The notes beneath the pieces are model-generated. The model was not told the DNA's origin and searched no databases. It worked only from the letters and a program-made list of their open reading frames with translations. A stretch of DNA of 64,000 bases from Comamonas halotolerans (GTDB taxonomy: Bacteria > Pseudomonadota > Gammaproteobacteria > Burkholderiales > Burkholderiaceae_C). Of this stretch, positions 1 through 64,000 are shown piece after piece. The position numbers and the translations under genes are program-made. Every line of letters starts with the position of its first letter. Within the stretch, counting starts at the first letter, position 1. Location: assembly GCF_030162935.1 (NCBI RefSeq), contig NZ_JASAUZ010000001.1, positions 372,001 through 436,000 on the forward strand. Reading direction: 5' to 3'.

Positions 1-41
1 CCTTTTTTGTGTGCGAATCATCAGCCATCACTGCGCACTGT

Positions 42-629
42 TCAGCGTAACACCACCGGAATACCCGTGGCACCTGCCAGCAAACCGAATTGCACATTGG
101 CCAGCACCATCATCAAGACTTGAATCAGCACAATCGCCGCCAGCGCCGACAAATCAATGCCTCCAACCAAAGGAATGACCTTGCGCAGCGGACGTAGCAC
201 GGGCTCGCTCAAGCGATGCAAGATGCTGACCAACGGAGAGTGTGGCTGCACCCAGGTCAAAATGGCATAGACAATCAAAATACCCATCATTCCGGTGAGC
301 GCCATGCGCAGCAATCCGAACACGGCCACCAAAGGGATCAGCAGGAACGATCCCACAGCACCGCGCAACAGCCACATCAGCACATACTGCACAAAAACGA
401 CCAACAACGCAGCCGCCAGGCTGGAGAGATCGTAGCGGCTGCGATTGGGAATGACTTTACGCAGCGGCATGACCAGCCAATCGGACAGCGCGAACACCAG
501 CTTGCCAATGGGATTGTTAAACGGAATCCGCTGAACCTGCATATAAAGACGCAGCAGGGATGCTCCTGCCACCAAACCACATGCCACTTCCAGCAAAAAT
601 TGAAGAATTTGAACAATCATCGAGATCAA
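42..629 (-). CDS. YggT family integral membrane protein
   Basis: A 195-residue, strongly hydrophobic protein with two copies of the YGGT domain. Each copy has hydrophobic helices around a basic motif, PLRKVIP, which appears at about residues 55-61 and again at 147-153. The duplication and length match the two-domain YggT proteins of proteobacteria. The family sits in the inner membrane and its biochemical role is not settled; links to osmotic tolerance or cell-division-site organisation have been proposed for relatives. It reads away from the Lon-domain gene at 746, with about 115 bases between the two starts. The family assignment is secure and the function is not. Confidence 0.88.
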   Translation of the reverse strand: MISMIVQILQFLLEVACGLVAGASLLRLYMQVQRIPFNNPIGKLVFALSDWLVMPLRKVIPNRSRYDLSSLAAALLVVFVQYVLMWLLRGAVGSFLLIPLVAVFGLLRMALTGMMGILIVYAILTWVQPHSPLVSILHRLSEPVLRPLRKVIPLVGGIDLSALAAIVLIQVLMMVLANVQFGLLAGATGIPVVLR

Positions 630-745
630 AAGGTTGAATCACTACGCCCATTAAAACGCAGCACATGCAAAGCAGTGCGGTATCAGCCTACGTATTGCAG
701 CATGCACAGTAGGCCATCATAGCCACCGTATTGCCGCCATCTATC

Positions 746-1384
746 ATGACTCCTGCGCTGACCCTGGTCTCCTTGCCCCTTTTTCCACTGCACACGGTGC
801 TTTTTCCGGGTGGCTTTCTGCCTCTACGAGTATTCGAGCAACGTTATCGCACCATGGTACGTTGCTGCCGTGAGCAGGGAGCCCCATTTGGTGTCGTCAC
901 CCTGCTCAGTGGACGTGAAGTGCAACAGCCCGATGAGCCTCTGGAAAGTTTCCACTCCATAGGCACCATTGCCAGCATTGATTCGGTCACTCCTTTGCGA
1001 ACCGGCCTGGAACTGCTGCAGTGCAGCGGCAAGGACCGCTTTCGCATCACACATGCACGCAAACTCACAGGTGGCTTGTGGGTAGCTGATGTTGAACTGC
1101 TGCCCTCGGACATCAGCACCCCTATTCCACCGGATCTTCAACCCACCGTTACCGCCTTGCGTCAAGTGCTGCAACGACTTCCGCAGCGCCATCTGGACAC
1201 GGCCAGCGAAGCACAGTTTGCAGATGCGGGCTGGGTGGCCAACCGCTGGTGTGAACTGTTTCCCATGGGTGAGCAACTGCAACTGCAATTGCTGGAAATG
1301 AGCAGCCCACTGCTGCGCCTGGACCTGGTGACTGATGTACTGGAACGTGCTGGCATCGTGCCTCAGCAACACATCGCTTCCTGA
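746..1384 (+). CDS. Lon protease N-terminal (substrate-binding) domain protein
   Basis: A 212-residue stand-alone LON substrate-binding domain. The opening motif LPLFPLHTVLFPGGFLPLRV and the following FEQRYRTMV are typical of the N-terminal domain of Lon. There is no AAA+ or protease domain, so this is the short YcbX/LonN type rather than Lon itself. The ATG at 746 is preferred to an in-frame TTG at 731 because the conserved domain starts just after it; no clear ribosome site is visible for either. The biological role of these small proteins is unknown. A helper in substrate recognition is only inferred from the domain. Confidence 0.85.
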   Translation: MTPALTLVSLPLFPLHTVLFPGGFLPLRVFEQRYRTMVRCCREQGAPFGVVTLLSGREVQQPDEPLESFHSIGTIASIDSVTPLRTGLELLQCSGKDRFRITHARKLTGGLWVADVELLPSDISTPIPPDLQPTVTALRQVLQRLPQRHLDTASEAQFADAGWVANRWCELFPMGEQLQLQLLEMSSPLLRLDLVTDVLERAGIVPQQHIAS

Positions 1385-1592
1385 GAGCACGCATCAAGCA
1401 AAGCCAACACTCAAAAAAACAATTTGAATACATACACTTAGAACAAAAAACCAAGTGCAAAACTTGGCTGACCATGGTTTCTTTCACACGGAAAGATCCG
1501 TGATTGCGTGTACTGCAAGCTGAAACAGCCTAAAAAAACTAAAATCGCTGGTTTTGGCAAGTCTTCCCAGCCTTTTGCGCTGCGCTCATTCA
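1385..1592. other. Intergenic region before lysS
   Basis: A 208-base gap that should hold the lysS promoter. It contains two small inverted repeats: CCAAGT/ACTTGG at about 1451-1467, whose T-run lies on the minus strand, and CACGGA/TCCGTG at about 1488-1503. No convincing gene or recognised regulatory element was seen. Confidence 0.4.
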
Positions 1593-3140
1593 ATGTCTGA
1601 ACATCAAAATACCCCCGAGGCAGAAGTTGCTGCCCCCCAAGACGAAAACAAACTCATCGCTGAGCGCCGCGAAAAACTGAAAGCCTTGCGCGAAGCCTCC
1701 AAGGCCGCAGGCACTGCCGCGTTCCCCAACGACTTCAAGCCTGCTGACCGCGCTCTGCCTTTGGTCGAAATGCACGGCGAGAAGGAGGCCGAAGCGCTGG
1801 AAGCTGAAGCCATCACCGTGTCCGTAGGCGGCCGCATGATGCTCAAGCGCGTGATGGGCAAGGCCAGCTTTGCCACCGTGCAAGACGCCACCGGACGTAT
1901 CCAGGCTTATGTCACCCGCGACGCCGTGGGTGAAGACGTTTACGCTGACTTCAAGAAGTGGGATCTGGGCGACATCATTGCTGTCGAAGGCACGCTGATG
2001 AAAACCAAGACCGGCGAGCTGTCGATCAAGGCCACCAAGATCCGTCTGCTGACCAAGAGCCTGCGTCCCATGCCCGATAAGTTCCACGGCATGGCCGACG
2101 CTGAGCAAAAGGTGCGCCAGCGCTACGTGGACCTGATGATGAACGAAGACGCACGCAAGCGTTTCGTGGCTCGCTCCAAGGCTGTAGCCGGTATCCGTGA
2201 CTTCATGGTGAGCCATGGCTTCCTGGAAGTCGAAACACCCATGTTGCACCCTATCCCCGGTGGTGCCAATGCCAAGCCCTTCATCACCCACCACAATGCG
2301 CTGGACCAGGAAATGTACCTGCGCATTGCACCAGAGCTGTATCTCAAACGCCTGATCGTTGGAGGCTTTGAGCGCGTGTTTGAAATCAACCGCAACTTCC
2401 GCAACGAAGGTGTCTCGGTGCGTCACAACCCCGAGTTCACCATGATGGAGTTCTACGCCACGTACTGGGACTACCAGGACCTGATGAACTACACCGAGCA
2501 GTTGATTCGCGACGCCGCAATGAAGGCCGTGGGCACACTGGAGTGCACCTACGGTGGCAAGCCCGTGGATCTGGCCAAGCCTTTCGAGCGCCTGACCATC
2601 CCTGAAGCCATCGTCAAGTACACCGAAGCTGGTGACAACGTGACCAACCGCGACTGGCTGATCAATGCACTCAAGAAGCTGGGCATGAACGAGGAAAAGG
2701 ACAAGCTGTCCACCCGCTCGCTGGCCAGCCTGCAAGTGCTGTACTTCGAAGAAGTGGTGGAAGAAAAGCTTTGGAACCCTACCTTCATCATGGAGCACCC
2801 TACCGAAATTTCGCCACTGGCGCGTGCCAATGATGAGCGCCCCGAAGTGACCGAGCGCTTTGAGCTGTACATCACAGGCCGCGAGTTTGGCAACGGCTTC
2901 TCGGAGCTGAACGACGCAGAAGACCAGGCTGCTCGCTTTAACGCGCAGGTGGAAGCCAAGGACGGCGGTGACGATGAAGCCATGTATTTCGACCATGACT
3001 TTGTGCGTGCGCTGGAATACGGCATGCCACCCACCGGCGGCTGCGGCATTGGTATCGACCGACTGCTGATGCTGCTGACCGACAGCGCCAGCATCCGTGA
3101 CGTGATCCTGTTCCCTGCCCTGCGCCGCGAGCAGGTTTGA
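1593..3140 (+). CDS. lysS: Lysyl-tRNA synthetase, class II
   Basis: Charges tRNA-Lys with lysine in the cytoplasm. From the ATG at 1593 the protein is 515 residues, the usual size. An N-terminal OB-fold anticodon-binding domain (around [20 protein letters not shown]) is followed by a class II catalytic core. Motif 1 is near FLEVETPML, motif 2 is [11 protein letters not shown], and motif 3 is [16 protein letters not shown] close to the C-terminus. An in-frame start at 1554 would add 13 residues with no family counterpart, so the protein is taken to begin at MSEHQN. A strong intrinsic terminator follows the stop. Confidence 0.97.
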
Positions 3141-3159
3141 TTACCAGCAAGCATCAGCC

Positions 3160-3186
3160 AAGGGACCTGCGGGTCCCTTTTGCTTT
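3160..3186 (+). terminator. Intrinsic terminator after lysS
   Basis: Hairpin AAGGGACC-tgc-GGGTCCCTT followed by a T-rich tract, 20 bases after the lysS stop codon. Confidence 0.85.
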
Positions 3187-3259
3187 GGATGTTGCTGTAA
3201 CAACCTGAAGCAGCCCATTGCGCTGCAAGCTTGGTTAGTATTGCCAGGAAGAAACTGAC

Positions 3260-3961
3260 TTGAATCTATCGACCGTGACTGTAATTGACCGCATTACTGG
3301 CCTGCGCACACGTTTGCCTACATGGATGCAGGACTGGCTGGATATTGCCATCCCCATGCTACAAATCTTGCTGATAGTTTTTGTAGCATGGCTGCTGCTG
3401 CGCTTGTTCAAGCGTGTGATCAAGCGGGCCAGCGCTCATTATGATTTCCCGCATGAATTGCTCATGCCCATCAACACTGTCGTGCGTTGGCTCATCTGCG
3501 CCGGTGCTCTGTTGCTGATTCTGGAACGTCTGGGAGTATCTGCCAGCGTGTTGTGGTCGGCCTTCACAGGCTTTGCCACCGTGGGCGCTGTGGCCTTCTT
3601 CGCGGCATGGAGCGTACTGTCCAACCTGTTCTGCGCCTTCCTGATCTTCACTGTGGGACCGTTCCGGGTGGGCGATCACATTGAAGTGCTAGATACTGCG
3701 GAAAAGCCCGGCGCCCTGGGCCGCGTGGTGGATATCAACCTGCTCTACACGACGCTGGAAGATGCGACAGCGCCTGCACCGGGGACTTTGATTCAAATCC
3801 CCAACGCATTGATTTTCCAGCGCCTGGTGCGCCGCTGGCGCGTCGGCACACCTGTGCCCGCCGACAAGCTCTACCAAGCAGCAGAACCAGGCAATGACAC
3901 TCCCCAACCTCCAGCAGCGTCAGAGCCTGCGCCTGCTCCCAAGTCGGCCACATTCCCTTGA
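3260..3961 (+). CDS. Small MscS-type mechanosensitive ion channel
   Basis: A 233-residue membrane protein of the MscS family, which opens under membrane tension to release solutes during hypo-osmotic shock. Three hydrophobic segments are visible (about residues 27-50, 73-92 and 104-130). The pore helix region GFATVGAVAFFAAWSVLSN is followed by the beta-domain start FTVGPFRVGDHIEV. The C-terminal part is shorter than in E. coli MscS and ends in a Pro/Ala-rich tail. The start is a TTG at 3260, supported by an AGGAAG ribosome site seven bases upstream. It is convergent with purT and separated from it by a bidirectional terminator. Confidence 0.9.
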   Translation: MNLSTVTVIDRITGLRTRLPTWMQDWLDIAIPMLQILLIVFVAWLLLRLFKRVIKRASAHYDFPHELLMPINTVVRWLICAGALLLILERLGVSASVLWSAFTGFATVGAVAFFAAWSVLSNLFCAFLIFTVGPFRVGDHIEVLDTAEKPGALGRVVDINLLYTTLEDATAPAPGTLIQIPNALIFQRLVRRWRVGTPVPADKLYQAAEPGNDTPQPPAASEPAPAPKSATFP

Positions 3962-3970
3962 GGCACAACA

Positions 3971-4002
3971 AAAAAACGCTGCTTGAATCGCAGCGTTTTT
4001 TT
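3971..4002. terminator. Bidirectional terminator between mscS-like gene and purT
   Basis: A near-perfect hairpin, AAAAAACGCTGC with GCAGCGTTTTTT, between two convergent genes. It has a T-run on both strands. Confidence 0.9.
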
Positions 4003-4054
4003 ATACCTGGCAGATGCACCACCTTAGCCTGAAGCCCTCAAAGGCAAGCAATCA

Positions 4055-5272
4055 TCAGGGCTTGCGCACAAGCACCTTGCTGGCCGCCAGCTTGGCGTTG
4101 GCACGCGCCGTCTCAACATCCGCAGCACGCGCCAGCGCCACTCCCATACGACGTTTCACAAAGCTTTCAGGCTTGCCAAACAGGCGAAGATCTGCACCTT
4201 CCACCGCCAAAGCCTCATCCACACCGTCAAACACCAAGCCCTCAGCATCTTGACCGCCGTAGATCACTGCACTGGCGCCCGGGTTACGCAAGCTTGCGTC
4301 CACAGGTAAGCCCAGAATGGCTCGGACATGCAGCTCAAATTCACTTTGCCACTGCGTTGTCAAAGTCACCAAGCCGGTATCGTGCGGCCGTGGCGACACC
4401 TCGCTGAACCAGACTTGCTCGCCTTTAACGAACAGTTCCACGCCAAACAGACCTAAACCGCCCAGGTTATCAGTCACCGCTTTGGCGATCTGACGTGATT
4501 TTTCCAGCGCAACTGGATGCATGGGGTGAGGCTGCCAACTTTCCACATAGTCGCCAGCCTGCTGAATGTGACCGACAGGATCGCAGAAATGGGTTTCAAC
4601 CTCTCCTTCCTTGCCCTTGGCACGCACGGTCAACTGTGTGATCTCGTAGTCGAAGTCGATAAAGCCTTCAACAATCACGCGCCCCTTGGCCACCCGACCG
4701 CCGGCCATGGCGTAATCCCAGGCCGACGACACATCTGCTGCTCCATCAATTTTGCTTTGGCCCTTGCCCGAGCTGCTCATCACAGGCTTGACCACGCAGG
4801 GATAGCCAATGGCAGGCAGCCCGTCGCTGCCATCAATTGCAGCTTGCAGCTCGTCCAGTGAATCGCAAAAACGATAGGGACTGGTAGGCAACGCCAAGGT
4901 TTCAGCGGCCAGACGGCGAATGCCCTCACGGTCCATCGTTAAACGCGTGGCGCGCGCCGTTGGCACCACGGTCACCACGCCTGCGGCTTCCAGCTCTTGC
5001 AGCATGGGGGTGGCAATGGCCTCGATTTCTGGCACCACCAAGTCTGGCTGCATTTCCTCAATCAGAGCCTTGAGCTGAGCGGGATCACTCATGGTGATGG
5101 TGCGTGCATGGTGGGCCACTTGCTGACCGGGTGCATTGTCATAGCGGTCAACAGCAATGGTTTCAACGCCCAAGCGCTGCAACGCAATCAATACTTCTTT
5201 GCCCAGCTCACCGCTACCAAGCAGCATGACTTTGGTGGCATGCGGAGTCAAAGGGGTTCCGAGGGTCGTCAT
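4055..5272 (-). CDS. purT: Formate-dependent phosphoribosylglycinamide formyltransferase (GAR transformylase 2)
   Basis: Uses formate, ATP and glycinamide ribonucleotide to make formyl-GAR in purine synthesis, independent of folate. The 405-residue protein is of the ATP-grasp superfamily. The N-terminal nucleotide-fold motif [13 protein letters not shown], the sequence [14 protein letters not shown] and the C-terminal [14 protein letters not shown] are diagnostic of PurT. The start at 5272 is chosen over one at 5395 because the conserved fold begins right after it and AGGAAG lies seven bases upstream. It is a single gene ending at a shared terminator. Confidence 0.96.
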
Positions 5273-5431
5273 TGGTGCTTCCTGTCCATCCCGCGAGCAC
5301 TGCCCGCACTGGTTTGTCTTAGCGCAGTCTGCGCTGCCTGCTGCCCCGATCATAGAGGCTGGCAGCCACCGGCCAGGCAAGACTTGATCACACACGGGTG
5401 CCGTGGCCCGGACACATCGCAGATATCGCCG

Positions 5432-6556
5432 TCAATGCACACCTTGCAGCACCGAGGGCACACTTGCCGCATCCGCCAAACGGTTCACCGCACGCTGAAT
5501 CTGCGCCATGGCAATAGCGGGCATCAGCAAGCTCCAGCACACCAGCCATGCGACAGAAATGTGTACCCGCTGTGTCTGGTTTAGCACGGTAGCCAGCTGC
5601 AACGGCAGCAACAGTGCCCCCAAAGGGAGCAACAAGCAAGAGATGGCCGCAGCGCGCGGAGTCAGAAGCTCAGGCGATGGTGCCAAGGCCGCAATCTCGC
5701 CGTGAATGCGGTAATTCCAGTACACCACCCCAGCAAGCCCGACCAAGGCAATCACCAGTGCTGCGCGTATCCATCCAGGACGCATTGCCTCTTCAGCGCC
5801 AAAGAACCACAGCTGTGCATACAAGAGCAAGCCAAACACAGTCAGCCCCCCTAGCCACAGCAGCAATCCCCATACGGCGGCAGCCCAAGGGTGCCGGTAG
5901 CGTGGCTGCAACGGGCGGTGGCGTGCTGCAGGCGATTCTGAAAAAAGGGGGCGCACAGCCGGGTTCAGCAGCGGAGCAAGCAACAACACCCCCGCGCTGA
6001 CGACAGCGATGCCCCAGATATGCGCACCAATATTCGGCCATTGCTGGTTCAGGTGCATCAACGCCAAGGCAGCTGGCATATCCACTACGGCTTTTAGCAG
6101 GAACACCAGCGCCAGCACAGCGGCAAATGCCACGCTACCGCTGCGACTGCCTGCCAGTATTGCAATCACTGCCACCATGAAGCCATAGCTCAGCGACTCT
6201 GCAGCCACCAAATTCAAGGCCAGGATAGGCAGCGACACATCACTGACGCCTGCTGTCACGAAAGGCAGTGCCACACCCGCCAGCAAAGCGACAACGATCA
6301 GCCCGCGCACAGCGTGAGAGCGCACCACCAACATCCCCCAGATGACGCCGGTCACCACACCCAGCGGCATTGCCAAACCCATCAGCTGTCCGATCCCGAC
6401 AAACCCCATCTGCTCACGTGCAGCCTGCAAAACTCCGCTGCGCAGCAGATGGCTGTTGCAAGCTACGCACAGCCAGGCCCCGAGCAAGGCCCAGAAACGA
6501 TAACTGCTGACCTGATCGGCCCATGTCCAAGTGCGAATTCGGGGCTGTTCATGCAT
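5432..6556 (-). CDS. Unknown multi-pass membrane protein
   Basis: A 374-residue protein with about nine or ten hydrophobic segments, beginning MHEQPRIRTWTWADQ behind a strong GGAGGAG ribosome site. The first two thirds look loosely like a transporter fold. The later segment has a cytoplasmic-looking stretch YWNYRIHGEIAALAP before two more helices. I do not recognise the family, and no catalytic or binding motif is evident. It is followed closely by purT on the same strand but has a 159-base gap to it, so co-transcription is only possible. An NnrS-like or major-facilitator-like identity was considered, but the signature residues of those families are absent. Confidence 0.6.
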   Translation of the reverse strand: MHEQPRIRTWTWADQVSSYRFWALLGAWLCVACNSHLLRSGVLQAAREQMGFVGIGQLMGLAMPLGVVTGVIWGMLVVRSHAVRGLIVVALLAGVALPFVTAGVSDVSLPILALNLVAAESLSYGFMVAVIAILAGSRSGSVAFAAVLALVFLLKAVVDMPAALALMHLNQQWPNIGAHIWGIAVVSAGVLLLAPLLNPAVRPLFSESPAARHRPLQPRYRHPWAAAVWGLLLWLGGLTVFGLLLYAQLWFFGAEEAMRPGWIRAALVIALVGLAGVVYWNYRIHGEIAALAPSPELLTPRAAAISCLLLPLGALLLPLQLATVLNQTQRVHISVAWLVCWSLLMPAIAMAQIQRAVNRLADAASVPSVLQGVH

Positions 6557-6765
6557 GTAAAAAACTCCTCCGTGTGGTGTGACGAAACAGGGCTGCGCGA
6601 CATCACCCCAGCCATCACCTCAGCCAGTTTCAGGCTGAGCGATCACACCCCTTTGTCCTGCGCATTGCTTTGCTCAACTGAAATCTCGTGCAAGCCACGC
6701 CGACATGCGCAACATGCAAGCGGTGTACACGCGATCAAGTGCCACGCTGCCACCGTTGCACGGCT

Positions 6766-7128
6766 TTAGCGCTTTGGCAACTGCGGTGAGTAGTGCTGTA
6801 TGCGGCACGCCCCAATGTTTTTGCATATGCCGTCCAGATAGCGGTGGCGCACAGTTACAGTCTGCCCGGGCTTGGGCCATTGCCTGCGCGGCAACTCACT
6901 TTGATAGTCCCAGGTTTCGGGCTTGAACGCCAAAAAAGTACCGGGTTGCCGACATTCAGCACCTCCCTTGGATTGCACTGACAGCACATCCACATACAGC
7001 GCCTGCCTGCTGGGCTGCGTATCCTGTACCCTGACCTTGTAGTCACAGATTTGCCACTGCGCAGCCGCCGCCGGTGCAGCCAATGCGACCGCCATGGCTG
7101 CACCAACTATTTCAAAGAGCTTATGCAT
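6766..7128 (-). CDS. Small exported protein of unknown function
   Basis: From the ATG at 7128 the protein has 120 residues. A clear signal peptide (MHKLFEIVGAAMAVALAAPAAA) is followed by a mature domain of about 95 residues with three cysteines and the sequences AQWQICDYKVRVQ and RYLDGICKNIGACRI. Periplasmic location is inferred from the signal. The start overlaps the end of the upstream tenA-like gene by eight bases, which suggests translational coupling. The family is not recognised. A longer in-frame start at 7206 would bury the signal peptide and is rejected. Confidence 0.65.
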   Translation of the reverse strand: MHKLFEIVGAAMAVALAAPAAAAQWQICDYKVRVQDTQPSRQALYVDVLSVQSKGGAECRQPGTFLAFKPETWDYQSELPRRQWPKPGQTVTVRHRYLDGICKNIGACRIQHYSPQLPKR

Positions 7129-7822
7129 AGATATGGTCAAAAAACGCACGCTCCAGTTGCACGGCGCGTTGGAAGTAGCTTGTAGCCTGCGCTTTTTGCA
7201 CAGCATCTAAACCGGGGGCAATACGGTCCAGCTCTGCACGCAGCCAAGCCACAAAGCCGCGGAAGAAATCGTTGGCATGCAGAGTGATCCATTCCGCATG
7301 TTCAAAACGCTGGGGCAGTGGTAAATGCTTCTTGGCAGGCTGATCGGCCCAATCCAGATACAGACCTTCAGCCACCGCCAGCACCGCGATGCAATTGGCG
7401 TATTGCTGGCTTTGCGCAGCCTCTTGCATCAACTGCTGGAATGCCTGTGTCTGCGCAGACAATACAGGCTGCAGACGCTCTGACTGCGGTACACCCAGCG
7501 CATCAAAACTCCGCAAGAAATAGGTGTTCTCGTCGCTCGTAATCATGGCCGCGAACTGTGACAAAGTCACCCGTGGCTCAAACACATCGGCACTGGCAAT
7601 GGCTGCCCCCAGCAAGGCCACAAAACGGTTGATGAACTGGTAGTCCTGCACCAGATAACGGCGCAACACCGCATCGCTCAAAGTGCCATCAAAAATTTCA
7701 TGCACAAAGCGATGCTGCACACAAGCATTCCAGTCGTCGGCACAAGACAGACGCAAGGTTTGCGCAAAGCCGGGGATTTCCGATGGCAGCTCTTCGAGGT
7801 TTTTCACAACAGATTCAGACAT
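7121..7822 (-). CDS. TenA/thiaminase-II-like protein
   Basis: A 233-residue protein of the TenA (TENA/THI-4, heme-oxygenase-like) family. In other bacteria it hydrolyses thiamin breakdown products such as aminopyrimidines for salvage, or thiamin itself. Visible hallmarks are FVHEIFDGTLSDAVLRRYLVQDYQFINRF near the N-terminus, the YANCIAVLAVAEGLYLDWA region with the conserved glutamate and tyrosine, and HANDFFRGFVAWLRAELDR. The start MSESVVKNLEE is chosen; a longer frame to 8005 has no family homology. No TPP riboswitch was found upstream, so regulation by thiamin is not evident. It could also be a TenA_E-type protein with another substrate. Confidence 0.85.
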   Translation of the reverse strand: MSESVVKNLEELPSEIPGFAQTLRLSCADDWNACVQHRFVHEIFDGTLSDAVLRRYLVQDYQFINRFVALLGAAIASADVFEPRVTLSQFAAMITSDENTYFLRSFDALGVPQSERLQPVLSAQTQAFQQLMQEAAQSQQYANCIAVLAVAEGLYLDWADQPAKKHLPLPQRFEHAEWITLHANDFFRGFVAWLRAELDRIAPGLDAVQKAQATSYFQRAVQLERAFFDHIYA

Positions 7823-8314
7823 CACCAATAAAAACCTATTCCAATATACAAAAACTCGAGGTGCGGCGTTAGGCACACCTAGCGGCCATTTCAAACACGA
7901 TAAGCAGGTGCGCGCCCTGCACCGCCGAGAAACAATGCGCTTCGGCCCGATCACCCCCTGATTGCTCATTCGTGTGCACAAGCTATATATGTGCCCTTGA
8001 AACACCAGGGGTCTGTCTGGTAACCAGCGCTGTGCTGATCCACCATACGCACGCGATTGCTACCAAACTGGCAAGTGCCCCATCAGGCTATTCCGGTATC
8101 ACCATGGTGCAGCGTTACCGTGATCTGGCGCCAATTCGTGGTGCCGAATGGTATGCCACTTATCTGTATCGGCCCAACGCCTTGCTGGCATGGCAGCTTA
8201 CTGTGAGCCTGGCAAGTGTGCACGAATCACCCAAGGGCAGTGGCATTCAAAGAAACTCTCTGCGCTCAAATGACTAGGGCAGGCATCATGGGCAACAGTG
8301 AAGCATTAACACAG
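7823..8314. other. Gene-poor stretch upstream of the tenA-like gene
   Basis: About 490 bases with only weak reading frames, the longest being 101 codons at 7972-8277 with no recognisable motif. It should carry the tenA-like promoter. No riboswitch, tRNA or clear terminator was identified. Confidence 0.4.
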
Positions 8315-8791
8315 TCAGTGCGTGAGCCCACCTGTCCTTGTTGGACTGGTCTTGCGAGGGATTTCGGCGCTTGCAAATTCCAGCTCTTCCGTCCAGACGC
8401 TGTCATGCCATGTCCAGGGGCTGCTGGCAGTCTCCAGGCTCAGCACATGCACGCCAGCCATATCCTTGATGCGGCCTTTCAACCAGTCGATCTGGTCATC
8501 GCGCACAAACACCATCAAGCCAATACTCCAGTCACTTCCTGTCACTTGCAAACGCTGTAACTGCTCCAGCAAAGGCGCATACCATTTCTCGATGCGCTGA
8601 TTGATCTTGTCCACCAATCCCAGCGGGTAGCCTGAAGCTGACACTTCTGCAACCCATACCTGCTTCTTGGCTGGGCGCAGCGCCACAAAGCTGGGCCGCA
8701 TCCAGCCTGCAACCACGTCGTACTGCGGTGAAAGAAATGTGTCTCCGTTGGCAGTCAAAAACTGCATCACCGCCTCTTCGTGTCGATCCAT
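8315..8791 (-). CDS. Hypothetical protein
   Basis: A 158-residue protein starting MDRHEEAVMQFLTANGD, preceded by AGAGG at a good distance. This makes the ATG at 8791 better than one at 8845 that lies in an inverted repeat. It has no signal peptide or membrane helix. The sequence VWVAEVSASGYPLGLVDKINQRIEKWY and the alternating beta/alpha pattern could suit a nuclease-like fold, but no complete catalytic motif is present, so no function is assigned. It is flanked by the terminator of the chemoreceptor gene upstream and by the gene-poor stretch downstream. Confidence 0.55.
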   Translation of the reverse strand: MDRHEEAVMQFLTANGDTFLSPQYDVVAGWMRPSFVALRPAKKQVWVAEVSASGYPLGLVDKINQRIEKWYAPLLEQLQRLQVTGSDWSIGLMVFVRDDQIDWLKGRIKDMAGVHVLSLETASSPWTWHDSVWTEELEFASAEIPRKTSPTRTGGLTH

Positions 8792-8805
8792 GCTGGCCCT
8801 CTTAA

Positions 8806-8850
8806 AAAACTTGATAGCTACTGACGCATCTGGAACAAGCGTCATCCTCT
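8806..8850. repeat. Inverted repeat resembling a dispersed Comamonadaceae element
   Basis: Contains TGATAGCTACTGACGC and GCGTCA as 6-bp arms (8822-8827 and 8839-8844) around the centre ATCTGGAACAA. The AGCTA...GCGC/T layout recalls short palindromic elements scattered in related genomes. This resemblance is from memory only. Confidence 0.35.
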
Positions 8851-8861
8851 TATTTTGCGGA

Positions 8862-8888
8862 TAAAAAAAGGAGCCGCAATGGCTCCTT
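8862..8888 (-). terminator. Intrinsic terminator of the chemoreceptor gene
   Basis: On the minus strand the hairpin AAGGAGCC-attgc-GGCTCCTT is followed by a run of T. It lies about 145 bases beyond the stop codon of the gene at 9033. Confidence 0.8.
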
Positions 8889-9032
8889 GTATCGTTGCGT
8901 CACAAAGACTTCGTATTGCTAGCCCCCTCAGTCAACCGAACGTTTGCGAGCAATACGAGGTACGAAGCCACAGGCGGTACAAAAGTCACAGCAAGGTGAA
9001 GCAACAACGCATCAGAGGTGATGTAGAGGGTT

Positions 9033-10793
9033 TTAAAAAGTTTCCCAATCATCGTCTGCATTCGATGCAGCATTGGTATTCAAAGGCGCAGGACGCAGCA
9101 GCTTGGAAGCATCTTTTTCTTTTTTGACGCTTGCATGACTGACACTGGGCTGGCGTACTGCCACTGGCTTGACGGGGACTTTACGCACTTCGCTCGCTGC
9201 TGGTGCCAAACGCGCTGTCTGTGCAACCATTGGCCCGGCCGACGCAGCCTGGGTCTGGCCAACATTGAACACGGCAACCACTTCTGCCAAGCGTTTGGCT
9301 TGCTCATTCATGGAGGTTGCCGCAGCGCTGGACTCCTCGACCAACGCAGCGTTTTGCTGGGTCATCTGATCCAGATTGCTCACCGCTTGGTTCACCTGCG
9401 CAATGCCATCGCGTTGCTCATTGGCTGAGGCCGTGATCTCGCCGATCAAGTCCGTCACACGGCGCACACTCGCAACAATCTCCTGCATGCTTTCACCTGC
9501 CTGAGCTACTTGTTCGGCACCCTGATCAACGTTATTCACACTGGCGGTGATCAATGCCTTTATTTCTTTGGCGGCCTCTGCGCTGCGACCTGCCAGGCTA
9601 CGCACTTCACCAGCCACCACAGCAAAACCTCGACCTTGTTCACCTGCACGCGCGGCTTCCACAGCGGCATTCAAGGCCAGGATATTGGTCTGGAAGGCAA
9701 TGCCATCAATCACGCCAATGATGTCGCTGATCTTGCGGCTTGAAGTGTTGATCTGGTCCATGCTCATCACCACCTGGTTCACCACTTCACCGCCACGCTC
9801 CGCCGCTTGGGCAGCAGTGGCAGCCAGCTGATTGGCCTGGCGCGCCGTATCTGCTGATTGCGTCACTGTAGCTGTCAGCTCTTCAATGCTGGCTGCAGTC
9901 TCCTCCAGATTGGCCGCCGTTTGCTCAGTGCGTGCCGACAAATCCTGGTTTCCTGAGGCGATCTGGCTGGATGCAGACGACACAGAATCCACACCGTTGC
10001 GCACCTCGCCCACTACAGTGCGCAGTTTTTGCGTCATCGCATTGAGACTGCGCAGCAACTGGCCCAGCTCATCCTTGCGGTCATCATGCACATCTCGCGT
10101 CAGATCACCCTTCGCGATTTCGTTGGCCAGTTCAACCGCCTTGCTCAATGGCTGCGTCAATTGCTTGACCAGCCATGCGGACAGCAGCAATCCAGTCAGC
10201 ACCACAACGACCAACACCAAAAAGCCAATACCCATGGCTGTGCTGCGCTGAACATCTCCCATATCCAAGGTGGATTGGTGCAGCTTTTCCTCTATTTCCA
10301 CCAACTTTTTCAAGTGTGCAGCGTATTCATCCACCGCCGGAAGCATGTCTGACCTCACCAAAGCAGCAACGTCACCATCATTGCGCCGCTCCATGCGAAC
10401 TTGCTCAGAAATTCCAAATAACTTTTCTCTCACCTGTTTAACTGCACTCAGCTCCGCCAATGCTTCGGGGGCGTGGAGCCGCTTTTCAGCCTCTTTCAGC
10501 AGGTTTTCCGAGCTTTGTGCTGACGCCTTGAACTTTTGCTCAAACAACTCCATGGATGCAGCGTCTTGCGCCAAGTTGGCTGCAATGAGATAGCTAGCTG
10601 ACGTTTCTACATTGCCGCGTAATTGCTCCACCATGCGAATGCGCTCTTGCATCTCTTGCGCATCAATGCGCAATTTGCCTTCCATTTTGGTGAGATAGCT
10701 TGTCATCGCCAAGTTCGCAGCAAGCATGGCGCCAATGACCAGCAACAAAAGCAGCCAGACTTTCTTGGCCACCGACAAATTCTTGAATTGCAT
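9033..10793 (-). CDS. Methyl-accepting chemotaxis protein with CheR-docking tail
   Basis: A 586-residue inner-membrane chemoreceptor. It has a first transmembrane helix at about residues 12-32, a four-helix-bundle type periplasmic sensor to about 185, a second helix at about 187-208, then HAMP and the long cytoplasmic signalling hairpin. The hairpin tip ([35 protein letters not shown]) binds CheA/CheW. The protein ends in DWETF, matching the NWETF-type pentapeptide by which major receptors tether CheR and CheB. The ligand cannot be read from the sequence. The start at [11 protein letters not shown] places the first helix correctly; the frame continues to 10889 without support. No other che genes are in the window. 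Confidence 0.94.
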
Positions 10794-10945
10794 TACCGCC
10801 CCAAAACAAAAAAAGCCATCACGCATCAGCAATGGCTCAAAACTTTCACAGATAGCAACAATCGCACAGGGTGAATCATTAGCTAGCAAACAATTTTAAC
10901 AATCAATTACATCAAAGCATGTGTGCCACCTAGAGACAATGCATC

Positions 10946-10969
10946 AAAAAGGCAGCTCTAAGGCTGCCT
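10946..10969 (-). terminator. Intrinsic terminator after the phosphofructokinase gene
   Basis: Minus-strand hairpin GGCAGC-cttaga-GCTGCC followed by TTTTT, about 20 bases beyond the stop. Confidence 0.8.
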
Positions 10970-10987
10970 ATTTGTAATCACATCCGC

Positions 10988-12049
10988 TTAGCGCGCTTGG
11001 CCAAGGCATATTCCAATATCATGCGCCATGGTCAGCAGCGGATGATTGGCATTGATCTTGCGTTGCGTATTCGCCACCGTGGAAATCTCCACACTGCCGA
11101 TCGCGCCGTTTTGCAAGGTCACCATACGGCCAAAGTTACCTGAAAGCACCAACTGGGCTGCGTGGTGACCAAATTGAGTGGCCAGCACCCTGTCAAAAGG
11201 CGTTGGATCACCACCGCGCTGCACATGACCCAACACGGTCGTACGCACCTCGCTTTTCAAATGCGGCTGCAAACGCTCACGCAACACATGTCCCACACCG
11301 CCCAGGCGTACAGGATCAGGGCTGTGCGCAATCGTCTCTCTCACCGTCAGGCTATAGCCGCTTTCCTTGGCGCCTTCACCAATGCAGATGATGGTGTAGC
11401 GCTGACGTTGTTCGCGCGCCTTGCAGACATCCACAATGGTTTGCAGGTCGTAATCCATCTCTGGCAGCAAGATGACGTCAGCCGCGCCTGCAATTCCAGC
11501 CTCCAGCGCCAACCAACCAGCATTGCGCCCCATGGTCTCCACAATCATCACACGGTGATGGCTATTGGCTGTGCTTTCAATGCGGCGCAGCGCCTCGGTG
11601 GCAGTGGCAACAGCCGTATCAAAACCAAAGCTGCGTTCACAATTGGCAATGTCATTGTCAATCGTTTTAGGCACGCCCACACACTGCATGCCGACGGCTT
11701 GGGCCAGCCCATAGGCCAGGCTCTGCGTGCCATCACCGCCAATTGACACCACCACATCCAGGCCCAGAGCCTGAACGTTGTGCTTCACCAGGGCCAGTGT
11801 GGCTTCACTTTCAAGCGGATTGGCACTGTTGCTGGTGCCCAAGATAGTGCCTCCAATGTGCAAAATCCCAGAGACCTCATCCCACCCCAAAGGCTTGACG
11901 CGCGGCACCGGCTCCATCAGCCCCTCGAAACCATCTTGAATGCCGATGACTTCGCACTGCCCATGGCTGATCAACGACTTGGTCACCGCACGGATCACAG
12001 CATTCAAGCCGGGGCAATCGCCACCACCTGTCAAAACACCTACGCGCAT
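10988..12049 (-). CDS. 6-phosphofructokinase, group III type with mixed donor signature
   Basis: Phosphorylates fructose 6-phosphate at position 1. The 353-residue protein opens with the nucleotide loop MRVGVLTGGGDCPGLNAVIRA. Substrate motifs PKTIDND, MGRNAGW and GHVQRGG are present. At the position that separates phosphoryl donors it has GGDGT, with glycine as in ATP enzymes. The next marker is lysine (PKTIDND), as in pyrophosphate enzymes and in cyanobacterial-type PFKs. ATP use is the likelier reading, but this cannot be settled by eye. An AGAGAG sequence precedes the start. It is a single-gene unit with its own terminator. PFK is patchy in this family of bacteria, so its presence is informative about metabolism. 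Confidence 0.9.
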   Translation of the reverse strand: MRVGVLTGGGDCPGLNAVIRAVTKSLISHGQCEVIGIQDGFEGLMEPVPRVKPLGWDEVSGILHIGGTILGTSNSANPLESEATLALVKHNVQALGLDVVVSIGGDGTQSLAYGLAQAVGMQCVGVPKTIDNDIANCERSFGFDTAVATATEALRRIESTANSHHRVMIVETMGRNAGWLALEAGIAGAADVILLPEMDYDLQTIVDVCKAREQRQRYTIICIGEGAKESGYSLTVRETIAHSPDPVRLGGVGHVLRERLQPHLKSEVRTTVLGHVQRGGDPTPFDRVLATQFGHHAAQLVLSGNFGRMVTLQNGAIGSVEISTVANTQRKINANHPLLTMAHDIGICLGQAR

Positions 12050-12408
12050 GCAATCTCTCTTTCTTGGTATCGGCTCGGACTGGGCAGCAATTCATCGCCC
12101 AAGGGTCAGATCATCCCATGACAGCCATGGAACTTCTGAGACTCCTCCATCCACCCGGCATAGTCACAGGCATGGCCCAGCAGTTGCCCCGTATTCTCTA
12201 TGACAAGAACTGCCCCCAGGCGAGGTCTTGAGACCAGTAGCCCCGAACAAGCTTGAGACCGCTATGCGCCAGATACAGCCAAACATATCGTAGCTAGGAC
12301 CTAAAAAGGCACTTGCATCGCCAAAGGATGCTGTGAACAAAAAAGTAGCCGAACTTAAGCTCGGCCACTTTTGAACATGACACTCTCAGGGTGCCTCTGC
12401 GCGGGCGC
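12050..12408. other. Intergenic region between pfk and the dehydrogenase operon
   Basis: About 360 bases holding the pfk promoter side and the terminator of the cytochrome gene. The 9-base sequence CTTGAGACC occurs twice (12227-12235 and 12252-12260), 25 bases apart, which could be a regulator site. No gene is seen. Confidence 0.4.
12339..12374 (-). terminator. Intrinsic terminator of the dehydrogenase operon
   Basis: Minus-strand hairpin AAAAGTGGCCGA...TCGGCTACTTTT with a T-run, 35 bases beyond the cytochrome stop codon. Confidence 0.85.
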
Positions 12409-13770
12409 TCAGTACACTGCAGCCTCCACCTTTTGCCGAACTTTCGCCACATCGCTTGCGCTCACTTGCGCCGCTTGGTTGCCCCACCCATTTCGCACGA
12501 AAGTAGCCAGTTGAGCCACCTCTTCATCATCCAGGCGATCGGCATAGCCTTGCATCACCAGCCGCATGGGACGGCGATCTGTGCCCGGCGAGGAAGTACC
12601 TTGCAAAATGACCGACACCAATGGACTGGAGTCTTTACCCAGGACTATCGCATTGCCCTGTAGTGCAGGGAATATCTCTGGCGCCCCCTTGCCGCTCACA
12701 AAATGGCAAGCAGCACAATTGTCGAGATACAAGCGCGCACCCAATGGCATTTCTGGCGAAGCCGCAGTCAGCAGTTGCGCTGTGGACACTCCTGCCTCAT
12801 TGGCCTGTACAACGGGCGTGCTGCGAGGGCCTGCAGCAGCAACAGCTCCAGGTACGGTCCCGACAGCCTGGCCGTCCACACCTTTCAGAAAGATCGCCAT
12901 GGCGTTCAGGTCTGCATCACTCATGTACTGTAGCGAATGCTCGACGGCCAGAGCCATTTCGCCATTGGCCGCGGCATGAATATTGCGTCCCGTTCCCAGA
13001 TAGGCAGCAAGCTCCTCCACGGTCCAGTCCTTGATCGCGGAGTCCTTGCCACGTAAGGCAGGCACATTCCAGCCATCCAACGCACCACCCAGCAAGAAGT
13101 ACGCGTCGCCCAGACGCTTGCCATTTTGTGCCATGTAAAACGTGCGAGGACTGTGACAGGCCGCGCAGTGGCCCGCACCCTCGACCAGATACTGGCCACG
13201 GATTTGCTGCCCATCACCCTTCATGGCCTTGAAACCACTGTCGCCCAGCACAAACCAGTTCCACACCCTCATGCCAGCACGCATGCTGAATGGGAACATC
13301 AGCTGCGTCTGCTGCACTTCGTTCTTAACCGGTTTGACCTCTGTCTGGATGTAGTCATAGAGAGCTCGAATGTCGCTTTCGCTCATGAACCGATAGTTCT
13401 CATAGGGCATGGCCGGATACAGCCACTGGCCATGCCTGCCCACCCCATCAATCATCGCTGCACGAAACTGGTCTAGTGTCCAATCACCAATTCCCGTCTC
13501 CTTGTCCGGGGTGATGTTGGTCACCCAGATGGTGCCCAGAGGGCTCTCAATGCCATGACCACCTGCCAAAGGCTCGCCGCCCTTGGCCGTGTGGCAGGCC
13601 ATGCAATCGCCGGCACGCATGACATATTCGCCACGACCTGGCTCGGCCTTCCAAGCTGCGGGCAAAACCTCGTTCGCTGGCGTAGGACTGAAAGGTACAT
13701 AAATCAAGGCCAGCACCACCAGTACTGCCAGGACGATCAACGCAATCACAATGCGGAGGATTTTCTTCAT
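12409..13770 (-). CDS. Triheme membrane cytochrome c subunit of a flavoprotein dehydrogenase
   Basis: A 453-residue protein with an N-terminal membrane anchor (about residues 3-25) and three heme c sites: CMACH at 56-60, CAACH at 202-206 and CAACH at 352-356. This is the layout of the cytochrome subunits of periplasmic gluconate, sorbitol, fructose and alcohol dehydrogenases, which pass electrons to ubiquinone. It is the last gene of a three-gene operon, 13 bases after the FAD subunit, with a GAGGAG ribosome site. The substrate of the complex is unknown, and the name comes from its partners. Heme-binding methionines cannot be assigned with certainty by eye. Confidence 0.92.
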   Translation of the reverse strand: MKKILRIVIALIVLAVLVVLALIYVPFSPTPANEVLPAAWKAEPGRGEYVMRAGDCMACHTAKGGEPLAGGHGIESPLGTIWVTNITPDKETGIGDWTLDQFRAAMIDGVGRHGQWLYPAMPYENYRFMSESDIRALYDYIQTEVKPVKNEVQQTQLMFPFSMRAGMRVWNWFVLGDSGFKAMKGDGQQIRGQYLVEGAGHCAACHSPRTFYMAQNGKRLGDAYFLLGGALDGWNVPALRGKDSAIKDWTVEELAAYLGTGRNIHAAANGEMALAVEHSLQYMSDADLNAMAIFLKGVDGQAVGTVPGAVAAAGPRSTPVVQANEAGVSTAQLLTAASPEMPLGARLYLDNCAACHFVSGKGAPEIFPALQGNAIVLGKDSSPLVSVILQGTSSPGTDRRPMRLVMQGYADRLDDEEVAQLATFVRNGWGNQAAQVSASDVAKVRQKVEAAVY

Positions 13771-13783
13771 GGTTGACAGCTCC

Positions 13784-15553
13784 TCAGGCCAGTGGGCGCG
13801 GATTTTTCAGATACATGGTGCGGATGGCGTGCAGCGTCCAGTACGCCAGTCCTCCAACCATGCCGGTCGGGTTGTACTGGGTGTTCTGCACAAAGTTGCC
13901 CGCTCCAAAGACAAACACGTTGTGTCTGTCCCATGTCTGACAGTAACGGTTCACTACGCCTTCATGCGGCGTAGCAGACATGATGTGTCCTCCTGTGTTG
14001 TGCGTGGTTTGATAAGGACGCACATCAAACTGTGCCCCTTGGTTTTTGAAGCCTGACTGCATCAGATCGGGCTTCATGGCCGCCCCCACCTCTTCTGCCT
14101 TGAGTTTCTGGTACTGGGTCATCTTCAGGTCGTTTTCCTGCCAGTTGAAGGTCATGCGCATCAATGGACGACCATGAGGATCTTTGTAGGTGGGGTCTAG
14201 GTCCAAGTGATTGACGCGATAGGACATGTGCGAGCCATGCGTACCGATCGACATGGCATGGCCATACCATTCACCCACTGCCTTCTTCCACCCTGCACCC
14301 CAGCTTGGTGTGCCCTGGGGCAGAGGCATGGAGCGGATGGGCTGACCATTCGTGGTACCGACACGCCAATACGCACCACCAATAAAGCCCAACTTGCCAA
14401 AGTCGTTCTGGTTGATACCGAAGTCGTCAATGCAAATACCGTTGGAGCCGTGACCAATGAAGGGGTTGAAGTTCTCGCCCTTGTAGAACAAGGTCACGCC
14501 GCCATTCATCTGGTAGGCGTAGTTTTTGCCCGTGACACCCTTGTTGGTCTTGGGATCGTAGGGCTCGCCAATGCCCGAGATCAGCAGCAAGTGCACATTG
14601 TTCAGCTGATAGGACGACAAAATCACCAGATCAGCAGGCTGAAAAACCTCTTCTTGCTTGATGGCATCGAAATAAGTCACTCCGGTGGCAGTCTTGCCAT
14701 CTGGCGAACTTTCCACACGCAGCACTTCAGCATTGGTGCGGTATTCAAAGTTCGGCTTGCGCCTGAGGGCATCCAGCACTGCGGTCTGGGGGGATGACTT
14801 GGAGTACTGGTAACAGCCAAAGCGCTCACAGAATCCACAGAAATTGCAAGGAGCCATCTGCATGCCATAGGGATTCACGTAGGACGTGGAAGCTATAGCC
14901 GCCGGTGCAGGAAAAGTGTGATAGCCCATCGACTTGGCCACGGCATCAAACTTGGTCGAGTCATACGTCACAGGCAATGGCGGCATGGGGTAATCTTTGG
15001 AGCGCCAGCCCTCAAAGGGATTGCCACCAGCTTGGATTTGCCCTTTGATATTGCCGGCCTTGCCAGAGACGCCAGCGACCTCGTCAAACCGGGTAAAAAA
15101 GGGCTCCAGTTCGTCATAAGTCACCGGGTAGTCCATGAGGTTCATGCCCTCAGGAATGATGGACTCACCCCATCGCTCCTTCACATACGAGCGCAATTGA
15201 ATTTCCTCGGGTTGTGGCCGCCAAAGCAAACCATTCCAGTGCGTCCCTGCACCACCCACCCCATTGGCAGGCAAAAAGGAGCCCATTGCGCGATAGGGCA
15301 AAGCAATTTCGCTGTCGTTGCGGCGCACCGTCACGGTCTGCTGGCGCGGGTGCTGCATGTTCTTCAAGCGCACTGCATAGGTCAGCTCGTCAATCTGATT
15401 GGGATACTTGAACTCAGGTACGGTGTTCTGATCACCGCCGCGCTCCAGTGCAACAATCTCCAGTCCCTCTGCGGCCAGCTCCATCCCTGCAATCGAGCCT
15501 GTCCAGCCCAGACCAACAATCACCACATCTTTTTTCTTTGCTATGCGTGCCAT
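13784..15553 (-). CDS. FAD-dependent GMC oxidoreductase, large subunit (gluconate 2-dehydrogenase type)
   Basis: Catalytic flavoprotein of 589 residues. The N-terminal FAD motif is VIVGLGWTGSIAGMELA, with ALERGG at the end of the second strand. GVGGAGTHWNGLLWR is typical of membrane GMC dehydrogenases. A histidine/asparagine pair for the active site is likely in TTHNTGGHIM near residue 520. A cysteine cluster, C236-C239-C242-C247 (CNFCGFCERFGC), could bind an iron-sulfur centre like that described in FAD-glucose and fructose dehydrogenases. There is no export signal, so it probably travels with the Tat-signal small subunit encoded two bases upstream. The substrate (sugar acid, sugar or polyol) cannot be read from the sequence. 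Confidence 0.9.
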   Translation of the reverse strand: MARIAKKKDVVIVGLGWTGSIAGMELAAEGLEIVALERGGDQNTVPEFKYPNQIDELTYAVRLKNMQHPRQQTVTVRRNDSEIALPYRAMGSFLPANGVGGAGTHWNGLLWRPQPEEIQLRSYVKERWGESIIPEGMNLMDYPVTYDELEPFFTRFDEVAGVSGKAGNIKGQIQAGGNPFEGWRSKDYPMPPLPVTYDSTKFDAVAKSMGYHTFPAPAAIASTSYVNPYGMQMAPCNFCGFCERFGCYQYSKSSPQTAVLDALRRKPNFEYRTNAEVLRVESSPDGKTATGVTYFDAIKQEEVFQPADLVILSSYQLNNVHLLLISGIGEPYDPKTNKGVTGKNYAYQMNGGVTLFYKGENFNPFIGHGSNGICIDDFGINQNDFGKLGFIGGAYWRVGTTNGQPIRSMPLPQGTPSWGAGWKKAVGEWYGHAMSIGTHGSHMSYRVNHLDLDPTYKDPHGRPLMRMTFNWQENDLKMTQYQKLKAEEVGAAMKPDLMQSGFKNQGAQFDVRPYQTTHNTGGHIMSATPHEGVVNRYCQTWDRHNVFVFGAGNFVQNTQYNPTGMVGGLAYWTLHAIRTMYLKNPRPLA

Positions 15554-15555
15554 GG

Positions 15556-16254
15556 TTACGCCCTTTCACCTTTGATGGATACAGGGCCCAGCGGGTACTT
15601 CCTGTTGTGCTGATCCACCCATTCCATATAGCTTGCGCGTGCGCCAGGGAAACCGATGTACGTCCAAGACTGCATACCCAAATTGCCACCATGCTGTGGG
15701 TCTGCAAAGTAGCCCTCCTTGGTATTGGTCAGCAAGGTGGTAAAAAATATGCTCAGCTCCGCATCAAGCTTGATTTCACCTTTTTGCAAAGCGGTCAACG
15801 CGGTATCTTGTTCCTCGGGCGCAAGGTCTACAAAGTTCTTGCTCCAACGTGACTGGCACGCAGCGTTGAACGCGGGAATGGCTTTGCGGTACAACTGCGC
15901 GGGATTGAGCGGGGTTTGCCAGCCTCTATCGGCTGCCGCCTCCGGCGCATGCGGCCCTGCCATATACCAAATCTCGGCGCTGCCGTAGTAACCCTTGAGC
16001 TGGCGATCAATGAACACCGGAACATGCGCCTCGAGCGCGCCGGGCCCATCCCCTTCCGAAGGAATGAGGCGTGCCACAGCAGCCATCACGAAAGCCCACT
16101 CCTCGGGGTTGAAGTATTCAGGCTGATACTGCGCCAGCTGTACCGGCGTTTCCCTGCCGTTGGCATGGAACGCCATCGCCACACCTGTTAGTGCCACGCC
16201 AGCACCTGAAGCCAGCAGAAATGCTCTGCGGCTTGGAGGGGAAGAATTTGTCAT
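15556..16254 (-). CDS. Gluconate 2-dehydrogenase subunit 3 family protein with Tat signal
   Basis: A 232-residue small subunit. The N-terminus SRRAFLLASGAGVALTG is a twin-arginine signal, and the mature part matches the gluconate_2-dh3 family (FNPEEWAFVMAAVARLIPSEGDGPGALEAHVPVFIDRQL). In related complexes this subunit is needed to export and mature the flavoprotein. It is the first gene of the operon and has a GAAGGA ribosome site. The operon promoter should lie in the 16.3-16.7 kb gap. Confidence 0.9.
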   Translation of the reverse strand: MTNSSPPSRRAFLLASGAGVALTGVAMAFHANGRETPVQLAQYQPEYFNPEEWAFVMAAVARLIPSEGDGPGALEAHVPVFIDRQLKGYYGSAEIWYMAGPHAPEAAADRGWQTPLNPAQLYRKAIPAFNAACQSRWSKNFVDLAPEEQDTALTALQKGEIKLDAELSIFFTTLLTNTKEGYFADPQHGGNLGMQSWTYIGFPGARASYMEWVDQHNRKYPLGPVSIKGERA

Positions 16255-16787
16255 TTTTTTCCTTCATCGTGTCAAGTGATCCAGACACTCCCCTGACGAA
16301 CGCATGTGCACATGCGTCGAGCCCTCTCATGTGTGATGACACTGTTGTGGCCTGGGTTGCTTTGCGCATCCGCACAAGCAGGTTGCGTGCAGCAACTGCA
16401 GCCAACAAGTTGTGGCCTTTCAGGGAGCACATACCTTGAGTTGATGAATAGCATTTCCCTAACACCAAGCGGAAGGTATTAAGAAAACTCTACTCCTCCC
16501 CAGTCATTTGTCCAAGTACGACAGAGACAGTTGCGTCGATTTGCTCCATGCACATTTGGCATCACACGATGCGCAACTGCTCACTCAGGCACCTCGATAC
16601 CCATCTAAAGCTATCGACCAAGCCTCAAAGACAATGTGCATTACAAGATCACCGCGAACAGGCAGTGAGGACAGCCCAAAACACCCGCCAGCCATTCACG
16701 GCGCCAGCACTTGGCTACAACAAAAAAAACGCCAACCCACCGCGCAGGTAGGTTGGCGGAAATCTAAGCCCCGGGCCATGCATTGGG
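16255..16787. other. Gene-free region upstream of the dehydrogenase operon
   Basis: About 530 bases. It contains the nagZ terminator at 16722-16759 and presumably the dehydrogenase promoter. Frames in this stretch show no recognisable protein features, and no RNA gene was recognised. Confidence 0.4.
16722..16759 (-). terminator. Intrinsic terminator after nagZ
   Basis: Minus-strand hairpin GCCAACC...GGTTGGC followed by an eight-base T-run. Confidence 0.88.
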
Positions 16788-17882
16788 CTATGGCAATAAA
16801 TTCAGCGCTTGCAGATATGCAGGTTGCAGCATCAACTCATCCCAAGGTTGAGGGACAGTCTCTGGCAGCAGTGAAACGCGGCGAGATTCGCTGTCCGCAT
16901 CTGGTGCCCAGCGGCCCGTGCGCAATGCGTCGTCCATGCCGTCCAGAAGTTCATCCACATGCTCACCCAAGCCCAGACTTTGGTTGCACAGCAGCACCAT
17001 GTCACAACCTGCTTGCAACGCACGCAATGCCGCTTCGGTGTAGCTGATGATCTTGCCATCCACTCGGCGCGCTGCTTCCATGCTCAGGTCATCGCTGAAG
17101 ATTGCTCCGTCATAACGCAGTTGGCCACGCAAAATGTCTTGAAGCCAGACTCTGGAAAAACCAGCAGGCAGCGCATCTACCTTCGGATAGATGACATGCG
17201 CAGGCATCACTGCTGTCAGCACGCTGGAGAGCCAAGGGTATGGTGCAGCATCTTCGGACAGGATTTTCTTGAGCTTGCGTTTGTCCACAGGCATGTCCAC
17301 GTGCGAATCGGCTTTCACATGACCGTGTCCGGGAAAATGCTTGCCACAATTACCTATACCCGCTTGCAACAGCCCATGCATCAGGCTCTTGGCAAGTGTT
17401 GCAACCACACGCGGGTCACGGTGGAAGCTGCGGTCTCCAATCACCGAACTTTCGCCATAGTCCAGATCCAGCACGGGCGTGAAGCTGAAATCCACACCAC
17501 AGGCACGCAGCTCAGAGCCCAGCACATAACCCGCAGCGGTGGCTGCATTCATGGCTCGCATGGCTCCGCTGCCTTTGCGGCGCTTTTTACCTTTGCCGTC
17601 ATCCATCCACATTTCACCAAAGGCGCGCATGGGTGGAATGTGCGTGAAACCATCGGTTTTGAAGCGCTGAACACGCCCGCCTTCGTGGTCCACACAAATC
17701 AGCAAATCATCTTTCACAGCCTTGATGTCTGCACACAGTTGCACCAATTGATCGCGGCTTTCCCAGTTACGTGCGAACAAAATGATGCCCCCTACCATTG
17801 GGTGCGCAAGACGATCACGATCCGTATCGGTCAGTGATTTGCCAGCGATGTCGATGATGAGAGGCGCATGGGATACGGTCAT
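16788..17882 (-). CDS. nagZ: Beta-N-acetylhexosaminidase (glycoside hydrolase family 3)
   Basis: Cytoplasmic enzyme that removes N-acetylglucosamine from muropeptides during cell-wall recycling. From the ATG at 17882 the protein is 364 residues. Family hallmarks are GGIILFARN, CVDHEGGRVQRF, KHFPGHG with the catalytic His in the flexible loop, and SDDLSM carrying the nucleophile Asp. AAGGAAC lies eight bases upstream of this ATG, and an extension to 17984 is unsupported. It ends the era-recO-pdxJ-acpS gene run. A 142-base gap to acpS leaves room for its own promoter. Confidence 0.95.
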   Translation of the reverse strand: MTVSHAPLIIDIAGKSLTDTDRDRLAHPMVGGIILFARNWESRDQLVQLCADIKAVKDDLLICVDHEGGRVQRFKTDGFTHIPPMRAFGEMWMDDGKGKKRRKGSGAMRAMNAATAAGYVLGSELRACGVDFSFTPVLDLDYGESSVIGDRSFHRDPRVVATLAKSLMHGLLQAGIGNCGKHFPGHGHVKADSHVDMPVDKRKLKKILSEDAAPYPWLSSVLTAVMPAHVIYPKVDALPAGFSRVWLQDILRGQLRYDGAIFSDDLSMEAARRVDGKIISYTEAALRALQAGCDMVLLCNQSLGLGEHVDELLDGMDDALRTGRWAPDADSESRRVSLLPETVPQPWDELMLQPAYLQALNLLP

Positions 17883-18024
17883 GATGGAGTGTTCCTTTTT
17901 GCGGGATGCGAAGCACCTCCCGCAATGCTGCAAAAGTTGAAGTATGAGGTCTGCACATGACGCACAACCGCATGAGTTGCGCACAAATCACAGAATTTGG
18001 TATCTGTGGCCTATCTTGGCTACT

Positions 18025-18423
18025 TTAGCTGTCCGAGCGTTCCACCACACAAAAGCTGGCAGCGTATTCGCTTTCGTCTGTCATGGTGATATGCACCCGC
18101 AAGTTCTTGGCCTCGAACCATTCCTTCATGGCGCCATGCAACAAGATGGTAGGCTGGCCACTGCTCAGATTTGCTATCTCGCAGTTGCGCCACGTCATAG
18201 GCATTCTCATGCCCAAACCCACGGCTTTGCTGAAAGCCTCTTTTGCAGAAAAACGGGTTGCCAGATATTTGATTCCACGATCGGGCCATCGCGCACTGCG
18301 AGCACGCCAAACCTGAAGCTCATGCTCGGTCAGCACCTTTTCTGCAAAACGGTCGCCGTGCCGGTCCAGGCTTTCCCGAATGCGTCGGATGTCGCAGATA
18401 TCCGTCCCAATGCCGTAGATCAT
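18025..18423 (-). CDS. acpS: Holo-[acyl-carrier-protein] synthase
   Basis: Transfers 4'-phosphopantetheine from coenzyme A to the serine of acyl carrier protein. The protein is 132 residues from the ATG at 18423, which has AGAGGG eight bases upstream. An ATG two codons earlier is too close to that site. Family motifs are [14 protein letters not shown] with the metal-binding Asp, and [13 protein letters not shown]. The target acpP is in the same window at 30.6 kb. pdxJ precedes it, as is common in proteobacteria. Confidence 0.95.
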
Positions 18424-18487
18424 GGTCATCGCCCTCTGTACGTCAACGTTGATGCTCAGACGCCTGAAATCGCTACCGCAACTCGCC

Positions 18488-19270
18488 TCATGAGCGCTGC
18501 AACATGCCTTGATCGATACACACTTGGTAAGCCCGGACAGTCGCTACATAACCAAGCTCCAGCGCGTCGGCAATCAAGGCGTGTCCAATAGAAACCTCTG
18601 CAACACCTGGCACCTGCGCCACAAAAGCAGCCAGATTGTCACGATTCAGATCGTGCCCCGCATTCACTTGCAGGCCTGCATCCAATGCAGCTTGCGCTGC
18701 CTTGGCATAGCTGCTCAGTTGCAGCGCTTGCTCTGGTGTGCCCCATGCGGCTGCGTAAGGCTCGGTATACAGCTCCACTCGGTCAGCACCCGCAGCTTTC
18801 GCAGCCTCCATCTGCTCAGGTACGGGATCCATGAACAAGCTCACGCGTACGCCCAAGGCTTTGCACTCGGCAATCAATGGCTGCAGGCGCTCAGCGTCCT
18901 GGGGAAAGTTCCAGCCATGGTCACTGGTGAACTGGTCTTCGCTGTCTGGCACAAATGTGGCCTGGTGCGGACGCACATCACGGATGAACTGCATCAGATT
19001 CTGCGTGGGATTGCCTTCGATGTTGAACTCGGCGTTCGGCCAAGCCTTCATCAACTCTGCCAGCTCGTACACATCAGTGGAACGGATATGACGCTCATCC
19101 GGTCGAGGATGAATGGTGATGCCCTGTGCGCCAGCGTCCAGGCACAGCTGCGCCGCACGCGTGACCGAGGGGATGCCAAGGTGACGCGTATTGCGCAGCA
19201 GCGCCACTTTGTTGACGTTCACGGACAACGCCGTACGCAGAGCCGAGCAGGAAGAAGTTAAAGCAGTCAT
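18488..19270 (-). CDS. pdxJ: Pyridoxine 5'-phosphate synthase
   Basis: Condenses 1-deoxy-xylulose 5-phosphate with amino-acetone 3-phosphate to make pyridoxine 5'-phosphate. The 260-residue TIM-barrel protein has [14 protein letters not shown] at the N-terminus, [19 protein letters not shown], and [16 protein letters not shown] near the C-terminus. The start MTALTSS at 19270 overlaps the recO stop as ATGA, so the two are translationally coupled. This also rules out the longer frame to 19444. Confidence 0.96.
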
Positions 19271-20031
19271 AGCGTTTGCAAATCCATCATCAGTTGCCGC
19301 GTGCGCAGCACTGGGCTGCCGCAATGGTATTGCAGCAAATGTCTCAACTGGGGCTTCAAGGCCGATGCAACGACAGCACAGGCACGCACGCTGGCTGGAT
19401 AAGCGCCTTCGCCTTGAGACAAGGCATGCTGCAGCTGACTCCATTGCTGGCCGCTCAGCGCCGCACGATCACTGGACAAGGCCGGGCGCAAGCCCATTTC
19501 AGCAACCAGCACATAGAGAGTCTCAGGCTGCAAAGGTTGCAACGTCAGTGTTTCTTCCCCCAGGCTAGGCAACAGCCCCAGCTCACGCAGCAAAATCAGC
19601 TCAAAAGCACGCAACACGGGCTCAATCACCTCTTCCTGTTGCGTAGCCAGCAGCTTCACCACGGCCCCATATACATCGAACAGATAGGCGTAAGGGTCAT
19701 CGCGCGCCAGCAGGCGCATCAACAACTCATTGAGATACATGCCAGTGAGCAAATTGTTGCCCATGGGCATGATGTGTCCGCCTGCCCACTCAGCCCCTTT
19801 GAGCACATGAATGTCGGCATTACCGTCGCCCGAAAGCGTGTAGCTCACTTTCAGCGGCTGCAAAGCCAGCAGCACCGGCCTGAAATTGGAAGTGTGCTTT
19901 TTCGCGCCCTTGGCCACCAGCGCCACACGCCCACGATGGCGCGTGAACACCTCCAGAATCAGACTGGATTCACTCCAGTCGTAGCGGTGCAGGATAAAGG
20001 CGGGCTCTTCACCCACACGTTTGGCGGCCAT
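19267..20031 (-). CDS. recO: DNA repair protein RecO
   Basis: RecF-pathway protein that binds single-stranded DNA and helps load RecA. The 254-residue protein starts [34 protein letters not shown], the typical OB-fold opening, followed by VAKGAKK and the helical domain with [14 protein letters not shown]. The usual zinc-finger cysteines of some RecO proteins are not obvious, as in other beta- and gammaproteobacteria. It follows era after a 158-base gap and overlaps pdxJ by four bases. Confidence 0.93.
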
Positions 20032-20189
20032 AGGTTTGAAAAAGACAAAAAGGCCTCAGTGAGAGCTTTCAAAAAAATCACGAGGTTGGAAGTGTCGCAC
20101 AGCGGCTACGAGACGCGGCGTAAGGTCACAGACAGGCAGCGCCACGCCAAGACCTTGCAACAAAGTATCGGCAACGCTAGGCGGCACCT

Positions 20190-21332
20190 TTATTCGTAGC
20201 CGAAAGATTTGACACGCGCTTCATCATCTGCCCAACCAGACTTGACCTTCACCCACACTTCCAGAAACACCTTGGCGTCAAACAGTTTTTCCATCTCCTG
20301 GCGCGCTTCCATGGAGATGCGCTTGAGCCGCTCACCACCTTGGCCAATCACCATGGCCTTGTGACCATCGCGCTCCACCACAATTGTCGCTGCCACACGC
20401 ATGAAACGCTTGTGTACCTTGCTGGACTCTTCCACAAACTTGTCGATCACCACGGTCGAGGTGTAAGGCAGTTCATCGCCCGTAAATCGGAACAGCTTTT
20501 CGCGCACGATTTCGGCAGCCATGAAGTTTTCACTGCGGTCGGTCAACTCGTCTTCTGCGTAGAACCAGGGCTGCTCGGGCAGGTACTTGGCACAGATACC
20601 AAAAAGACGCTCAATATCATCACGCTTCTTGGCCGACATGGGCACAAACTCGGCAAAAGGATGGCGCTCCTGCATGCTCTTGAGCCAAGGCGCAATTTCA
20701 TGGCGACGGCCCACCATGTCCAGCTTGTTGGCAATCAGCAACGTGGGGATACCGGGTTTGAACAGGCTCAGCACCTTGGCATCGGCCAGAGTGAAGCTAC
20801 CCGCCTCCACCACATACAAGATCAAATCCACATCGGTGATAGCGCCCATCACTGTTTTGTTCAGCGACTTGTTCAACGCTGTGGAGTGCTTGGTCTGGAA
20901 CCCTGGGGTATCCACAAAGATGAACTGCGTCTCTTCCTTGGTGCGAATGCCGGTGATGCGGTGGCGAGTGGTTTGAGACTTGCGTGAAGTGATGGAGACT
21001 TTCTGGCCCACCAGCGCATTCATCAGTGTGGACTTGCCCACATTGGGCTTTCCAACAATCGCAATCAGACCACAACGCTGTTCCTCAGGCGCATACACAC
21101 GCACGGGCTCCGCTGCCTCAGCAGCCTTTTGAGCTTCAATTTCTGCTGCACGCGCGACCAGCGAAGGTGTTGCGCCAGGTTTGGCGGCAGCCAGCATGGC
21201 ATCGAGCTCGGCCATTGTCTGGCCTGCAGGAGTTACTTCAGGGAAGGAAGCAACAGCTTTGCTACTTTTTTGGCCTTTAGCGCTTGCAGCGCCTTCGGTG
21301 CTAGCTACTTTTTTCTTCGCAGCATCGGTCAT
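20190..21332 (-). CDS. era: GTPase Era with long N-terminal extension
   Basis: Essential GTPase that binds 16S rRNA during 30S subunit assembly. Motifs are GKPNVGKS (P-loop, Ser101), DTPGF, NKLDMVG, and a C-terminal KH domain ([22 protein letters not shown]). The protein has 380 residues, about 79 more than E. coli Era. The extra part is an Ala/Lys/Ser-rich N-terminus before residue 85. The start is well supported because it overlaps the rnc stop as ATGA at 21329-21332. The DNA encoding residues 2-30 has a repeated GTAGC/CTAAAGGC pattern that resembles a dispersed element. Core identity is certain; the role of the extension is unknown. Confidence 0.96.
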
Positions 21333-22012
21333 GGGTGTTTCTCTTTCAAAAGAGCCAGCATGGCGCTGGCAGCAGCTTGTTCGCCGGCACGGCGCGATGC
21401 GCCCTTACCTTTTGCGCCCAGCTTGAGTTCGGTAATCATGCAGGCCACTTCAAAGGTCTGCTTGTGGGCTGCGCCCGTAATCGCCACCACGCTGTATTGT
21501 GGCAAATGCATGCGCTTGCCTTGCAGCCACTCCTGCAGCGCAGTCTTGGGATCTTTTTCTGCCGCACGCATATGAGGGTTGATGTCCACCCCGTCAAACA
21601 GATGGTGCACCAATTTTTCGCCAGCCGCAAAGCCAGCATCCAGGTATACAGCACCCAAAATCGCTTCGACGGCGTCAGCCAGAATGGAGGGACGGTTTTT
21701 TCCACCCGATTTGGCTTCCCCTTCCCCCAGCCGCAGCAACTCTGGCAACTGCAGCTTGAGCGCAATTTGATGGAGCGTGCCTTCTTTAACCAGATTGGAG
21801 CGTACGCGTGAGAGATCACCTTCGGGCAAATCTCGCAGGCGCTGATACAGCAGGCTGGAGATAGCCAGGCTGAGCACAGAGTCACCCAGGAACTCCAGGC
21901 GCTCATTGTTGTCTGCCGAAAAGCTGCGGTGCGTCAGCGCACGTTGGAGCAAAGCAGGATTTTGAAATTGGTACTGCAGCGTATGCTGCAGATCATGCAG
22001 GGTGATTGGCAC
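21329..22012 (-). CDS. rnc: Ribonuclease III
   Basis: Cleaves double-stranded RNA in rRNA maturation and regulation. The 227-residue protein has the catalytic signature [13 protein letters not shown] and a second acidic cluster in [17 protein letters not shown], with a C-terminal double-stranded RNA-binding domain ending [18 protein letters not shown]. Its start directly abuts the DUF4845 stop, and its end overlaps era by four bases. This is the conserved lepB-(DUF4845)-rnc-era order. Confidence 0.97.
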
Positions 22013-22369
22013 CTAGTTGGTCTGATGTGTAAAACGATAAACAAGGTAGGCTGGGCCTACCAGCGGAATGGAACGCTCATACTCAAAGGACACCACCACT
22101 TTCTCATTGACTTTGGTGACATCCAAATCGCTGCCGGTAATGGTCTTGATGTCGTCAATTTGCGCAGCCCGGTCAAACGCTGTGCGCACCTCAGACACCG
22201 TGGAGCCTTCATTGGCCGCTTTATGCGCGGCCTTCACAGCAGCTTGATACTCCAAGAGGATGGGGACTGATTGTCCGCCAATCGCAAAAACCGCGACGGC
22301 CAACACAGCAATCACGACAAATCCAATGAAAGACAAGCCCCTTTGGCTGCTGCGAGATGTGCAACGCAT
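22013..22369 (-). CDS. DUF4845 single-pass membrane protein
   Basis: A 118-residue protein with one hydrophobic segment near the N-terminus (LSFIGFVVIAVLAVAVFAIGG) and a C-terminal domain ending VPLVGPAYLVYRFTHQ. This is the small protein usually found between lepB and rnc in beta- and gammaproteobacteria; its function is not known. The ATG at 22369 has a strong AGGAGAGGG site, so the longer frame to 22414 is dropped. That ribosome site begins right after the lepB terminator hairpin. Confidence 0.88.
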   Translation of the reverse strand: MRCTSRSSQRGLSFIGFVVIAVLAVAVFAIGGQSVPILLEYQAAVKAAHKAANEGSTVSEVRTAFDRAAQIDDIKTITGSDLDVTKVNEKVVVSFEYERSIPLVGPAYLVYRFTHQTN

Positions 22370-22389
22370 GATTTCCCTCTCCTCATATG

Positions 22390-22415
22390 AAAAATGGCCG
22401 CTGAAAGCGGCCATT
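22390..22415 (-). terminator. Terminator-like hairpin between lepB and DUF4845
   Basis: Minus-strand ATGGCCGC-tttca-GCGGCCAT followed by TTTT, in a 65-base gap between two same-strand genes. It may limit read-through from lepA-lepB into rnc-era. Confidence 0.75.
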
Positions 22416-22434
22416 CGATCTAGGCGTAACGCCT

Positions 22435-23409
22435 TTAGTTGAAGCTACCGATGCGTTTGAGATTACCGAAATTCATCCAAACGAAAAAGGCCTTTCCGAC
22501 AATGTTTTCTTCTGGAACAAACCCCCAATAGCGCGAATCCAGCGAATTGTCACGGTTATCGCCCATCGCAAAGTAATGCCCCTCAGGTACCTTGCATGTC
22601 ACACCTTCCACGGTGTATGTGCAGTTTTCACGGAATGGAAATTCAGAGGCCCCCTGCACAAATGCAGGCATGCCTTGGGTGTTGAGCAGCTTGTGCGGCT
22701 TATCGCCCAGTTTCTCTTCAAACTGAGAGAAATAGCGCATGGCATCGGTGTCGAAGAAATCAGGCAAGTCGGTGGTAGGCACCTCCTGGCCGTTGATTGT
22801 CAATCGCTTGTTCAAATAGGCCACGGTATCGCCAGGCACACCCACCACGCGCTTGATGTAGTCCAGCGTAGGCTGTGGTGGGTAGCGGAACACCATGACG
22901 TCGCCGCGCTGCGGCGCATTACCCTGCGTCACCTTGGTATTGAGCACAGGTAGACGCACGCCATAGGTGAACTTGTTCACCAGGATCAGGTCCCCCACCA
23001 TCAACGTTGGAATCATTGAGCCCGAAGGAATCTTGAAGGGTTCAAACAAAAACGAACGCAGCACAAACACCACGAACAGCACTGGGAACAGGCCCGCAGT
23101 CCAATCCAGCCACCAGGGCTGCTTGAGGATCCGGGTCTCACCTTCGCTGGTGTTCACCATGTCGTGACTCAGACCTTGGCGCTCCAGCTGCTCACGTCGG
23201 GCTGCGGCCTCCGCATTCAAGCGTGCGGCCTCCTTCTTGCGCTTGGGCCAGAAGTAAAAGCGCTCAGCCAGCCAATAGATGCCAGTGACAAAAGTTGCCA
23301 GAAACATCAACAAGGCAAAATTGCCTTCAATGGCGCCGGTATACCAGGCACCGATGTAGCCTACAAAAGCGGCCAAGATGACCGCAGTGATCCATTGCAT
23401 GGCTTGCAT
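22435..23409 (-). CDS. lepB: Signal peptidase I
   Basis: Inner-membrane serine protease that removes signal peptides from Sec- and Tat-exported proteins. The 324-residue protein has two N-terminal membrane segments (about residues 5-22 and 30-47) and a third near 104-121. The catalytic Ser131 is in PSGSMIPTL and the general-base Lys186 in DYIKRVVGVPGD. GDNRDNSLDSRYWGFVP is box E. The ATG has GAGGG just upstream. It follows lepA by 14 bases, so the two are probably co-transcribed. Confidence 0.97.
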   Translation of the reverse strand: MQAMQWITAVILAAFVGYIGAWYTGAIEGNFALLMFLATFVTGIYWLAERFYFWPKRKKEAARLNAEAAARREQLERQGLSHDMVNTSEGETRILKQPWWLDWTAGLFPVLFVVFVLRSFLFEPFKIPSGSMIPTLMVGDLILVNKFTYGVRLPVLNTKVTQGNAPQRGDVMVFRYPPQPTLDYIKRVVGVPGDTVAYLNKRLTINGQEVPTTDLPDFFDTDAMRYFSQFEEKLGDKPHKLLNTQGMPAFVQGASEFPFRENCTYTVEGVTCKVPEGHYFAMGDNRDNSLDSRYWGFVPEENIVGKAFFVWMNFGNLKRIGSFN

Positions 23410-23423
23410 GGTAACCCTCGTTA

Positions 23424-25232
<1,809 letters not shown>

Positions 25233-25278
25233 CAACGATAAGCGTTTGTAATTAAAGGGGAAAGCGTGTTAGAGGCAA

Positions 25279-25311
25279 GAAAAAAGGGCGCGTCCTACAG
25301 TGACGCGCCCT
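25279..25311 (-). terminator. Strong intrinsic terminator upstream of lepA
   Basis: Minus-strand AGGGCGCGTC-actgtag-GACGCGCCCT followed by six T. It sits 47 bases before the lepA start and about 340 bases beyond mucD. Confidence 0.9.
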
Positions 25312-25347
25312 GAACCAACAATCTCTGGCAACTGCGATTGCTTGGAC
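25279..25347 (-). ncRNA. Candidate ~70-nt small RNA or lepA leader transcript
   Basis: A promoter-like pair on the minus strand (-35 TTGGTT, 16-base spacer, -10 TACAAT) would start a transcript near 25347 that ends at the terminator at 25279-25285. Nothing in the interval codes for protein. It could be a free small RNA or a prematurely ended lepA leader. This is inferred from signals only. Confidence 0.35.
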
Positions 25348-25352
25348 GACCG

Positions 25353-25380
25353 ATTGTAGGCAAAACCGCCCAAAAACCAA
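25353..25380 (-). promoter_or_regulatory. Putative sigma-70 promoter
   Basis: Minus-strand TTGGTT and TACAAT separated by 16 bases, placed just upstream of the candidate small RNA. Confidence 0.4.
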
Positions 25381-25647
25381 GCATCCATTTGCTATGACTC
25401 GGGCATTGTTTGCAGCCACAAAATCACTTAACAACAAGTTATCCACAATCAACTGTAGGTTCACAGTCATCCAACTCAGCGCCGAACCGTACTGTGTTTG
25501 CACAGCACATCCCCCGCTGGTGTCAGCCCGTGACTGCGCTCATTAAGCGGGCATTCTACCCAAGCACCTCCGCAAAACGAGCGGTCATCGCAGTAGGTCA
25601 TTCCTACACAAGGATTAACACTTGCGTAGGAAGACCAATCTCAAGCT

Positions 25648-27159
25648 TTACTTGGTATTGGGACGGATGAGAACGTACTGCGTCCATTCCCCTCTGCGCA
25701 CCAGCAAATTCACTGGTTTGCTCTTGTCTGCCTTGGACCAAGCTGACTCAAAGCCCTTGACGTTAGGGACTTCGTTGTTGGCTACTGCGAGCACGACATC
25801 CCCCTCTCGCAGGCCCGCACGCGCAGCAGCATCCGTTGCCGAAAGCACACGAACACCGCCTTTGATCCCCAAGGACTTCTTCTGCGCTTCAGTCAGTTCA
25901 CCCACAACCAAACCAAGCTGTTTGGCTGTAGCCGTGGCAGAAGAGCCTGATTTGGCATCTGCCTTAGCTACCACCTCATCAGGCTCCACCTCAGCAACCA
26001 CAATGCTCAAATCACGGTTCTGACCACGGCGGAAAACCGTGATTGCGCTCTTGGTACCGGGTTTGGTATTGCCAACCAGACGTGGCAGATCGGCGACCTT
26101 GTCGATGGCTTTGCCATCGTATTTCACGATGATATCGCCTGCCTCAATCCCTGCCTTGGCGGCTGGAGAGTCGGGTTCCACCGCAGAAACCAGCGCACCC
26201 TTCGCGGCTCCCAATCCAATGGACTCAGCAACTTCCTTGGTCACCTGACCAATTTGCACGCCAATGCGGCCTCGCGTGACCTTGCCAGTCGCGCGCAACT
26301 GGTCACTCACCCGCACCGCCTCATCAATGGGAATCGCAAAAGAAATGCCCATGAAACCGCCGGAGCGCGAGTAAATCTGGCTGTTGATACCTACCACCTC
26401 GCCACGCATATTCAGCAAAGGGCCACCAGAATTGCCTGGATTGATTGCCACATCTGTCTGGATGAAAGGCAGATAGTCCCCCGTATCACGCTGCTTGGCC
26501 GAGACGATACCTGCCGTCACCGAGTTTTCCAGTCCAAACGGAGAGCCGATTGCCATGACCCACTCACCAACCTTGAGATTGTTCACATCCCCAATCTTTA
26601 CAGCTGGCAGGCCCTTTCCATCAATCTTCACCACGGCCACATCGGTGCGCTTGTCCGAGCCAATGATCTTGGCCTTGAACTCACGCTTGTCGGTCAGTGT
26701 CACGATGACTTCGCTAGCACCTTCCACCACATGCGCATTCGTCATCACGTAGCCGTCAGTGCTCAAAATGAAACCAGAGCCCACGCCACTGGGACGCTCT
26801 TCACCTTCATCATCAGGCTGCTGTGGATTGCCTTGTCTCGGGATATTTGGAACAGGCAAGCCAAAGCGCCTGAAGAACTCCAGCATATCCTCGTCCATCC
26901 CAGCCATAGGTGAGGATTGACGGGATATTTTCTCGGTGGTCCTGATGTTCACCACCGCAGGTCCCACCGCATCCACCAACTGCGTGAAGTCGGGCAACCC
27001 TGTCACCATAGGAGCTGTGGGGACCGCCGTCGCTTGGGCATGTGCAACTGGCAGCCAACGCTGTGCGGCATCACTCCAACCCACTGTTGCTGCAGCTCCT
27101 ACCGCAACCCCTATTGCCAGCACTGTGGCGTGCAGGGGTTTGAATTGCATTGAAGGCAT
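25648..27159 (-). CDS. mucD: Periplasmic serine endoprotease, DegP/HtrA (MucD) type
   Basis: Envelope quality-control protease of about 503 residues. A signal peptide is followed by a trypsin-like domain with the triad His in TNAHVVEG (about residue 143), Asp in RTDVAVVK (173) and Ser in GNSGGP (244), then two PDZ domains (about 280-370 and 400-495). The start MPSMQF at 27159 has AAGGA eight bases upstream; another ATG three codons earlier overlaps that site. It follows rpoE and rseA, the usual sigma-E locus order, so induction by envelope stress is likely. A terminator separates it from rseA. Confidence 0.94.
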   Translation of the reverse strand: MPSMQFKPLHATVLAIGVAVGAAATVGWSDAAQRWLPVAHAQATAVPTAPMVTGLPDFTQLVDAVGPAVVNIRTTEKISRQSSPMAGMDEDMLEFFRRFGLPVPNIPRQGNPQQPDDEGEERPSGVGSGFILSTDGYVMTNAHVVEGASEVIVTLTDKREFKAKIIGSDKRTDVAVVKIDGKGLPAVKIGDVNNLKVGEWVMAIGSPFGLENSVTAGIVSAKQRDTGDYLPFIQTDVAINPGNSGGPLLNMRGEVVGINSQIYSRSGGFMGISFAIPIDEAVRVSDQLRATGKVTRGRIGVQIGQVTKEVAESIGLGAAKGALVSAVEPDSPAAKAGIEAGDIIVKYDGKAIDKVADLPRLVGNTKPGTKSAITVFRRGQNRDLSIVVAEVEPDEVVAKADAKSGSSATATAKQLGLVVGELTEAQKKSLGIKGGVRVLSATDAAARAGLREGDVVLAVANNEVPNVKGFESAWSKADKSKPVNLLVRRGEWTQYVLIRPNTK

Positions 27160-27282
27160 TTTTTTCATCCTTTCCAAAATCACAGTCTGCGCCATGCGCA
27201 GCTACATCTTCAGAAAAACGAACCGCGATTTGGTTCCCCAGTTTATGTATGACTTGCGAGCGAATGACTGTACAACGCAAAC

Positions 27283-27312
27283 AAAAAAAGAGCGCATTCT
27301 GTGCGCTCTTTC
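27283..27312 (-). terminator. Intrinsic terminator after rseA
   Basis: Minus-strand AAAGAGCGCA-cagaa-TGCGCTCTTT with a T-run, 90 bases beyond the rseA stop and before mucD. Confidence 0.85.
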
Positions 27313-27400
27313 TTCTCTTTGGCATATTTCTGCGCTGATCCCTTCAACCATTTACCCCAAAAGCGTTTGCCTTTGAATGGAGAAATCAACTGAGAACAAG

Positions 27401-28027
27401 CTACTTCACCGCTCGTGCACTGCTACGCGCCTCTTCAAAGCTGGCGTTGCGCAAAAAATCTGCGGGAGTCTGCAGCGAGGCACGGCTGGCATACTGCTGG
27501 TGGTTCGCCAACAATGCATCCAAGCGTGGATCGCGCAACACATCACCATTTTCGGTGGCTACCAACACTGGCACACCCATTGCACCTTCGTTGCGGGCCA
27601 ACTGTGCGCCTTGCCCTCCCACAGGTGTGGTTGCCATCAGATTCCAGCCCAGAGCAGCAACAGCTGCCACGGTTGCAAAGCTTGCAGCGACCTTCCAGCG
27701 AAATACAGAACTATTGGCGGCAGGATCACGCAATGCCACAACTGGCGACTGCGCCATACCAGCAGCCACTTGCTGCAGTTGCGAAGACTGCAGTTGCAAA
27801 GGTGGCTCTTTGGCCAGTTGTTCACGCAAACCCGAGAGCAAATTGTGCTGACTGTGATGCGCCAGATCAGGCGAGCGCAGCACATCACCCACCAAATGGT
27901 AAAGCTCCCAACTGGCGCAGCCTTCCGCACTTTCGGCACACGCCAAGGCCTGCTCCAGCTCTTGGCCATGCAGCTCACCATCCACCAAAGCGGACAGCAA
28001 TTCCTTGTTCATCTGTTGTTCCATCAT
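27401..28027 (-). CDS. rseA: Sigma-E anti-sigma factor RseA/MucA-like
   Basis: A 208-residue membrane anti-sigma factor. The N-terminal part MNKELLSALVDGELHGQELEQALACAES is the RseA sigma-binding motif. A single membrane helix lies near residues 115-130 (VAASFATVAAVAALGWNLMA), with a periplasmic C-terminus. It holds sigma-E inactive until proteolysis under envelope stress. The start at 28027 has AGGTGA five bases upstream and lies 28 bases after rpoE. No rseB/mucB gene follows, which is unusual for this locus. Confidence 0.9.
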   Translation of the reverse strand: MMEQQMNKELLSALVDGELHGQELEQALACAESAEGCASWELYHLVGDVLRSPDLAHHSQHNLLSGLREQLAKEPPLQLQSSQLQQVAAGMAQSPVVALRDPAANSSVFRWKVAASFATVAAVAALGWNLMATTPVGGQGAQLARNEGAMGVPVLVATENGDVLRDPRLDALLANHQQYASRASLQTPADFLRNASFEEARSSARAVK

Positions 28028-28055
28028 GGTGTCACCTACTCGTGTCCTGTTTCCA

Positions 28056-28685
28056 TCACCAACGCTTACCACCTTGACGTTCTAGCAGGGGCTTAACGCG
28101 CGTCGATATCGCTTCTCGGGCGCGGAAAATGCGAGAACGTACTGTACCAATCGGACAATTCATCGCCAACGCAATCTCTTCGTAACTCAAACCTTCGATT
28201 TCACGCAGCGTGACTGCTTGGCGCAAATCTTCCGGCAAAGCTTCCATGGCTGCATTCACGGCTGCGGCAATTTCTTGGGCTGCCAGCACCGTCTCGGGTG
28301 TTTCGTCACTGATTGGTTCGTTGCGAGGACGGAAAGTTTCATCCTCGTCATCGGAAATGTGTAACGCACTCTCAAACACCACAGGATCACGTCGCATTTC
28401 GACCAAGGATTTCTTCGCCGTATTCACCGCAATGCGGTAGAGCCACGTATAGAACTGAGCCTCCCCACGAAACTGATGCAATGCCCTGTACGCACGCAAG
28501 AATGTCTCTTGCGCAATGTCTTGCACCAAGTCCGGGTCACGCACCATCCGAGCAATGAGCCGCTCAATACGACGCTGGTATTTGATAACCAGCAACTCAT
28601 AAGCCCGCTGATCACCGGCGACGGTGCGTTCGACCAATTGCAGATCGCTGTCGGAGGAAGAAGGTAGCGCAGGGGCAGATGTCAT
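28056..28685 (-). CDS. rpoE: RNA polymerase sigma factor, sigma-E (extracytoplasmic stress)
   Basis: ECF sigma factor of 209 residues. Region 2 (DLVQDIAQETFLRAYRALHQFRGEAQFYTWLYRIAVNTAKK) recognises the -10, and region 4 (LREIEGLSYEEIALAMNCPIGTVRSRIFRAREAI) the -35 element. The sequence is very close to E. coli RpoE/AlgU in both. The start MTSAPA at 28685 is a choice by family length; no ribosome site is obvious for it or for an ATG at 28712. rseA and mucD follow on the same strand. Confidence 0.95.
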   Translation of the reverse strand: MTSAPALPSSSDSDLQLVERTVAGDQRAYELLVIKYQRRIERLIARMVRDPDLVQDIAQETFLRAYRALHQFRGEAQFYTWLYRIAVNTAKKSLVEMRRDPVVFESALHISDDEDETFRPRNEPISDETPETVLAAQEIAAAVNAAMEALPEDLRQAVTLREIEGLSYEEIALAMNCPIGTVRSRIFRAREAISTRVKPLLERQGGKRW

Positions 28686-28730
28686 GAATGCGAAGTAACG
28701 CGGTGGCACCAACCAAGGACAGCTTCACAC

Positions 28731-29213
28731 TCAAGAAGTTTTAGAAACTGCACCAACTTGTGTTGGATAGACTGATGAATATACCGCACGCCGCATATCC
28801 TGCCATTGATGCGGTGCCGAATCCCGTTGCAGCACAAACCGCTGACGGCGCAGTTGCTGATCTTCCAGAGTAATCACCAGCAACCACTGCATGTCCAGAA
28901 CAATCACTGGGCCGCCATGCAGTACACATTGCTGCATACCGTTCTCCCATGCCCAGCACTGCCCATTCCAGCGTAAAGAGCCTAGCGGCATGCTGCGCAG
29001 CGCCCGCCAACTCCATAATCCGCACAGCAGCCACATCGCCACTGACAAAGCCACACGCAGCCACAACGCCGTACCAAAGCCGGCGCCTTGCCACCACCAC
29101 AGCATCAGCACAACGGCATTGAAGCCCATAAACAGCCGCCACAACCGTTGCAAGCTAGGTATGTGCTGCAAGGGATAGGCCACAGGCAGGCTATGACGTC
29201 GCTGCATACGCAT
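28731..29213 (-). CDS. Two-helix membrane protein, possibly YgfX-like
   Basis: A 160-residue protein with two adjacent hydrophobic helices (about residues 27-45 and 49-67) and a cytoplasmic-looking tail containing SLRWNGQCWAWENG and RFVLQRDSAPHQWQDMRRAV. This layout and the tail resemble the YgfX/CptA family, but the match is by eye. It lies between fabF and rpoE. The start at 29213 puts the helices near the N-terminus; the frame extends to 29297 across the fabF terminator, which argues against the longer form. Confidence 0.55.
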   Translation of the reverse strand: MRMQRRHSLPVAYPLQHIPSLQRLWRLFMGFNAVVLMLWWWQGAGFGTALWLRVALSVAMWLLCGLWSWRALRSMPLGSLRWNGQCWAWENGMQQCVLHGGPVIVLDMQWLLVITLEDQQLRRQRFVLQRDSAPHQWQDMRRAVYSSVYPTQVGAVSKTS

Positions 29214-29220
29214 CACCCGC

Positions 29221-29260
29221 AAAAAACAAAACCCGCTCTCTGCAGACACAGGAAGCGGGT
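29221..29260 (-). terminator. Intrinsic terminator after fabF
   Basis: Minus-strand ACCCGCT...AGCGGGT with a 16-base loop and a T-rich tail, 45 bases beyond the fabF stop. Confidence 0.7.
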
Positions 29261-29304
29261 AGTCGCGGCACTGAAGAAAAGCCAAGCCCTTCTTCAAGCA
29301 TGGC

Positions 29305-30549
29305 TTAGATTCGCTTGAAAATCAGCGAGCCGTTGGTACCACCAAAGCCGAAGTTATTTTTCAAGGCCACATCAATCTTGGCGTCACGTGCAACATTGGC
29401 ACAGTAGTCCAGATCGCAATCAGGATCCTGATTCAACAGGTTGATGGTCGGAGGAATTTTCTGGTCATGGATTGCCATGATCGTGAAAATACTCTCAATA
29501 CCGCCAGCACCTCCCAGCAAGTGCCCGGTCATGGACTTGGTCGAGCTCACGACTGTTTTGTATGCAGCATCGCCCAGCGCAGCCTTGATCGCATTGCTTT
29601 CGTTCTTGTCACCCAGCGGGGTGGAAGTGCCGTGTGCATTCAGATAATTGATCTGGTCTGGGTTCACGCCCGCATTACGCATTGCATTCAACATGGCGCG
29701 GCGTGGGCCGTCCATATTGGGTGCGGTCATATGACCAGCGTCAGCGCTCATGCCGTAACCACCCAGCTCTGCATAAATCTTGGCTCCACGCGCCTTGGCA
29801 TGCTCGTACTCTTCCAGCACCAACACACCGGCACCTTCGCCCAGCACAAAACCATCACGGTCTTTGTCCCAGGGGCGCGAAGCAGCCTTGGGGTCATCGT
29901 TGCGCGTGGACAAAGCACGCATGGCTGCAAAACCTCCGATGCCCAATGGGGAAACGGTTGACTCAGCGCCCCCGGCGACGACGATGTCGGCGTCACCGTA
30001 TTCGATCATGCGCCCTGCTTCACCGATGCAGTGCAAACCGGTGGTACAAGCAGTCACAACCGAGAGGTTCGGACCCTTGAAGCCATGGCGCATGGAAACG
30101 TGACCAGCCACCATATTGATGATGGAAGCGGGCACGAAAAATGGAGTAATGCGGCGTGGACCGCGGTTGGACAGCTCGATCTGGGTGTTCTCGATCAGGG
30201 GCAAGCCCCCGATACCAGACCCGATCACGCAACCGATGCGGGTAGCAAGGTCATCGGACAAGGCTTCACCCGTAGGCAAGCCTGCGTCCTTGACCGCTTG
30301 TTCCGCTGCCGCAATGCCATAGTGAATGAAGGTATCCATAGTGCGCGCATCTTTGGCGCTCATATAGTCCTCCACGTTGAATCCCTTGACTTCACCTGCA
30401 ATCTGGCAGGAAAAGTTCGAGGCATCAAACTTGGTGATGCGGTCAATGCCGGACTGGCCGGCCAAAAGATTGGCCCAGGCATCAGCAACCGTGTTACCCA
30501 CGGGGCTAATACATCCCAGGCCGGTCACGACAACGCGACGACGGCTCAT
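29305..30549 (-). CDS. fabF: 3-oxoacyl-[acyl-carrier-protein] synthase II
   Basis: Elongating condensing enzyme of fatty acid synthesis. The 414-residue thiolase-fold protein begins [16 protein letters not shown]. The active-site Cys is in [12 protein letters not shown], and the two catalytic His are in [11 protein letters not shown] and [14 protein letters not shown]. It ends with [14 protein letters not shown]. It directly follows acpP, 42 bases apart, at the end of the fab cluster. Confidence 0.97.
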
Positions 30550-30591
30550 GCGTTCAAACCTTATTCTTATCGCTCGGTGCGTAAAGACCTA

Positions 30592-30867
<276 letters not shown>

Positions 30868-30936
30868 CTAGCCGCTTCAGAGAATTTCCCTTCAGTCGGC
30901 CTGCCGTCGCGAGGAAACGGCATAACTTTCTTTAAT

Positions 30937-31674
30937 TTACATGTACATGCCGCCATTGACATGCAACTCGTGACCGGTAATGTAACCAGCTCCTTCCGAA
31001 GCCAGAAAAGCCACGGCGTTGGCAATGTCGGCGGGCTTGCCCAGGTGCCCCAAAGGGATCTGCGAGGCCAAAGCTTTTTTCTGTTCTTCCGGCAGCTCTG
31101 CTGTCATATCTGTAGCAATAAAGCCTGGAGCCACACAGTTTACGGTAATACCCCGGCTCCCCAATTCACGTGCCAGTGCACGGCTCATACCTGCCACACC
31201 TGCCTTGGCAGCAGCATAGTTGGCCTGACCAGGATTACCCATGGCGCCCACAACGCTGGTGACGCTGATGATGCGGCCAAAGCGCTGCTTCATCATCGGA
31301 CGAATAGCCGCACGACTGAGTCGGAAAACGGCCTGCAAATTCGTGTCAATGACGGCAGACCAATCATCGTCCTTCATGCGCATGGCCAGCGTGTCGCGGG
31401 TGATGCCTGCATTGTTCACAAGCACATGCAATGCGCCGTTGGTCTTGAGAATGTCGTCCAGCAATGCGTCAACACCTGCTGCATCGTTCACATTCAGGTT
31501 CACACCACGCCCACCATGGGCAGCCAGAGTTTCACCAATGCGTGCAGCACCTGCGTCCGTAGTAGCGGTACCAATCACGGTGTAACCACGCTGAGCCAGT
31601 TCCAGCGCAATAGCAGCACCAATGCCACGCGATGCGCCAGTCACCAGCGCTACTTGTTTGTTTTGTTCGGTCAT
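30937..31674 (-). CDS. fabG: 3-oxoacyl-[acyl-carrier-protein] reductase
   Basis: NADPH-dependent reductase of the short-chain dehydrogenase family, 245 residues. It has the cofactor loop TGASRGIGAAIALELA, the NNAGITRD motif, and the Ser-Tyr-Lys catalytic set in ISVTSVVGAMGNPGQANYAAAKAG. It overlaps the fabD stop by four bases (ATGA), so translation is coupled. Confidence 0.97.
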   Translation of the reverse strand: MTEQNKQVALVTGASRGIGAAIALELAQRGYTVIGTATTDAGAARIGETLAAHGGRGVNLNVNDAAGVDALLDDILKTNGALHVLVNNAGITRDTLAMRMKDDDWSAVIDTNLQAVFRLSRAAIRPMMKQRFGRIISVTSVVGAMGNPGQANYAAAKAGVAGMSRALARELGSRGITVNCVAPGFIATDMTAELPEEQKKALASQIPLGHLGKPADIANAVAFLASEGAGYITGHELHVNGGMYM

Positions 31675-32615
31675 GCGAGCAATTCTTTCACTTCAGCCAG
31701 GGTGGCTGGGTCATACAGTGGAGCCCCCACCAAGTCCGCATCTATGCGCTTGGTCATACCAGCCAGAACCTTGCCAGGGCCGCACTCTACCAAATGCGTG
31801 ATGCCACGCGCCTTCATGGCCTGCACACATTCCACCCAGCGTACGGGGCCAAATGCTTGACGATACAGTGCATCGCGGATAGCAGCAGCCTCGGTTTTAA
31901 CCGCCACATCGATGTTATTGATGACAGGAATCTGAGGCACCCCCAACTCCAGAGCGTCCAAAGCCAGCTTGAGCTTTTCTGCCGCAGGCTTCATCAAGCT
32001 GGAATGAAAAGGCGCCGACACAGGCAATGGCAACGCACGCTTGGCACCAGCTTCCTTGACCGCGACACTGGCAGCCTCTACAGCAGCTTTGGAGCCAGCA
32101 ATCACTGTTTGACCTGGATCATTAAAGTTCACCGCTTCCACCACTTCGGCGCCACCCATCTGAGCAGTCACTGCAGCACAAACTTCCTTGACCTTTTCAG
32201 AGGACAAACCCAATACGGCGGCCATGGCACCAACGCCCACGGGCACAGCCTCTTGCATGGCTGCTGCACGCAGACGCACCAAGGGAGCGGCTTGCGCCAG
32301 AGTCAACACACCAGCGGCAACCAGCGCAGAGTATTCGCCCAAGGAATGACCGGCCAAGGCTTCAGGTGCAGCACCACCTTCGGCCTGCCACACACGCCAA
32401 GCAGCAACACCAGCCACGAGCATGACGGGCTGAGTGTTGGTGGTCAGCGCCAAATCTTCCTTGGGGCCGTTCTTGATCAGCGCACCGATGTCTTCCCCCA
32501 AAGCATCAGAAGCTTCTTGAAGCGTCTGCTTCACTACGGGGTAATCACCCCAAGCGTCCAACATCCCAACAGACTGGGAACCCTGCCCTGGAAAGACGAA
32601 TGCGAATTTTTTCAT
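31671..32615 (-). CDS. fabD: Malonyl-CoA:acyl carrier protein transacylase
   Basis: Moves malonyl from CoA to ACP. The 314-residue protein starts KKFAFVFPGQGSQSVGM, has the nucleophile Ser in GHSLGEYSAL, and the catalytic His in APFHSSLM. It sits between fabH and fabG. The 74-base gap to fabH holds a small hairpin (TGATGCT/AGCATCA). Confidence 0.97.
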   Translation of the reverse strand: MKKFAFVFPGQGSQSVGMLDAWGDYPVVKQTLQEASDALGEDIGALIKNGPKEDLALTTNTQPVMLVAGVAAWRVWQAEGGAAPEALAGHSLGEYSALVAAGVLTLAQAAPLVRLRAAAMQEAVPVGVGAMAAVLGLSSEKVKEVCAAVTAQMGGAEVVEAVNFNDPGQTVIAGSKAAVEAASVAVKEAGAKRALPLPVSAPFHSSLMKPAAEKLKLALDALELGVPQIPVINNIDVAVKTEAAAIRDALYRQAFGPVRWVECVQAMKARGITHLVECGPGKVLAGMTKRIDADLVGAPLYDPATLAEVKELLA

Positions 32616-32689
32616 ATGACGGTCACTCGTTATTAGTCAAAAGCTCTCTGATGCTATGAACTATGAAGAAAGCATCAGCAACAACAACT

Positions 32690-33667
32690 TTATAAAGTCA
32701 GCAGTACTGCGCCCCAGGTAAAGCCGCCACCCACGCCTTCAAGCATGAGGGTCTGCCCCTTTTGAATCTGACCGCTGCGTACGCCATGATCCAGCGCCAA
32801 CGGAATGGAGGCAGCCGAGGTATTGCCGTGCTGGTCCACCGTCACAATGACCTTATCCATGGACAGTTTCAGCTTTCTGGCTGTGCTTTGCATGATGCGG
32901 ATATTGGCCTGATGGGGAATCAGCCAGTCGATATTGGCTTCCGTTTTCCCAGCCTTCTCCAACGCAGCATGGGCTGCTTTCTCCAGCACGCCCACAGCCA
33001 GCTTGAACACCGCTTGCCCATCCATGGTCAGCAAAGGACTACCCAAGACCTGACCACCAGAAACGTTGCCCGGGACGCACAAGATATCGACATGCTTGCC
33101 ATCTGCATGCAGATCGGAGGCCAAAATACCGGGCTCTTCCGAGGCCTCCAGCACCACAGCACCCGCACCATCACCAAACAGCACGCAGGTCGTGCGATCG
33201 TTGAAGTCGAGAATGCGGCTAAATACTTCCGCGCCCACCACCAAAGCACGGCTCGCAGCGCCAGAGCGGATCATGGAGTCTGCCACCGTCAATGCATAGA
33301 CAAAACCGCTGCACACCGCCTGCACATCAAACGCAGGGCAGCCATTGGCACCGAGCTTGTTCTGCAGAATGCAGGCTGTAGAGGGAAACACCATATCGGG
33401 CGTCGATGTCGCCACGATGATCAAATCGATGTCCTGGGCGGTCAGGCCGGCAGCTTCAATCGCTTGACGCGAGGCTTCCAGCGCCAAGTCACTGCTGGAC
33501 GTATCGGCATCTGCAAAGTGGCGCGCCTCAATGCCAGTGCGCTCCACAATCCATTCATGCGAAGTTTCAATGCCGCGCTCTGCCAGTTGCGCTGCCAGAT
33601 CTTGATTAGTCAGTCGGCGCTCAGGCAGATAGCTGCCCGTGCCGGTAATGCGTGCATAGCGTGTCAT
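32690..33667 (-). CDS. fabH: 3-oxoacyl-[acyl-carrier-protein] synthase III
   Basis: Initiates fatty acid synthesis from acetyl-CoA and malonyl-ACP. The 325-residue thiolase-fold protein has the active-site Cys119 in [14 protein letters not shown], the His in [11 protein letters not shown] and the Asn in [13 protein letters not shown]. Its start is six bases from the plsX stop, so the two are co-transcribed. Confidence 0.97.
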
Positions 33668-33673
33668 GTAGTC

Positions 33674-34726
33674 TCAGGCTGCCGCAGTGCCGCTGGTTGA
33701 ATCACTGTCAGCGGCTTCCAAAATAGTGGATGCCTGAGTGACCCGCCCCTGCACACGGTCAAGAAGGTTGTTTCGGGCTGCATCATAAGCGCGGTTGAGC
33801 GCATGTTCATAACCAGACCGGTCTGCCGATCCGTGGCTCTTGAAAACCAAACCACGCAGACCCAGCAGGGCAGCGCCGTTGTAGCGACGATGGTCCATTC
33901 GTTTCATCAGTGCTTTGAGCACTGGATACGCCATGATGGCAGCAAGTTTGGTGAAGATATTGCGTTTGAACTCTTTTTTCAAGCCGCCGACAATCATTGC
34001 AGCCACGCCTTCTGAAGCTTTCAAAGCAACATTGCCGACAAAACCATCGCAGACCACGATGTCCACGCCGCCCTTGAAAATATCATTACCTTCTACATTG
34101 CCGATGAAATGAATGGCATTGGAGTCTGCTGCCTGACGCAGCAATTCTCCTGTGCGCTTGATCACTTCATTGCCTTTGATGGCTTCTTCACCAATATTGA
34201 GCAAACCTACTGATGGCTCAGTATTTTTGGCATCCAAAGAGGTTACCAATGCAGAGCCCATCACTGCAAATTGCAGCAAGTGCTCAGGCAGGCAATCCAC
34301 ATTGGCCCCAAGATCCAACACCGTGGTTGCACCACCTTGGTCATTGGGCATCTGGGTGGCAATTGCAGGACGATCAATGCCATCCATCGTTTTGAGCAAA
34401 TAGCGCGAGACCGCCATCAAGGCACCGGTATTACCTGCTGAGACCGCCACATGAGCCTTTCCGTCCTTGACCTGCTGAATGGCCACGCGCATGGAAGAGT
34501 CCTTCTTGCGGCGCAACGCGACTTCAACAGGATCATCCATGGTTACCACTTCCGAGCACTGCACGATTTCAGCGCGCTCGTGGGCCTGCCATGTTGTGAA
34601 AGCCTCGGGAAGACCTACCAGCAACAAACGGGCATCTGGATGGGTGGAAAGAAATTGGCGGCACGCAGGAAACGTGACGCTGGGGCCATGGTCGCCCCCC
34701 ATGCAATCGACTGCCAGTGTGATCAT
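33674..34726 (-). CDS. plsX: Phosphate acyltransferase PlsX
   Basis: Makes acyl-phosphate from acyl-ACP for phospholipid synthesis. The 350-residue protein starts [15 protein letters not shown] and has [14 protein letters not shown] and the [15 protein letters not shown] segment. The ATG at 34726 is chosen because the frame to 34783 runs into the rpmF terminator. It lies between rpmF and fabH. Confidence 0.97.
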
Positions 34727-34774
34727 GAATGACTTACCGGTCCGCTGCAGACCAAGTGGAGGATACGCAGCATT

Positions 34775-34814
34775 AAAAAACAAAAGCCCGAGCTACAAGT
34801 AGCTTCGGGCCTTT
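34775..34814 (-). terminator. Terminator hairpin between rpmF and plsX
   Basis: Minus-strand GCCCGAAGCTA-cttg-TAGCTCGGGC followed by a T-rich run. It lies inside an otherwise conserved gene run, so it may be partial and set the ratio of L32 to lipid genes. Confidence 0.8.
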
Positions 34815-34832
34815 AAACAAGTTGAAGCCTTA

Positions 34833-35015
34833 TTAAGCTTCAGACTTGTTCTTCAGCACTTGGCGGCCACGGTACACGCCGTTAGGGCTGATGTGGTGGC
34901 GCAGGTGCACTTCACCAGTGGTAGCTTCCACAGCGATACCAGGCACATTCAGTGCATTGTGCGAACGGTGCATGCCGCGCTTGGAAGGGGACTTTTTGTT
35001 TTGCTGAACAGCCAT
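34833..35015 (-). CDS. rpmF: 50S ribosomal protein L32
   Basis: A basic 60-residue ribosomal protein starting [18 protein letters not shown] with the central [17 protein letters not shown]. It has no zinc-binding cysteines, as in the cysteine-free L32 forms of proteobacteria. It follows the YceD gene and precedes plsX, the standard order. Confidence 0.97.
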
Positions 35016-35075
35016 GATGGCTCCTGAGTCTGAAAAGGGTTGGTGAAAAACGCGATCAGCCCATTAAAGACACGA

Positions 35076-35097
35076 GGGGGTTTCGCGCGAAGCCCCC
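35076..35097 (-). terminator. GC-rich hairpin between yceD and rpmF
   Basis: A tight hairpin pairing GGGGG with CCCCC through a TTC/GAA stem, in a 250-base gap. On the minus strand only a weak T-run follows, so termination is uncertain. It could instead be a leader structure of rpmF. Confidence 0.4.
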
Positions 35098-35267
35098 GAT
35101 TATAACTCAAACCCTCAGGACCATCGTCAAGCACCCCCACAGTTCGAAGGAATGGATAAATTTCCCAAGGAAAAACGCATCTTTTAGGGTTGGCGCACAG
35201 CAGCTCGCACTACATGCACCATTCAAGAACCGCCCTAAGGCGGCTAGCGCTGACCACAAAGTGGATA

Positions 35268-35819
35268 TCAGTCTTGACCTGCATTTTTACGCAGCCCGGC
35301 CAACACTGCAAACGGATTGGTTTTATCCGTATTTGCCTGCTCAAAGTCTTCATCGCTCGAAGCCATAGGCATCACTTCCGGGCATTCGTCGTGCATCGGC
35401 ACCAACGGCAGCTCCATCAGCAACTCGTCCTCCAGCAACTGCCGCAGGTTGAAATCCTTGCTCAGAGCCAACAAATCCTCTTCCGCCTCATCATCCAAGG
35501 CTTCGGCTGTTGCCTCATCTTTCACAAAGCGAAAAGAGCGATCCACCTGCAGGCTCACATGCGCCACGCCCAGACAACGCTGACAGATCATGGGCACCTG
35601 CGCATCTGCCTCCAGATGCAACCACAAATGACCGGGGCCAGCAGTTTCAGCCACATGTTCGCCTTCTGCATACCAAGACACTTCCAGCCCCTCCACCATT
35701 GCCTGTGCTTCCTGGGCCAAACGTTCAAATGCAGATAGTGGATCGCGACCTTCCAGCACCGCGCTTGCCTTGGCAAATGCAGCCACATCAAGGTGATCCA
35801 GTGAATATTCCTTGCTCAT
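35268..35819 (-). CDS. yceD: YceD family protein (DUF177), large ribosomal subunit accumulation protein
   Basis: A 183-residue acidic protein with the paired cysteines ICQRCLG, a second acidic HDECPE and the conserved NPFAVLAGLR near the C-terminus. These are DUF177 hallmarks. Relatives are linked to 23S rRNA and large-subunit accumulation. The start MSKEYSLD at 35819 is used. Its start is only 25 bases from the divergent maf-like gene, so the two promoters must overlap coding sequence or each other. Confidence 0.9.
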   Translation of the reverse strand: MSKEYSLDHLDVAAFAKASAVLEGRDPLSAFERLAQEAQAMVEGLEVSWYAEGEHVAETAGPGHLWLHLEADAQVPMICQRCLGVAHVSLQVDRSFRFVKDEATAEALDDEAEEDLLALSKDFNLRQLLEDELLMELPLVPMHDECPEVMPMASSDEDFEQANTDKTNPFAVLAGLRKNAGQD

Positions 35820-35844
35820 GCTGGCAGTGTAAGAGAATCCAAGC

Positions 35845-36444
35845 ATGTCTGAATCTCACACCCCACAGCGCCCCTTGATTTTGGGGTCTACCTCCCGCTA
35901 CCGCCGCGAATTGGTGGAGCGACTGAATATCCCATTCGCCTGCGTAGCTCCCGACGTGGACGAAACACCTTTGGCTGGAGAGGCGCCTGGTGCGCTGGCA
36001 CTGCGCCTGGCATTAGCCAAAGCCCATGCCGTTGCCAAGCTACACCCTCACGCCATTGTGATTGGCTCGGACCAGGTTTCGGATTTGAATGGCCAGCCCA
36101 TGGGCAAACCCCTTGTGCATGAGCGTGCCGTAGAAATGCTGCGCTCCATGCGCGGCCAAACCGTGATGTTTCACACCGCAGTCGCTGTAGTCTGCTTGGA
36201 ATCTGGTTTTGAGCAAAGTGACGTCGCCGTCATCCAAACCGTGTTCCGCGACCTCAGCAACGATGAAATCGAACGCTATCTGCGCGCCGAGCAGCCTTAT
36301 GACTGCGCAGGTAGTGCAAAAAGCGAAGGACTGGGCATCAGCTTGCTGGATGCCATCCACAGCGACGACCCTACAGCCCTGATTGGCCTGCCCATGATTC
36401 GCACCTGCCGCATGGTGCGCGCTGCCGGGATTCAACTGCCATGA
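35845..36444 (+). CDS. Maf-like nucleotide pyrophosphatase, YceF type
   Basis: A house-cleaning enzyme of 199 residues that hydrolyses modified nucleoside triphosphates; YceF-type enzymes prefer 7-methyl-GTP. Motifs are LILGSTSRYRRELVERL at the start, IGSDQV (the YceF form of the acidic motif), GKPL and YDCAGSAKSEGLGI, then IGLPM. It overlaps the next gene by four bases (ATGA), so the two are coupled. Confidence 0.93.
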   Translation: MSESHTPQRPLILGSTSRYRRELVERLNIPFACVAPDVDETPLAGEAPGALALRLALAKAHAVAKLHPHAIVIGSDQVSDLNGQPMGKPLVHERAVEMLRSMRGQTVMFHTAVAVVCLESGFEQSDVAVIQTVFRDLSNDEIERYLRAEQPYDCAGSAKSEGLGISLLDAIHSDDPTALIGLPMIRTCRMVRAAGIQLP

Positions 36445-37226
36445 CTCCCCTCACCTCTCCAAAGGGTAAGCTGTATCTGGTACCCGCACCACTGGACTTT
36501 GGCTGCGCTACCCAGTCACCCATCACCGATGTACTACCCGAACTGACACTACGCACTGCAGCTGGTTTGCAACACTGGGTCTGCGAGAACGCCAAAAGCG
36601 CCCGCGCTTACCTCAAACGTATCAGCGAGCATTTCCCTTTGGCTGTACCCATGCAGCAACAAAACCTCCAGGAGCTGCCGCGAGAAGCCCATAAAAAAGG
36701 CGACCATGGCGGCAAAGGCGGCGCCGTGTTTGATGCCAAGGCCTTGCTCGCACCAGCGCTGGCAGGCCACGACATGGGGCTGGTCAGCGAGGCTGGCATG
36801 CCCGCGGTGGCGGATCCCGGAAGTTCTATTGTGCGTGCAGCCCACGATGCAGGCATCACCGTCATTCCCCTGGTTGGGCCCGCATCACTACTCATGACAT
36901 TGGCTGCCAGCGGCCTCAATGGTCAGAACTTTGCCTTTGTAGGCTATTTACCGCAGGATGCTGGCCAACGCGTGCAACGCATCAAAGAGCTCGAGCAATT
37001 GGCCCTGCGCCACAATCAGGCACAGCTGTTTATAGAGACGCCTTACCGCAACCAGGCGCTATGGCAGGCTTTACTTGCCACCGTGCAAGCCAGCACACGC
37101 ATCGCCATGGCCAGCGGCCTCACCCTGGAAACCGCCAACATCCAAAGCCGTAGCGCCAAAGAGTGGAAAAAGTTGGGCTCCGAACCTGACAATCGCACTC
37201 CCGTCGTGTTTGCCATCGGCCAATGA
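36441..37226 (+). CDS. Tetrapyrrole-methylase-family SAM methyltransferase (RsmI-related)
   Basis: A 261-residue protein with the tetrapyrrole-methylase fold. Visible motifs are GKLYLVPAPLDFG at the N-terminus, GLVSEAGMPAVADPGSSIVRAAHDAGITVIPLVGPASLLMTLAASGLNG and FIETPYRN. It resembles RsmI, the 16S rRNA C1402 ribose methylase. It differs enough at the N-terminus that it may be the parallel family of uncharacterised SAM methyltransferases found beside maf. The substrate is not established. Confidence 0.82.
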   Translation: MTPLTSPKGKLYLVPAPLDFGCATQSPITDVLPELTLRTAAGLQHWVCENAKSARAYLKRISEHFPLAVPMQQQNLQELPREAHKKGDHGGKGGAVFDAKALLAPALAGHDMGLVSEAGMPAVADPGSSIVRAAHDAGITVIPLVGPASLLMTLAASGLNGQNFAFVGYLPQDAGQRVQRIKELEQLALRHNQAQLFIETPYRNQALWQALLATVQASTRIAMASGLTLETANIQSRSAKEWKKLGSEPDNRTPVVFAIGQ

Positions 37227-37300
37227 GCTGCCATGTAAAAAGCGCTTTACGCCAGACCGCCTCCCTTCCATCAAACAATGTTTGCCAGCAGTGGCGATCA

Positions 37301-37319
37301 GCGCAAAGCGCTTTTTTTT
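37301..37319 (+). terminator. Intrinsic terminator after the methyltransferase gene
   Basis: GCGC-aaa-GCGC followed by eight T. A second copy of the palindrome AAAGCGCTTT lies at 37239-37248, so the pair may also stop sppA transcription from the other side. Confidence 0.75.
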
Positions 37320-37334
37320 GCGAAAACGTAAAGC

Positions 37335-38375
37335 TTATCGGATCGCTGGCATCATGCCGCGCATCGCATCCACAGCGCCACCACCGATGGCAGCACCGAA
37401 ACGCTTGGCAAAACGCTCTGCAATATTCTCGCTGCGGGTGTAATCAATCAGCTCTTCGGCCTTCACGATGTCCCGCGCCACATAATCCAAAGTACCCAGC
37501 TTATCGGCCAAACCCAGCTCGACCGCTTGCTGGCCTGTCCAAAACAGGCCGCTGAAGGTATCTTCGTTTTCTTTCAAACGATCACCCCGCCCTGCACGTA
37601 CCACCTCAATAAATTGCGTGTGAATCTGATCAAGCATGGTTTGCGCATGAGCACGCTGGCTCTCTTCAAGTGGACTAAAGGGATCCAACATCCCCTTGTT
37701 GCTGCCGGCTGTGAGCAAGCGGCGCTCCACCCCCACCTTGTCCATCGCCTCGGTAAAGCCAAAACCATCCATGAGCACACCAATGCTGCCCACAATGCTG
37801 GCCTTGTCGACAAAAATCTCATCCGCTGCCGCTGCAATATAGTAGGCCGCAGAGGCACAAGTTTCCTCAACAACAGCATAAATCGGCTTGCTGTGCTGCG
37901 CTTTCAATCGCACGATTTCATCATTGATCATGCCAGCCTGCACCGGGCTGCCTCCGGGCGAGTTGATCAGCAACACCAAGGCGCGCGAGCCAGGGTCTTC
38001 CATGGCGCTGCGCATGGCAGCAATCACAAACTCAGCACTGGCATTGGCATCACTGGCGATTGGCCCCTTGATATTCACCACTGCCGTGTGCGGGCCGCTC
38101 ATGGAAGTTGCGGTCGTGTCGCGCCCCATCCACCAAAAGCCCAGCACAAACAAGATCACCCAGAGAAAGCGCCAAAAAATGCGCCAGCGGCGTGCCGCAC
38201 GTTGCTCATTCACAGTGGCAAAAACCAGGCGCTCCAGAACGTCGCGCTCCCAACCAGCCACTCCCGGCTTGGCATGGGGCTGCGCGCCCGAGGCAGCGCG
38301 AGCCCACAGGTCTTGGCCTGGCAGCGGTTCGGACGAGGCAGCGCCCTCGTTTTCAGACGTGGAATGGGGATTCAT
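37335..38375 (-). CDS. sppA: Membrane signal-peptide peptidase, S49 family (SppA)
   Basis: A 346-residue inner-membrane serine protease of the short (36K) SppA type, which degrades cleaved signal peptides. There is one membrane helix at about residues 68-84. NSPGGSPVQAG carries the oxyanion glycines, Ser175 in CASAAYY is the likely nucleophile, and Lys227 in GSNKGMLDPFSPL the likely base. The ATG at 38375 is used, six bases inside a TTG. It is downstream of gph on the same strand, 79 bases apart. Confidence 0.93.
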   Translation of the reverse strand: MNPHSTSENEGAASSEPLPGQDLWARAASGAQPHAKPGVAGWERDVLERLVFATVNEQRAARRWRIFWRFLWVILFVLGFWWMGRDTTATSMSGPHTAVVNIKGPIASDANASAEFVIAAMRSAMEDPGSRALVLLINSPGGSPVQAGMINDEIVRLKAQHSKPIYAVVEETCASAAYYIAAAADEIFVDKASIVGSIGVLMDGFGFTEAMDKVGVERRLLTAGSNKGMLDPFSPLEESQRAHAQTMLDQIHTQFIEVVRAGRGDRLKENEDTFSGLFWTGQQAVELGLADKLGTLDYVARDIVKAEELIDYTRSENIAERFAKRFGAAIGGGAVDAMRGMMPAIR

Positions 38376-38454
38376 GGACAAGCTCTACTCTCTCAAAATC
38401 AAGCCAATGCGCGCAGTATGCCAGCGCGCTTGCACAATCTCTGCGACAAAGCAC

Positions 38455-39114
38455 TTAGCCGTTGGTACGCAGCCACTGATACAAATCAGTCACATCCTGC
38501 GCAATATGCAACGGGGCACAGGCCGCCAAATCCTTAGCCGCATGCGCACCATAAGCGACCCCCACACTGGCACATCCGGCGTTTTGCGCCATCTGCAAGT
38601 CGTGGGTGGTATCACCAATCATCAGCAGACGCTCTGGCTCTACGCCCAACTCAGCCATCAACTCTTGCAGCATCAGAGGATGCGGCTTGCCAGCAGTCTC
38701 ATCGGCTGTCCGAGAGCTGTCAAACACTCCGCGCAAATCGGCATGCTGCAGTGCCTCGTTCAACCCTCGGCGACTTTTGCCCGTTGCCACCGCCAGCCAG
38801 TGCCCTCGTGACCGCAGCCCATCCAGCATGGGCAGGACTCCGTTAAACAGCGTGACCATTTCCTGCTGCTTGAGATAGTGATAGCGATAGCGATTGGCCA
38901 GGTCGTTGTATTTTTCCTTGGGCACATCGGGAGCGGCATGCGCCAACGCAGGCAGCAAGGCCATGCCAATCACATAGGACGCACGCTCATCTGTGGGAAC
39001 CGTTCCCCCCACGTCAGCCACCGCCAACTGAATACTGCGCGTGATCGCAGCCGTGGAATCAAACAAAGTGCCATCCCAGTCGAAGGCAATCAAATCAAAT
39101 TTACGAGCATTCAT
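38455..39114 (-). CDS. HAD-superfamily hydrolase, phosphoglycolate-phosphatase-like
   Basis: A 219-residue HAD-IA hydrolase with the four motifs FDWDGTLFDST, VATGKSRRGL, a Lys in TAGKPHPLM and MIGDTTHDLQMA. Members next to rluC are usually annotated as phosphoglycolate phosphatase or a YjjG-type nucleotidase; the substrate is not set by sequence. It starts 27 bases after rluC, indicating an rluC-gph-sppA transcript. Confidence 0.9.
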   Translation of the reverse strand: MNARKFDLIAFDWDGTLFDSTAAITRSIQLAVADVGGTVPTDERASYVIGMALLPALAHAAPDVPKEKYNDLANRYRYHYLKQQEMVTLFNGVLPMLDGLRSRGHWLAVATGKSRRGLNEALQHADLRGVFDSSRTADETAGKPHPLMLQELMAELGVEPERLLMIGDTTHDLQMAQNAGCASVGVAYGAHAAKDLAACAPLHIAQDVTDLYQWLRTNG

Positions 39115-39141
39115 GAAAGCAATGTTCTATGACTACGACAT

Positions 39142-40146
39142 TCAGCCGACAAATTCAGACAGCTCTTGCGGCAGCTCGGCACGCAGTTCGATGCGCTCTT
39201 GCGTGACTGGATGATTGAACTGCAAGCGCCAAGCATGCAAAAACATGCGCTTGAGCCCCTGCTTGGGCAGACGCTTGTTCAAATCAAAGTCACCATACTT
39301 GTCATCTCCCACTATTCCATGCCCTTGAGATGACAAGTGCACGCGAATCTGGTGCGTACGCCCAGTTTTGATGGTGACCTCCAGCAAGCTCATGGCTGGC
39401 AGCCCCTGCATGGCACGTGGCGCGTGTTGCGAACGCACTTTAACCAGCGTCAGAGACTTCATCCCGTCAGGATCATCCACGGTGGTCACACGCACCCGGC
39501 GCTCCCCATCAGGCAGCAGGTATTTGTGCAGCGGTGTGTCGATCACCTTTTTGTTAGCAGGCCAAGTGCCACTGACCAGCGCCAGATAGGTCTTGCCAGT
39601 TTCGCGGTCTCGGAATTGATCCTGCAACTTGATCAACGCAGAACGCTTTTTGGCCACAAGCAAAATGCCCGAGGTCTCTCGATCCAGACGGTGCACCAAC
39701 TCCAAAAACTTGGCTTCTGGCCGTGACTGACGCAATTGCTCAATCACACCAAAGCTCACGCCAGAGCCCCCGTGCACAGCCACGCCTGCCGGCTTGTCCA
39801 GTGCAATCAGATGATCATCCTCAAACAATATGGGAAATTCACGTGCAGGCGCAGGGCGTTCTGCCTTTTCTTGCACCCTGTCCGAAATGCGCACAGGCGG
39901 CACGCGCACCACGTCGCCGACCTGCACACGGGAATCTGCCTGGCAACGCCCTTTATTGATACGCACCTCTCCGCTGCGAATAATGCGGTAAACATGGGTT
40001 TTGGGCACCCCTTTGAGGTGACGCATAAGAAAGTTATCCACGCGCTGCCCTGCCCCATCTTCATCGACTTGGATGAGCCGCACTGCAGCCGATACGGGGT
40101 TCTGGGTACGCTCTTGAGGCTGTTTGCCCTCTATAATGTGTTTCAC
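39142..40146 (-). CDS. rluC: 23S rRNA pseudouridine synthase RluC (RluA family)
   Basis: Modifies uridines in 23S rRNA. It has an S4 RNA-binding domain (VDNFLMRHLKGVPKTHVYRIIRSGEVRINKG) and a catalytic domain with the Asp motif HRLDRETSGILLVAKK. The frame is open to 40368, but the first ~74 residues lack homology and no good ATG is present. A GTG at 40146 (VKHIIEGKQPQERTQNP) gives 334 residues and fits the family. This start is a judgement and no ribosome site is evident. It is divergent from rne, as in many betaproteobacteria and E. coli. Confidence 0.9.
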   Translation of the reverse strand: MKHIIEGKQPQERTQNPVSAAVRLIQVDEDGAGQRVDNFLMRHLKGVPKTHVYRIIRSGEVRINKGRCQADSRVQVGDVVRVPPVRISDRVQEKAERPAPAREFPILFEDDHLIALDKPAGVAVHGGSGVSFGVIEQLRQSRPEAKFLELVHRLDRETSGILLVAKKRSALIKLQDQFRDRETGKTYLALVSGTWPANKKVIDTPLHKYLLPDGERRVRVTTVDDPDGMKSLTLVKVRSQHAPRAMQGLPAMSLLEVTIKTGRTHQIRVHLSSQGHGIVGDDKYGDFDLNKRLPKQGLKRMFLHAWRLQFNHPVTQERIELRAELPQELSEFVG

Positions 40147-40745
40147 CTGCGCGAACTTATGTGTAAGTGGTTGATTCGTCTGGATTTTAGTCCACCCAGC
40201 CATTTCCCCAGCGCAGGCAGGTCGATGCCACAGATGCCGTGCCCGTGTAAAAGCTACCCAATTGTCGGTGCTGGCGGGGCGGAATTTGTCTGGTTGACGC
40301 ATTGAAACACTGAACGGAATCTTCACGTGGATGGTGGTGTTTGGAGCCAGTTGCTCCATGCCATCCACGTATATGAATAATCAGCGAGCATGTGGGTACT
40401 TCTTTCTTGGCTGCTAGGTATGACGCAAAGGCAAAAGCCCTTGCTGCGTACGCCTGCGTCAAATGCCCACCCTGTTGTCACAGCTGTCTCAGGCCATCAC
40501 CGCACGGTGCGGCGCCTGACTACAGCGTCGCTCGCCCCCTGCCCCCTGCCCTTGCCTCCTTTGCTGACTTAAACCAGCACTGACGCAATCAGACCCAGGT
40601 CGATTCCCTTTCTTTTCGTTTCAGCGCGGCAATCCGGCATCAACGGCTCCGATAGAGCCTGTCTTTGATCAAGAGTCAAAGGCATGTCGGCTAGGCAGCG
40701 CTGTCGCTGTCAGCCGGCTGCCGCATAACGAAAAGGATATGCATC
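40147..40745. other. Divergent rluC-rne region with structured RNA leader
   Basis: About 600 bases without a gene. A perfect 10-bp inverted repeat, ACGTGGATGG/CCATCCACGT (40325-40334 and 40361-40370), encloses a second hairpin TGGAGC/GCTCCA. Next come GACGCA/TGCGTC (40422-40427, 40455-40460), CTTTGA/TCAAAG near 40664-40682 and GGCAGC/GCTGCC just before rne. This looks like a long rne 5' leader; RNase E of E. coli limits its own synthesis through such a leader. Confidence 0.55.
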
Positions 40746-43685
40746 ATGAAACGGATGCTGATTAACGCGACGCAGTCTGAAGAACGCCGTTTGGCCATTG
40801 TCGATGGTCAAAAGCTGCTGGACTACGAGATCGAAATCGAAGGTCGCGAACAACGCAAGGGCAATATTTACAAGGCCGTGGTCACCCGTGTGGAGCCTTC
40901 TTTGGAGGCTTGCTTTGTGGACTATGGAGAAGACCGCCACGGCTTCCTGCCTTTCAAGGAAATCTCCAAGCAATATTTCGCCGATGGCATCTCTCCCAGC
41001 CAGGCCCGCATTAACGATGTCATCAAAGAAGGCCAGGAACTGATTGTTCAGGTCGAAAAAGAGGAGCGCGGCAACAAGGGCGCAGCCCTGACCACATTTA
41101 TCTCGCTGGCTGGCCGCTATGTGGTGCTGATGCCTAACAACCCCCGTGGCGGTGGTGTCTCGCGCCGCATTGAGGGCGAAGAGCGTGCCGAACTCAAAGA
41201 AGCCATGGACCAGTTGGAATATCCCAAGGGAATGTCCATCATCGCTCGCACAGCTGGTATTGGTCGCACCGCACCTGAGCTGCAATGGGACTTGAACTAT
41301 TTGCTGCAACTGTGGAACGCCATTGACGGGGCTGCCAAGGCCGGCAAAGGTGCTTTCCTGATTTACCAGGAGTCCAGCCTGGTAATCCGAGCCATCCGTG
41401 ACTACTTCAACAATGACATCGGTGACATTCTGATCGACACCGACGACATTTTTGAACAGGCCCAGCAGTTCATGGCCCACGTGATGCCAGAGCACGCTGC
41501 ACGAGTTAAGCGCTACCGTGACGATGCGCCATTGTTCAGCCGTTTCCAGATCGAGCACCAGATCGAATCTGCCTACTCGCGCACCGTGCAACTGCCTTCC
41601 GGCGGCGCCATCGTGATTGACCACACCGAAGCCCTGGTATCGGTGGATGTGAACTCGGCCCGAGCCATCAAGGGCGGCGACATCGAGGAGACAGCCACCC
41701 GCACCAACCTTGAAGCTGCCGACGAAGTGGCCCGCCAGATGCGCCTGCGCGACTTGGGTGGACTGATCGTGATCGACTTCATCGACATGGAAGAGTCGCG
41801 CAATCGCAAGGAAGTGGAAAACCGACTGCGCGATGCCCTGCGCCAAGATCGTGCCCGCGTGCAGTTTGGCACCATCAGCAAATTTGGCCTGATGGAAATG
41901 AGTCGCCAGCGCCTCAAACCCGCGTTGAGCGAAGGTGCGCACATCAACTGCCCACGCTGCGGTGGCTCGGGCCACATTCGCGACACAGAATCTTCGGCAC
42001 TGCAGATCTTGCGCATCATCCAGGAAGAGTCCATGAAGGACAACACTTCCGCTGTGCACTGCCAGGTGCCTGTGGAAGTTGCCTCCTTCCTGCTCAACGA
42101 AAAGCGTACCGAAATCGCCAAGATCGAGCTCAAGCAGCGTGTTTCTGTGCTCATGGTGCCCAACAAGTCGCTGGAAACTCCACACTACAAGCTGGAACGC
42201 CTCAAGCACGACGATCCTCGCTTGGAAAACCTGGATGCCAGCTACAAACTAGCTGAGGAAGTGGAAGATGTAACCAAGGTCACACGCCGCTCGCAAGAGC
42301 CGACCAACAAGCAAACCCCTGTCATCAAGGGTGTGCTGCCCGATACACCTCCCGCACCTGAGGCCCGCCCACAAGCTGCTCAACGCCCTGCAAAGGGTCG
42401 CACCAACAGCCAGCAGCAGGCAGCAACACCACGCACCGAAGTGCGCGAGCAGGGCTTCTTTGCGTGGCTCAAGAGCTTGTTCGGCTTTGGCACCAAGCCT
42501 GCCGCAGAGCCTATTGCTCCCGCAAAACCCGAAACTTCCCGCGAAGGCCGTAGCGAACGTGGTGAGCGCAATGGCCGCAATGGCGAGCGCAATGGGCGGA
42601 GCCGCAATGGCCGCAATGGTGAGCGAAGCGAAGGCAGCGAGCGCGCCAACCGCGAAAATGGCGAAAACCGCAACCGCCGTGAGCGCAACGAACGCGTTGA
42701 GCGTAACGAGCGCAATGGCGAAGGCAATCGCACCCAACGCGAGCCACGCAACCAGCGTGAACGCCAGCCGCGCAACGCGGAAACTGTGGAACAGCGCAAC
42801 CTGCAGACAGCCACGACCCAGGCTGCAGCAGAGACTGTGTCGTTCACGTCCGAAGCCGAGCGCACCGAGCAGCGTCAACCTCGCCGTGAGCGTGGTGAAC
42901 GCCGCGAACGCCAGCCACGCAGCGCTGAAGTACAGGCCTTGGCACCGGTAGAGGAAGCAAACACCCCTGTCGCGCAAGATGCAAGCAATGAAACGGCTCT
43001 GGGTGAAACAGTGCCTGCTACGACTGGTGAAGATGCACCACGCAATGGTCGCCGCTCGCGTGACCGTTATGGTCGTGATCGCCGCAATGGTCGTGAACGC
43101 AATGCAGTGCCTCAGGATGCTGCAGAGAGCGTGGCGACTGAAGCAGCAGTCGCTATCGAAGGCACTGCAAACACTTCCGTAGAGGCAGTTGTAGCGGCAG
43201 AAGAAGTGACGCAAGAAGCCCCACGCCGCAGCTACTTCAGCCAAGCTGCAGCTGCGCCCTCGGAAGAAGTCGTGGCTGCGCAAGCGCCCGCCCAGCCTGA
43301 GCCCCCAGTGGTTACTGCCGAAGAATCTCCAGCGCCTGTGGCTCCTGCAACAGCGGTGCCTGACGCTCCTGTTGAAGCAGCCCCTGCACAAGAGGCTGCA
43401 CCTGTTGTCGCGGAGTCTTCCATGCCCCGCATCCAGTCGTACACACTGCCTCTTGCCGATCTGGTGCAACTGGCCCGTGATGCTGGTCTGGAGTGGGTGA
43501 ACTCCGATGCGGACAAGATTGCTGCCGTCCAAGCCGCCATCGCTGCAGAGCCCAAGCCTGTACACATCCCGCGCGAGCGTCCGCCGGTGGTCATCATTGA
43601 CGAAGGCCCACTGGTTTTGGTGGAGACCCGCAAGGACCTCCGCGACATGGTGCTGCCCTTTGAGCAGCCAGCCAACAACGCTTAA
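40746..43685 (+). CDS. rne: Ribonuclease E
   Basis: Endoribonuclease that starts mRNA decay and processes rRNA and tRNA; in many bacteria it scaffolds the degradosome. The 979-residue protein begins [21 protein letters not shown]. It has an S1 domain (about 35-125), the DNase I-like catalytic core with Asp residues in [11 protein letters not shown], and the zinc link Cys402/Cys405 in NCPRCGGSG. After about residue 520 the C-terminus is disordered. It includes an Arg/Asn/Gly/Glu-rich segment (about 595-680, repeated RNG/ERN units) and acidic Ala/Pro/Glu stretches, ending with a conserved small domain ([26 protein letters not shown]). GAAAAGGA precedes the start. Confidence 0.97.
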
Positions 43686-43697
43686 AGCGTGAGAATG

Positions 43698-43720
43698 ACC
43701 GGGGGCCTTGAGCCCCCGGT
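43698..43720 (+). terminator. Probable terminator after rne
   Basis: Strong hairpin ACCGGGGGC-cttga-GCCCCCGGT 12 bases after the stop. The following T-run is poor, so read-through to yaaA is possible. Confidence 0.6.
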
Positions 43721-43759
43721 TGCATCTTCAGCCCTGTATTTTTCTGACGGATCGAGCCC

Positions 43760-44536
43760 ATGCTTTTTTTGCTCTCCCCCGCCAAATCTTTGGATTACGA
43801 ACGCGCTCTACCTCAAGGACTGGCGCACACCTTGCCTCCGTTCATTGAACAGTCGTCCGAATTGATTGAAATTCTGCGCAAACTGGCACCACAAGATGTC
43901 GGTGCACTGATGTCCATCAGCGACAAGCTGGCTCAGTTGAATGTTGCGCGTTATGCAGCCTGGCAACCCGAGTTCACTGCCGATAACTCACGACAAGCCC
44001 TGTTCGCCTTCAATGGTGATGTGTATGAGGGTCTGGACGCCTACTCGCTCAGCGCCAAAGAAATTGCCTGGGCACAAGAACACATCCTCATGTTGAGCGG
44101 CCTGTATGGTGCACTGCGCCCGTTGGACTGGATGCAACCTTACCGCCTGGAAATGGGAACGCGACTGTCTAATGCGAAAGGCAGCAACCTCTACCAGTTC
44201 TGGGGCTCTCGCATTGCCCAGCTGATCAACGAACGTCAGGCAAATGACAAGCCATCTGCGGTCATCAACCTGGCCTCGCAGGAGTACTTCAAGTCGGTGG
44301 ATCTCAAACACCTCAAGGCACGCGTGGTGGAATGTGTGTTTGAAGACTACAAAGGCGGCAAGTACAAAATCATCAGCTTCCACGCCAAGCATGCACGTGG
44401 ATTGATGGCTCGTTACGCCATTCAGCACCAGCTGACTCAGCCAGAACAGTTGATGGCTTTTGACGTGGCAGGTTACGCTTACGCCCCAGAAGTCTCAAAT
44501 CCCAACCGCCTGGTCTTTAGGCGCAATGCTGCTTAA
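43760..44536 (+). CDS. yaaA: Peroxide stress protein YaaA (DUF328)
   Basis: A 258-residue protein with the family opening MLFLLSPAKSLDYE, LSGLYGALRPLDWMQPYRLEMGTRL, and NLASQEYFKSV. In E. coli YaaA lowers intracellular free iron during hydrogen peroxide stress and has a DNA-binding fold. Here it lies 74 bases after rne and before a dioxygenase gene. Regulation by OxyR is known in E. coli but no site was looked for successfully here. Confidence 0.95.
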   Translation: MLFLLSPAKSLDYERALPQGLAHTLPPFIEQSSELIEILRKLAPQDVGALMSISDKLAQLNVARYAAWQPEFTADNSRQALFAFNGDVYEGLDAYSLSAKEIAWAQEHILMLSGLYGALRPLDWMQPYRLEMGTRLSNAKGSNLYQFWGSRIAQLINERQANDKPSAVINLASQEYFKSVDLKHLKARVVECVFEDYKGGKYKIISFHAKHARGLMARYAIQHQLTQPEQLMAFDVAGYAYAPEVSNPNRLVFRRNAA

Positions 44537-44577
44537 AGTCCTGCCCTAGCCAGTCCCCATTGCGTGAGGAGATTGCC

Positions 44578-45435
44578 TTGTCACAGTCTTTGGAACAGTT
44601 GTCTGCCCAAGTCCCTGGCAGCACCCCCGCCCTCATGCTGTGGCTGACGACCCAGCTGGCCGCAGGCCATGCCCCCACGGTTTTGCACAAAAGCCTCCTG
44701 GACACAGGCTGGGCAGCACATATTGCGCAATCTGCCATCACTGTCTGCACACAGCCTGCGCCACGATCAACGGCTACCCAACGCATGCCTGGACCGAATT
44801 TGGACAAATCCCCCAATGTGATTGATGTAGGCGATCGGCAGGTCCATGTGCTGCTATCCATGCAAAAACCTGACATTGTGCTGTTTGGCAATCTGCTCTC
44901 AGACGCTGAATGCGATCAGCTGATTGCCGACGCCCAACCCCACATGGCGCGTTCCAGAACAGTTGCCACTCTGTCCAGTCAGGAGGAAATCAACCCTGAC
45001 CGCACCAGCAGTGGCATGTTCTTCAGCCGTGGGCAAACCACCGTGGTTGCTCGCCTGGAAGCACGCATTGCCACCCTGCTGCGTTGGCCGATTGAAAATG
45101 GTGAAGGCTTGCAGCTATTGCGCTACCAGCCCGGAGCGCAATACAAGCCGCATCACGATTACTTCAACCCCAAGGAGCCCAGTAGCCAAGCCATACTGCA
45201 ACGCGGCGGACAACGTGTTGGAACGCTCGTCATCTACCTCAACGACCTACCGTCAGGAGGATGTACCTTTTTCCCGGAATCCTTGCTGCGTGTGCACCCG
45301 CGCAAAGGCCATGCCGTATTTTTTGCCTACCCGCAGCCAGAAGTGAACACCTTGACCCTGCACGGAGGAGACCCCGTCATTGCAGGCGAAAAATGGATTG
45401 CCACCAAGTGGCTGCGCGAGCGTGAGTTTCAGTGA
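44578..45435 (+). CDS. 2-oxoglutarate/Fe(II)-dependent dioxygenase, prolyl 4-hydroxylase type
   Basis: A 285-residue protein. The C-terminal half is a P4Hc domain with the iron ligands in YKPHHDYF (HxD) and a distal His in LHGGDPVIAGEKW, followed by the Lys of EKWIATKWLRE that would bind 2-oxoglutarate. The first 90 residues are helical and of unknown role. The start is a TTG at 44578: GAGGAG lies six bases before it, whereas the earlier TTG at 44560 lies upstream of that site. The substrate is unknown; bacterial members hydroxylate proline in proteins such as EF-Tu or free proline. Confidence 0.88.
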   Translation: MSQSLEQLSAQVPGSTPALMLWLTTQLAAGHAPTVLHKSLLDTGWAAHIAQSAITVCTQPAPRSTATQRMPGPNLDKSPNVIDVGDRQVHVLLSMQKPDIVLFGNLLSDAECDQLIADAQPHMARSRTVATLSSQEEINPDRTSSGMFFSRGQTTVVARLEARIATLLRWPIENGEGLQLLRYQPGAQYKPHHDYFNPKEPSSQAILQRGGQRVGTLVIYLNDLPSGGCTFFPESLLRVHPRKGHAVFFAYPQPEVNTLTLHGGDPVIAGEKWIATKWLREREFQ

Positions 45436-45540
45436 TTGTCTGCATAGTCCGGTAGGCTTGGTGGCTGCCTGTGCCAACTCTAGCTGAACCGACCTATTAA
45501 CTCTGACCGTCTTGAGCCGTACATAAAGAGTCATCAATCT

Positions 45541-46140
45541 CTAGCCGAATAGACCGCTCAAGATCAGCCATCCAGAGAATCCAAAGAGTGTCAGAGTAGC
45601 AAGCCGTTGAAATACCCTGGGGTCAAGCCATTGGATTCTCCCACTCATAAGTGCAGAGCCAAACCCAATCCAGATAACGCCTATCGCAGCAACTAAAGCT
45701 AGGAAACTGGCCATGACACGAGCGTAATTGTTGACAGAACTCCAAGTTTGGGCAGGGAAGAGCGCCATGGCAAAGATGGCTGCTTTCGGATTGAGCAAGG
45801 TAGCTAAAAATAGCTGCGGGCCACGAATTGCAGGCTGTGATGTATCTTGCGGTTCAAAAGCACTATGTAGCCAAAGCTTCCGGCCAAGCCTGGCTATGTA
45901 TAGCCCGCTTGCAATCTTGATGAGATTAATAACAAATGAATAGTTTCCTGCAACAGTGTTGAACACTACGCCCCATAGGCTTGTCGCGGCTAAGTACCCG
46001 AGACACTCACAGGGCAAGAGCATCAAGGACTTGCGTAATCCTGTACTGATTCCAGAGGATGCGAGAAGTGTGTTGGTTGGACCAGGAGTTAGAAGAATCG
46101 TCGATACGACAAAAAGGAAAGACCAGTCGTTGATGTACAT
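45541..46140 (-). CDS. LysE/RhtB family amino-acid exporter
   Basis: A 199-residue inner-membrane protein with about six helices. The family signature is near the N-terminus (LLTPGPTNTLLASSG). The segment LFLATLLNPKAAIFAMALFP, with the conserved Asn-Pro-Lys, is also typical. The exported compound (an amino acid or similar) cannot be told from sequence. It is an isolated gene whose upstream region is notably AT-rich (46200-46270), which fits a promoter or acquired DNA. Confidence 0.88.
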   Translation of the reverse strand: MYINDWSFLFVVSTILLTPGPTNTLLASSGISTGLRKSLMLLPCECLGYLAATSLWGVVFNTVAGNYSFVINLIKIASGLYIARLGRKLWLHSAFEPQDTSQPAIRGPQLFLATLLNPKAAIFAMALFPAQTWSSVNNYARVMASFLALVAAIGVIWIGFGSALMSGRIQWLDPRVFQRLATLTLFGFSGWLILSGLFG

Positions 46141-47355
46141 GCGATAGCTTCAGCAAGAGCCTGCACAACGATACGCAGTTACGGCCAGATAAGTTCCGAG
46201 CATATAAAATCCGCCAACTGCATTTAATTGTCAATAAAATATTAATTCATCGATATTAAATTATGCATCATGCTGGCATAACACATCGTCAAAGAAGTAT
46301 TCCTACAACAATCTACTCTTTGCCATCGGAAGCAGGTCTTGAACTAAGGCTGGGGCGCTGGTGAAAATATGCGATGGACTACTTTGGCTCGATTTGTGAC
46401 ATCAACTGCTAGATATACTCAATCAGCAGCTCAGCTGATAAACACATCCTGGCAAAATCAATTCGAGGCTTTTCTCAGGCCTGCAGCTCATTCCCGAAAA
46501 CTGTGATTAACTTCAATACGCTGCGTACAGCCACAGCCGAATTGAGATCCGGTTGGAAACGATGTGCTACAGACATCGGGCACATGAGGGCCGGGCTCAG
46601 ACATCGTATCTGAACGTCGCTTGAATAGAGCTGATCCTCCACCTCCTCACGCGGCAGCAGCGCTGTACATTGACTTGCAACACAGCCAAGCTTTAAGCAC
46701 ACCTAGATAAGACAACGCCAAATAGGCAAGGTGCGCGTGTACCATCTTCTGCGAGTCACGTCACGATCAAATCTCCATTTGTGTGGGCAATACAAAGCCC
46801 AGCCTCGCAGCAAAAACACTCCGCAGTGACATGACTGGGAACATCCCATTTTGCAGGCTGCAATGCAATTAAAAGCTCGCTGCGCCAAGGTGCCAGAGCA
46901 ATGGAATAGTTGGTATTTGTGCAGCGCCTTCATAAAGGCACTTGGTTAGGTTGCCAATGCAGGCTATTTCGTTTCAAGATAATGGTGGGGGCATTGCCAC
47001 AATGTGGATTGCACCGCCCATAGATGGATGTGGTCCAAGGAGAAACCCTCAGAAGCGGCGTCAGGTCAAGGAATAGGCATGGTGTTCTTGCGCCACTGCA
47101 GACAGGCAAGGCTGAGCGCCTGATGAGTACTTTGCTATGCTGGACGGATAAATGTGCTTCTGAGACTGCTCTGTAGATAGTCATCAACTGCCCGTTGATT
47201 GCCGCCGGACAACCCCTGCTCGCCCATCCCCGCATGGACAAGCCCAGAACAAGCAAGACGATCACTTGCAATCGCCTATTCAGCAACACCAAATCGGTTC
47301 CGCTGCACAATCAGCGATCAGCGCTGCCGTGCAAGCTCCTGTCGTGACCAAATCT
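46141..47355. other. 1.2 kb stretch without recognisable genes
   Basis: Only weak frames of 60-126 codons occur, all without conserved motifs. The first 130 bases are AT-rich compared with the rest of the window (for example the TTAATT/ATATTAAATTA run near 46223-46263). It may be decayed coding sequence or a scar of past insertion. No transposase fragment, tRNA or repeat could be named. The last part should carry the queF promoter. Confidence 0.4.
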
Positions 47356-48204
47356 ATGAATACTCCCGAACTCTCCCAGCTGGGCAAAAGCTCTGCCTAT
47401 GCCGATCAGTACGATCCAAGCCTGCTCTTCCCCATTCCACGCAGCAGCAAGCGCGAAGAAATTGGCATTCACAGTGCCTTGCCTTTTTTTGGCGCCGATC
47501 TCTGGACCGCTTTTGAGCTGTCGTGGCTCAATCAACGCGGCAAGCCTCAGGTGGCGCTGGCGCATTTCACGATTCCTTGTGAGACGCCGAACATCATTGA
47601 GAGCAAATCCTTCAAGCTCTATCTGAACAGCTTTAACAACAGCCGTTTTGACAATCTGGAAGCTGTGCAGGCGATCCTGCGCGACGACATTAACGAAGCC
47701 CTGTGGCGTGGTGCGCCTGCGCGCCAATCTTCTGCCAGTGTGCGCGTGATTGCACAAGAGAGCTTTGAATTCCAGAAAGTCCAGGAGCTCGAAGGCCTGA
47801 ACCTTGACCGTCTGGACATTGAATGCAGCGACTACACGCCACGTCCTGAACTGCTTAAGGCCGATCACGAAAATCCACCGGTTACAGAAACTCTGGTCAG
47901 CCACTTGCTCAAAAGCAATTGTCTTGTCACAGGCCAGCCCGACTGGGGTAGCGTGCAGATCAGCTACACCGGTGCCGCCATCGACCAGGAAAGCCTGCTG
48001 CGCTATATCGTGAGCTTTCGCAACCACAACGAATTCCACGAACAATGCGTGGAGCGCATTTTCATGGACATCAGCCGCCAATGCCGACCGATGAGACTCA
48101 GCGTCTACGCACGCTACACAAGGCGCGGCGGCTTGGACATCAACCCACTGCGCACCAGCCATCCGATGGCATTACCCAGCAATGTGCGCTCTGCACGGCA
48201 GTAA
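47356..48204 (+). CDS. queF: NADPH-dependent 7-cyano-7-deazaguanine reductase
   Basis: Reduces preQ0 to preQ1 in queuosine synthesis for tRNA modification. The 282-residue protein is the long, two-domain (YqfD/QueF type II) form. The catalytic Cys189 in [16 protein letters not shown] and Asp196 match E. coli Cys190 and Asp197. The NADPH-binding [14 protein letters not shown] is at residues 82-95. The start [20 protein letters not shown] is used; the frame runs back to 47266 without homology. No preQ1 riboswitch was recognised upstream. Confidence 0.95.
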
Positions 48205-48228
48205 GCGCAACCTTCACAAGCCATGCAC

Positions 48229-48256
48229 AAGCAGCGCCCATGGTGCTGCTTTTTTA
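48229..48256 (+). terminator. Intrinsic terminator after queF
   Basis: AAGCAGC-gcccatggt-GCTGCTT followed by T, overlapping the stop codon of the convergent gene. Confidence 0.85.
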
Positions 48257-48649
48257 TGCTGAAGCCTCATGTTCGTAAGGCAAATCATCAGGAGCAACTC
48301 CTACGTAATCCGGAGCTGGCAATACACGCAAACGGTATGCGAGGATTTGCTGTCGCCCTTCCAAAAGCGCCTTCACTACACGGTGCATGCCGTCCATGAC
48401 TCTACCTTCTGGGCCAATGATGATGGGATAAGACAGGTCCGCATCCTGAACCAGGCGCATATGCTCAGCCAGCGAGCGGCATGTTGGCATTGAGCCATCC
48501 GTTTCGTACCAATACGTCTCGTCCAGCTCCTGTACCCCTGCCAATGGCAATATCTCGGGCTGCAGTTCCGCAGTTGCTGCTATCAGCTTGTGCACGTCCC
48601 ATGCCTGAAGCCCGTGCGCGCCAGGGCGAAAGTGGTATTGCTTTCTCAT
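48254..48649 (-). CDS. Small ParB/sulfiredoxin-fold-like protein
   Basis: A 131-residue protein without signal peptide. The segment YPIIIGPEGRVMDGMHRVVKALLEGRQQI is the pattern of the ParB/sulfiredoxin superfamily, where DGxHR lies in the nucleotide-binding pocket. There is no DNA-binding helix-turn-helix domain, so it is not a partition protein. The role is unknown. It stands alone between queF and a PfkB kinase, convergent with queF. Confidence 0.6.
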   Translation of the reverse strand: MRKQYHFRPGAHGLQAWDVHKLIAATAELQPEILPLAGVQELDETYWYETDGSMPTCRSLAEHMRLVQDADLSYPIIIGPEGRVMDGMHRVVKALLEGRQQILAYRLRVLPAPDYVGVAPDDLPYEHEASA

Positions 48650-48671
48650 ACGTACATTGGTAGATCCATAT

Positions 48672-48698
48672 AAAAAAGGAGCACCACAGCGCTCCTCT
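48672..48698 (-). terminator. Intrinsic terminator after the PfkB-family gene
   Basis: Minus-strand GGAGCG-ctgtgg-TGCTCC with six T, 20 bases beyond the stop. Confidence 0.85.
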
Positions 48699-48718
48699 TA
48701 TTCAATATCGCTCAGCTC

Positions 48719-49627
48719 TCACGCCTCGAATGTGGCTGGATCAAAGTCCAGCACATAATTTTGTGGCCCCTTGGTGGCTACCTTGATAGCACCGACGCGG
48801 TTACCCAAAGCCGCGCACTTGCTCAATGGCCAGCCCTTTTCCAGTCCATACAGCAAAGCGCCACGCCATGCATCACCACAACCCGTGGGGTCTACCACTT
48901 GCTGCGCCTTTACCGGAGCCACCAAAGTCTTGCTGCCCTGCTCCCAAACTTCACAGCCTTGCTCACCCAGCGTGACCACCAAACCCTTGACCTTGTGCGA
49001 CAGCGCAGCCAAATCCAGACCTGTGCGGTCGCACAGCATCTTGGCCTCATAGTCATTGACCGTGATCCAGGTGGCTTGCTCTACAAAGGCCAGCAGTTCC
49101 TCCCCATTGAACATGGGCAGGCCTTGGCCCGGATCGAACACAAAGGGAATGCCGCAAGCTTTGAGCTGCGCGCTGTGCTGGAGCATGGCATCACGGCCAT
49201 CTGGCGAAACAATGCCCAGTGCCGCGCCCTCGCTGCCATCAATCACATTCACATGGGCCTCGGTCATGGCTCCGGGGTGAAAGGCCGTGATCTGGTTGTT
49301 GTCCTTGTCGGTCATGATCATGGCTTGCGCGGTGTAGCTGTCATCAAGCTGCTGCACATAGCGCGTCTGAATCCCTTGCGCTTTCATGCGACCGATGTAG
49401 GAAGCACCATCCTCACCTACAGTTGCCATGGGCAACGGGTCGCCACCCAGCAGCTTCAAGCTGTAGGCAATATTGCCGGCACAACCTCCAAAGTCGCGGC
49501 GCAGCGATGGCACCAAAAACGACACATTCAGAATGTGCAGTTGCTCGGGCAATATCTGGCTTGCAAACTTGCCTTCAAAGCTCATGATGGTGTCAAAAGC
49601 CAAAGAGCCACAGATCAGGGCTGCCAT
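48719..49627 (-). CDS. PfkB-family sugar/nucleoside kinase (adenosine-kinase-like)
   Basis: A ribokinase-fold kinase of 302 residues. It has the N-terminal substrate motif FGGCAGNIAYSLKLLGG, FDPGQGLPMF, and the C-terminal catalytic motif DPTGCGDAWRGALLYGL with the base Asp. This form is often annotated as adenosine kinase in betaproteobacteria, but ribokinase-like sugar kinases share it. The ATG at 49627 is used. It lies 28 bases after the zinc-ribbon gene on the same strand. Confidence 0.88.
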   Translation of the reverse strand: MAALICGSLAFDTIMSFEGKFASQILPEQLHILNVSFLVPSLRRDFGGCAGNIAYSLKLLGGDPLPMATVGEDGASYIGRMKAQGIQTRYVQQLDDSYTAQAMIMTDKDNNQITAFHPGAMTEAHVNVIDGSEGAALGIVSPDGRDAMLQHSAQLKACGIPFVFDPGQGLPMFNGEELLAFVEQATWITVNDYEAKMLCDRTGLDLAALSHKVKGLVVTLGEQGCEVWEQGSKTLVAPVKAQQVVDPTGCGDAWRGALLYGLEKGWPLSKCAALGNRVGAIKVATKGPQNYVLDFDPATFEA

Positions 49628-49655
49628 AGTCAAACTTCCGTTCTCACAATAAAAA

Positions 49656-50849
49656 TCAGGGATAGAAGGCCGTTACCCGGTATCCAGATACCGGCAAATT
49701 CAGGCCTTGAGTCATCACTGGCAAGGTGCCATTCCACTCACTACGTGCAGCAAGCTCCGCAGGCGCGCCAATTTCTGTCAAATCAAGCACCTTGCGCACC
49801 AGAACCTGGTTTTGCCCATCGGTCAGGGTCAGCTCCACAGCAGGAGTCGCCACCGACAGAGCTGACTGATTGTGGATGCTGATATCCAGGCGGTAGTGAT
49901 TGGGTCGCGCATCATGGGTAAATGATGAACCCGTCACTAGTACCGAAGCGATGTGTTTACGCGGAGCCAACTCGCAGCGCATCACTGCGCACAAGCTTTC
50001 AAATGAAGCGCGCCACTGCGGCTTCCAGGCCACCAGGGTGTTGCGCTCATGCAAAGCAATTTGCAGCAGCAAAGCCATGAACAGCACAATCACTCCCACC
50101 GCCGTCACAAAGCGCACTGCAGGTTTGCTCCACCATGCCTTGCGCTGCGCTTGTTTGACAAAGCTGGGAAGAGGTATGCCTTGCACCATCTCACCTGAGG
50201 GCGGCTCTACACCTTCTTGCTCATCAACCACCAGATCCGCATGGCGAAGCGCATCCTCCGCAGCATCCGCCTCAGGGTGCCCAGATTCGTCGAGAGCAGG
50301 ATCTTTACTCCGTTGTGCCTCAGCCTCCCAAACTGACTCTTCGTCCTCAGGCAATGCTGAAGCAGCGCCCAATGGCGACTCCACAGCAGGTTCTTTTGCC
50401 GTCAGCGCCTCTTCAGGATCAGGTTCATTGGACTCCCTCACGCTCTCCATGCGCTGAGCAATTGAACCTGACTTCCAGATTTCATCGTCCACATCGACAG
50501 GCGCATCCAGCCATGTTTCCTCTGGGTCCTCGGGTGGCGCAGGCAATTCATAACCCGTCGAAGAGATGGGCTCCGGGTCCGGCAAAGCTCTATCACCATG
50601 GGCAAGCTCCGCTGTCTCTGCGGATTGAGAGACACTCTCAGCAGCATCGACATCAGGATCAGATGTTGGAACATCTGCTCTTGCAGCTACAGCAGCAGAT
50701 GCCTCTGACGGTATCTCTTCCAACGCCTGGCTTGCATCAAAAATTTCCTGGCAGCGCCCACAGCGCACCCAGCCATCGGAGATGCGCAGTTGATCGGCAA
50801 CCACACGAAATTTGGTGCCACAAGCGGGACAGCAGGTAATGAGCCTCAT
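49656..50849 (-). CDS. Zinc-ribbon and DUF3426 domain membrane protein
   Basis: A 397-residue protein. The N-terminus is a MJ0042-type zinc ribbon with two Cys pairs (CCPACGTKFRV and VRCGRCQEIFDAS). It is followed by a long acidic, Ser/Glu/Pro-rich linker (residues 45-225), one membrane helix (about 240-262) and a C-terminal DUF3426 domain, probably periplasmic, ending NLPVSGYRVTAFYP. The gene usually accompanies prmA. Function is unknown. Confidence 0.88.
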   Translation of the reverse strand: MRLITCCPACGTKFRVVADQLRISDGWVRCGRCQEIFDASQALEEIPSEASAAVAARADVPTSDPDVDAAESVSQSAETAELAHGDRALPDPEPISSTGYELPAPPEDPEETWLDAPVDVDDEIWKSGSIAQRMESVRESNEPDPEEALTAKEPAVESPLGAASALPEDEESVWEAEAQRSKDPALDESGHPEADAAEDALRHADLVVDEQEGVEPPSGEMVQGIPLPSFVKQAQRKAWWSKPAVRFVTAVGVIVLFMALLLQIALHERNTLVAWKPQWRASFESLCAVMRCELAPRKHIASVLVTGSSFTHDARPNHYRLDISIHNQSALSVATPAVELTLTDGQNQVLVRKVLDLTEIGAPAELAARSEWNGTLPVMTQGLNLPVSGYRVTAFYP

Positions 50850-50930
50850 TGAGCGTCAATTGTAGGAGGTGATGCAAGCAACGCGCCAGAGCGTCAGTGA
50901 CCTGAGCGCCTCTGGCGTGCCGAACAGCAA

Positions 50931-51818
50931 TTAGGCCTTACGTGCAGTCATCAAAATCCAGCCATCCTCACTGTCCGAGACATCCAGCTGGATATACGGC
51001 GCGTAAGCTTGCTTGAGTTCGTCAGCCTGACGCTCCAGGATACCTGCCAGCACAAGATGACCACCTGCCTGCACATGGCTCACCAGCAAAGGAGCCAGCA
51101 TCTTCAGCGGGGTGGCCAGAATATTGGCCAGCACGGTCTGGTATTCACCCCGGACCTTGTCTGGCAGGCCAGCATTCAGCGTCACTTGATTGGCCTGGGC
51201 ATTGAGTTCGCACGATGTGACCGCATCTTCATCAATGTCCACGGCATCAATGTCTTGAGCACCAAACTTGGCTGCACCAATGGCCAAAATGCCGGAGCCA
51301 CAACCATAGTCCAGCGTACGTCCCAGCGAACCTTTAGGCTGCTTGGCAATCCAGCGCAGGCACATACGCGTTGTGGGGTGCGTGCCGGTACCAAAAGCCA
51401 GTCCCGGGTCCAAACGGATACTGATCTTGGCGCCTTCTGGCAGCTCATGCCAGGTCGGCACAATCCAGAACTCCGGAGTGATATCTACAGGCTGGAACTG
51501 TGATTGTGTCAATCGCACCCAGTCTTGCTGCTCTACTTCCTGGATGCCCAGCACCTCACAACCCTCGAAAAAGTCTTGCAGTTGCAGCAAGGCCTGCGCT
51601 TGCACTGCAGCCTCTTCATTGGGAAACAGTGCCACGATCCGACTGCGATTCCAGCCTTCCTTGGGCGCAGGCATGCCTGGTTCGCCGAACAACGGCTGCT
51701 CGGACTCAGTTTGCGCGTCCATATCCTCGACCGATACGCTCAGCGCATCCAGTGCATCGAGCGCGTCGCTCACATCTTCCACCCGCTGTTCCGGGCACAT
51801 TAGGCTGAGCTCATGCAT
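50931..51818 (-). CDS. prmA: Ribosomal protein L11 methyltransferase
   Basis: Trimethylates lysines and the N-terminus of ribosomal protein L11. The 295-residue protein has an N-terminal substrate domain, LAFGTGTHPTTRMCL, and the SAM motif TLDYGCGSGILAIGAAKFGA, with VDIDEDAV and VLANILATPL further on. It stands between accC and the zinc-ribbon gene, as in many betaproteobacteria, with an 84-base gap to accC. Confidence 0.96.
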   Translation of the reverse strand: MHELSLMCPEQRVEDVSDALDALDALSVSVEDMDAQTESEQPLFGEPGMPAPKEGWNRSRIVALFPNEEAAVQAQALLQLQDFFEGCEVLGIQEVEQQDWVRLTQSQFQPVDITPEFWIVPTWHELPEGAKISIRLDPGLAFGTGTHPTTRMCLRWIAKQPKGSLGRTLDYGCGSGILAIGAAKFGAQDIDAVDIDEDAVTSCELNAQANQVTLNAGLPDKVRGEYQTVLANILATPLKMLAPLLVSHVQAGGHLVLAGILERQADELKQAYAPYIQLDVSDSEDGWILMTARKA

Positions 51819-51840
51819 GAGGCAGCTCCTTCAAGCTTTT

Positions 51841-51878
51841 AAAAACGAAATGCTGGCCCCCGTTTCCAGGGGCCAGCA
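51841..51878 (-). terminator. Terminator hairpin after accC
   Basis: Minus-strand GCTGGCCCC-tggaaacg-GGGGCCAGC followed by ATTTCGTTTT. The T-run is imperfect. Confidence 0.65.
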
Positions 51879-51902
51879 TGGCTGGTCATCAATGACTGGA
51901 AA

Positions 51903-53261
51903 TTAGCGCTTCTGGCGCTGCTCCAGCCAGTGCTCCAGATAGTGAATATTGGTGCCGCCTTCTGCAAACTTGGCGTCCACCATCAAGTCCTGGTGCAAAG
52001 GCACATTGGTCTTGATACCTTCAACAACCACTTCCGACAGGGCGGTACGCATGCGGGCCAAGGCCTGCTCGCGGGTATCGCCAAACACAATCAGCTTGCC
52101 GATCATGGAGTCGTAGTTTGGTGGCACGAAGTAGTTGTTATACACGTGCGAGTCCACACGCACACCAGGGCCGCCAGGCATGTGCCACATGTTCACACGG
52201 CCAGGCGAAGGCATGAAGTTATACGGATCTTCCGCATTGATACGGCACTCGATTGCGTGACCACGCATCTGGTTGTTGATTTCACGCTGAGTGAAAGGCA
52301 GCTTTTCGCCAGCCGCAACCATGATCTGCGTACGCACGATGTCCACACCGGTGATCATTTCGGTCACTGGGTGCTCAACCTGCACGCGAGTATTCATCTC
52401 GATGAAGTAGAACTCCCCGTTTTCGTAGAGGAACTCGAATGTACCCGCACCGCGATAACCGATCTTCTTGCAAGCGGCTACACAGCGCTCACCGACCTTC
52501 TCCACCAAACGGCGAGGAATGCCAGGCGCAGGAGCTTCTTCAATGACCTTCTGGTGGCGACGCTGCATGGAGCAATCACGTTCGCCCAAATACACGGCAT
52601 TCCTGTGAGTATCTGCCAGCACCTGAATTTCAACGTGGCGGGGGTTCTGGAGAAATTTCTCCATGTACACCGCAGGATTGCCGAACGCAGCGCCGGCTTC
52701 TGCCTTGGTCATCTGCACAGCATTCACCAAAGCAGCTTCGGTGTGCACCACACGCATACCGCGTCCACCGCCGCCGCCTGCGGCCTTGATGATCACAGGG
52801 TAACCAATGGCCTTGGCAATGCGCTTGATTTGCGCGGGATCATCGGGCAGCTCGCCATCCGAACCGGGCACACATGGCACACCGGCCTTGATCATTGCCT
52901 GCTTGGCCGAAACCTTGTCACCCATGATGCGGATGGATTCAGCAGTTGGACCAATGAACTTGAAACCGCTTTGCTCCACACGCTCGGCAAAATCGGCGTT
53001 CTCGGACAGAAAGCCATAACCAGGGTGGATTGCCTCTGCGTCCGTCACCTCTGCCGCCGAAATGATGGCAGGCATGTTCAGGTAGCTCAGAGGAGAAGCA
53101 GCTGGGCCGATACACACGGCCTCATCGGCCAATTTGACGTACTTTGCGTCACGGTCAGCCTCGGAGTAGACCATTACGGCCTTGATGCCCATCTCGCGAC
53201 AAGCGCGCTGGATGCGCAGAGCAATTTCGCCCCGGTTGGCAACCAAAATTTTCTTAAACAT
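51903..53261 (-). CDS. accC: Acetyl-CoA carboxylase, biotin carboxylase subunit
   Basis: ATP-dependent carboxylation of the biotin on AccB, the first step of fatty acid synthesis. The 452-residue ATP-grasp enzyme begins [16 protein letters not shown] and has [16 protein letters not shown] (ATP loop), [33 protein letters not shown] (active site) and [13 protein letters not shown]. It follows accB by 84 bases, the normal accBC order. Confidence 0.98.
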
Positions 53262-53345
53262 GGAAGTCCTCGTTGTTCACCGCCTCTTGTGAGGCGAATC
53301 GTTCAATCCGTCCAGCCCGAGCAAGGCTGCGGGCACAGGCAGATA

Positions 53346-53813
53346 TCACTCGATCACGAACAGCGGTTGGCCGTATTCCACAGCTTGGCCGTTGTCGGCC
53401 AGGATGCGGGTCACAGTACCCGACTTGTCAGCCTCGATCTCATTCAAGATCTTCATGGCTTCGATAATGCACAAGGTATCGCCTTCCTTGACAGTGTCAC
53501 CCACTTCAACGAAAGGCTTGGCTCCAGGGCTGGCAGCACGATAGAAGCTACCCACCATTGGCGACTTCACTTGGTGGCCAGTCACTGCAGCGACGGCTGG
53601 AGCGGCAGCTTCAGCGGCAGGTGCTGCAGCGACAGCGGGAGCAGCGGCGGCTTGCACGGGAGCAGCTTGTACGGGTGCTGCAACAAATTGCTGCACTACG
53701 TTACCACCGCTCTTGACGATGCGGACTTTGCCCTCTGCCTCGGTGATTTCCAATTCCGAAACATTCGATTCAGACACCAAGTCGATAAGGGTCTTGAGTT
53801 TACGCAGATCCAT
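53346..53813 (-). CDS. accB: Biotin carboxyl carrier protein of acetyl-CoA carboxylase
   Basis: A 155-residue carrier. The N-terminal part [25 protein letters not shown] is conserved. An Ala/Pro/Val-rich flexible linker spans residues 44-78, and Lys121 in EAMKIL is biotinylated. It precedes accC. There is no aroQ gene in front of it, unlike in many gammaproteobacteria. Confidence 0.97.
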
Positions 53814-53841
53814 GGAAGCTCCAACGGCTAAAAACTAAATA

Positions 53842-53873
53842 AGGGCGCGAATTTACCCTAAATTCGCCCTTCT
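53842..53873 (-). promoter_or_regulatory. Inverted repeat upstream of accB
   Basis: AAGGGCG(CG)AATTTA paired with TAAATTCGCCCTT around CCC, 30 bases before accB. It could be a terminator for tlpA, since TTATTTAGTTTTT follows on the minus strand, or a leader hairpin or operator of accBC. Confidence 0.5.
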
Positions 53874-53948
53874 GCGTGCTTCACATGATAATTTTCGCTA
53901 TCGACAAAGCGGTTTTTTGATCCAAAACCAAGCTTCGGGATCTTTTGG

Positions 53949-54503
53949 CTAAGCAACTGATGCCCATTGTGCAAGGTCTTTTTCGGAAATTTCGCCAATT
54001 TTACGCTGTTGCACTTTTCCTTGAGCGTCGAACAGAATGGTGAACGGCAAACCACCATTGATATTACCCAAACTTCGCGTCAGCCCCACTCCGCCCGATC
54101 CCGCCAGAACCACCGGAAAGTCCAGAGGCTGACGTGCCAGCCACTTGTTGACCGAAGCTGCCTGATCCACTGCAATACCCAACACCTGGATCGAATGTTG
54201 ACCCCGCATCGCCTGCGCCTTTGAAAAGGCATTAATCATTGGCAATTCACGCACGCAAGGCGGGCACCAGGTCGCCCAAAAATTCACCAATAACGGCTTG
54301 CCACGTAGAGACGACAAGGTCATCTGCGTGCCGTCTGCTTGCAGCAATTGCAAATCCCAGAAAGCGCGAACCGCTTCGTCATTGCCAGACATATCCTTGG
54401 TCTGCTGCCAAGCGACCGTCGCACCTGCAGCTACAGCGGCCAATGCCACGCCCACCGTCAAACAGCGGCGTCGCTGTGCAGAAAATGACTGCTCCCCATT
54501 CAT
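53949..54503 (-). CDS. TlpA-like thioredoxin-fold protein
   Basis: A 184-residue periplasmic, probably membrane-anchored, thiol reductase or oxidase. An N-terminal anchor (about residues 13-32) is followed by a redoxin domain with the active site WCPPC (Cys80, Cys83), TWC being in NFWATWCPPC, and the cis-Pro in GGLPFTILFD. Relatives support cytochrome c maturation or copper delivery. It overlaps the upstream unknown gene by four bases. Confidence 0.9.
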   Translation of the reverse strand: MNGEQSFSAQRRRCLTVGVALAAVAAGATVAWQQTKDMSGNDEAVRAFWDLQLLQADGTQMTLSSLRGKPLLVNFWATWCPPCVRELPMINAFSKAQAMRGQHSIQVLGIAVDQAASVNKWLARQPLDFPVVLAGSGGVGLTRSLGNINGGLPFTILFDAQGKVQQRKIGEISEKDLAQWASVA

Positions 54504-55105
54504 TGTTCATCCTCCATCTGCATCAGCAATTGACGCAATGCAGACACATCGCCACGCTGGGGGCGCCCTTGTGCATCGGCCTTGAGTGCGCCACGCAAAT
54601 CGTCATAGTCATACACCATGAGGTGCACACCCACGGTTTCACCCAGTGGCTGGCACAGACTGCTTATGCTGAGCGCATCCACTGCTTCACCATTAAAGCC
54701 TGTCACCTCCGTCACATCGTACTGAACGTTGTGGTTGATCAGGGCAATTTCTGCTGACTTGGAGTCATCGCAAAACAGCCCAATATAAATATCGGACATG
54801 CGTGTAGCAGTACCACGCCAGACCGCGCCCGACAAATGGGGACGAAACTCCTGCAGACGCTCCATCCAGACCAAAGCCAGTTCACGCAATGCACGAAGCT
54901 CTTTGGGCTGCGTATCTGCACAAAAAATCTCTATGTATTCGCGCACCGCCGCTTCCAGCGTGTCGTTGTCCGGCAAAGCGGTACGCGCGGCAAGCCCAAG
55001 CTGCTTGACAGCCCGGCGCTTGGCTGCCCCCCACTCCAGCCCTTCCTCCACGACCATGCGGGCAGCGGTATGGGCAATCTCTTGGGCTGCGGTAGATAAA
55101 TACAT
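54500..55105 (-). CDS. Conserved hypothetical protein beside mpl
   Basis: A 201-residue protein starting MYLSTAAQEIAHTAARMVVEEG. The centre VWRGTATRMSDIYIGLFCDDSKSAEIALI has a weak resemblance to the GS..SDID pattern of minimal nucleotidyltransferases, but the residues do not fit fully, so no activity is claimed. It overlaps tlpA by ATGA and faces mpl across 250 bases. An in-frame extension to 55219 is unsupported. Confidence 0.65.
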   Translation of the reverse strand: MYLSTAAQEIAHTAARMVVEEGLEWGAAKRRAVKQLGLAARTALPDNDTLEAAVREYIEIFCADTQPKELRALRELALVWMERLQEFRPHLSGAVWRGTATRMSDIYIGLFCDDSKSAEIALINHNVQYDVTEVTGFNGEAVDALSISSLCQPLGETVGVHLMVYDYDDLRGALKADAQGRPQRGDVSALRQLLMQMEDEQ

Positions 55106-55354
55106 ACCTGATGTTCTTGCAAAAGCTATCAAACCACCATTATGGAAAAGTTGCAGCCAACAGTCCTCGAACCAATTCCTAAGCCGCCAAGGTCTATTCA
55201 ATATCAGCTTCACAAACACTGCCCGATCACTTCAAGAGCAGCCCTGCCCACGAGGTTGGCCTTCTTTGTGTCCTGACATGCTTGGCTCGTATTTGCAAAT
55301 GCTTGCGTGCAAGGGCATTCCAGCCACCAATCCGGCACCTTAGAATGCCCAGCC

Positions 55355-56758
55355 ATGCATATTCATATCTTGGGCATTTGCGGCACTTTCATGGGTGGTG
55401 TGGCCGCACTGGCGCGCGAGGCGGGCCATACAGTTACCGGCTGTGACGCAGGTGTCTACCCTCCCATGAGCGACCAATTGCGGGCATTGGGCATCGAGCT
55501 GATTGAAGGCTTTGGCGCCGAGCAATTGGCTCTCAAACCCGACATGTTTGTGGTGGGCAATGTGGTCAGCCGCAAGCATCTGGAAGATGGTTCCCCAAAG
55601 TTCCCGCTGATGGAAGCCATTCTGGACCAGGGTCTACCCTACACCAGTGGACCTCAGTGGCTCAGTGAGCATGTCTTGCAAGGCCGTCATGTACTGGCTG
55701 TGGCTGGCACCCACGGCAAAACCACCACCACCTCCATGCTGGCGTGGATTCTGGAGTGTGCCGGGTTGACGCCAGGCTTCCTGGTCGGAGGTGTGCCGCT
55801 TGACTTTGGCGTGTCTGCACGCCTGGGACAAAAAGCGCCCGAACAGGAGCGTCCGCTGTTTGTGATCGAAGCCGACGAATATGACACGGCCTTTTTCGAC
55901 AAGCGCAGCAAGTTTGTGCATTACCGTCCACGCACAGCGGTACTCAACAACCTCGAATTCGATCACGCAGATATCTTCCCGGATCTTGCTGCGATTGAGC
56001 GCCAGTTTCACCATTTGGTGCGCACCGTGCCGCAATCAGGTCGCGTGGTATTCAATGGACTGGAAGAAGCTTTGGTGCGCGTGCTGCACCAAGGTTGCTG
56101 GAGCGAACAACGCAGCTTTGGCGCGACAGTGAGCGACTTCACCGCCCAAGGTGAACACCACGCTTTTGACGTGTTGCAACAAGACCGCAAAGTGGGCCGT
56201 GTGGAATGGGCGCTGACGGGTGAGCACAACCAGCTCAATGCACTGGCAGCCATTGCAGCAGCAGAGCATGTGGGGGTCAGTCCTACCGTGGCTGCTGAGG
56301 CATTGGGACGCTTTCACAACGTCAAGCGCCGCATGGAGCTACGCGGCACAGTGGCCAGCATCACCGTTTACGATGACTTTGCCCACCACCCTACCGCCAT
56401 TCGCACCACTCTCGATGGTCTGCGACTGCGACTGGATCAGACTCAGCGTATCCTGGCCGTGTTTGAGCCTCGCAGCAACACCATGAAGCTGGGCACCATG
56501 AAAGCCCAGCTACCCTGGTCTCTGAAAGAGGCAGACCTAGCGTTCTGCCATACCGCTGGCCTGGACTGGAACGCTGCAGAGGCCTTGGAGCCCTTGGGCG
56601 AAGCGGGCTTTACGGCAGACAATGTAGACACTTTGGTTGAGCAAGTCATGGCCCATGTGCGCCCCGGCGATCAGATCGTATGCATGAGCAACGGAGGCTT
56701 TGGCGGCATCCATGGCAAATTGCTTGCACAGCTGCAGGCCAAGTTCGGCACTGCCTGA
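55355..56758 (+). CDS. mpl: UDP-N-acetylmuramate:L-alanyl-gamma-D-glutamyl-meso-diaminopimelate ligase
   Basis: Joins a recycled tripeptide to UDP-MurNAc in cell-wall recycling. The 467-residue Mur ligase starts MHIHILGICGTFMGG, has the ATP loop AGTHGKTTTTSMLAW, EADEYDTAFFDKRSKF, GEHNQLNALAAIAAA and VYDDFAHHPTAIRTTL. The start at 55355 matches the family; the frame extends to 55307 without homology. It complements nagZ in the same window. A bidirectional terminator follows. Confidence 0.96.
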   Translation: MHIHILGICGTFMGGVAALAREAGHTVTGCDAGVYPPMSDQLRALGIELIEGFGAEQLALKPDMFVVGNVVSRKHLEDGSPKFPLMEAILDQGLPYTSGPQWLSEHVLQGRHVLAVAGTHGKTTTTSMLAWILECAGLTPGFLVGGVPLDFGVSARLGQKAPEQERPLFVIEADEYDTAFFDKRSKFVHYRPRTAVLNNLEFDHADIFPDLAAIERQFHHLVRTVPQSGRVVFNGLEEALVRVLHQGCWSEQRSFGATVSDFTAQGEHHAFDVLQQDRKVGRVEWALTGEHNQLNALAAIAAAEHVGVSPTVAAEALGRFHNVKRRMELRGTVASITVYDDFAHHPTAIRTTLDGLRLRLDQTQRILAVFEPRSNTMKLGTMKAQLPWSLKEADLAFCHTAGLDWNAAEALEPLGEAGFTADNVDTLVEQVMAHVRPGDQIVCMSNGGFGGIHGKLLAQLQAKFGTA

Positions 56759-56777
56759 AAATAGTAGCTCTCAGATA

Positions 56778-56811
56778 TAAAAAAACCGGCTGCATGCAGC
56801 CGGTTTTTTTA
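56778..56811. terminator. Bidirectional terminator between mpl and a convergent gene
   Basis: AAAAACCGGCTG-catg-CAGCCGGTTTTT with flanking A and T runs on both sides. Confidence 0.92.
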
Positions 56812-56839
56812 TTGCCATGGGTCTGTGGGCAGACCGCGA

Positions 56840-57151
56840 TCAGTAAGTTACAGTCATGGCAGACACATCGACTTTAATCACGGGTCGTCCCAGCACAGCG
56901 TGCGTTGCACGCGCATACGTCTGAAACCACATTTCATCTCCCAAACGCCGTGCCCCAGCTTCACGTGCAACCACCAGCACTTTGTCAGCCAGCAGAACTT
57001 TGCCACTGGGGCGCAAAGGCTCACATTCCAACTCCGTGAATTGGGAATCCAGCCAACGCCGCGCTTCCTCATTTCCCATTGGAGGCAGACGATCCACATT
57101 GGTGCGAAACTGCTGATCTGCACTCAATTGCACAATGACTTCACTGATCAT
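56840..57151 (-). CDS. Hypothetical protein
   Basis: A 103-residue protein beginning MISEVIVQLSADQQFRTNVDRLPPMGNEEARRWLD and ending in a hydrophobic strand pattern (VLGRPVIKVDVSAMTV). It has no signal, membrane helix or known motif. It looks like a real, soluble small protein, because it is bounded by a shared terminator and has normal composition. Function unknown. Confidence 0.6.
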   Translation of the reverse strand: MISEVIVQLSADQQFRTNVDRLPPMGNEEARRWLDSQFTELECEPLRPSGKVLLADKVLVVAREAGARRLGDEMWFQTYARATHAVLGRPVIKVDVSAMTVTY

Positions 57152-57365
57152 GGGAGCCTTTCTGGGTAGCGAGCAATGCCAAAAAATATGGTCACAGCTT
57201 AGCGACAGGCTGTTTAAAAGTTAAGCGGTGATGTCCCTGAATTGCCACAAAAAAAGGTAAAAAATAAGAGCTAACTATTCAACACCAGCAAGCATTGATT
57301 GCAAAAGTCACTCCAAAGACATTTGCTGGCCGAAAGCATTCAAGAAACGCTCCCGGCACTTCGCC

Positions 57366-58520
57366 TTAAACGGTCAACTCGGCCTGCGCCTGCTCCATCA
57401 AAACCCGGCGCGTTTGCACTGCGCCTGACAGCTGTTCCATCACTTCCAAAGTATCTCCCCATCCAATGCAGGCATCAGTGATGCTTTGGCCATAGCTCAG
57501 CCCGCGGACATCATCCTTGCCAGGAGTGAATTTCTGCGCCCCTGATACCAGGTGGCTCTCCAGCATCACGCCAAAGATGCGCCTGGAGCCAGCCGCCATT
57601 TGCGCGGCAATATCAGCCACCACATCTTTTTGGCGCTCATGCTGCTTGAGGCTGTTGGCATGGCTGCAGTCCACCATCAAGCTCGCTGGCAAACCTGCTT
57701 TTTCCAGATCCGCGCACGCGGCCTCCACACTGGCTGCGTCGTAGTTGGGTGTCTTGCCCCCGCGCAAAATCACGTGGCAGTCTGGATTACCTGCGGTATG
57801 TACGATAGCTACCTGGCCATTTTTATGCACCGACAGGAAGTGGTGCCCATGGCTGGCCGACTGAATGGCGTCGGTTGCAATACGGATATTGCCGTCCGTG
57901 CCATTCTTGAAACCAATGGGAGCCGAGATACCGGATGCCAGTTCACGGTGAATCTGGCTCTCGGTTGTGCGAGCGCCGATGGCTCCCCAACTGATCAAAT
58001 CACCAATGTATTGGGGCGAGATCACATCCAGAAACTCACTGGCGGCGGGCACGCCCAGACGATTGATATCAATGAGCAGCTGGCGCGCAATGCGCAAACC
58101 CTCATCGATGCGGTAGCTGCCATCGAGGTAGGGGTCATTGATCAAACCCTTCCAGCCGACTGTGGTGCGAGGCTTTTCGAAGTACACGCGCATCACCACT
58201 TCCAATGTGTCCTTGTATTGCTCGCGCACATCCGCGAGGCGGCGTGCATAGTCCAAAGCAGCGGCAGGATCATGAATGGAGCATGGACCAACAATCACCA
58301 GCAAACGGTCATCTCCACGGGCATGCAAGATGTTGCGAATGGTCTGGCGGGTCTCTCCAACCAACGATTCAATGGCTGTGCCATGGATAGGGAAAAAGCG
58401 GATCAGATGTTCTGGAGGGGGCAGCACGGTGGTGTCCTTGATACGTTCGTCGTCGGTATGTCCTGTTTTGTGATTGACCGAGCTGCGATACCAAGCGTCG
58501 CCATAGTTCTGATTTGTCAT
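57366..58520 (-). CDS. aroG: 3-deoxy-7-phosphoheptulonate (DAHP) synthase, class I
   Basis: Condenses phosphoenolpyruvate and erythrose 4-phosphate in the first step of the shikimate pathway. The 384-residue protein has LVIVGPCSIHDPAAALDYA, MRVYFEKPRTTVGWKGLINDP, SWGAIGARTTESQIHRELASG, LRGGKTPNYD and DCSHANS, and a slightly long N-terminus before PPPEHL. The isozyme (aroF, aroG or aroH) is not certain from sequence, so the symbol is a default. The leader upstream carries an aromatic-rich peptide and a terminator (see the separate features), which suggests control by attenuation and not only by end-product inhibition. Confidence 0.94.
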   Translation of the reverse strand: MTNQNYGDAWYRSSVNHKTGHTDDERIKDTTVLPPPEHLIRFFPIHGTAIESLVGETRQTIRNILHARGDDRLLVIVGPCSIHDPAAALDYARRLADVREQYKDTLEVVMRVYFEKPRTTVGWKGLINDPYLDGSYRIDEGLRIARQLLIDINRLGVPAASEFLDVISPQYIGDLISWGAIGARTTESQIHRELASGISAPIGFKNGTDGNIRIATDAIQSASHGHHFLSVHKNGQVAIVHTAGNPDCHVILRGGKTPNYDAASVEAACADLEKAGLPASLMVDCSHANSLKQHERQKDVVADIAAQMAAGSRRIFGVMLESHLVSGAQKFTPGKDDVRGLSYGQSITDACIGWGDTLEVMEQLSGAVQTRRVLMEQAQAELTV

Positions 58521-58553
58521 GTCTGCCTCTTCGACCTAAATAAAACGTGGGTA

Positions 58554-58590
58554 TAAAAAAACCGCCGAGCTATTCAGCTTCGGCGGTTTT
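58554..58590 (-). terminator. Attenuator terminator in the aroG leader
   Basis: Minus-strand AAAACCGCCGAAGCT-gaat-AGCTCGGCGGTTTT with seven T, ending 34 bases before the aroG start codon and 37 bases after the leader-peptide stop. No gene lies upstream on the same strand that it would end, which points to attenuation. Confidence 0.88.
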
Positions 58591-58626
58591 CTTGGGAGGG
58601 TGTACGTGTGTTCGAGCGCTTGCCTC

Positions 58627-58683
58627 TCATCCGCCATGGACCGAGAACCAAAAGTAAAAATAGAAAGCGCTGTGAACTTGCAT
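58627..58683 (-). CDS. Leader peptide with seven consecutive aromatic residues
   Basis: An ATG-to-TGA frame of 18 codons encoding MQVHSAFYFYFWFSVHGG. Codons 7-13 are Phe-Tyr-Phe-Tyr-Phe-Trp-Phe. The chance of such a run is very small, and its place directly before a terminator and a DAHP synthase gene makes it a control peptide. A stalled ribosome would report shortage of charged tRNA-Phe, -Tyr or -Trp. A GAGGTG sequence lies 15 bases upstream of the ATG, a somewhat long spacing. The start codon is inside one arm of an inverted repeat, so initiation may also depend on folding. Not confirmed by experiment here. Confidence 0.85.
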   Translation of the reverse strand: MQVHSAFYFYFWFSVHGG

Positions 58684-58763
58684 GGCGGATGACTTTAACA
58701 CCTCAAATAGTGCGCCGCAACATACCAAGCACACCAAATTCAGGAAAATTCCATTTACCCAAC

Positions 58764-58802
58764 AAAAAAAGGCTGATTCACAATAACAAATCAGCCTTTT
58801 TA
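58764..58802. terminator. Bidirectional terminator after tldD, before the aroG promoter
   Basis: AAAAAGGCTGATT...AATCAGCCTTTTT with A/T runs on both sides; it ends the tldD transcript on the minus strand. Confidence 0.88.
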
Positions 58803-58837
58803 AAAATTATCGCAACAAAACTGCAAAACAAATCAAA

Positions 58838-60298
58838 TTAAGCAGTTCCACCTACCGTCAGTCCATCAATGCGCATGGTGGGTTGTCCAACACCCACTGG
58901 CACGCTTTGACCCTCCTTGCCACAGGTCCCCACACCGCTGTCCAGACGCATGTCATTGCCGATCAGGCTGACCTTCTTCATACACTCTGGCCCATTGCCC
59001 ACCAAAGTGGCTCCCTTGACGGGATATTGAATCTTGCCGTTCTCCACCCAGAAAGCCTGGCTGGCTGAGAACACAAACTTACCGCTGGTAATGTCCACCT
59101 GACCACCGCCAAAGTTGGTGGCATAAAGGCCCTTTTTGATGGACGCAATAATTTCCTGCGGATCCTTGTCGCCACCCAGCATGTAGGTATTGGTCATGCG
59201 TGGCATGGGCAGGCTCGCATAGCTTTCGCGACGGCCATTGCCAGTGGGTTTCACGCCCATTAAGCGAGCGTTGAGCGAGTCCTGGATGTAGCCTTTCAAG
59301 ATACCGTCTTCAATCAGCACATTGGCCTGTGTGGGGCAGCCTTCATCATCAACATTCAGTGACCCACGGCGATCCGCCAATGTGCCATCGTCGAGAATCG
59401 TGACGCCCTTGGCCGCGACACGCTCACCGATTCGGCCACTGAAAGCACTCGACCCCTTGCGGTTGAAATCGCCTTCCAGACCATGGCCCACGGCTTCATG
59501 CAACAGGACACCCGGCCAGCCGGGGCCCAGTACTACGGTCATTTCACCTGCGGGAGCAGGGCGCGAATCCAGGTTAATCAGCGCCTGTTCAACGGCCTCG
59601 TTCACATAGGTGGTGATTTGTTCATCACTGAAGTACGCCAGCCCAAAGCGTCCTCCGCCACCGGATGATCCCACCTCACGACGATCACCTTGCTCTGCAA
59701 TCACTGTGACAGAAAGACGAACCAGGGGGCGCACATCTGCAGCCAACGTACCGCCTGCACGCGCCACCATGACCACGTCATATTCACTGGCCAATCCTGC
59801 CATCACTTGCACAATGCGAGGATCTTTGGCGCGGGCCAGTTGCTCCACTTTGCCCAACAGTTCCACCTTCTGCGTGCTGTCAAGCGTTGCAATCGGGTCA
59901 ATGCCAGGATACAGCGTACGCGAGAGAGCAATTGATGTCTTGGGAAGGCGCACCTTGCGTTGCTGATGGCTACCCGAGATAGCACGCACCGTCCGGGCAG
60001 CATCCAGCAGCGAGGCTTCAGAGATGTCGTCAGAGTATGCAAAAGCCGTTTTCTCACCGCTGACAGCGCGCACGCCTACGCCCTGGTCGATAGAGAATGA
60101 GCCCGTTTTCACGATGCCCTCTTCCAGGCTCCAGCCCTCTGAGCGGGTGTATTGAAAGTAAAGGTCTGCATCATCCACCTGATTGGCGCGGATTTCCGCC
60201 AGCGCACGCGACAGGTGGGACTCATCCAAGCCAAAAGGCTCAAGCAGCAGTTGCCGGGCTGTGGCCAGGCGCTCGATGGTGGGTTCGCGAGAGATCAT
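58838..60298 (-). CDS. tldD: Metalloprotease TldD
   Basis: Metalloprotease subunit that acts with TldE/PmbA on small unfolded peptides, for example in microcin maturation and CcdA degradation. The 486-residue protein has ADLYFQYTRSEGWSLEEGIVK, the zinc motif HEAVGHGLEGD (HExxxH), KGSSAFSGRIGERVAA and a C-terminal Cys in GTCGKEGQSVPVGVGQP. The start at 60298 is one of two ATGs three codons apart (other at 60307); neither has a clear ribosome site. TldE is not in the window. Confidence 0.94.
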   Translation of the reverse strand: MISREPTIERLATARQLLLEPFGLDESHLSRALAEIRANQVDDADLYFQYTRSEGWSLEEGIVKTGSFSIDQGVGVRAVSGEKTAFAYSDDISEASLLDAARTVRAISGSHQQRKVRLPKTSIALSRTLYPGIDPIATLDSTQKVELLGKVEQLARAKDPRIVQVMAGLASEYDVVMVARAGGTLAADVRPLVRLSVTVIAEQGDRREVGSSGGGGRFGLAYFSDEQITTYVNEAVEQALINLDSRPAPAGEMTVVLGPGWPGVLLHEAVGHGLEGDFNRKGSSAFSGRIGERVAAKGVTILDDGTLADRRGSLNVDDEGCPTQANVLIEDGILKGYIQDSLNARLMGVKPTGNGRRESYASLPMPRMTNTYMLGGDKDPQEIIASIKKGLYATNFGGGQVDITSGKFVFSASQAFWVENGKIQYPVKGATLVGNGPECMKKVSLIGNDMRLDSGVGTCGKEGQSVPVGVGQPTMRIDGLTVGGTA

Positions 60299-60353
60299 GA
60301 CAAGCATTTTAGGCAGCCTGCCATGACCCCGCCATGAGATGGCTTGTGGCGAG

Positions 60354-60698
60354 TTATGCCGATGCCGTGGTTTGATCGTCCAGCACCGCCTCAGCAGCGT
60401 TCTTCATGACCGATGCGATACCGTTGTCACGCGCCGCAGTTGTGGTGTACATCTCGCTTTGACCAATCACTTGACCATTGGTGGCCTTGAGTGTGAAGTA
60501 AGGTGAGCCATCCTTGGCATTGAGCTTTTCAAAACGTGCTTCAACGATACCGTTTTTGCGAACAGACTCGATACCGTTGAGCGCGCTGGGCTTGGCTTCG
60601 TACATTTCGCTGGCCAAAATCGCTTGACCATTCGTAGCCAGTAGATTGAAAAAGAATTTGCCGTTCTTGGATTTCTTCAGGGCAAACTTAGCGGCCAT
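60354..60698 (-). CDS. YegP/DUF1508 tandem-repeat protein
   Basis: A 114-residue protein made of two copies of the DUF1508 domain: KFALKKSKNGKFFFNLLATNGQAILASEMYEAKPSALNGIESVRKN and the parallel RFEKLNAKDGSPYFTLKATNGQVIGQSEMYTTTAARDNGIASVMKN. The ATG at 60698 has GAGGAG upstream. Role unknown; relatives are abundant in stationary phase. It lies between tldD and rodA. Confidence 0.92.
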   Translation of the reverse strand: MAAKFALKKSKNGKFFFNLLATNGQAILASEMYEAKPSALNGIESVRKNGIVEARFEKLNAKDGSPYFTLKATNGQVIGQSEMYTTTAARDNGIASVMKNAAEAVLDDQTTASA

Positions 60699-60823
60699 GG
60701 GACACTCCTCGTGTGAATTGGGATGCAAGTGGCACTGCCGGGATTAATTGGCAGCACCTAGGCCTCATTTGTACGCCAACTGACTGCAGGCTCAAACAGC
60801 GACCGCCGGATCCTGACCAACTT

Positions 60824-61996
60824 TTACAAAGTATGTTTGGGCTCAGCGAGCGACAAGCGCTGAGACCGTGCCACGGACATCAACACCCCCAAAGCCAGCC
60901 CCAGCGTCACCATGGCTGTACCGCCATAGCTGATGAAGGGCAATGGCACGCCCACCACAGGCAAAATGCCGCTAACCATGCCCATGTTCACAAAGGCATA
61001 GGTAAAGAAAATCATCGCCACCGCGCATGCCATCAGGCGTCCAAACAGGTTTTGCGATTTCGCAGCAATTGCCAAGCCTCGCCAGACCAGCAACAAGAAG
61101 CCAATGATCAAAGCCAGATTGCCCAGCAGGCCAAATTCCTCAGAATAAGCGGCAAAGATGAAATCGGTGGTGCGCTCCGGTATGAATTCCAGGTGCGTCT
61201 GCGTACCAGCCATAAAGCCTTTACCCCATACTCCCCCGGAGCCAATAGCAATCATGCCCTGAATGATGTGAAAGCCACGCCCCAAAGGATCGCGCATGGG
61301 GTCCAGCAGGGTACAGACGCGTGTTCGCTGGTAGTCATGCAAAAAATACCAGCTTTGACCATCGACACAAAGCCATGGCTCATTCCAGATCAGCCACGTG
61401 ATACCTGCCACTGCCAGCACTACAGGAGGTACAACCAGCTTCCATGGCAATCCCGCGAAAAAGATCACCGACAGGCCAGCCGCCAGCACCAGCAATGAAG
61501 TTCCCAGATCCGGTTGCTTCATGATCAGTGCCACTGGCAACGCCAACAGCACAAAGGCAATCACGAAATCAGCCGCCCTCAACGCACTTTCACGTCGGTG
61601 AAACCACCACGCCAGCACAAACGGAGCAGCAATTTTCATGATTTCAGAAGGCTGAATCACCACCCCGATATTGACCCAGCGCTGTGCTCCTTTTTTGGTG
61701 ATGCCAAACAGCAGCACTGCCACTAGCAGTGCCACCCCTACAGCATATAAAGGCAATGCAAGCGCCATGAACTTTTGCGGCGGAATCTGGGCCACCACAA
61801 ACAAAATAGCTGCTGCCAGCAACATATTGCGTCCATGATCGACAAAACGTGTGCCATGGTCATATCCTGCCGAGTACATCGCCAGCAGGCCTATGCCTGC
61901 CAACCAGCCAATGACGAGCAGCAAAATAGGATCAAAGCCGCGAAACATCGGCAAGATACGTTGAAGAATATTGGGCTTATCGAATTCGGCGGGCAT
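60824..61996 (-). CDS. rodA: Rod shape-determining protein RodA (peptidoglycan glycosyltransferase)
   Basis: SEDS-family membrane glycosyltransferase of about 390 residues, with some ten helices, that polymerises lipid II in the elongasome. Motifs are MYSAGYDHG near the N-terminus, AQRWVNIGVVIQPSEIMKIAAP, ERTTDFIFAAYSEEFG with the essential Asp, and PLPFISYGGTAMVT at the end. The ATG at 61996 is used. It sits apart from the rest of the mre/mrd cluster in this window and has a short gap to the divergent esterase gene. Confidence 0.96.
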   Translation of the reverse strand: MPAEFDKPNILQRILPMFRGFDPILLLVIGWLAGIGLLAMYSAGYDHGTRFVDHGRNMLLAAAILFVVAQIPPQKFMALALPLYAVGVALLVAVLLFGITKKGAQRWVNIGVVIQPSEIMKIAAPFVLAWWFHRRESALRAADFVIAFVLLALPVALIMKQPDLGTSLLVLAAGLSVIFFAGLPWKLVVPPVVLAVAGITWLIWNEPWLCVDGQSWYFLHDYQRTRVCTLLDPMRDPLGRGFHIIQGMIAIGSGGVWGKGFMAGTQTHLEFIPERTTDFIFAAYSEEFGLLGNLALIIGFLLLVWRGLAIAAKSQNLFGRLMACAVAMIFFTYAFVNMGMVSGILPVVGVPLPFISYGGTAMVTLGLALGVLMSVARSQRLSLAEPKHTL

Positions 61997-62079
61997 AGCT
62001 TGCAATTATCTGCTGAGCACTCTATCCACCATTCTCTGTCGGCATACTGCACCCATAATTTGTGAGAAACAACGCCACC

Positions 62080-62664
62080 ATGACTACCACTCACCTGTTG
62101 TATTTGCACGGCTTCCGCTCGTCGCCGCAGTCGACCAAGGCACGCACCATGGCGCAATATGTGCAAACACAGCACCCAAAAGTGCAGTGGTTTTGCCCTC
62201 AGCTACCCCCATCCCCCAAAGAAGCCATGAGCATGGTCATGGCTGAGGTGCAAGACTGGCCATCAGAACAAATGGCCGTGGTGGGATCATCACTGGGGGG
62301 CTTTTACGCCACCTGGGTGGCACACCAGAAACACTGCAAATCCGTGCTCCTCAACCCTGCCGTGTATCCCGAACACACTTTGGCGCAGCACATTGGCCAG
62401 CAAACCCATTGGCACAATCCAGAAGAGGCATTTTTTTTCAAACCCGAATACATCCAGCAATTGCGCGATCTGAGCTTGCGAGACCAGCCTGCCACAGCCG
62501 CACAGCTCGGTATCTTTGCCAAAGGCGATGAAGTACTGGACTGGCGTCAAATGGTGGCCCGCTATCCGGAAGCAGAACAGCTTGTCCTCGAAGGCGGTGA
62601 CCATGCCATCAGCGACTTTGAGATCCACCTCTCCCGCATACTCGATTTTCTCGACCTAGCCTGA
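62080..62664 (+). CDS. YqiA-like alpha/beta-hydrolase
   Basis: A 194-residue esterase of the YqiA family. LLYLHGFRSSPQSTKA carries the oxyanion region, the nucleophile Ser is in VVGSSLGGFYATWVA, the Asp is in FAKGDEVLDW and the His in EGGDHAISDF. The substrate is unknown. The ATG at 62080 is used; a GTG six codons earlier is also possible. It is upstream of the RNase II/R gene. Confidence 0.88.
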   Translation: MTTTHLLYLHGFRSSPQSTKARTMAQYVQTQHPKVQWFCPQLPPSPKEAMSMVMAEVQDWPSEQMAVVGSSLGGFYATWVAHQKHCKSVLLNPAVYPEHTLAQHIGQQTHWHNPEEAFFFKPEYIQQLRDLSLRDQPATAAQLGIFAKGDEVLDWRQMVARYPEAEQLVLEGGDHAISDFEIHLSRILDFLDLA

Positions 62665-62844
62665 CTGCACCCCAGTTCATGCATCGACGGTACTGCCATG
62701 TGCGGTGCTACGCCCTTTTCTCTGGCGTGCTCCTCATACATACCCGCACGGACTGCAGTCTCTCATCACCAACACCCTACCCATGCACAAACTGCGAGGC
62801 AAGCAGCCTCAGGGGGAAATATGTGACATGGGACAATTCACCTT

Positions 62845-64000
62845 ATGCACGCATTGTTTGAAGATGCCGGTAAATTTTTGGCCGGCCGTATCCTGTCTGA
62901 GGCCGATGCCTCGTCCCAAATTGAGCTTGGCACGGGTAAACGTGTCAAAGTCAAGGCCGCCAACATCTTGCTCAAGTTCGACAAGCCTGAGCCTGCCGAT
63001 CTGATTGCCAAGGCAGAAGCCATTGCCAGCACCGTGGAGCTGGATCTGGCGTGGGAGTTCGCACCTGAAGAAGAATTTGGTTTTGCAGACATTGCGCGCG
63101 ACTATTTCTCAGAGAATGCCCCTCTGGCCGAGCAGGCGGGCATGTTGTTTGCGCTTTACGGCGCTCCACACTATTTCCGCCGCGCAGGCAAAGGTCGCTT
63201 CAAGAAAGCGCCTGCAGAAATCCTTCAGCAGGCCTTGGCTGCCATCGAGAAGAAAAAGCAAATCCAGGCGCAAATTGAAGCCTGGGCACAAGAACTGGTC
63301 TCTGGCGTCACCCCGCAAGCCATACGCGAGCAGCTCTACAAAATTCTGTTCAAGCCTGACAAAAACGCGCCTGAGTACAAGGCAGTGGTCGAAGCCAGCC
63401 GCAGCGCGCAAAAAGCGCCGCTGGAGTTGCTCCAGGCTGCAGGAGCGATCGACTCAGCCTACCAGTTTCACTGGAAGCGTTTTCTGTTTGAAAACTTCCC
63501 CAAAGGCACACGTTTCCCGGAAATCACAGCGCCACAGCCTCCGTCTGATTTGCCGCTGGCCAATGTGCAGGCCTACTCCATCGACGATTCGATGACCACG
63601 GAAATCGATGATGCGCTGTCGGTACAAGGCCTGGGGACAGGCTCTGTCACGCTGGGCATTCACATTGCTGCACCTGGTCTGGCTATCGAGCCCGGCTCCG
63701 ACCTCGACAAGCTGGGCCGCTCGCGCCTGTCCACGGTCTACATGCCAGGCTACAAAATCACCATGCTGCCCGATGAAGTTGTGCAGATCTATACACTGGA
63801 CGAAGGCCGCGCCAACCCGGCTGTCTCGCTGTACGTGACCTATGACGAAACCACTTTGGAGGTGAAAGAAAAAGTCACCAAGCTTGAGCGTGTGCCTGTT
63901 GTGGTCAACTTCCGCCATGACAAGCTGGACCATATCGTCACTGAACAATGGCTGGCAGACCCACAACTCGAAGTGGAAGGCACTCCGGCCAATCTTGCCG
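62845..64000 (+). CDS. RNase II/RNase R family exoribonuclease (5' part only)
   Basis: The gene starts at 62845 (ATGCACGCATTGTTTGAAG) and stays open for 385 codons to the window edge, so the C-terminus is missing. The central part includes FPEITAPQPPSDLPLANVQAYSIDDSMTTEIDDALSV, the start of the RNB catalytic domain with its metal-binding acidic residues (SIDDSMTTEIDDA). The N-terminal 180 residues differ from E. coli RNase R and are closer to the shorter RNase II-like forms. It would degrade RNA from the 3' end. Which of the two it is cannot be settled without the rest. Confidence 0.88.
   Translation, partial: MHALFEDAGKFLAGRILSEADASSQIELGTGKRVKVKAANILLKFDKPEPADLIAKAEAIASTVELDLAWEFAPEEEFGFADIARDYFSENAPLAEQAGMLFALYGAPHYFRRAGKGRFKKAPAEILQQALAAIEKKKQIQAQIEAWAQELVSGVTPQAIREQLYKILFKPDKNAPEYKAVVEASRSAQKAPLELLQAAGAIDSAYQFHWKRFLFENFPKGTRFPEITAPQPPSDLPLANVQAYSIDDSMTTEIDDALSVQGLGTGSVTLGIHIAAPGLAIEPGSDLDKLGRSRLSTVYMPGYKITMLPDEVVQIYTLDEGRANPAVSLYVTYDETTLEVKEKVTKLERVPVVVNFRHDKLDHIVTEQWLADPQLEVEGTPANLA

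Follow-up and report, generated by a model that had tools for sequence, protein, structure and literature searches.

We found that the region between tldD and the gene for DAHP synthase very probably encodes a ribosome-mediated transcription attenuator, predicted from conservation and modelling to turn the DAHP synthase gene on when aromatic amino acids run short. The element was identified in a 64-kb stretch of DNA from Comamonas halotolerans, the whole of which we refer to as the window. A sequence-only reading of the same DNA had proposed peptide-based attenuation at this gene, and the proposal is strongly supported by conservation, by covariation of an antiterminator and by the geometry of a stalled ribosome.

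Results

The element lies on the minus strand, in a U-rich intergenic region of 317 nt that runs from tldD (a TldD equivalog) to the DAHP synthase gene, the first gene of aromatic amino acid synthesis, whose ATG is at 58520. It consists of an extended -10-like site, an 18-codon open reading frame (ORF) and a hairpin with a U tract. The parts are as follows.

58715..58720, minus strand: -35-like hexamer TTGCGG, 17 bp upstream of the -10-like hexamer, matching TTGACA at 3 of 6 positions
58692..58697, minus strand: -10-like hexamer TAAAGT after TGn (extended -10; site TGTTAAAGT), ending 8 nt before the leader ATG
58627..58683, minus strand: leader ORF MQVHSAFYFYFWFSVHGG with its stop codon, predicted to be leaderless; relatives have little or no Shine-Dalgarno sequence here
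58645..58665, minus strand: control codons TTC TAT TTT TAC TTT TGG TTC (F Y F Y F W F), codons 7-13 of the leader; the run is kept in relatives
58623..58639, minus strand: segment 2 CCATGGCGGATGAGAGG, putative 5' half of the antiterminator, overlapping the last ORF codons and the stop; near-invariant GGCGG..GAGAG that covaries with segment 3
58581..58590, minus strand: segment 3 AAAACCGCCG, 5' arm of the terminator and 3' half of the putative antiterminator, from folding and alignments
58555..58567, minus strand: segment 4 CGGCGG, 3' arm of the terminator, with the U tract at 58561-58555, from folding and conservation
57366..58520, minus strand: DAHP synthase (aroF/G/H family), the regulated gene, TIGR00034 at 523.3 bits

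The enzyme passed the NCBIfam model TIGR00034 (aroFGH) well above its cut-off of 173.2 bits and missed the NCBIfam cut-off for the AroG equivalog (535.3 vs 568). Among the best 80 of 593 matches, the closest named relative was Comamonas kerstersii, with 86% identity in the enzyme. A second DAHP synthase in the source genome (L002, G000:C45:21391-22440; 58% identical) has no such leader: none was seen on reading upstream by eye, and there was no strong covariance-model match. In another genome (G309), a further DAHP synthase fragment with 55% identity lies on the same strand beyond the attenuated gene (L103), possibly as a tandem pair.

By eye, tldD has a hairpin and U run of its own (58801-58763, minus strand; AAAAAGGCTGATT...AATCAGCCTTTTTTT), which a simple terminator scan did not return. 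Its position after tldD suggests that the leader is transcribed separately. Consensus scans of 57800-59200 gave one terminator-like site (1.2 expected) and no sigma-70 site (1.3 expected), and we regard them as neutral evidence.

The leader ORF and its conservation

The leader frame runs from an ATG at 58683-58681 to a stop codon at 58629-58627 and encodes 18 codons, a size at which ORFs are easily missed by gene lists. The F-Y-F-Y-F-W-F run described in the sequence-only reading is present, with codons 7-13 at 58665-58645, and it is the sole run of at least 7 aromatic residues in the six frames of the window. When the 317-nt intergenic region was shuffled with its dinucleotides preserved, 30 of 3000 shuffles contained an ORF in which 7 or more of 10 codons were aromatic. 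Because shuffled sequence reaches the same aromatic density, a single sequence cannot settle the question of chance; the window sequence alone is about a 1% event, and the comparative evidence is decisive.

We compared the locus with a near set made up of the best 80 of 593 matches, a set biased to close relatives. An aromatic-rich leader was found upstream in 76 of these 80 homologous loci, and 75 of the 76 also carried the terminator (76 of 77 when the window is included). The one locus without it, L026, is shortened at the terminator position, which looks like a deletion or an assembly fault, and it was left out of the structure counts, leaving 76 sequences. The four near loci without a leader were L068, which had 10 bases of upstream DNA only, L080 and L082 (Polynucleobacter), in which the gene by eye follows some 30 bases after the preceding reading frame, and L081 (Cupriavidus).

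A chance ORF was ruled out by aromatic enrichment that is specific to the leader frame in relatives. Across 76 leaders, the aromatics per best ten codons came to 6.57 in the leader frame versus 2.33 and 2.03 in the other frames, a comparison that is partly built in because near leaders were chosen by aromatic content. Tyrosine accounted for 12.8% and tryptophan for 5.6% of codons in the leader frame, versus at most 0.9% and 1.8% in the others. Phenylalanine was encoded by UUU at 218 of 330 positions in the near leaders (L003-L079) and at 156 of 680 in 80 DAHP synthase genes, where UUC made up 524 of the 680; the preference for UUU in leaders may give higher sensitivity or keep the RNA unpaired. 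Histidine partly replaces the aromatic codons in L040, L057, L060, L061 and L069 (e.g. RYHFWHFHIQHL, RFYFWHFHLPPH), which may reflect drift or a further input.

We trained a covariance model, R1, on the near set and used it for an independent search of 399 genomes of the order. Some match was obtained in 179 genomes at E 0.01, many of those listed being terminator-only. We took 110 loci from this order sample (30 retrieved automatically, 80 from their coordinates); in 105 of them the gene directly downstream encodes DAHP synthase. A second model (R2) was trained on the same sample that it was run on and serves as a tally only: 112 of 399 genomes matched at E 1e-5, of which 104 were strong (E below 1e-6) and spread over 14 family codes, and eight were weak. 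Class-wide, 22 of 369 genomes matched at E 1e-4 and only 4 were strong outside the order; out of 20 class-wide loci examined, these 4 alone had a DAHP synthase gene. We rejected a second target in the source genome, where the 25 further R1 matches had E values of 2.3e-4 or worse and were all partial; the 7 that were read were terminators without an aromatic leader.

A terminator kept without the aromatic run, which the sequence-only reading had named as evidence against attenuation, was seen in 2 of 105 loci. Both belong to a genus (g71 of family f44) in which the run is decaying, and they keep segment 2 and the terminator with a single Phe codon (L189, L193). At L162, the leader frame is shifted.

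Two loci resemble leaders for other genes. The weak R2 match L222 (799-990, genome G120) has a leader MNQNRFAFYGFYWWRPA, a GC-rich hairpin and a T-rich tail about 190 nt before trpS (TIGR00233), and its sequence suggests a distinct attenuator, rich in Trp, for tryptophanyl-tRNA synthetase. At L221 (1397-1554 of the minus strand, genome G308), a Leu-rich short ORF, MELFIAALLSLLLLSRLKDR..., is followed by a terminator and may be a leucine leader.

Terminator and putative antiterminator

The strong terminator said to lie 34 bases before the gene is borne out: its hairpin and U tract occupy 58593-58555, with 34 bases from the last U to the DAHP synthase ATG. The 151 nt from 58550 to 58700 fold with a z-score of -3.68, and none of 200 shuffles was as stable. 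The block that ends the ORF (GGCGGnnGAGAG) is near-invariant, being mostly CCGGCGGnnGAGAG in relatives, and it can pair with the 5' arm of the terminator because its first part repeats the 3' arm. It also covaries with the 5' arm. Folding thus predicts an antiterminator, formed by segments 2 and 3, that is mutually exclusive with the terminator and overlaps the path of the ribosome, and covariation points the same way.

We examined the 2:3 pairing in two alignments. Alignment A1 holds 58 of the 76 near sequences and was thinned by hand, with 18 left out. Native partners in these 58 sequences had a mean energy of -18.4 kcal/mol versus -17.5 kcal/mol for permuted partners, with none of 2000 permutations as good, and the pairing showed 7 double changes versus 2.1 in shuffles. 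The RNAalifold consensus of A1 contains the terminator only. Alignment A2 holds the 99 sequences matched out of 100 hand-picked loci across the order, with 20 of the 110 order-sample loci absent, including the decayed L189. Here 90.8% of cells paired, versus at most 54.5% in slid controls, and both sides had changed in 27 cells, where shuffles gave 12.5 (0 of 500). Counted as pairs that show a double change, these 99 sequences did not exceed shuffles (2 vs 1.7; 374 of 500), since variation is slight over most of the block, and the two varying pairs were unpaired in 25 and 33 of the 99.

The nucleotide at one varying position of segment 2, T or C, tracks A or G in segment 3 (41 and 1; 10 and 23; Fisher 1.5e-10, uncorrected for ancestry). 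At one column triple, segments 2, 3 and 4 change together, reading T-A-T in 37 and C-G-C in 21 of 99 sequences, again uncorrected for ancestry and from an alignment fitted to the terminator, not to the 2:3 pairing; both the 2:3 and the 3:4 pair are kept in 60 of the 99. The terminator (3:4) pairing covaries too.

Putative promoter and transcript start

In 76 of the 77 near sequences, TGn is followed by a TANNNT hexamer that ends 6-9 nt ahead of the leader ATG; the lone exception, L050, may start two codons earlier. Outside the window's family (f1), 46 of 88 leaders had a TANNNT ending at the same 6-9 nt, versus 0 of 88 at the five control positions, 14-18. No conserved -35 was found in relatives. 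A Shine-Dalgarno match of at least 4 nt was present at 3 of 76 leaders versus 62 of 75 DAHP synthase starts. The simplest reading of these sequences is a leaderless leader mRNA whose 5' end coincides with the ATG or lies no more than a few nt from it, a start that we infer from the position of the -10-like site.

Ribosome geometry and proposed mechanism

We set the front edge of the ribosome at 12 nt past the start of the A-site codon, an assumed geometry. The last aromatic codon before segment 2 starts at a median of 14 nt before GGCGG (range 11-21, n = 76), and a ribosome on this codon would have its front edge at a median of about 0 to -2 nt from GGCGG (-2 with aromatic codons inside segment 2 dropped and the segment 2 position of L074 corrected, 0 otherwise). 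With the ribosome at the stop codon, the edge would lie 18 to 51 nt past GGCGG, the value of 51 coming from L074, in which the segment 2 position was mis-set.

When the RNA was folded up to segment 3, the 2:3 pairing was the predicted fold in 72 of 76 sequences with the ribosome on the last aromatic codon and in 70 of 76 with it on the first. With no ribosome, 2:3 was predicted in 29 of 76, and segment 2 was paired upstream in 35 of 76. Once segment 4 was present, the terminator was predicted as the most stable fold in 70 of 76, even when the ribosome was stalled, so that read-through must be kinetic and depend on the order of synthesis. Read-through in known attenuators depends on the order of synthesis likewise.

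The analysis shows the parts of the element, how well they are conserved, two pairings that exclude each other, their covariation and their spacing. From these we infer where the transcript starts, that the leader is translated, that ribosomes stall and that the polymerase reads through, as well as which of the three amino acids matter, in the following course of events. A short transcript would start at or next to the leader AUG, and a ribosome would begin on this leaderless 5' end and read the aromatic run. When charged tRNA-Phe is plentiful, along with tRNA-Tyr and tRNA-Trp where their codons occur, the ribosome would reach the stop region and cover or pass segment 2, the 3:4 terminator would form, and the RNA would end 34 nt before the gene, as a terminated leader of roughly 130 nt. 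When a charged aromatic tRNA is scarce, the ribosome would stall within the run, its front edge reaching GGCGG or stopping just short of it. Segment 2 would then pair with segment 3 before segment 4 is made, the terminator would not form, and DAHP synthase would be transcribed.

Which amino acids may be sensed

We counted codons in 165 of 169 distinct leader peptides, those with at least 3 aromatics in ten codons, leaving out L158 (start mis-set), L189, L192 and L193. All 165 contained Phe, 151 contained Tyr, 107 contained Trp and 102 contained all three. In the near set (n = 77), Phe was present in 77, Tyr in 76, Trp in 69 and all three in 69. Outside the window's family (n = 88), the values were 87, 74, 36 and 32, the lone leader without Phe being the mis-set L158. 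These near and far counts leave out 11 of the 110 order-sample loci: five with a start off the model start (L121, L153, L168, L171, L197), five with no DAHP synthase (L183, L192, L194, L195, L196), and L083, which is the window itself. By these codon counts Phe is the core of the run, Tyr is nearly so, and Trp is regular mainly in the near set. Triple sensing by the leader is possible but unproven.

We consider it an even call whether the attenuator acts in practice as a sensor of Phe, or of Phe and Tyr, with the Trp codon incidental. The universal presence of Phe and the frequency of Trp outside the window's family (36 of 88) fit this account, as does the enzyme, which is closer in sequence to PDB entries named as Phe-sensitive (453.9 bits) than to those named as Tyr-sensitive (378.1 bits). 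The presence of a codon is also no proof of sensing, because the aroR leader of Corynebacterium glutamicum, which contains Phe-Tyr-Phe, is reported in a review to respond to Phe and not to Tyr (PMC11802643). Against an incidental Trp codon stand its occurrence in 69 of 77 near leaders, mostly as F-W-F, the frame-specific excess of Tyr and Trp given above, and the predicted geometry, by which segment 2 stays free whichever aromatic codon of the window's run the ribosome stalls on.

The alternative is that in most near relatives the leader works as an OR gate, in which a shortage of any one of Phe, Tyr and Trp would open the entry step of the pathway by way of a leaderless transcript with no conserved protector hairpin. 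We consider this plausible from the codons, though we lean slightly against it. Enteric bacteria use separate Phe-, Tyr- and Trp-responsive repressors, which an OR gate, if true, would replace. ORF scans of the source genome showed no aromatic-rich short ORF upstream of trpE and, at pheA, only two TTG-started aromatic-rich short ORFs inside the preceding reading frame, which would fit a signal placed at the common step.

A stem around the ORF

The window also contains a perfect 12-bp stem around the ORF (58692-58681 with 58638-58627), raising the question of whether the attenuator is of the trp type, with this stem as a working 1:2 pause or protector hairpin. At -22.6 kcal/mol it is the strongest of the 76 sequences, and the upstream pairing of segment 2 in 35 of 76 without a ribosome would allow some protection even without a fixed stem. 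The pairing is not conserved, however, with 821 and 989 of 1000 permutations as good as the native partners. Nine of the 12 bases of the 5' arm precede the ATG, the probable start of the transcript, and counted from the ATG onwards the stem is worth only -8.2 kcal/mol. We therefore rejected it as a conserved 1:2 pause hairpin on the permutation tests and on the A1 consensus, and judge a working role in the window unlikely; by sequence comparison the stem is peculiar to this locus, unless transcription begins farther upstream. The sequence-only reading had proposed a check for co-variation of the aromatic codons and both stems across relatives, which holds in that the codons are kept in nearly all loci and the terminator and antiterminator covary, and fails for the stem around the ORF.

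Possible arrest by the nascent peptide and other readings

An aromatic peptide could itself stall the ribosome on a ligand, as TnaC does in response to tryptophan, with slow decoding playing no part. YFWFS and a C-terminal GGRE are well conserved near the window, and at two aligned positions in YFWFS the Phe codon is almost invariant, TTT at one and TTC at the other (third base 55 T, 3 C and 54 C, 4 T in the 58 sequences of A1, columns 48-58), so that more than the amino acid is constrained there. The third base is free at two other aligned aromatic codons (38 C, 14 T; 32 T, 25 C). Conservation at the C-terminal end tracks the RNA, also in loci with another stop or frame (L003, L029, L039), and the aromatic run varies widely in order, number and length. 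The variable runs rule out nascent-chain arrest as the main reading, and we hold it highly improbable. In A1, UUCUC in the YFWFS part could also pair with GAGAG of segment 2.

That the hairpin is a plain constitutive terminator or a small RNA gene, with the ORF a by-product of a U-rich stretch, would accommodate the 30 of 3000 shuffles and the partial matches elsewhere in the genome that are ordinary terminators (7 of 25 read), but is scarcely credible against frame-specific aromatic enrichment, a covarying antiterminator, fixed promoter-to-ATG and codon-to-segment spacing and the 105 of 110 matches before DAHP synthase.

Discussion

Judged by these comparisons, the element is a real, conserved attenuator whose mechanism is of a known kind. 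Membership of a known leader family, which the sequence-only reading had wished to see checked, was not found: at gathering score there was no Rfam match in the window, to Trp_leader, Phe_leader or any other family, and the single match in 19 relatives was to an SRP RNA that lies apart from the leader. The open-licence literature searched contained no description of the element, and a phrase search of it returned only the C. glutamicum paper; an earlier description may exist in Vitreschak 2004 or Neshat 2014. PMC2965389 and PMC4833913 use none of the terms aromatic, phenylalanine and aroF in their main text.

If the attenuator works as proposed, many Burkholderiales would govern the flow of carbon into the aromatic amino acids by a simple device made of RNA only. 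The element adds a well-supported cis-regulatory family to which our Rfam searches gave no match, and its consecutive codons for three amino acids make it a natural setting in which to ask whether such a run forms a true multi-input sensor. It may also be of use in aromatic production strains.

The trpL and pheL leaders of Escherichia coli (Rfam Trp_leader and Phe_leader) combine a leader peptide, control codons and mutually exclusive antiterminator and terminator structures. The element described here is built alike and differs in the gene it precedes, its three types of aromatic codon, the little Shine-Dalgarno sequence, and the absence of a conserved 1:2 hairpin and of an Rfam match. Branched-chain attenuators such as that of ilvGMEDA are multivalent leaders, so that a multi-input leader, which the sequence-only reading had called unusual, is not new in kind. 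As in ilvGMEDA, one leader carries codons for several end products of a shared pathway; here these are the aromatic amino acids and the gene is that of the common entry enzyme, with multivalency a prediction from the codons. The ilvGMEDA operon is named in PMC1183508.

An AUG that forms the 5' end, predicted here from the position of the -10-like site, has been reported from 5' end data for trpL of Sinorhizobium meliloti (PMC7298713) and for the ilvB leader of Corynebacterium diphtheriae (PMC5784534). The uORFC-13-1 motif of Acholeplasma, as described in PMC8632094, is likewise a predicted Phe uORF with a terminator before aroF, a DAHP synthase gene, but has a ribosome binding site and one or more Phe codons and comes from another lineage. 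The aroR-aroF system of C. glutamicum belongs to a different phylum, and its leader has only Phe-Tyr-Phe, with Tyr reported to be without effect; we liken the two by description. As in our element, a leader peptide with an aromatic run precedes the DAHP synthase gene there, and read-through is reported under Phe limitation (PMC4046766, PMC11802643).
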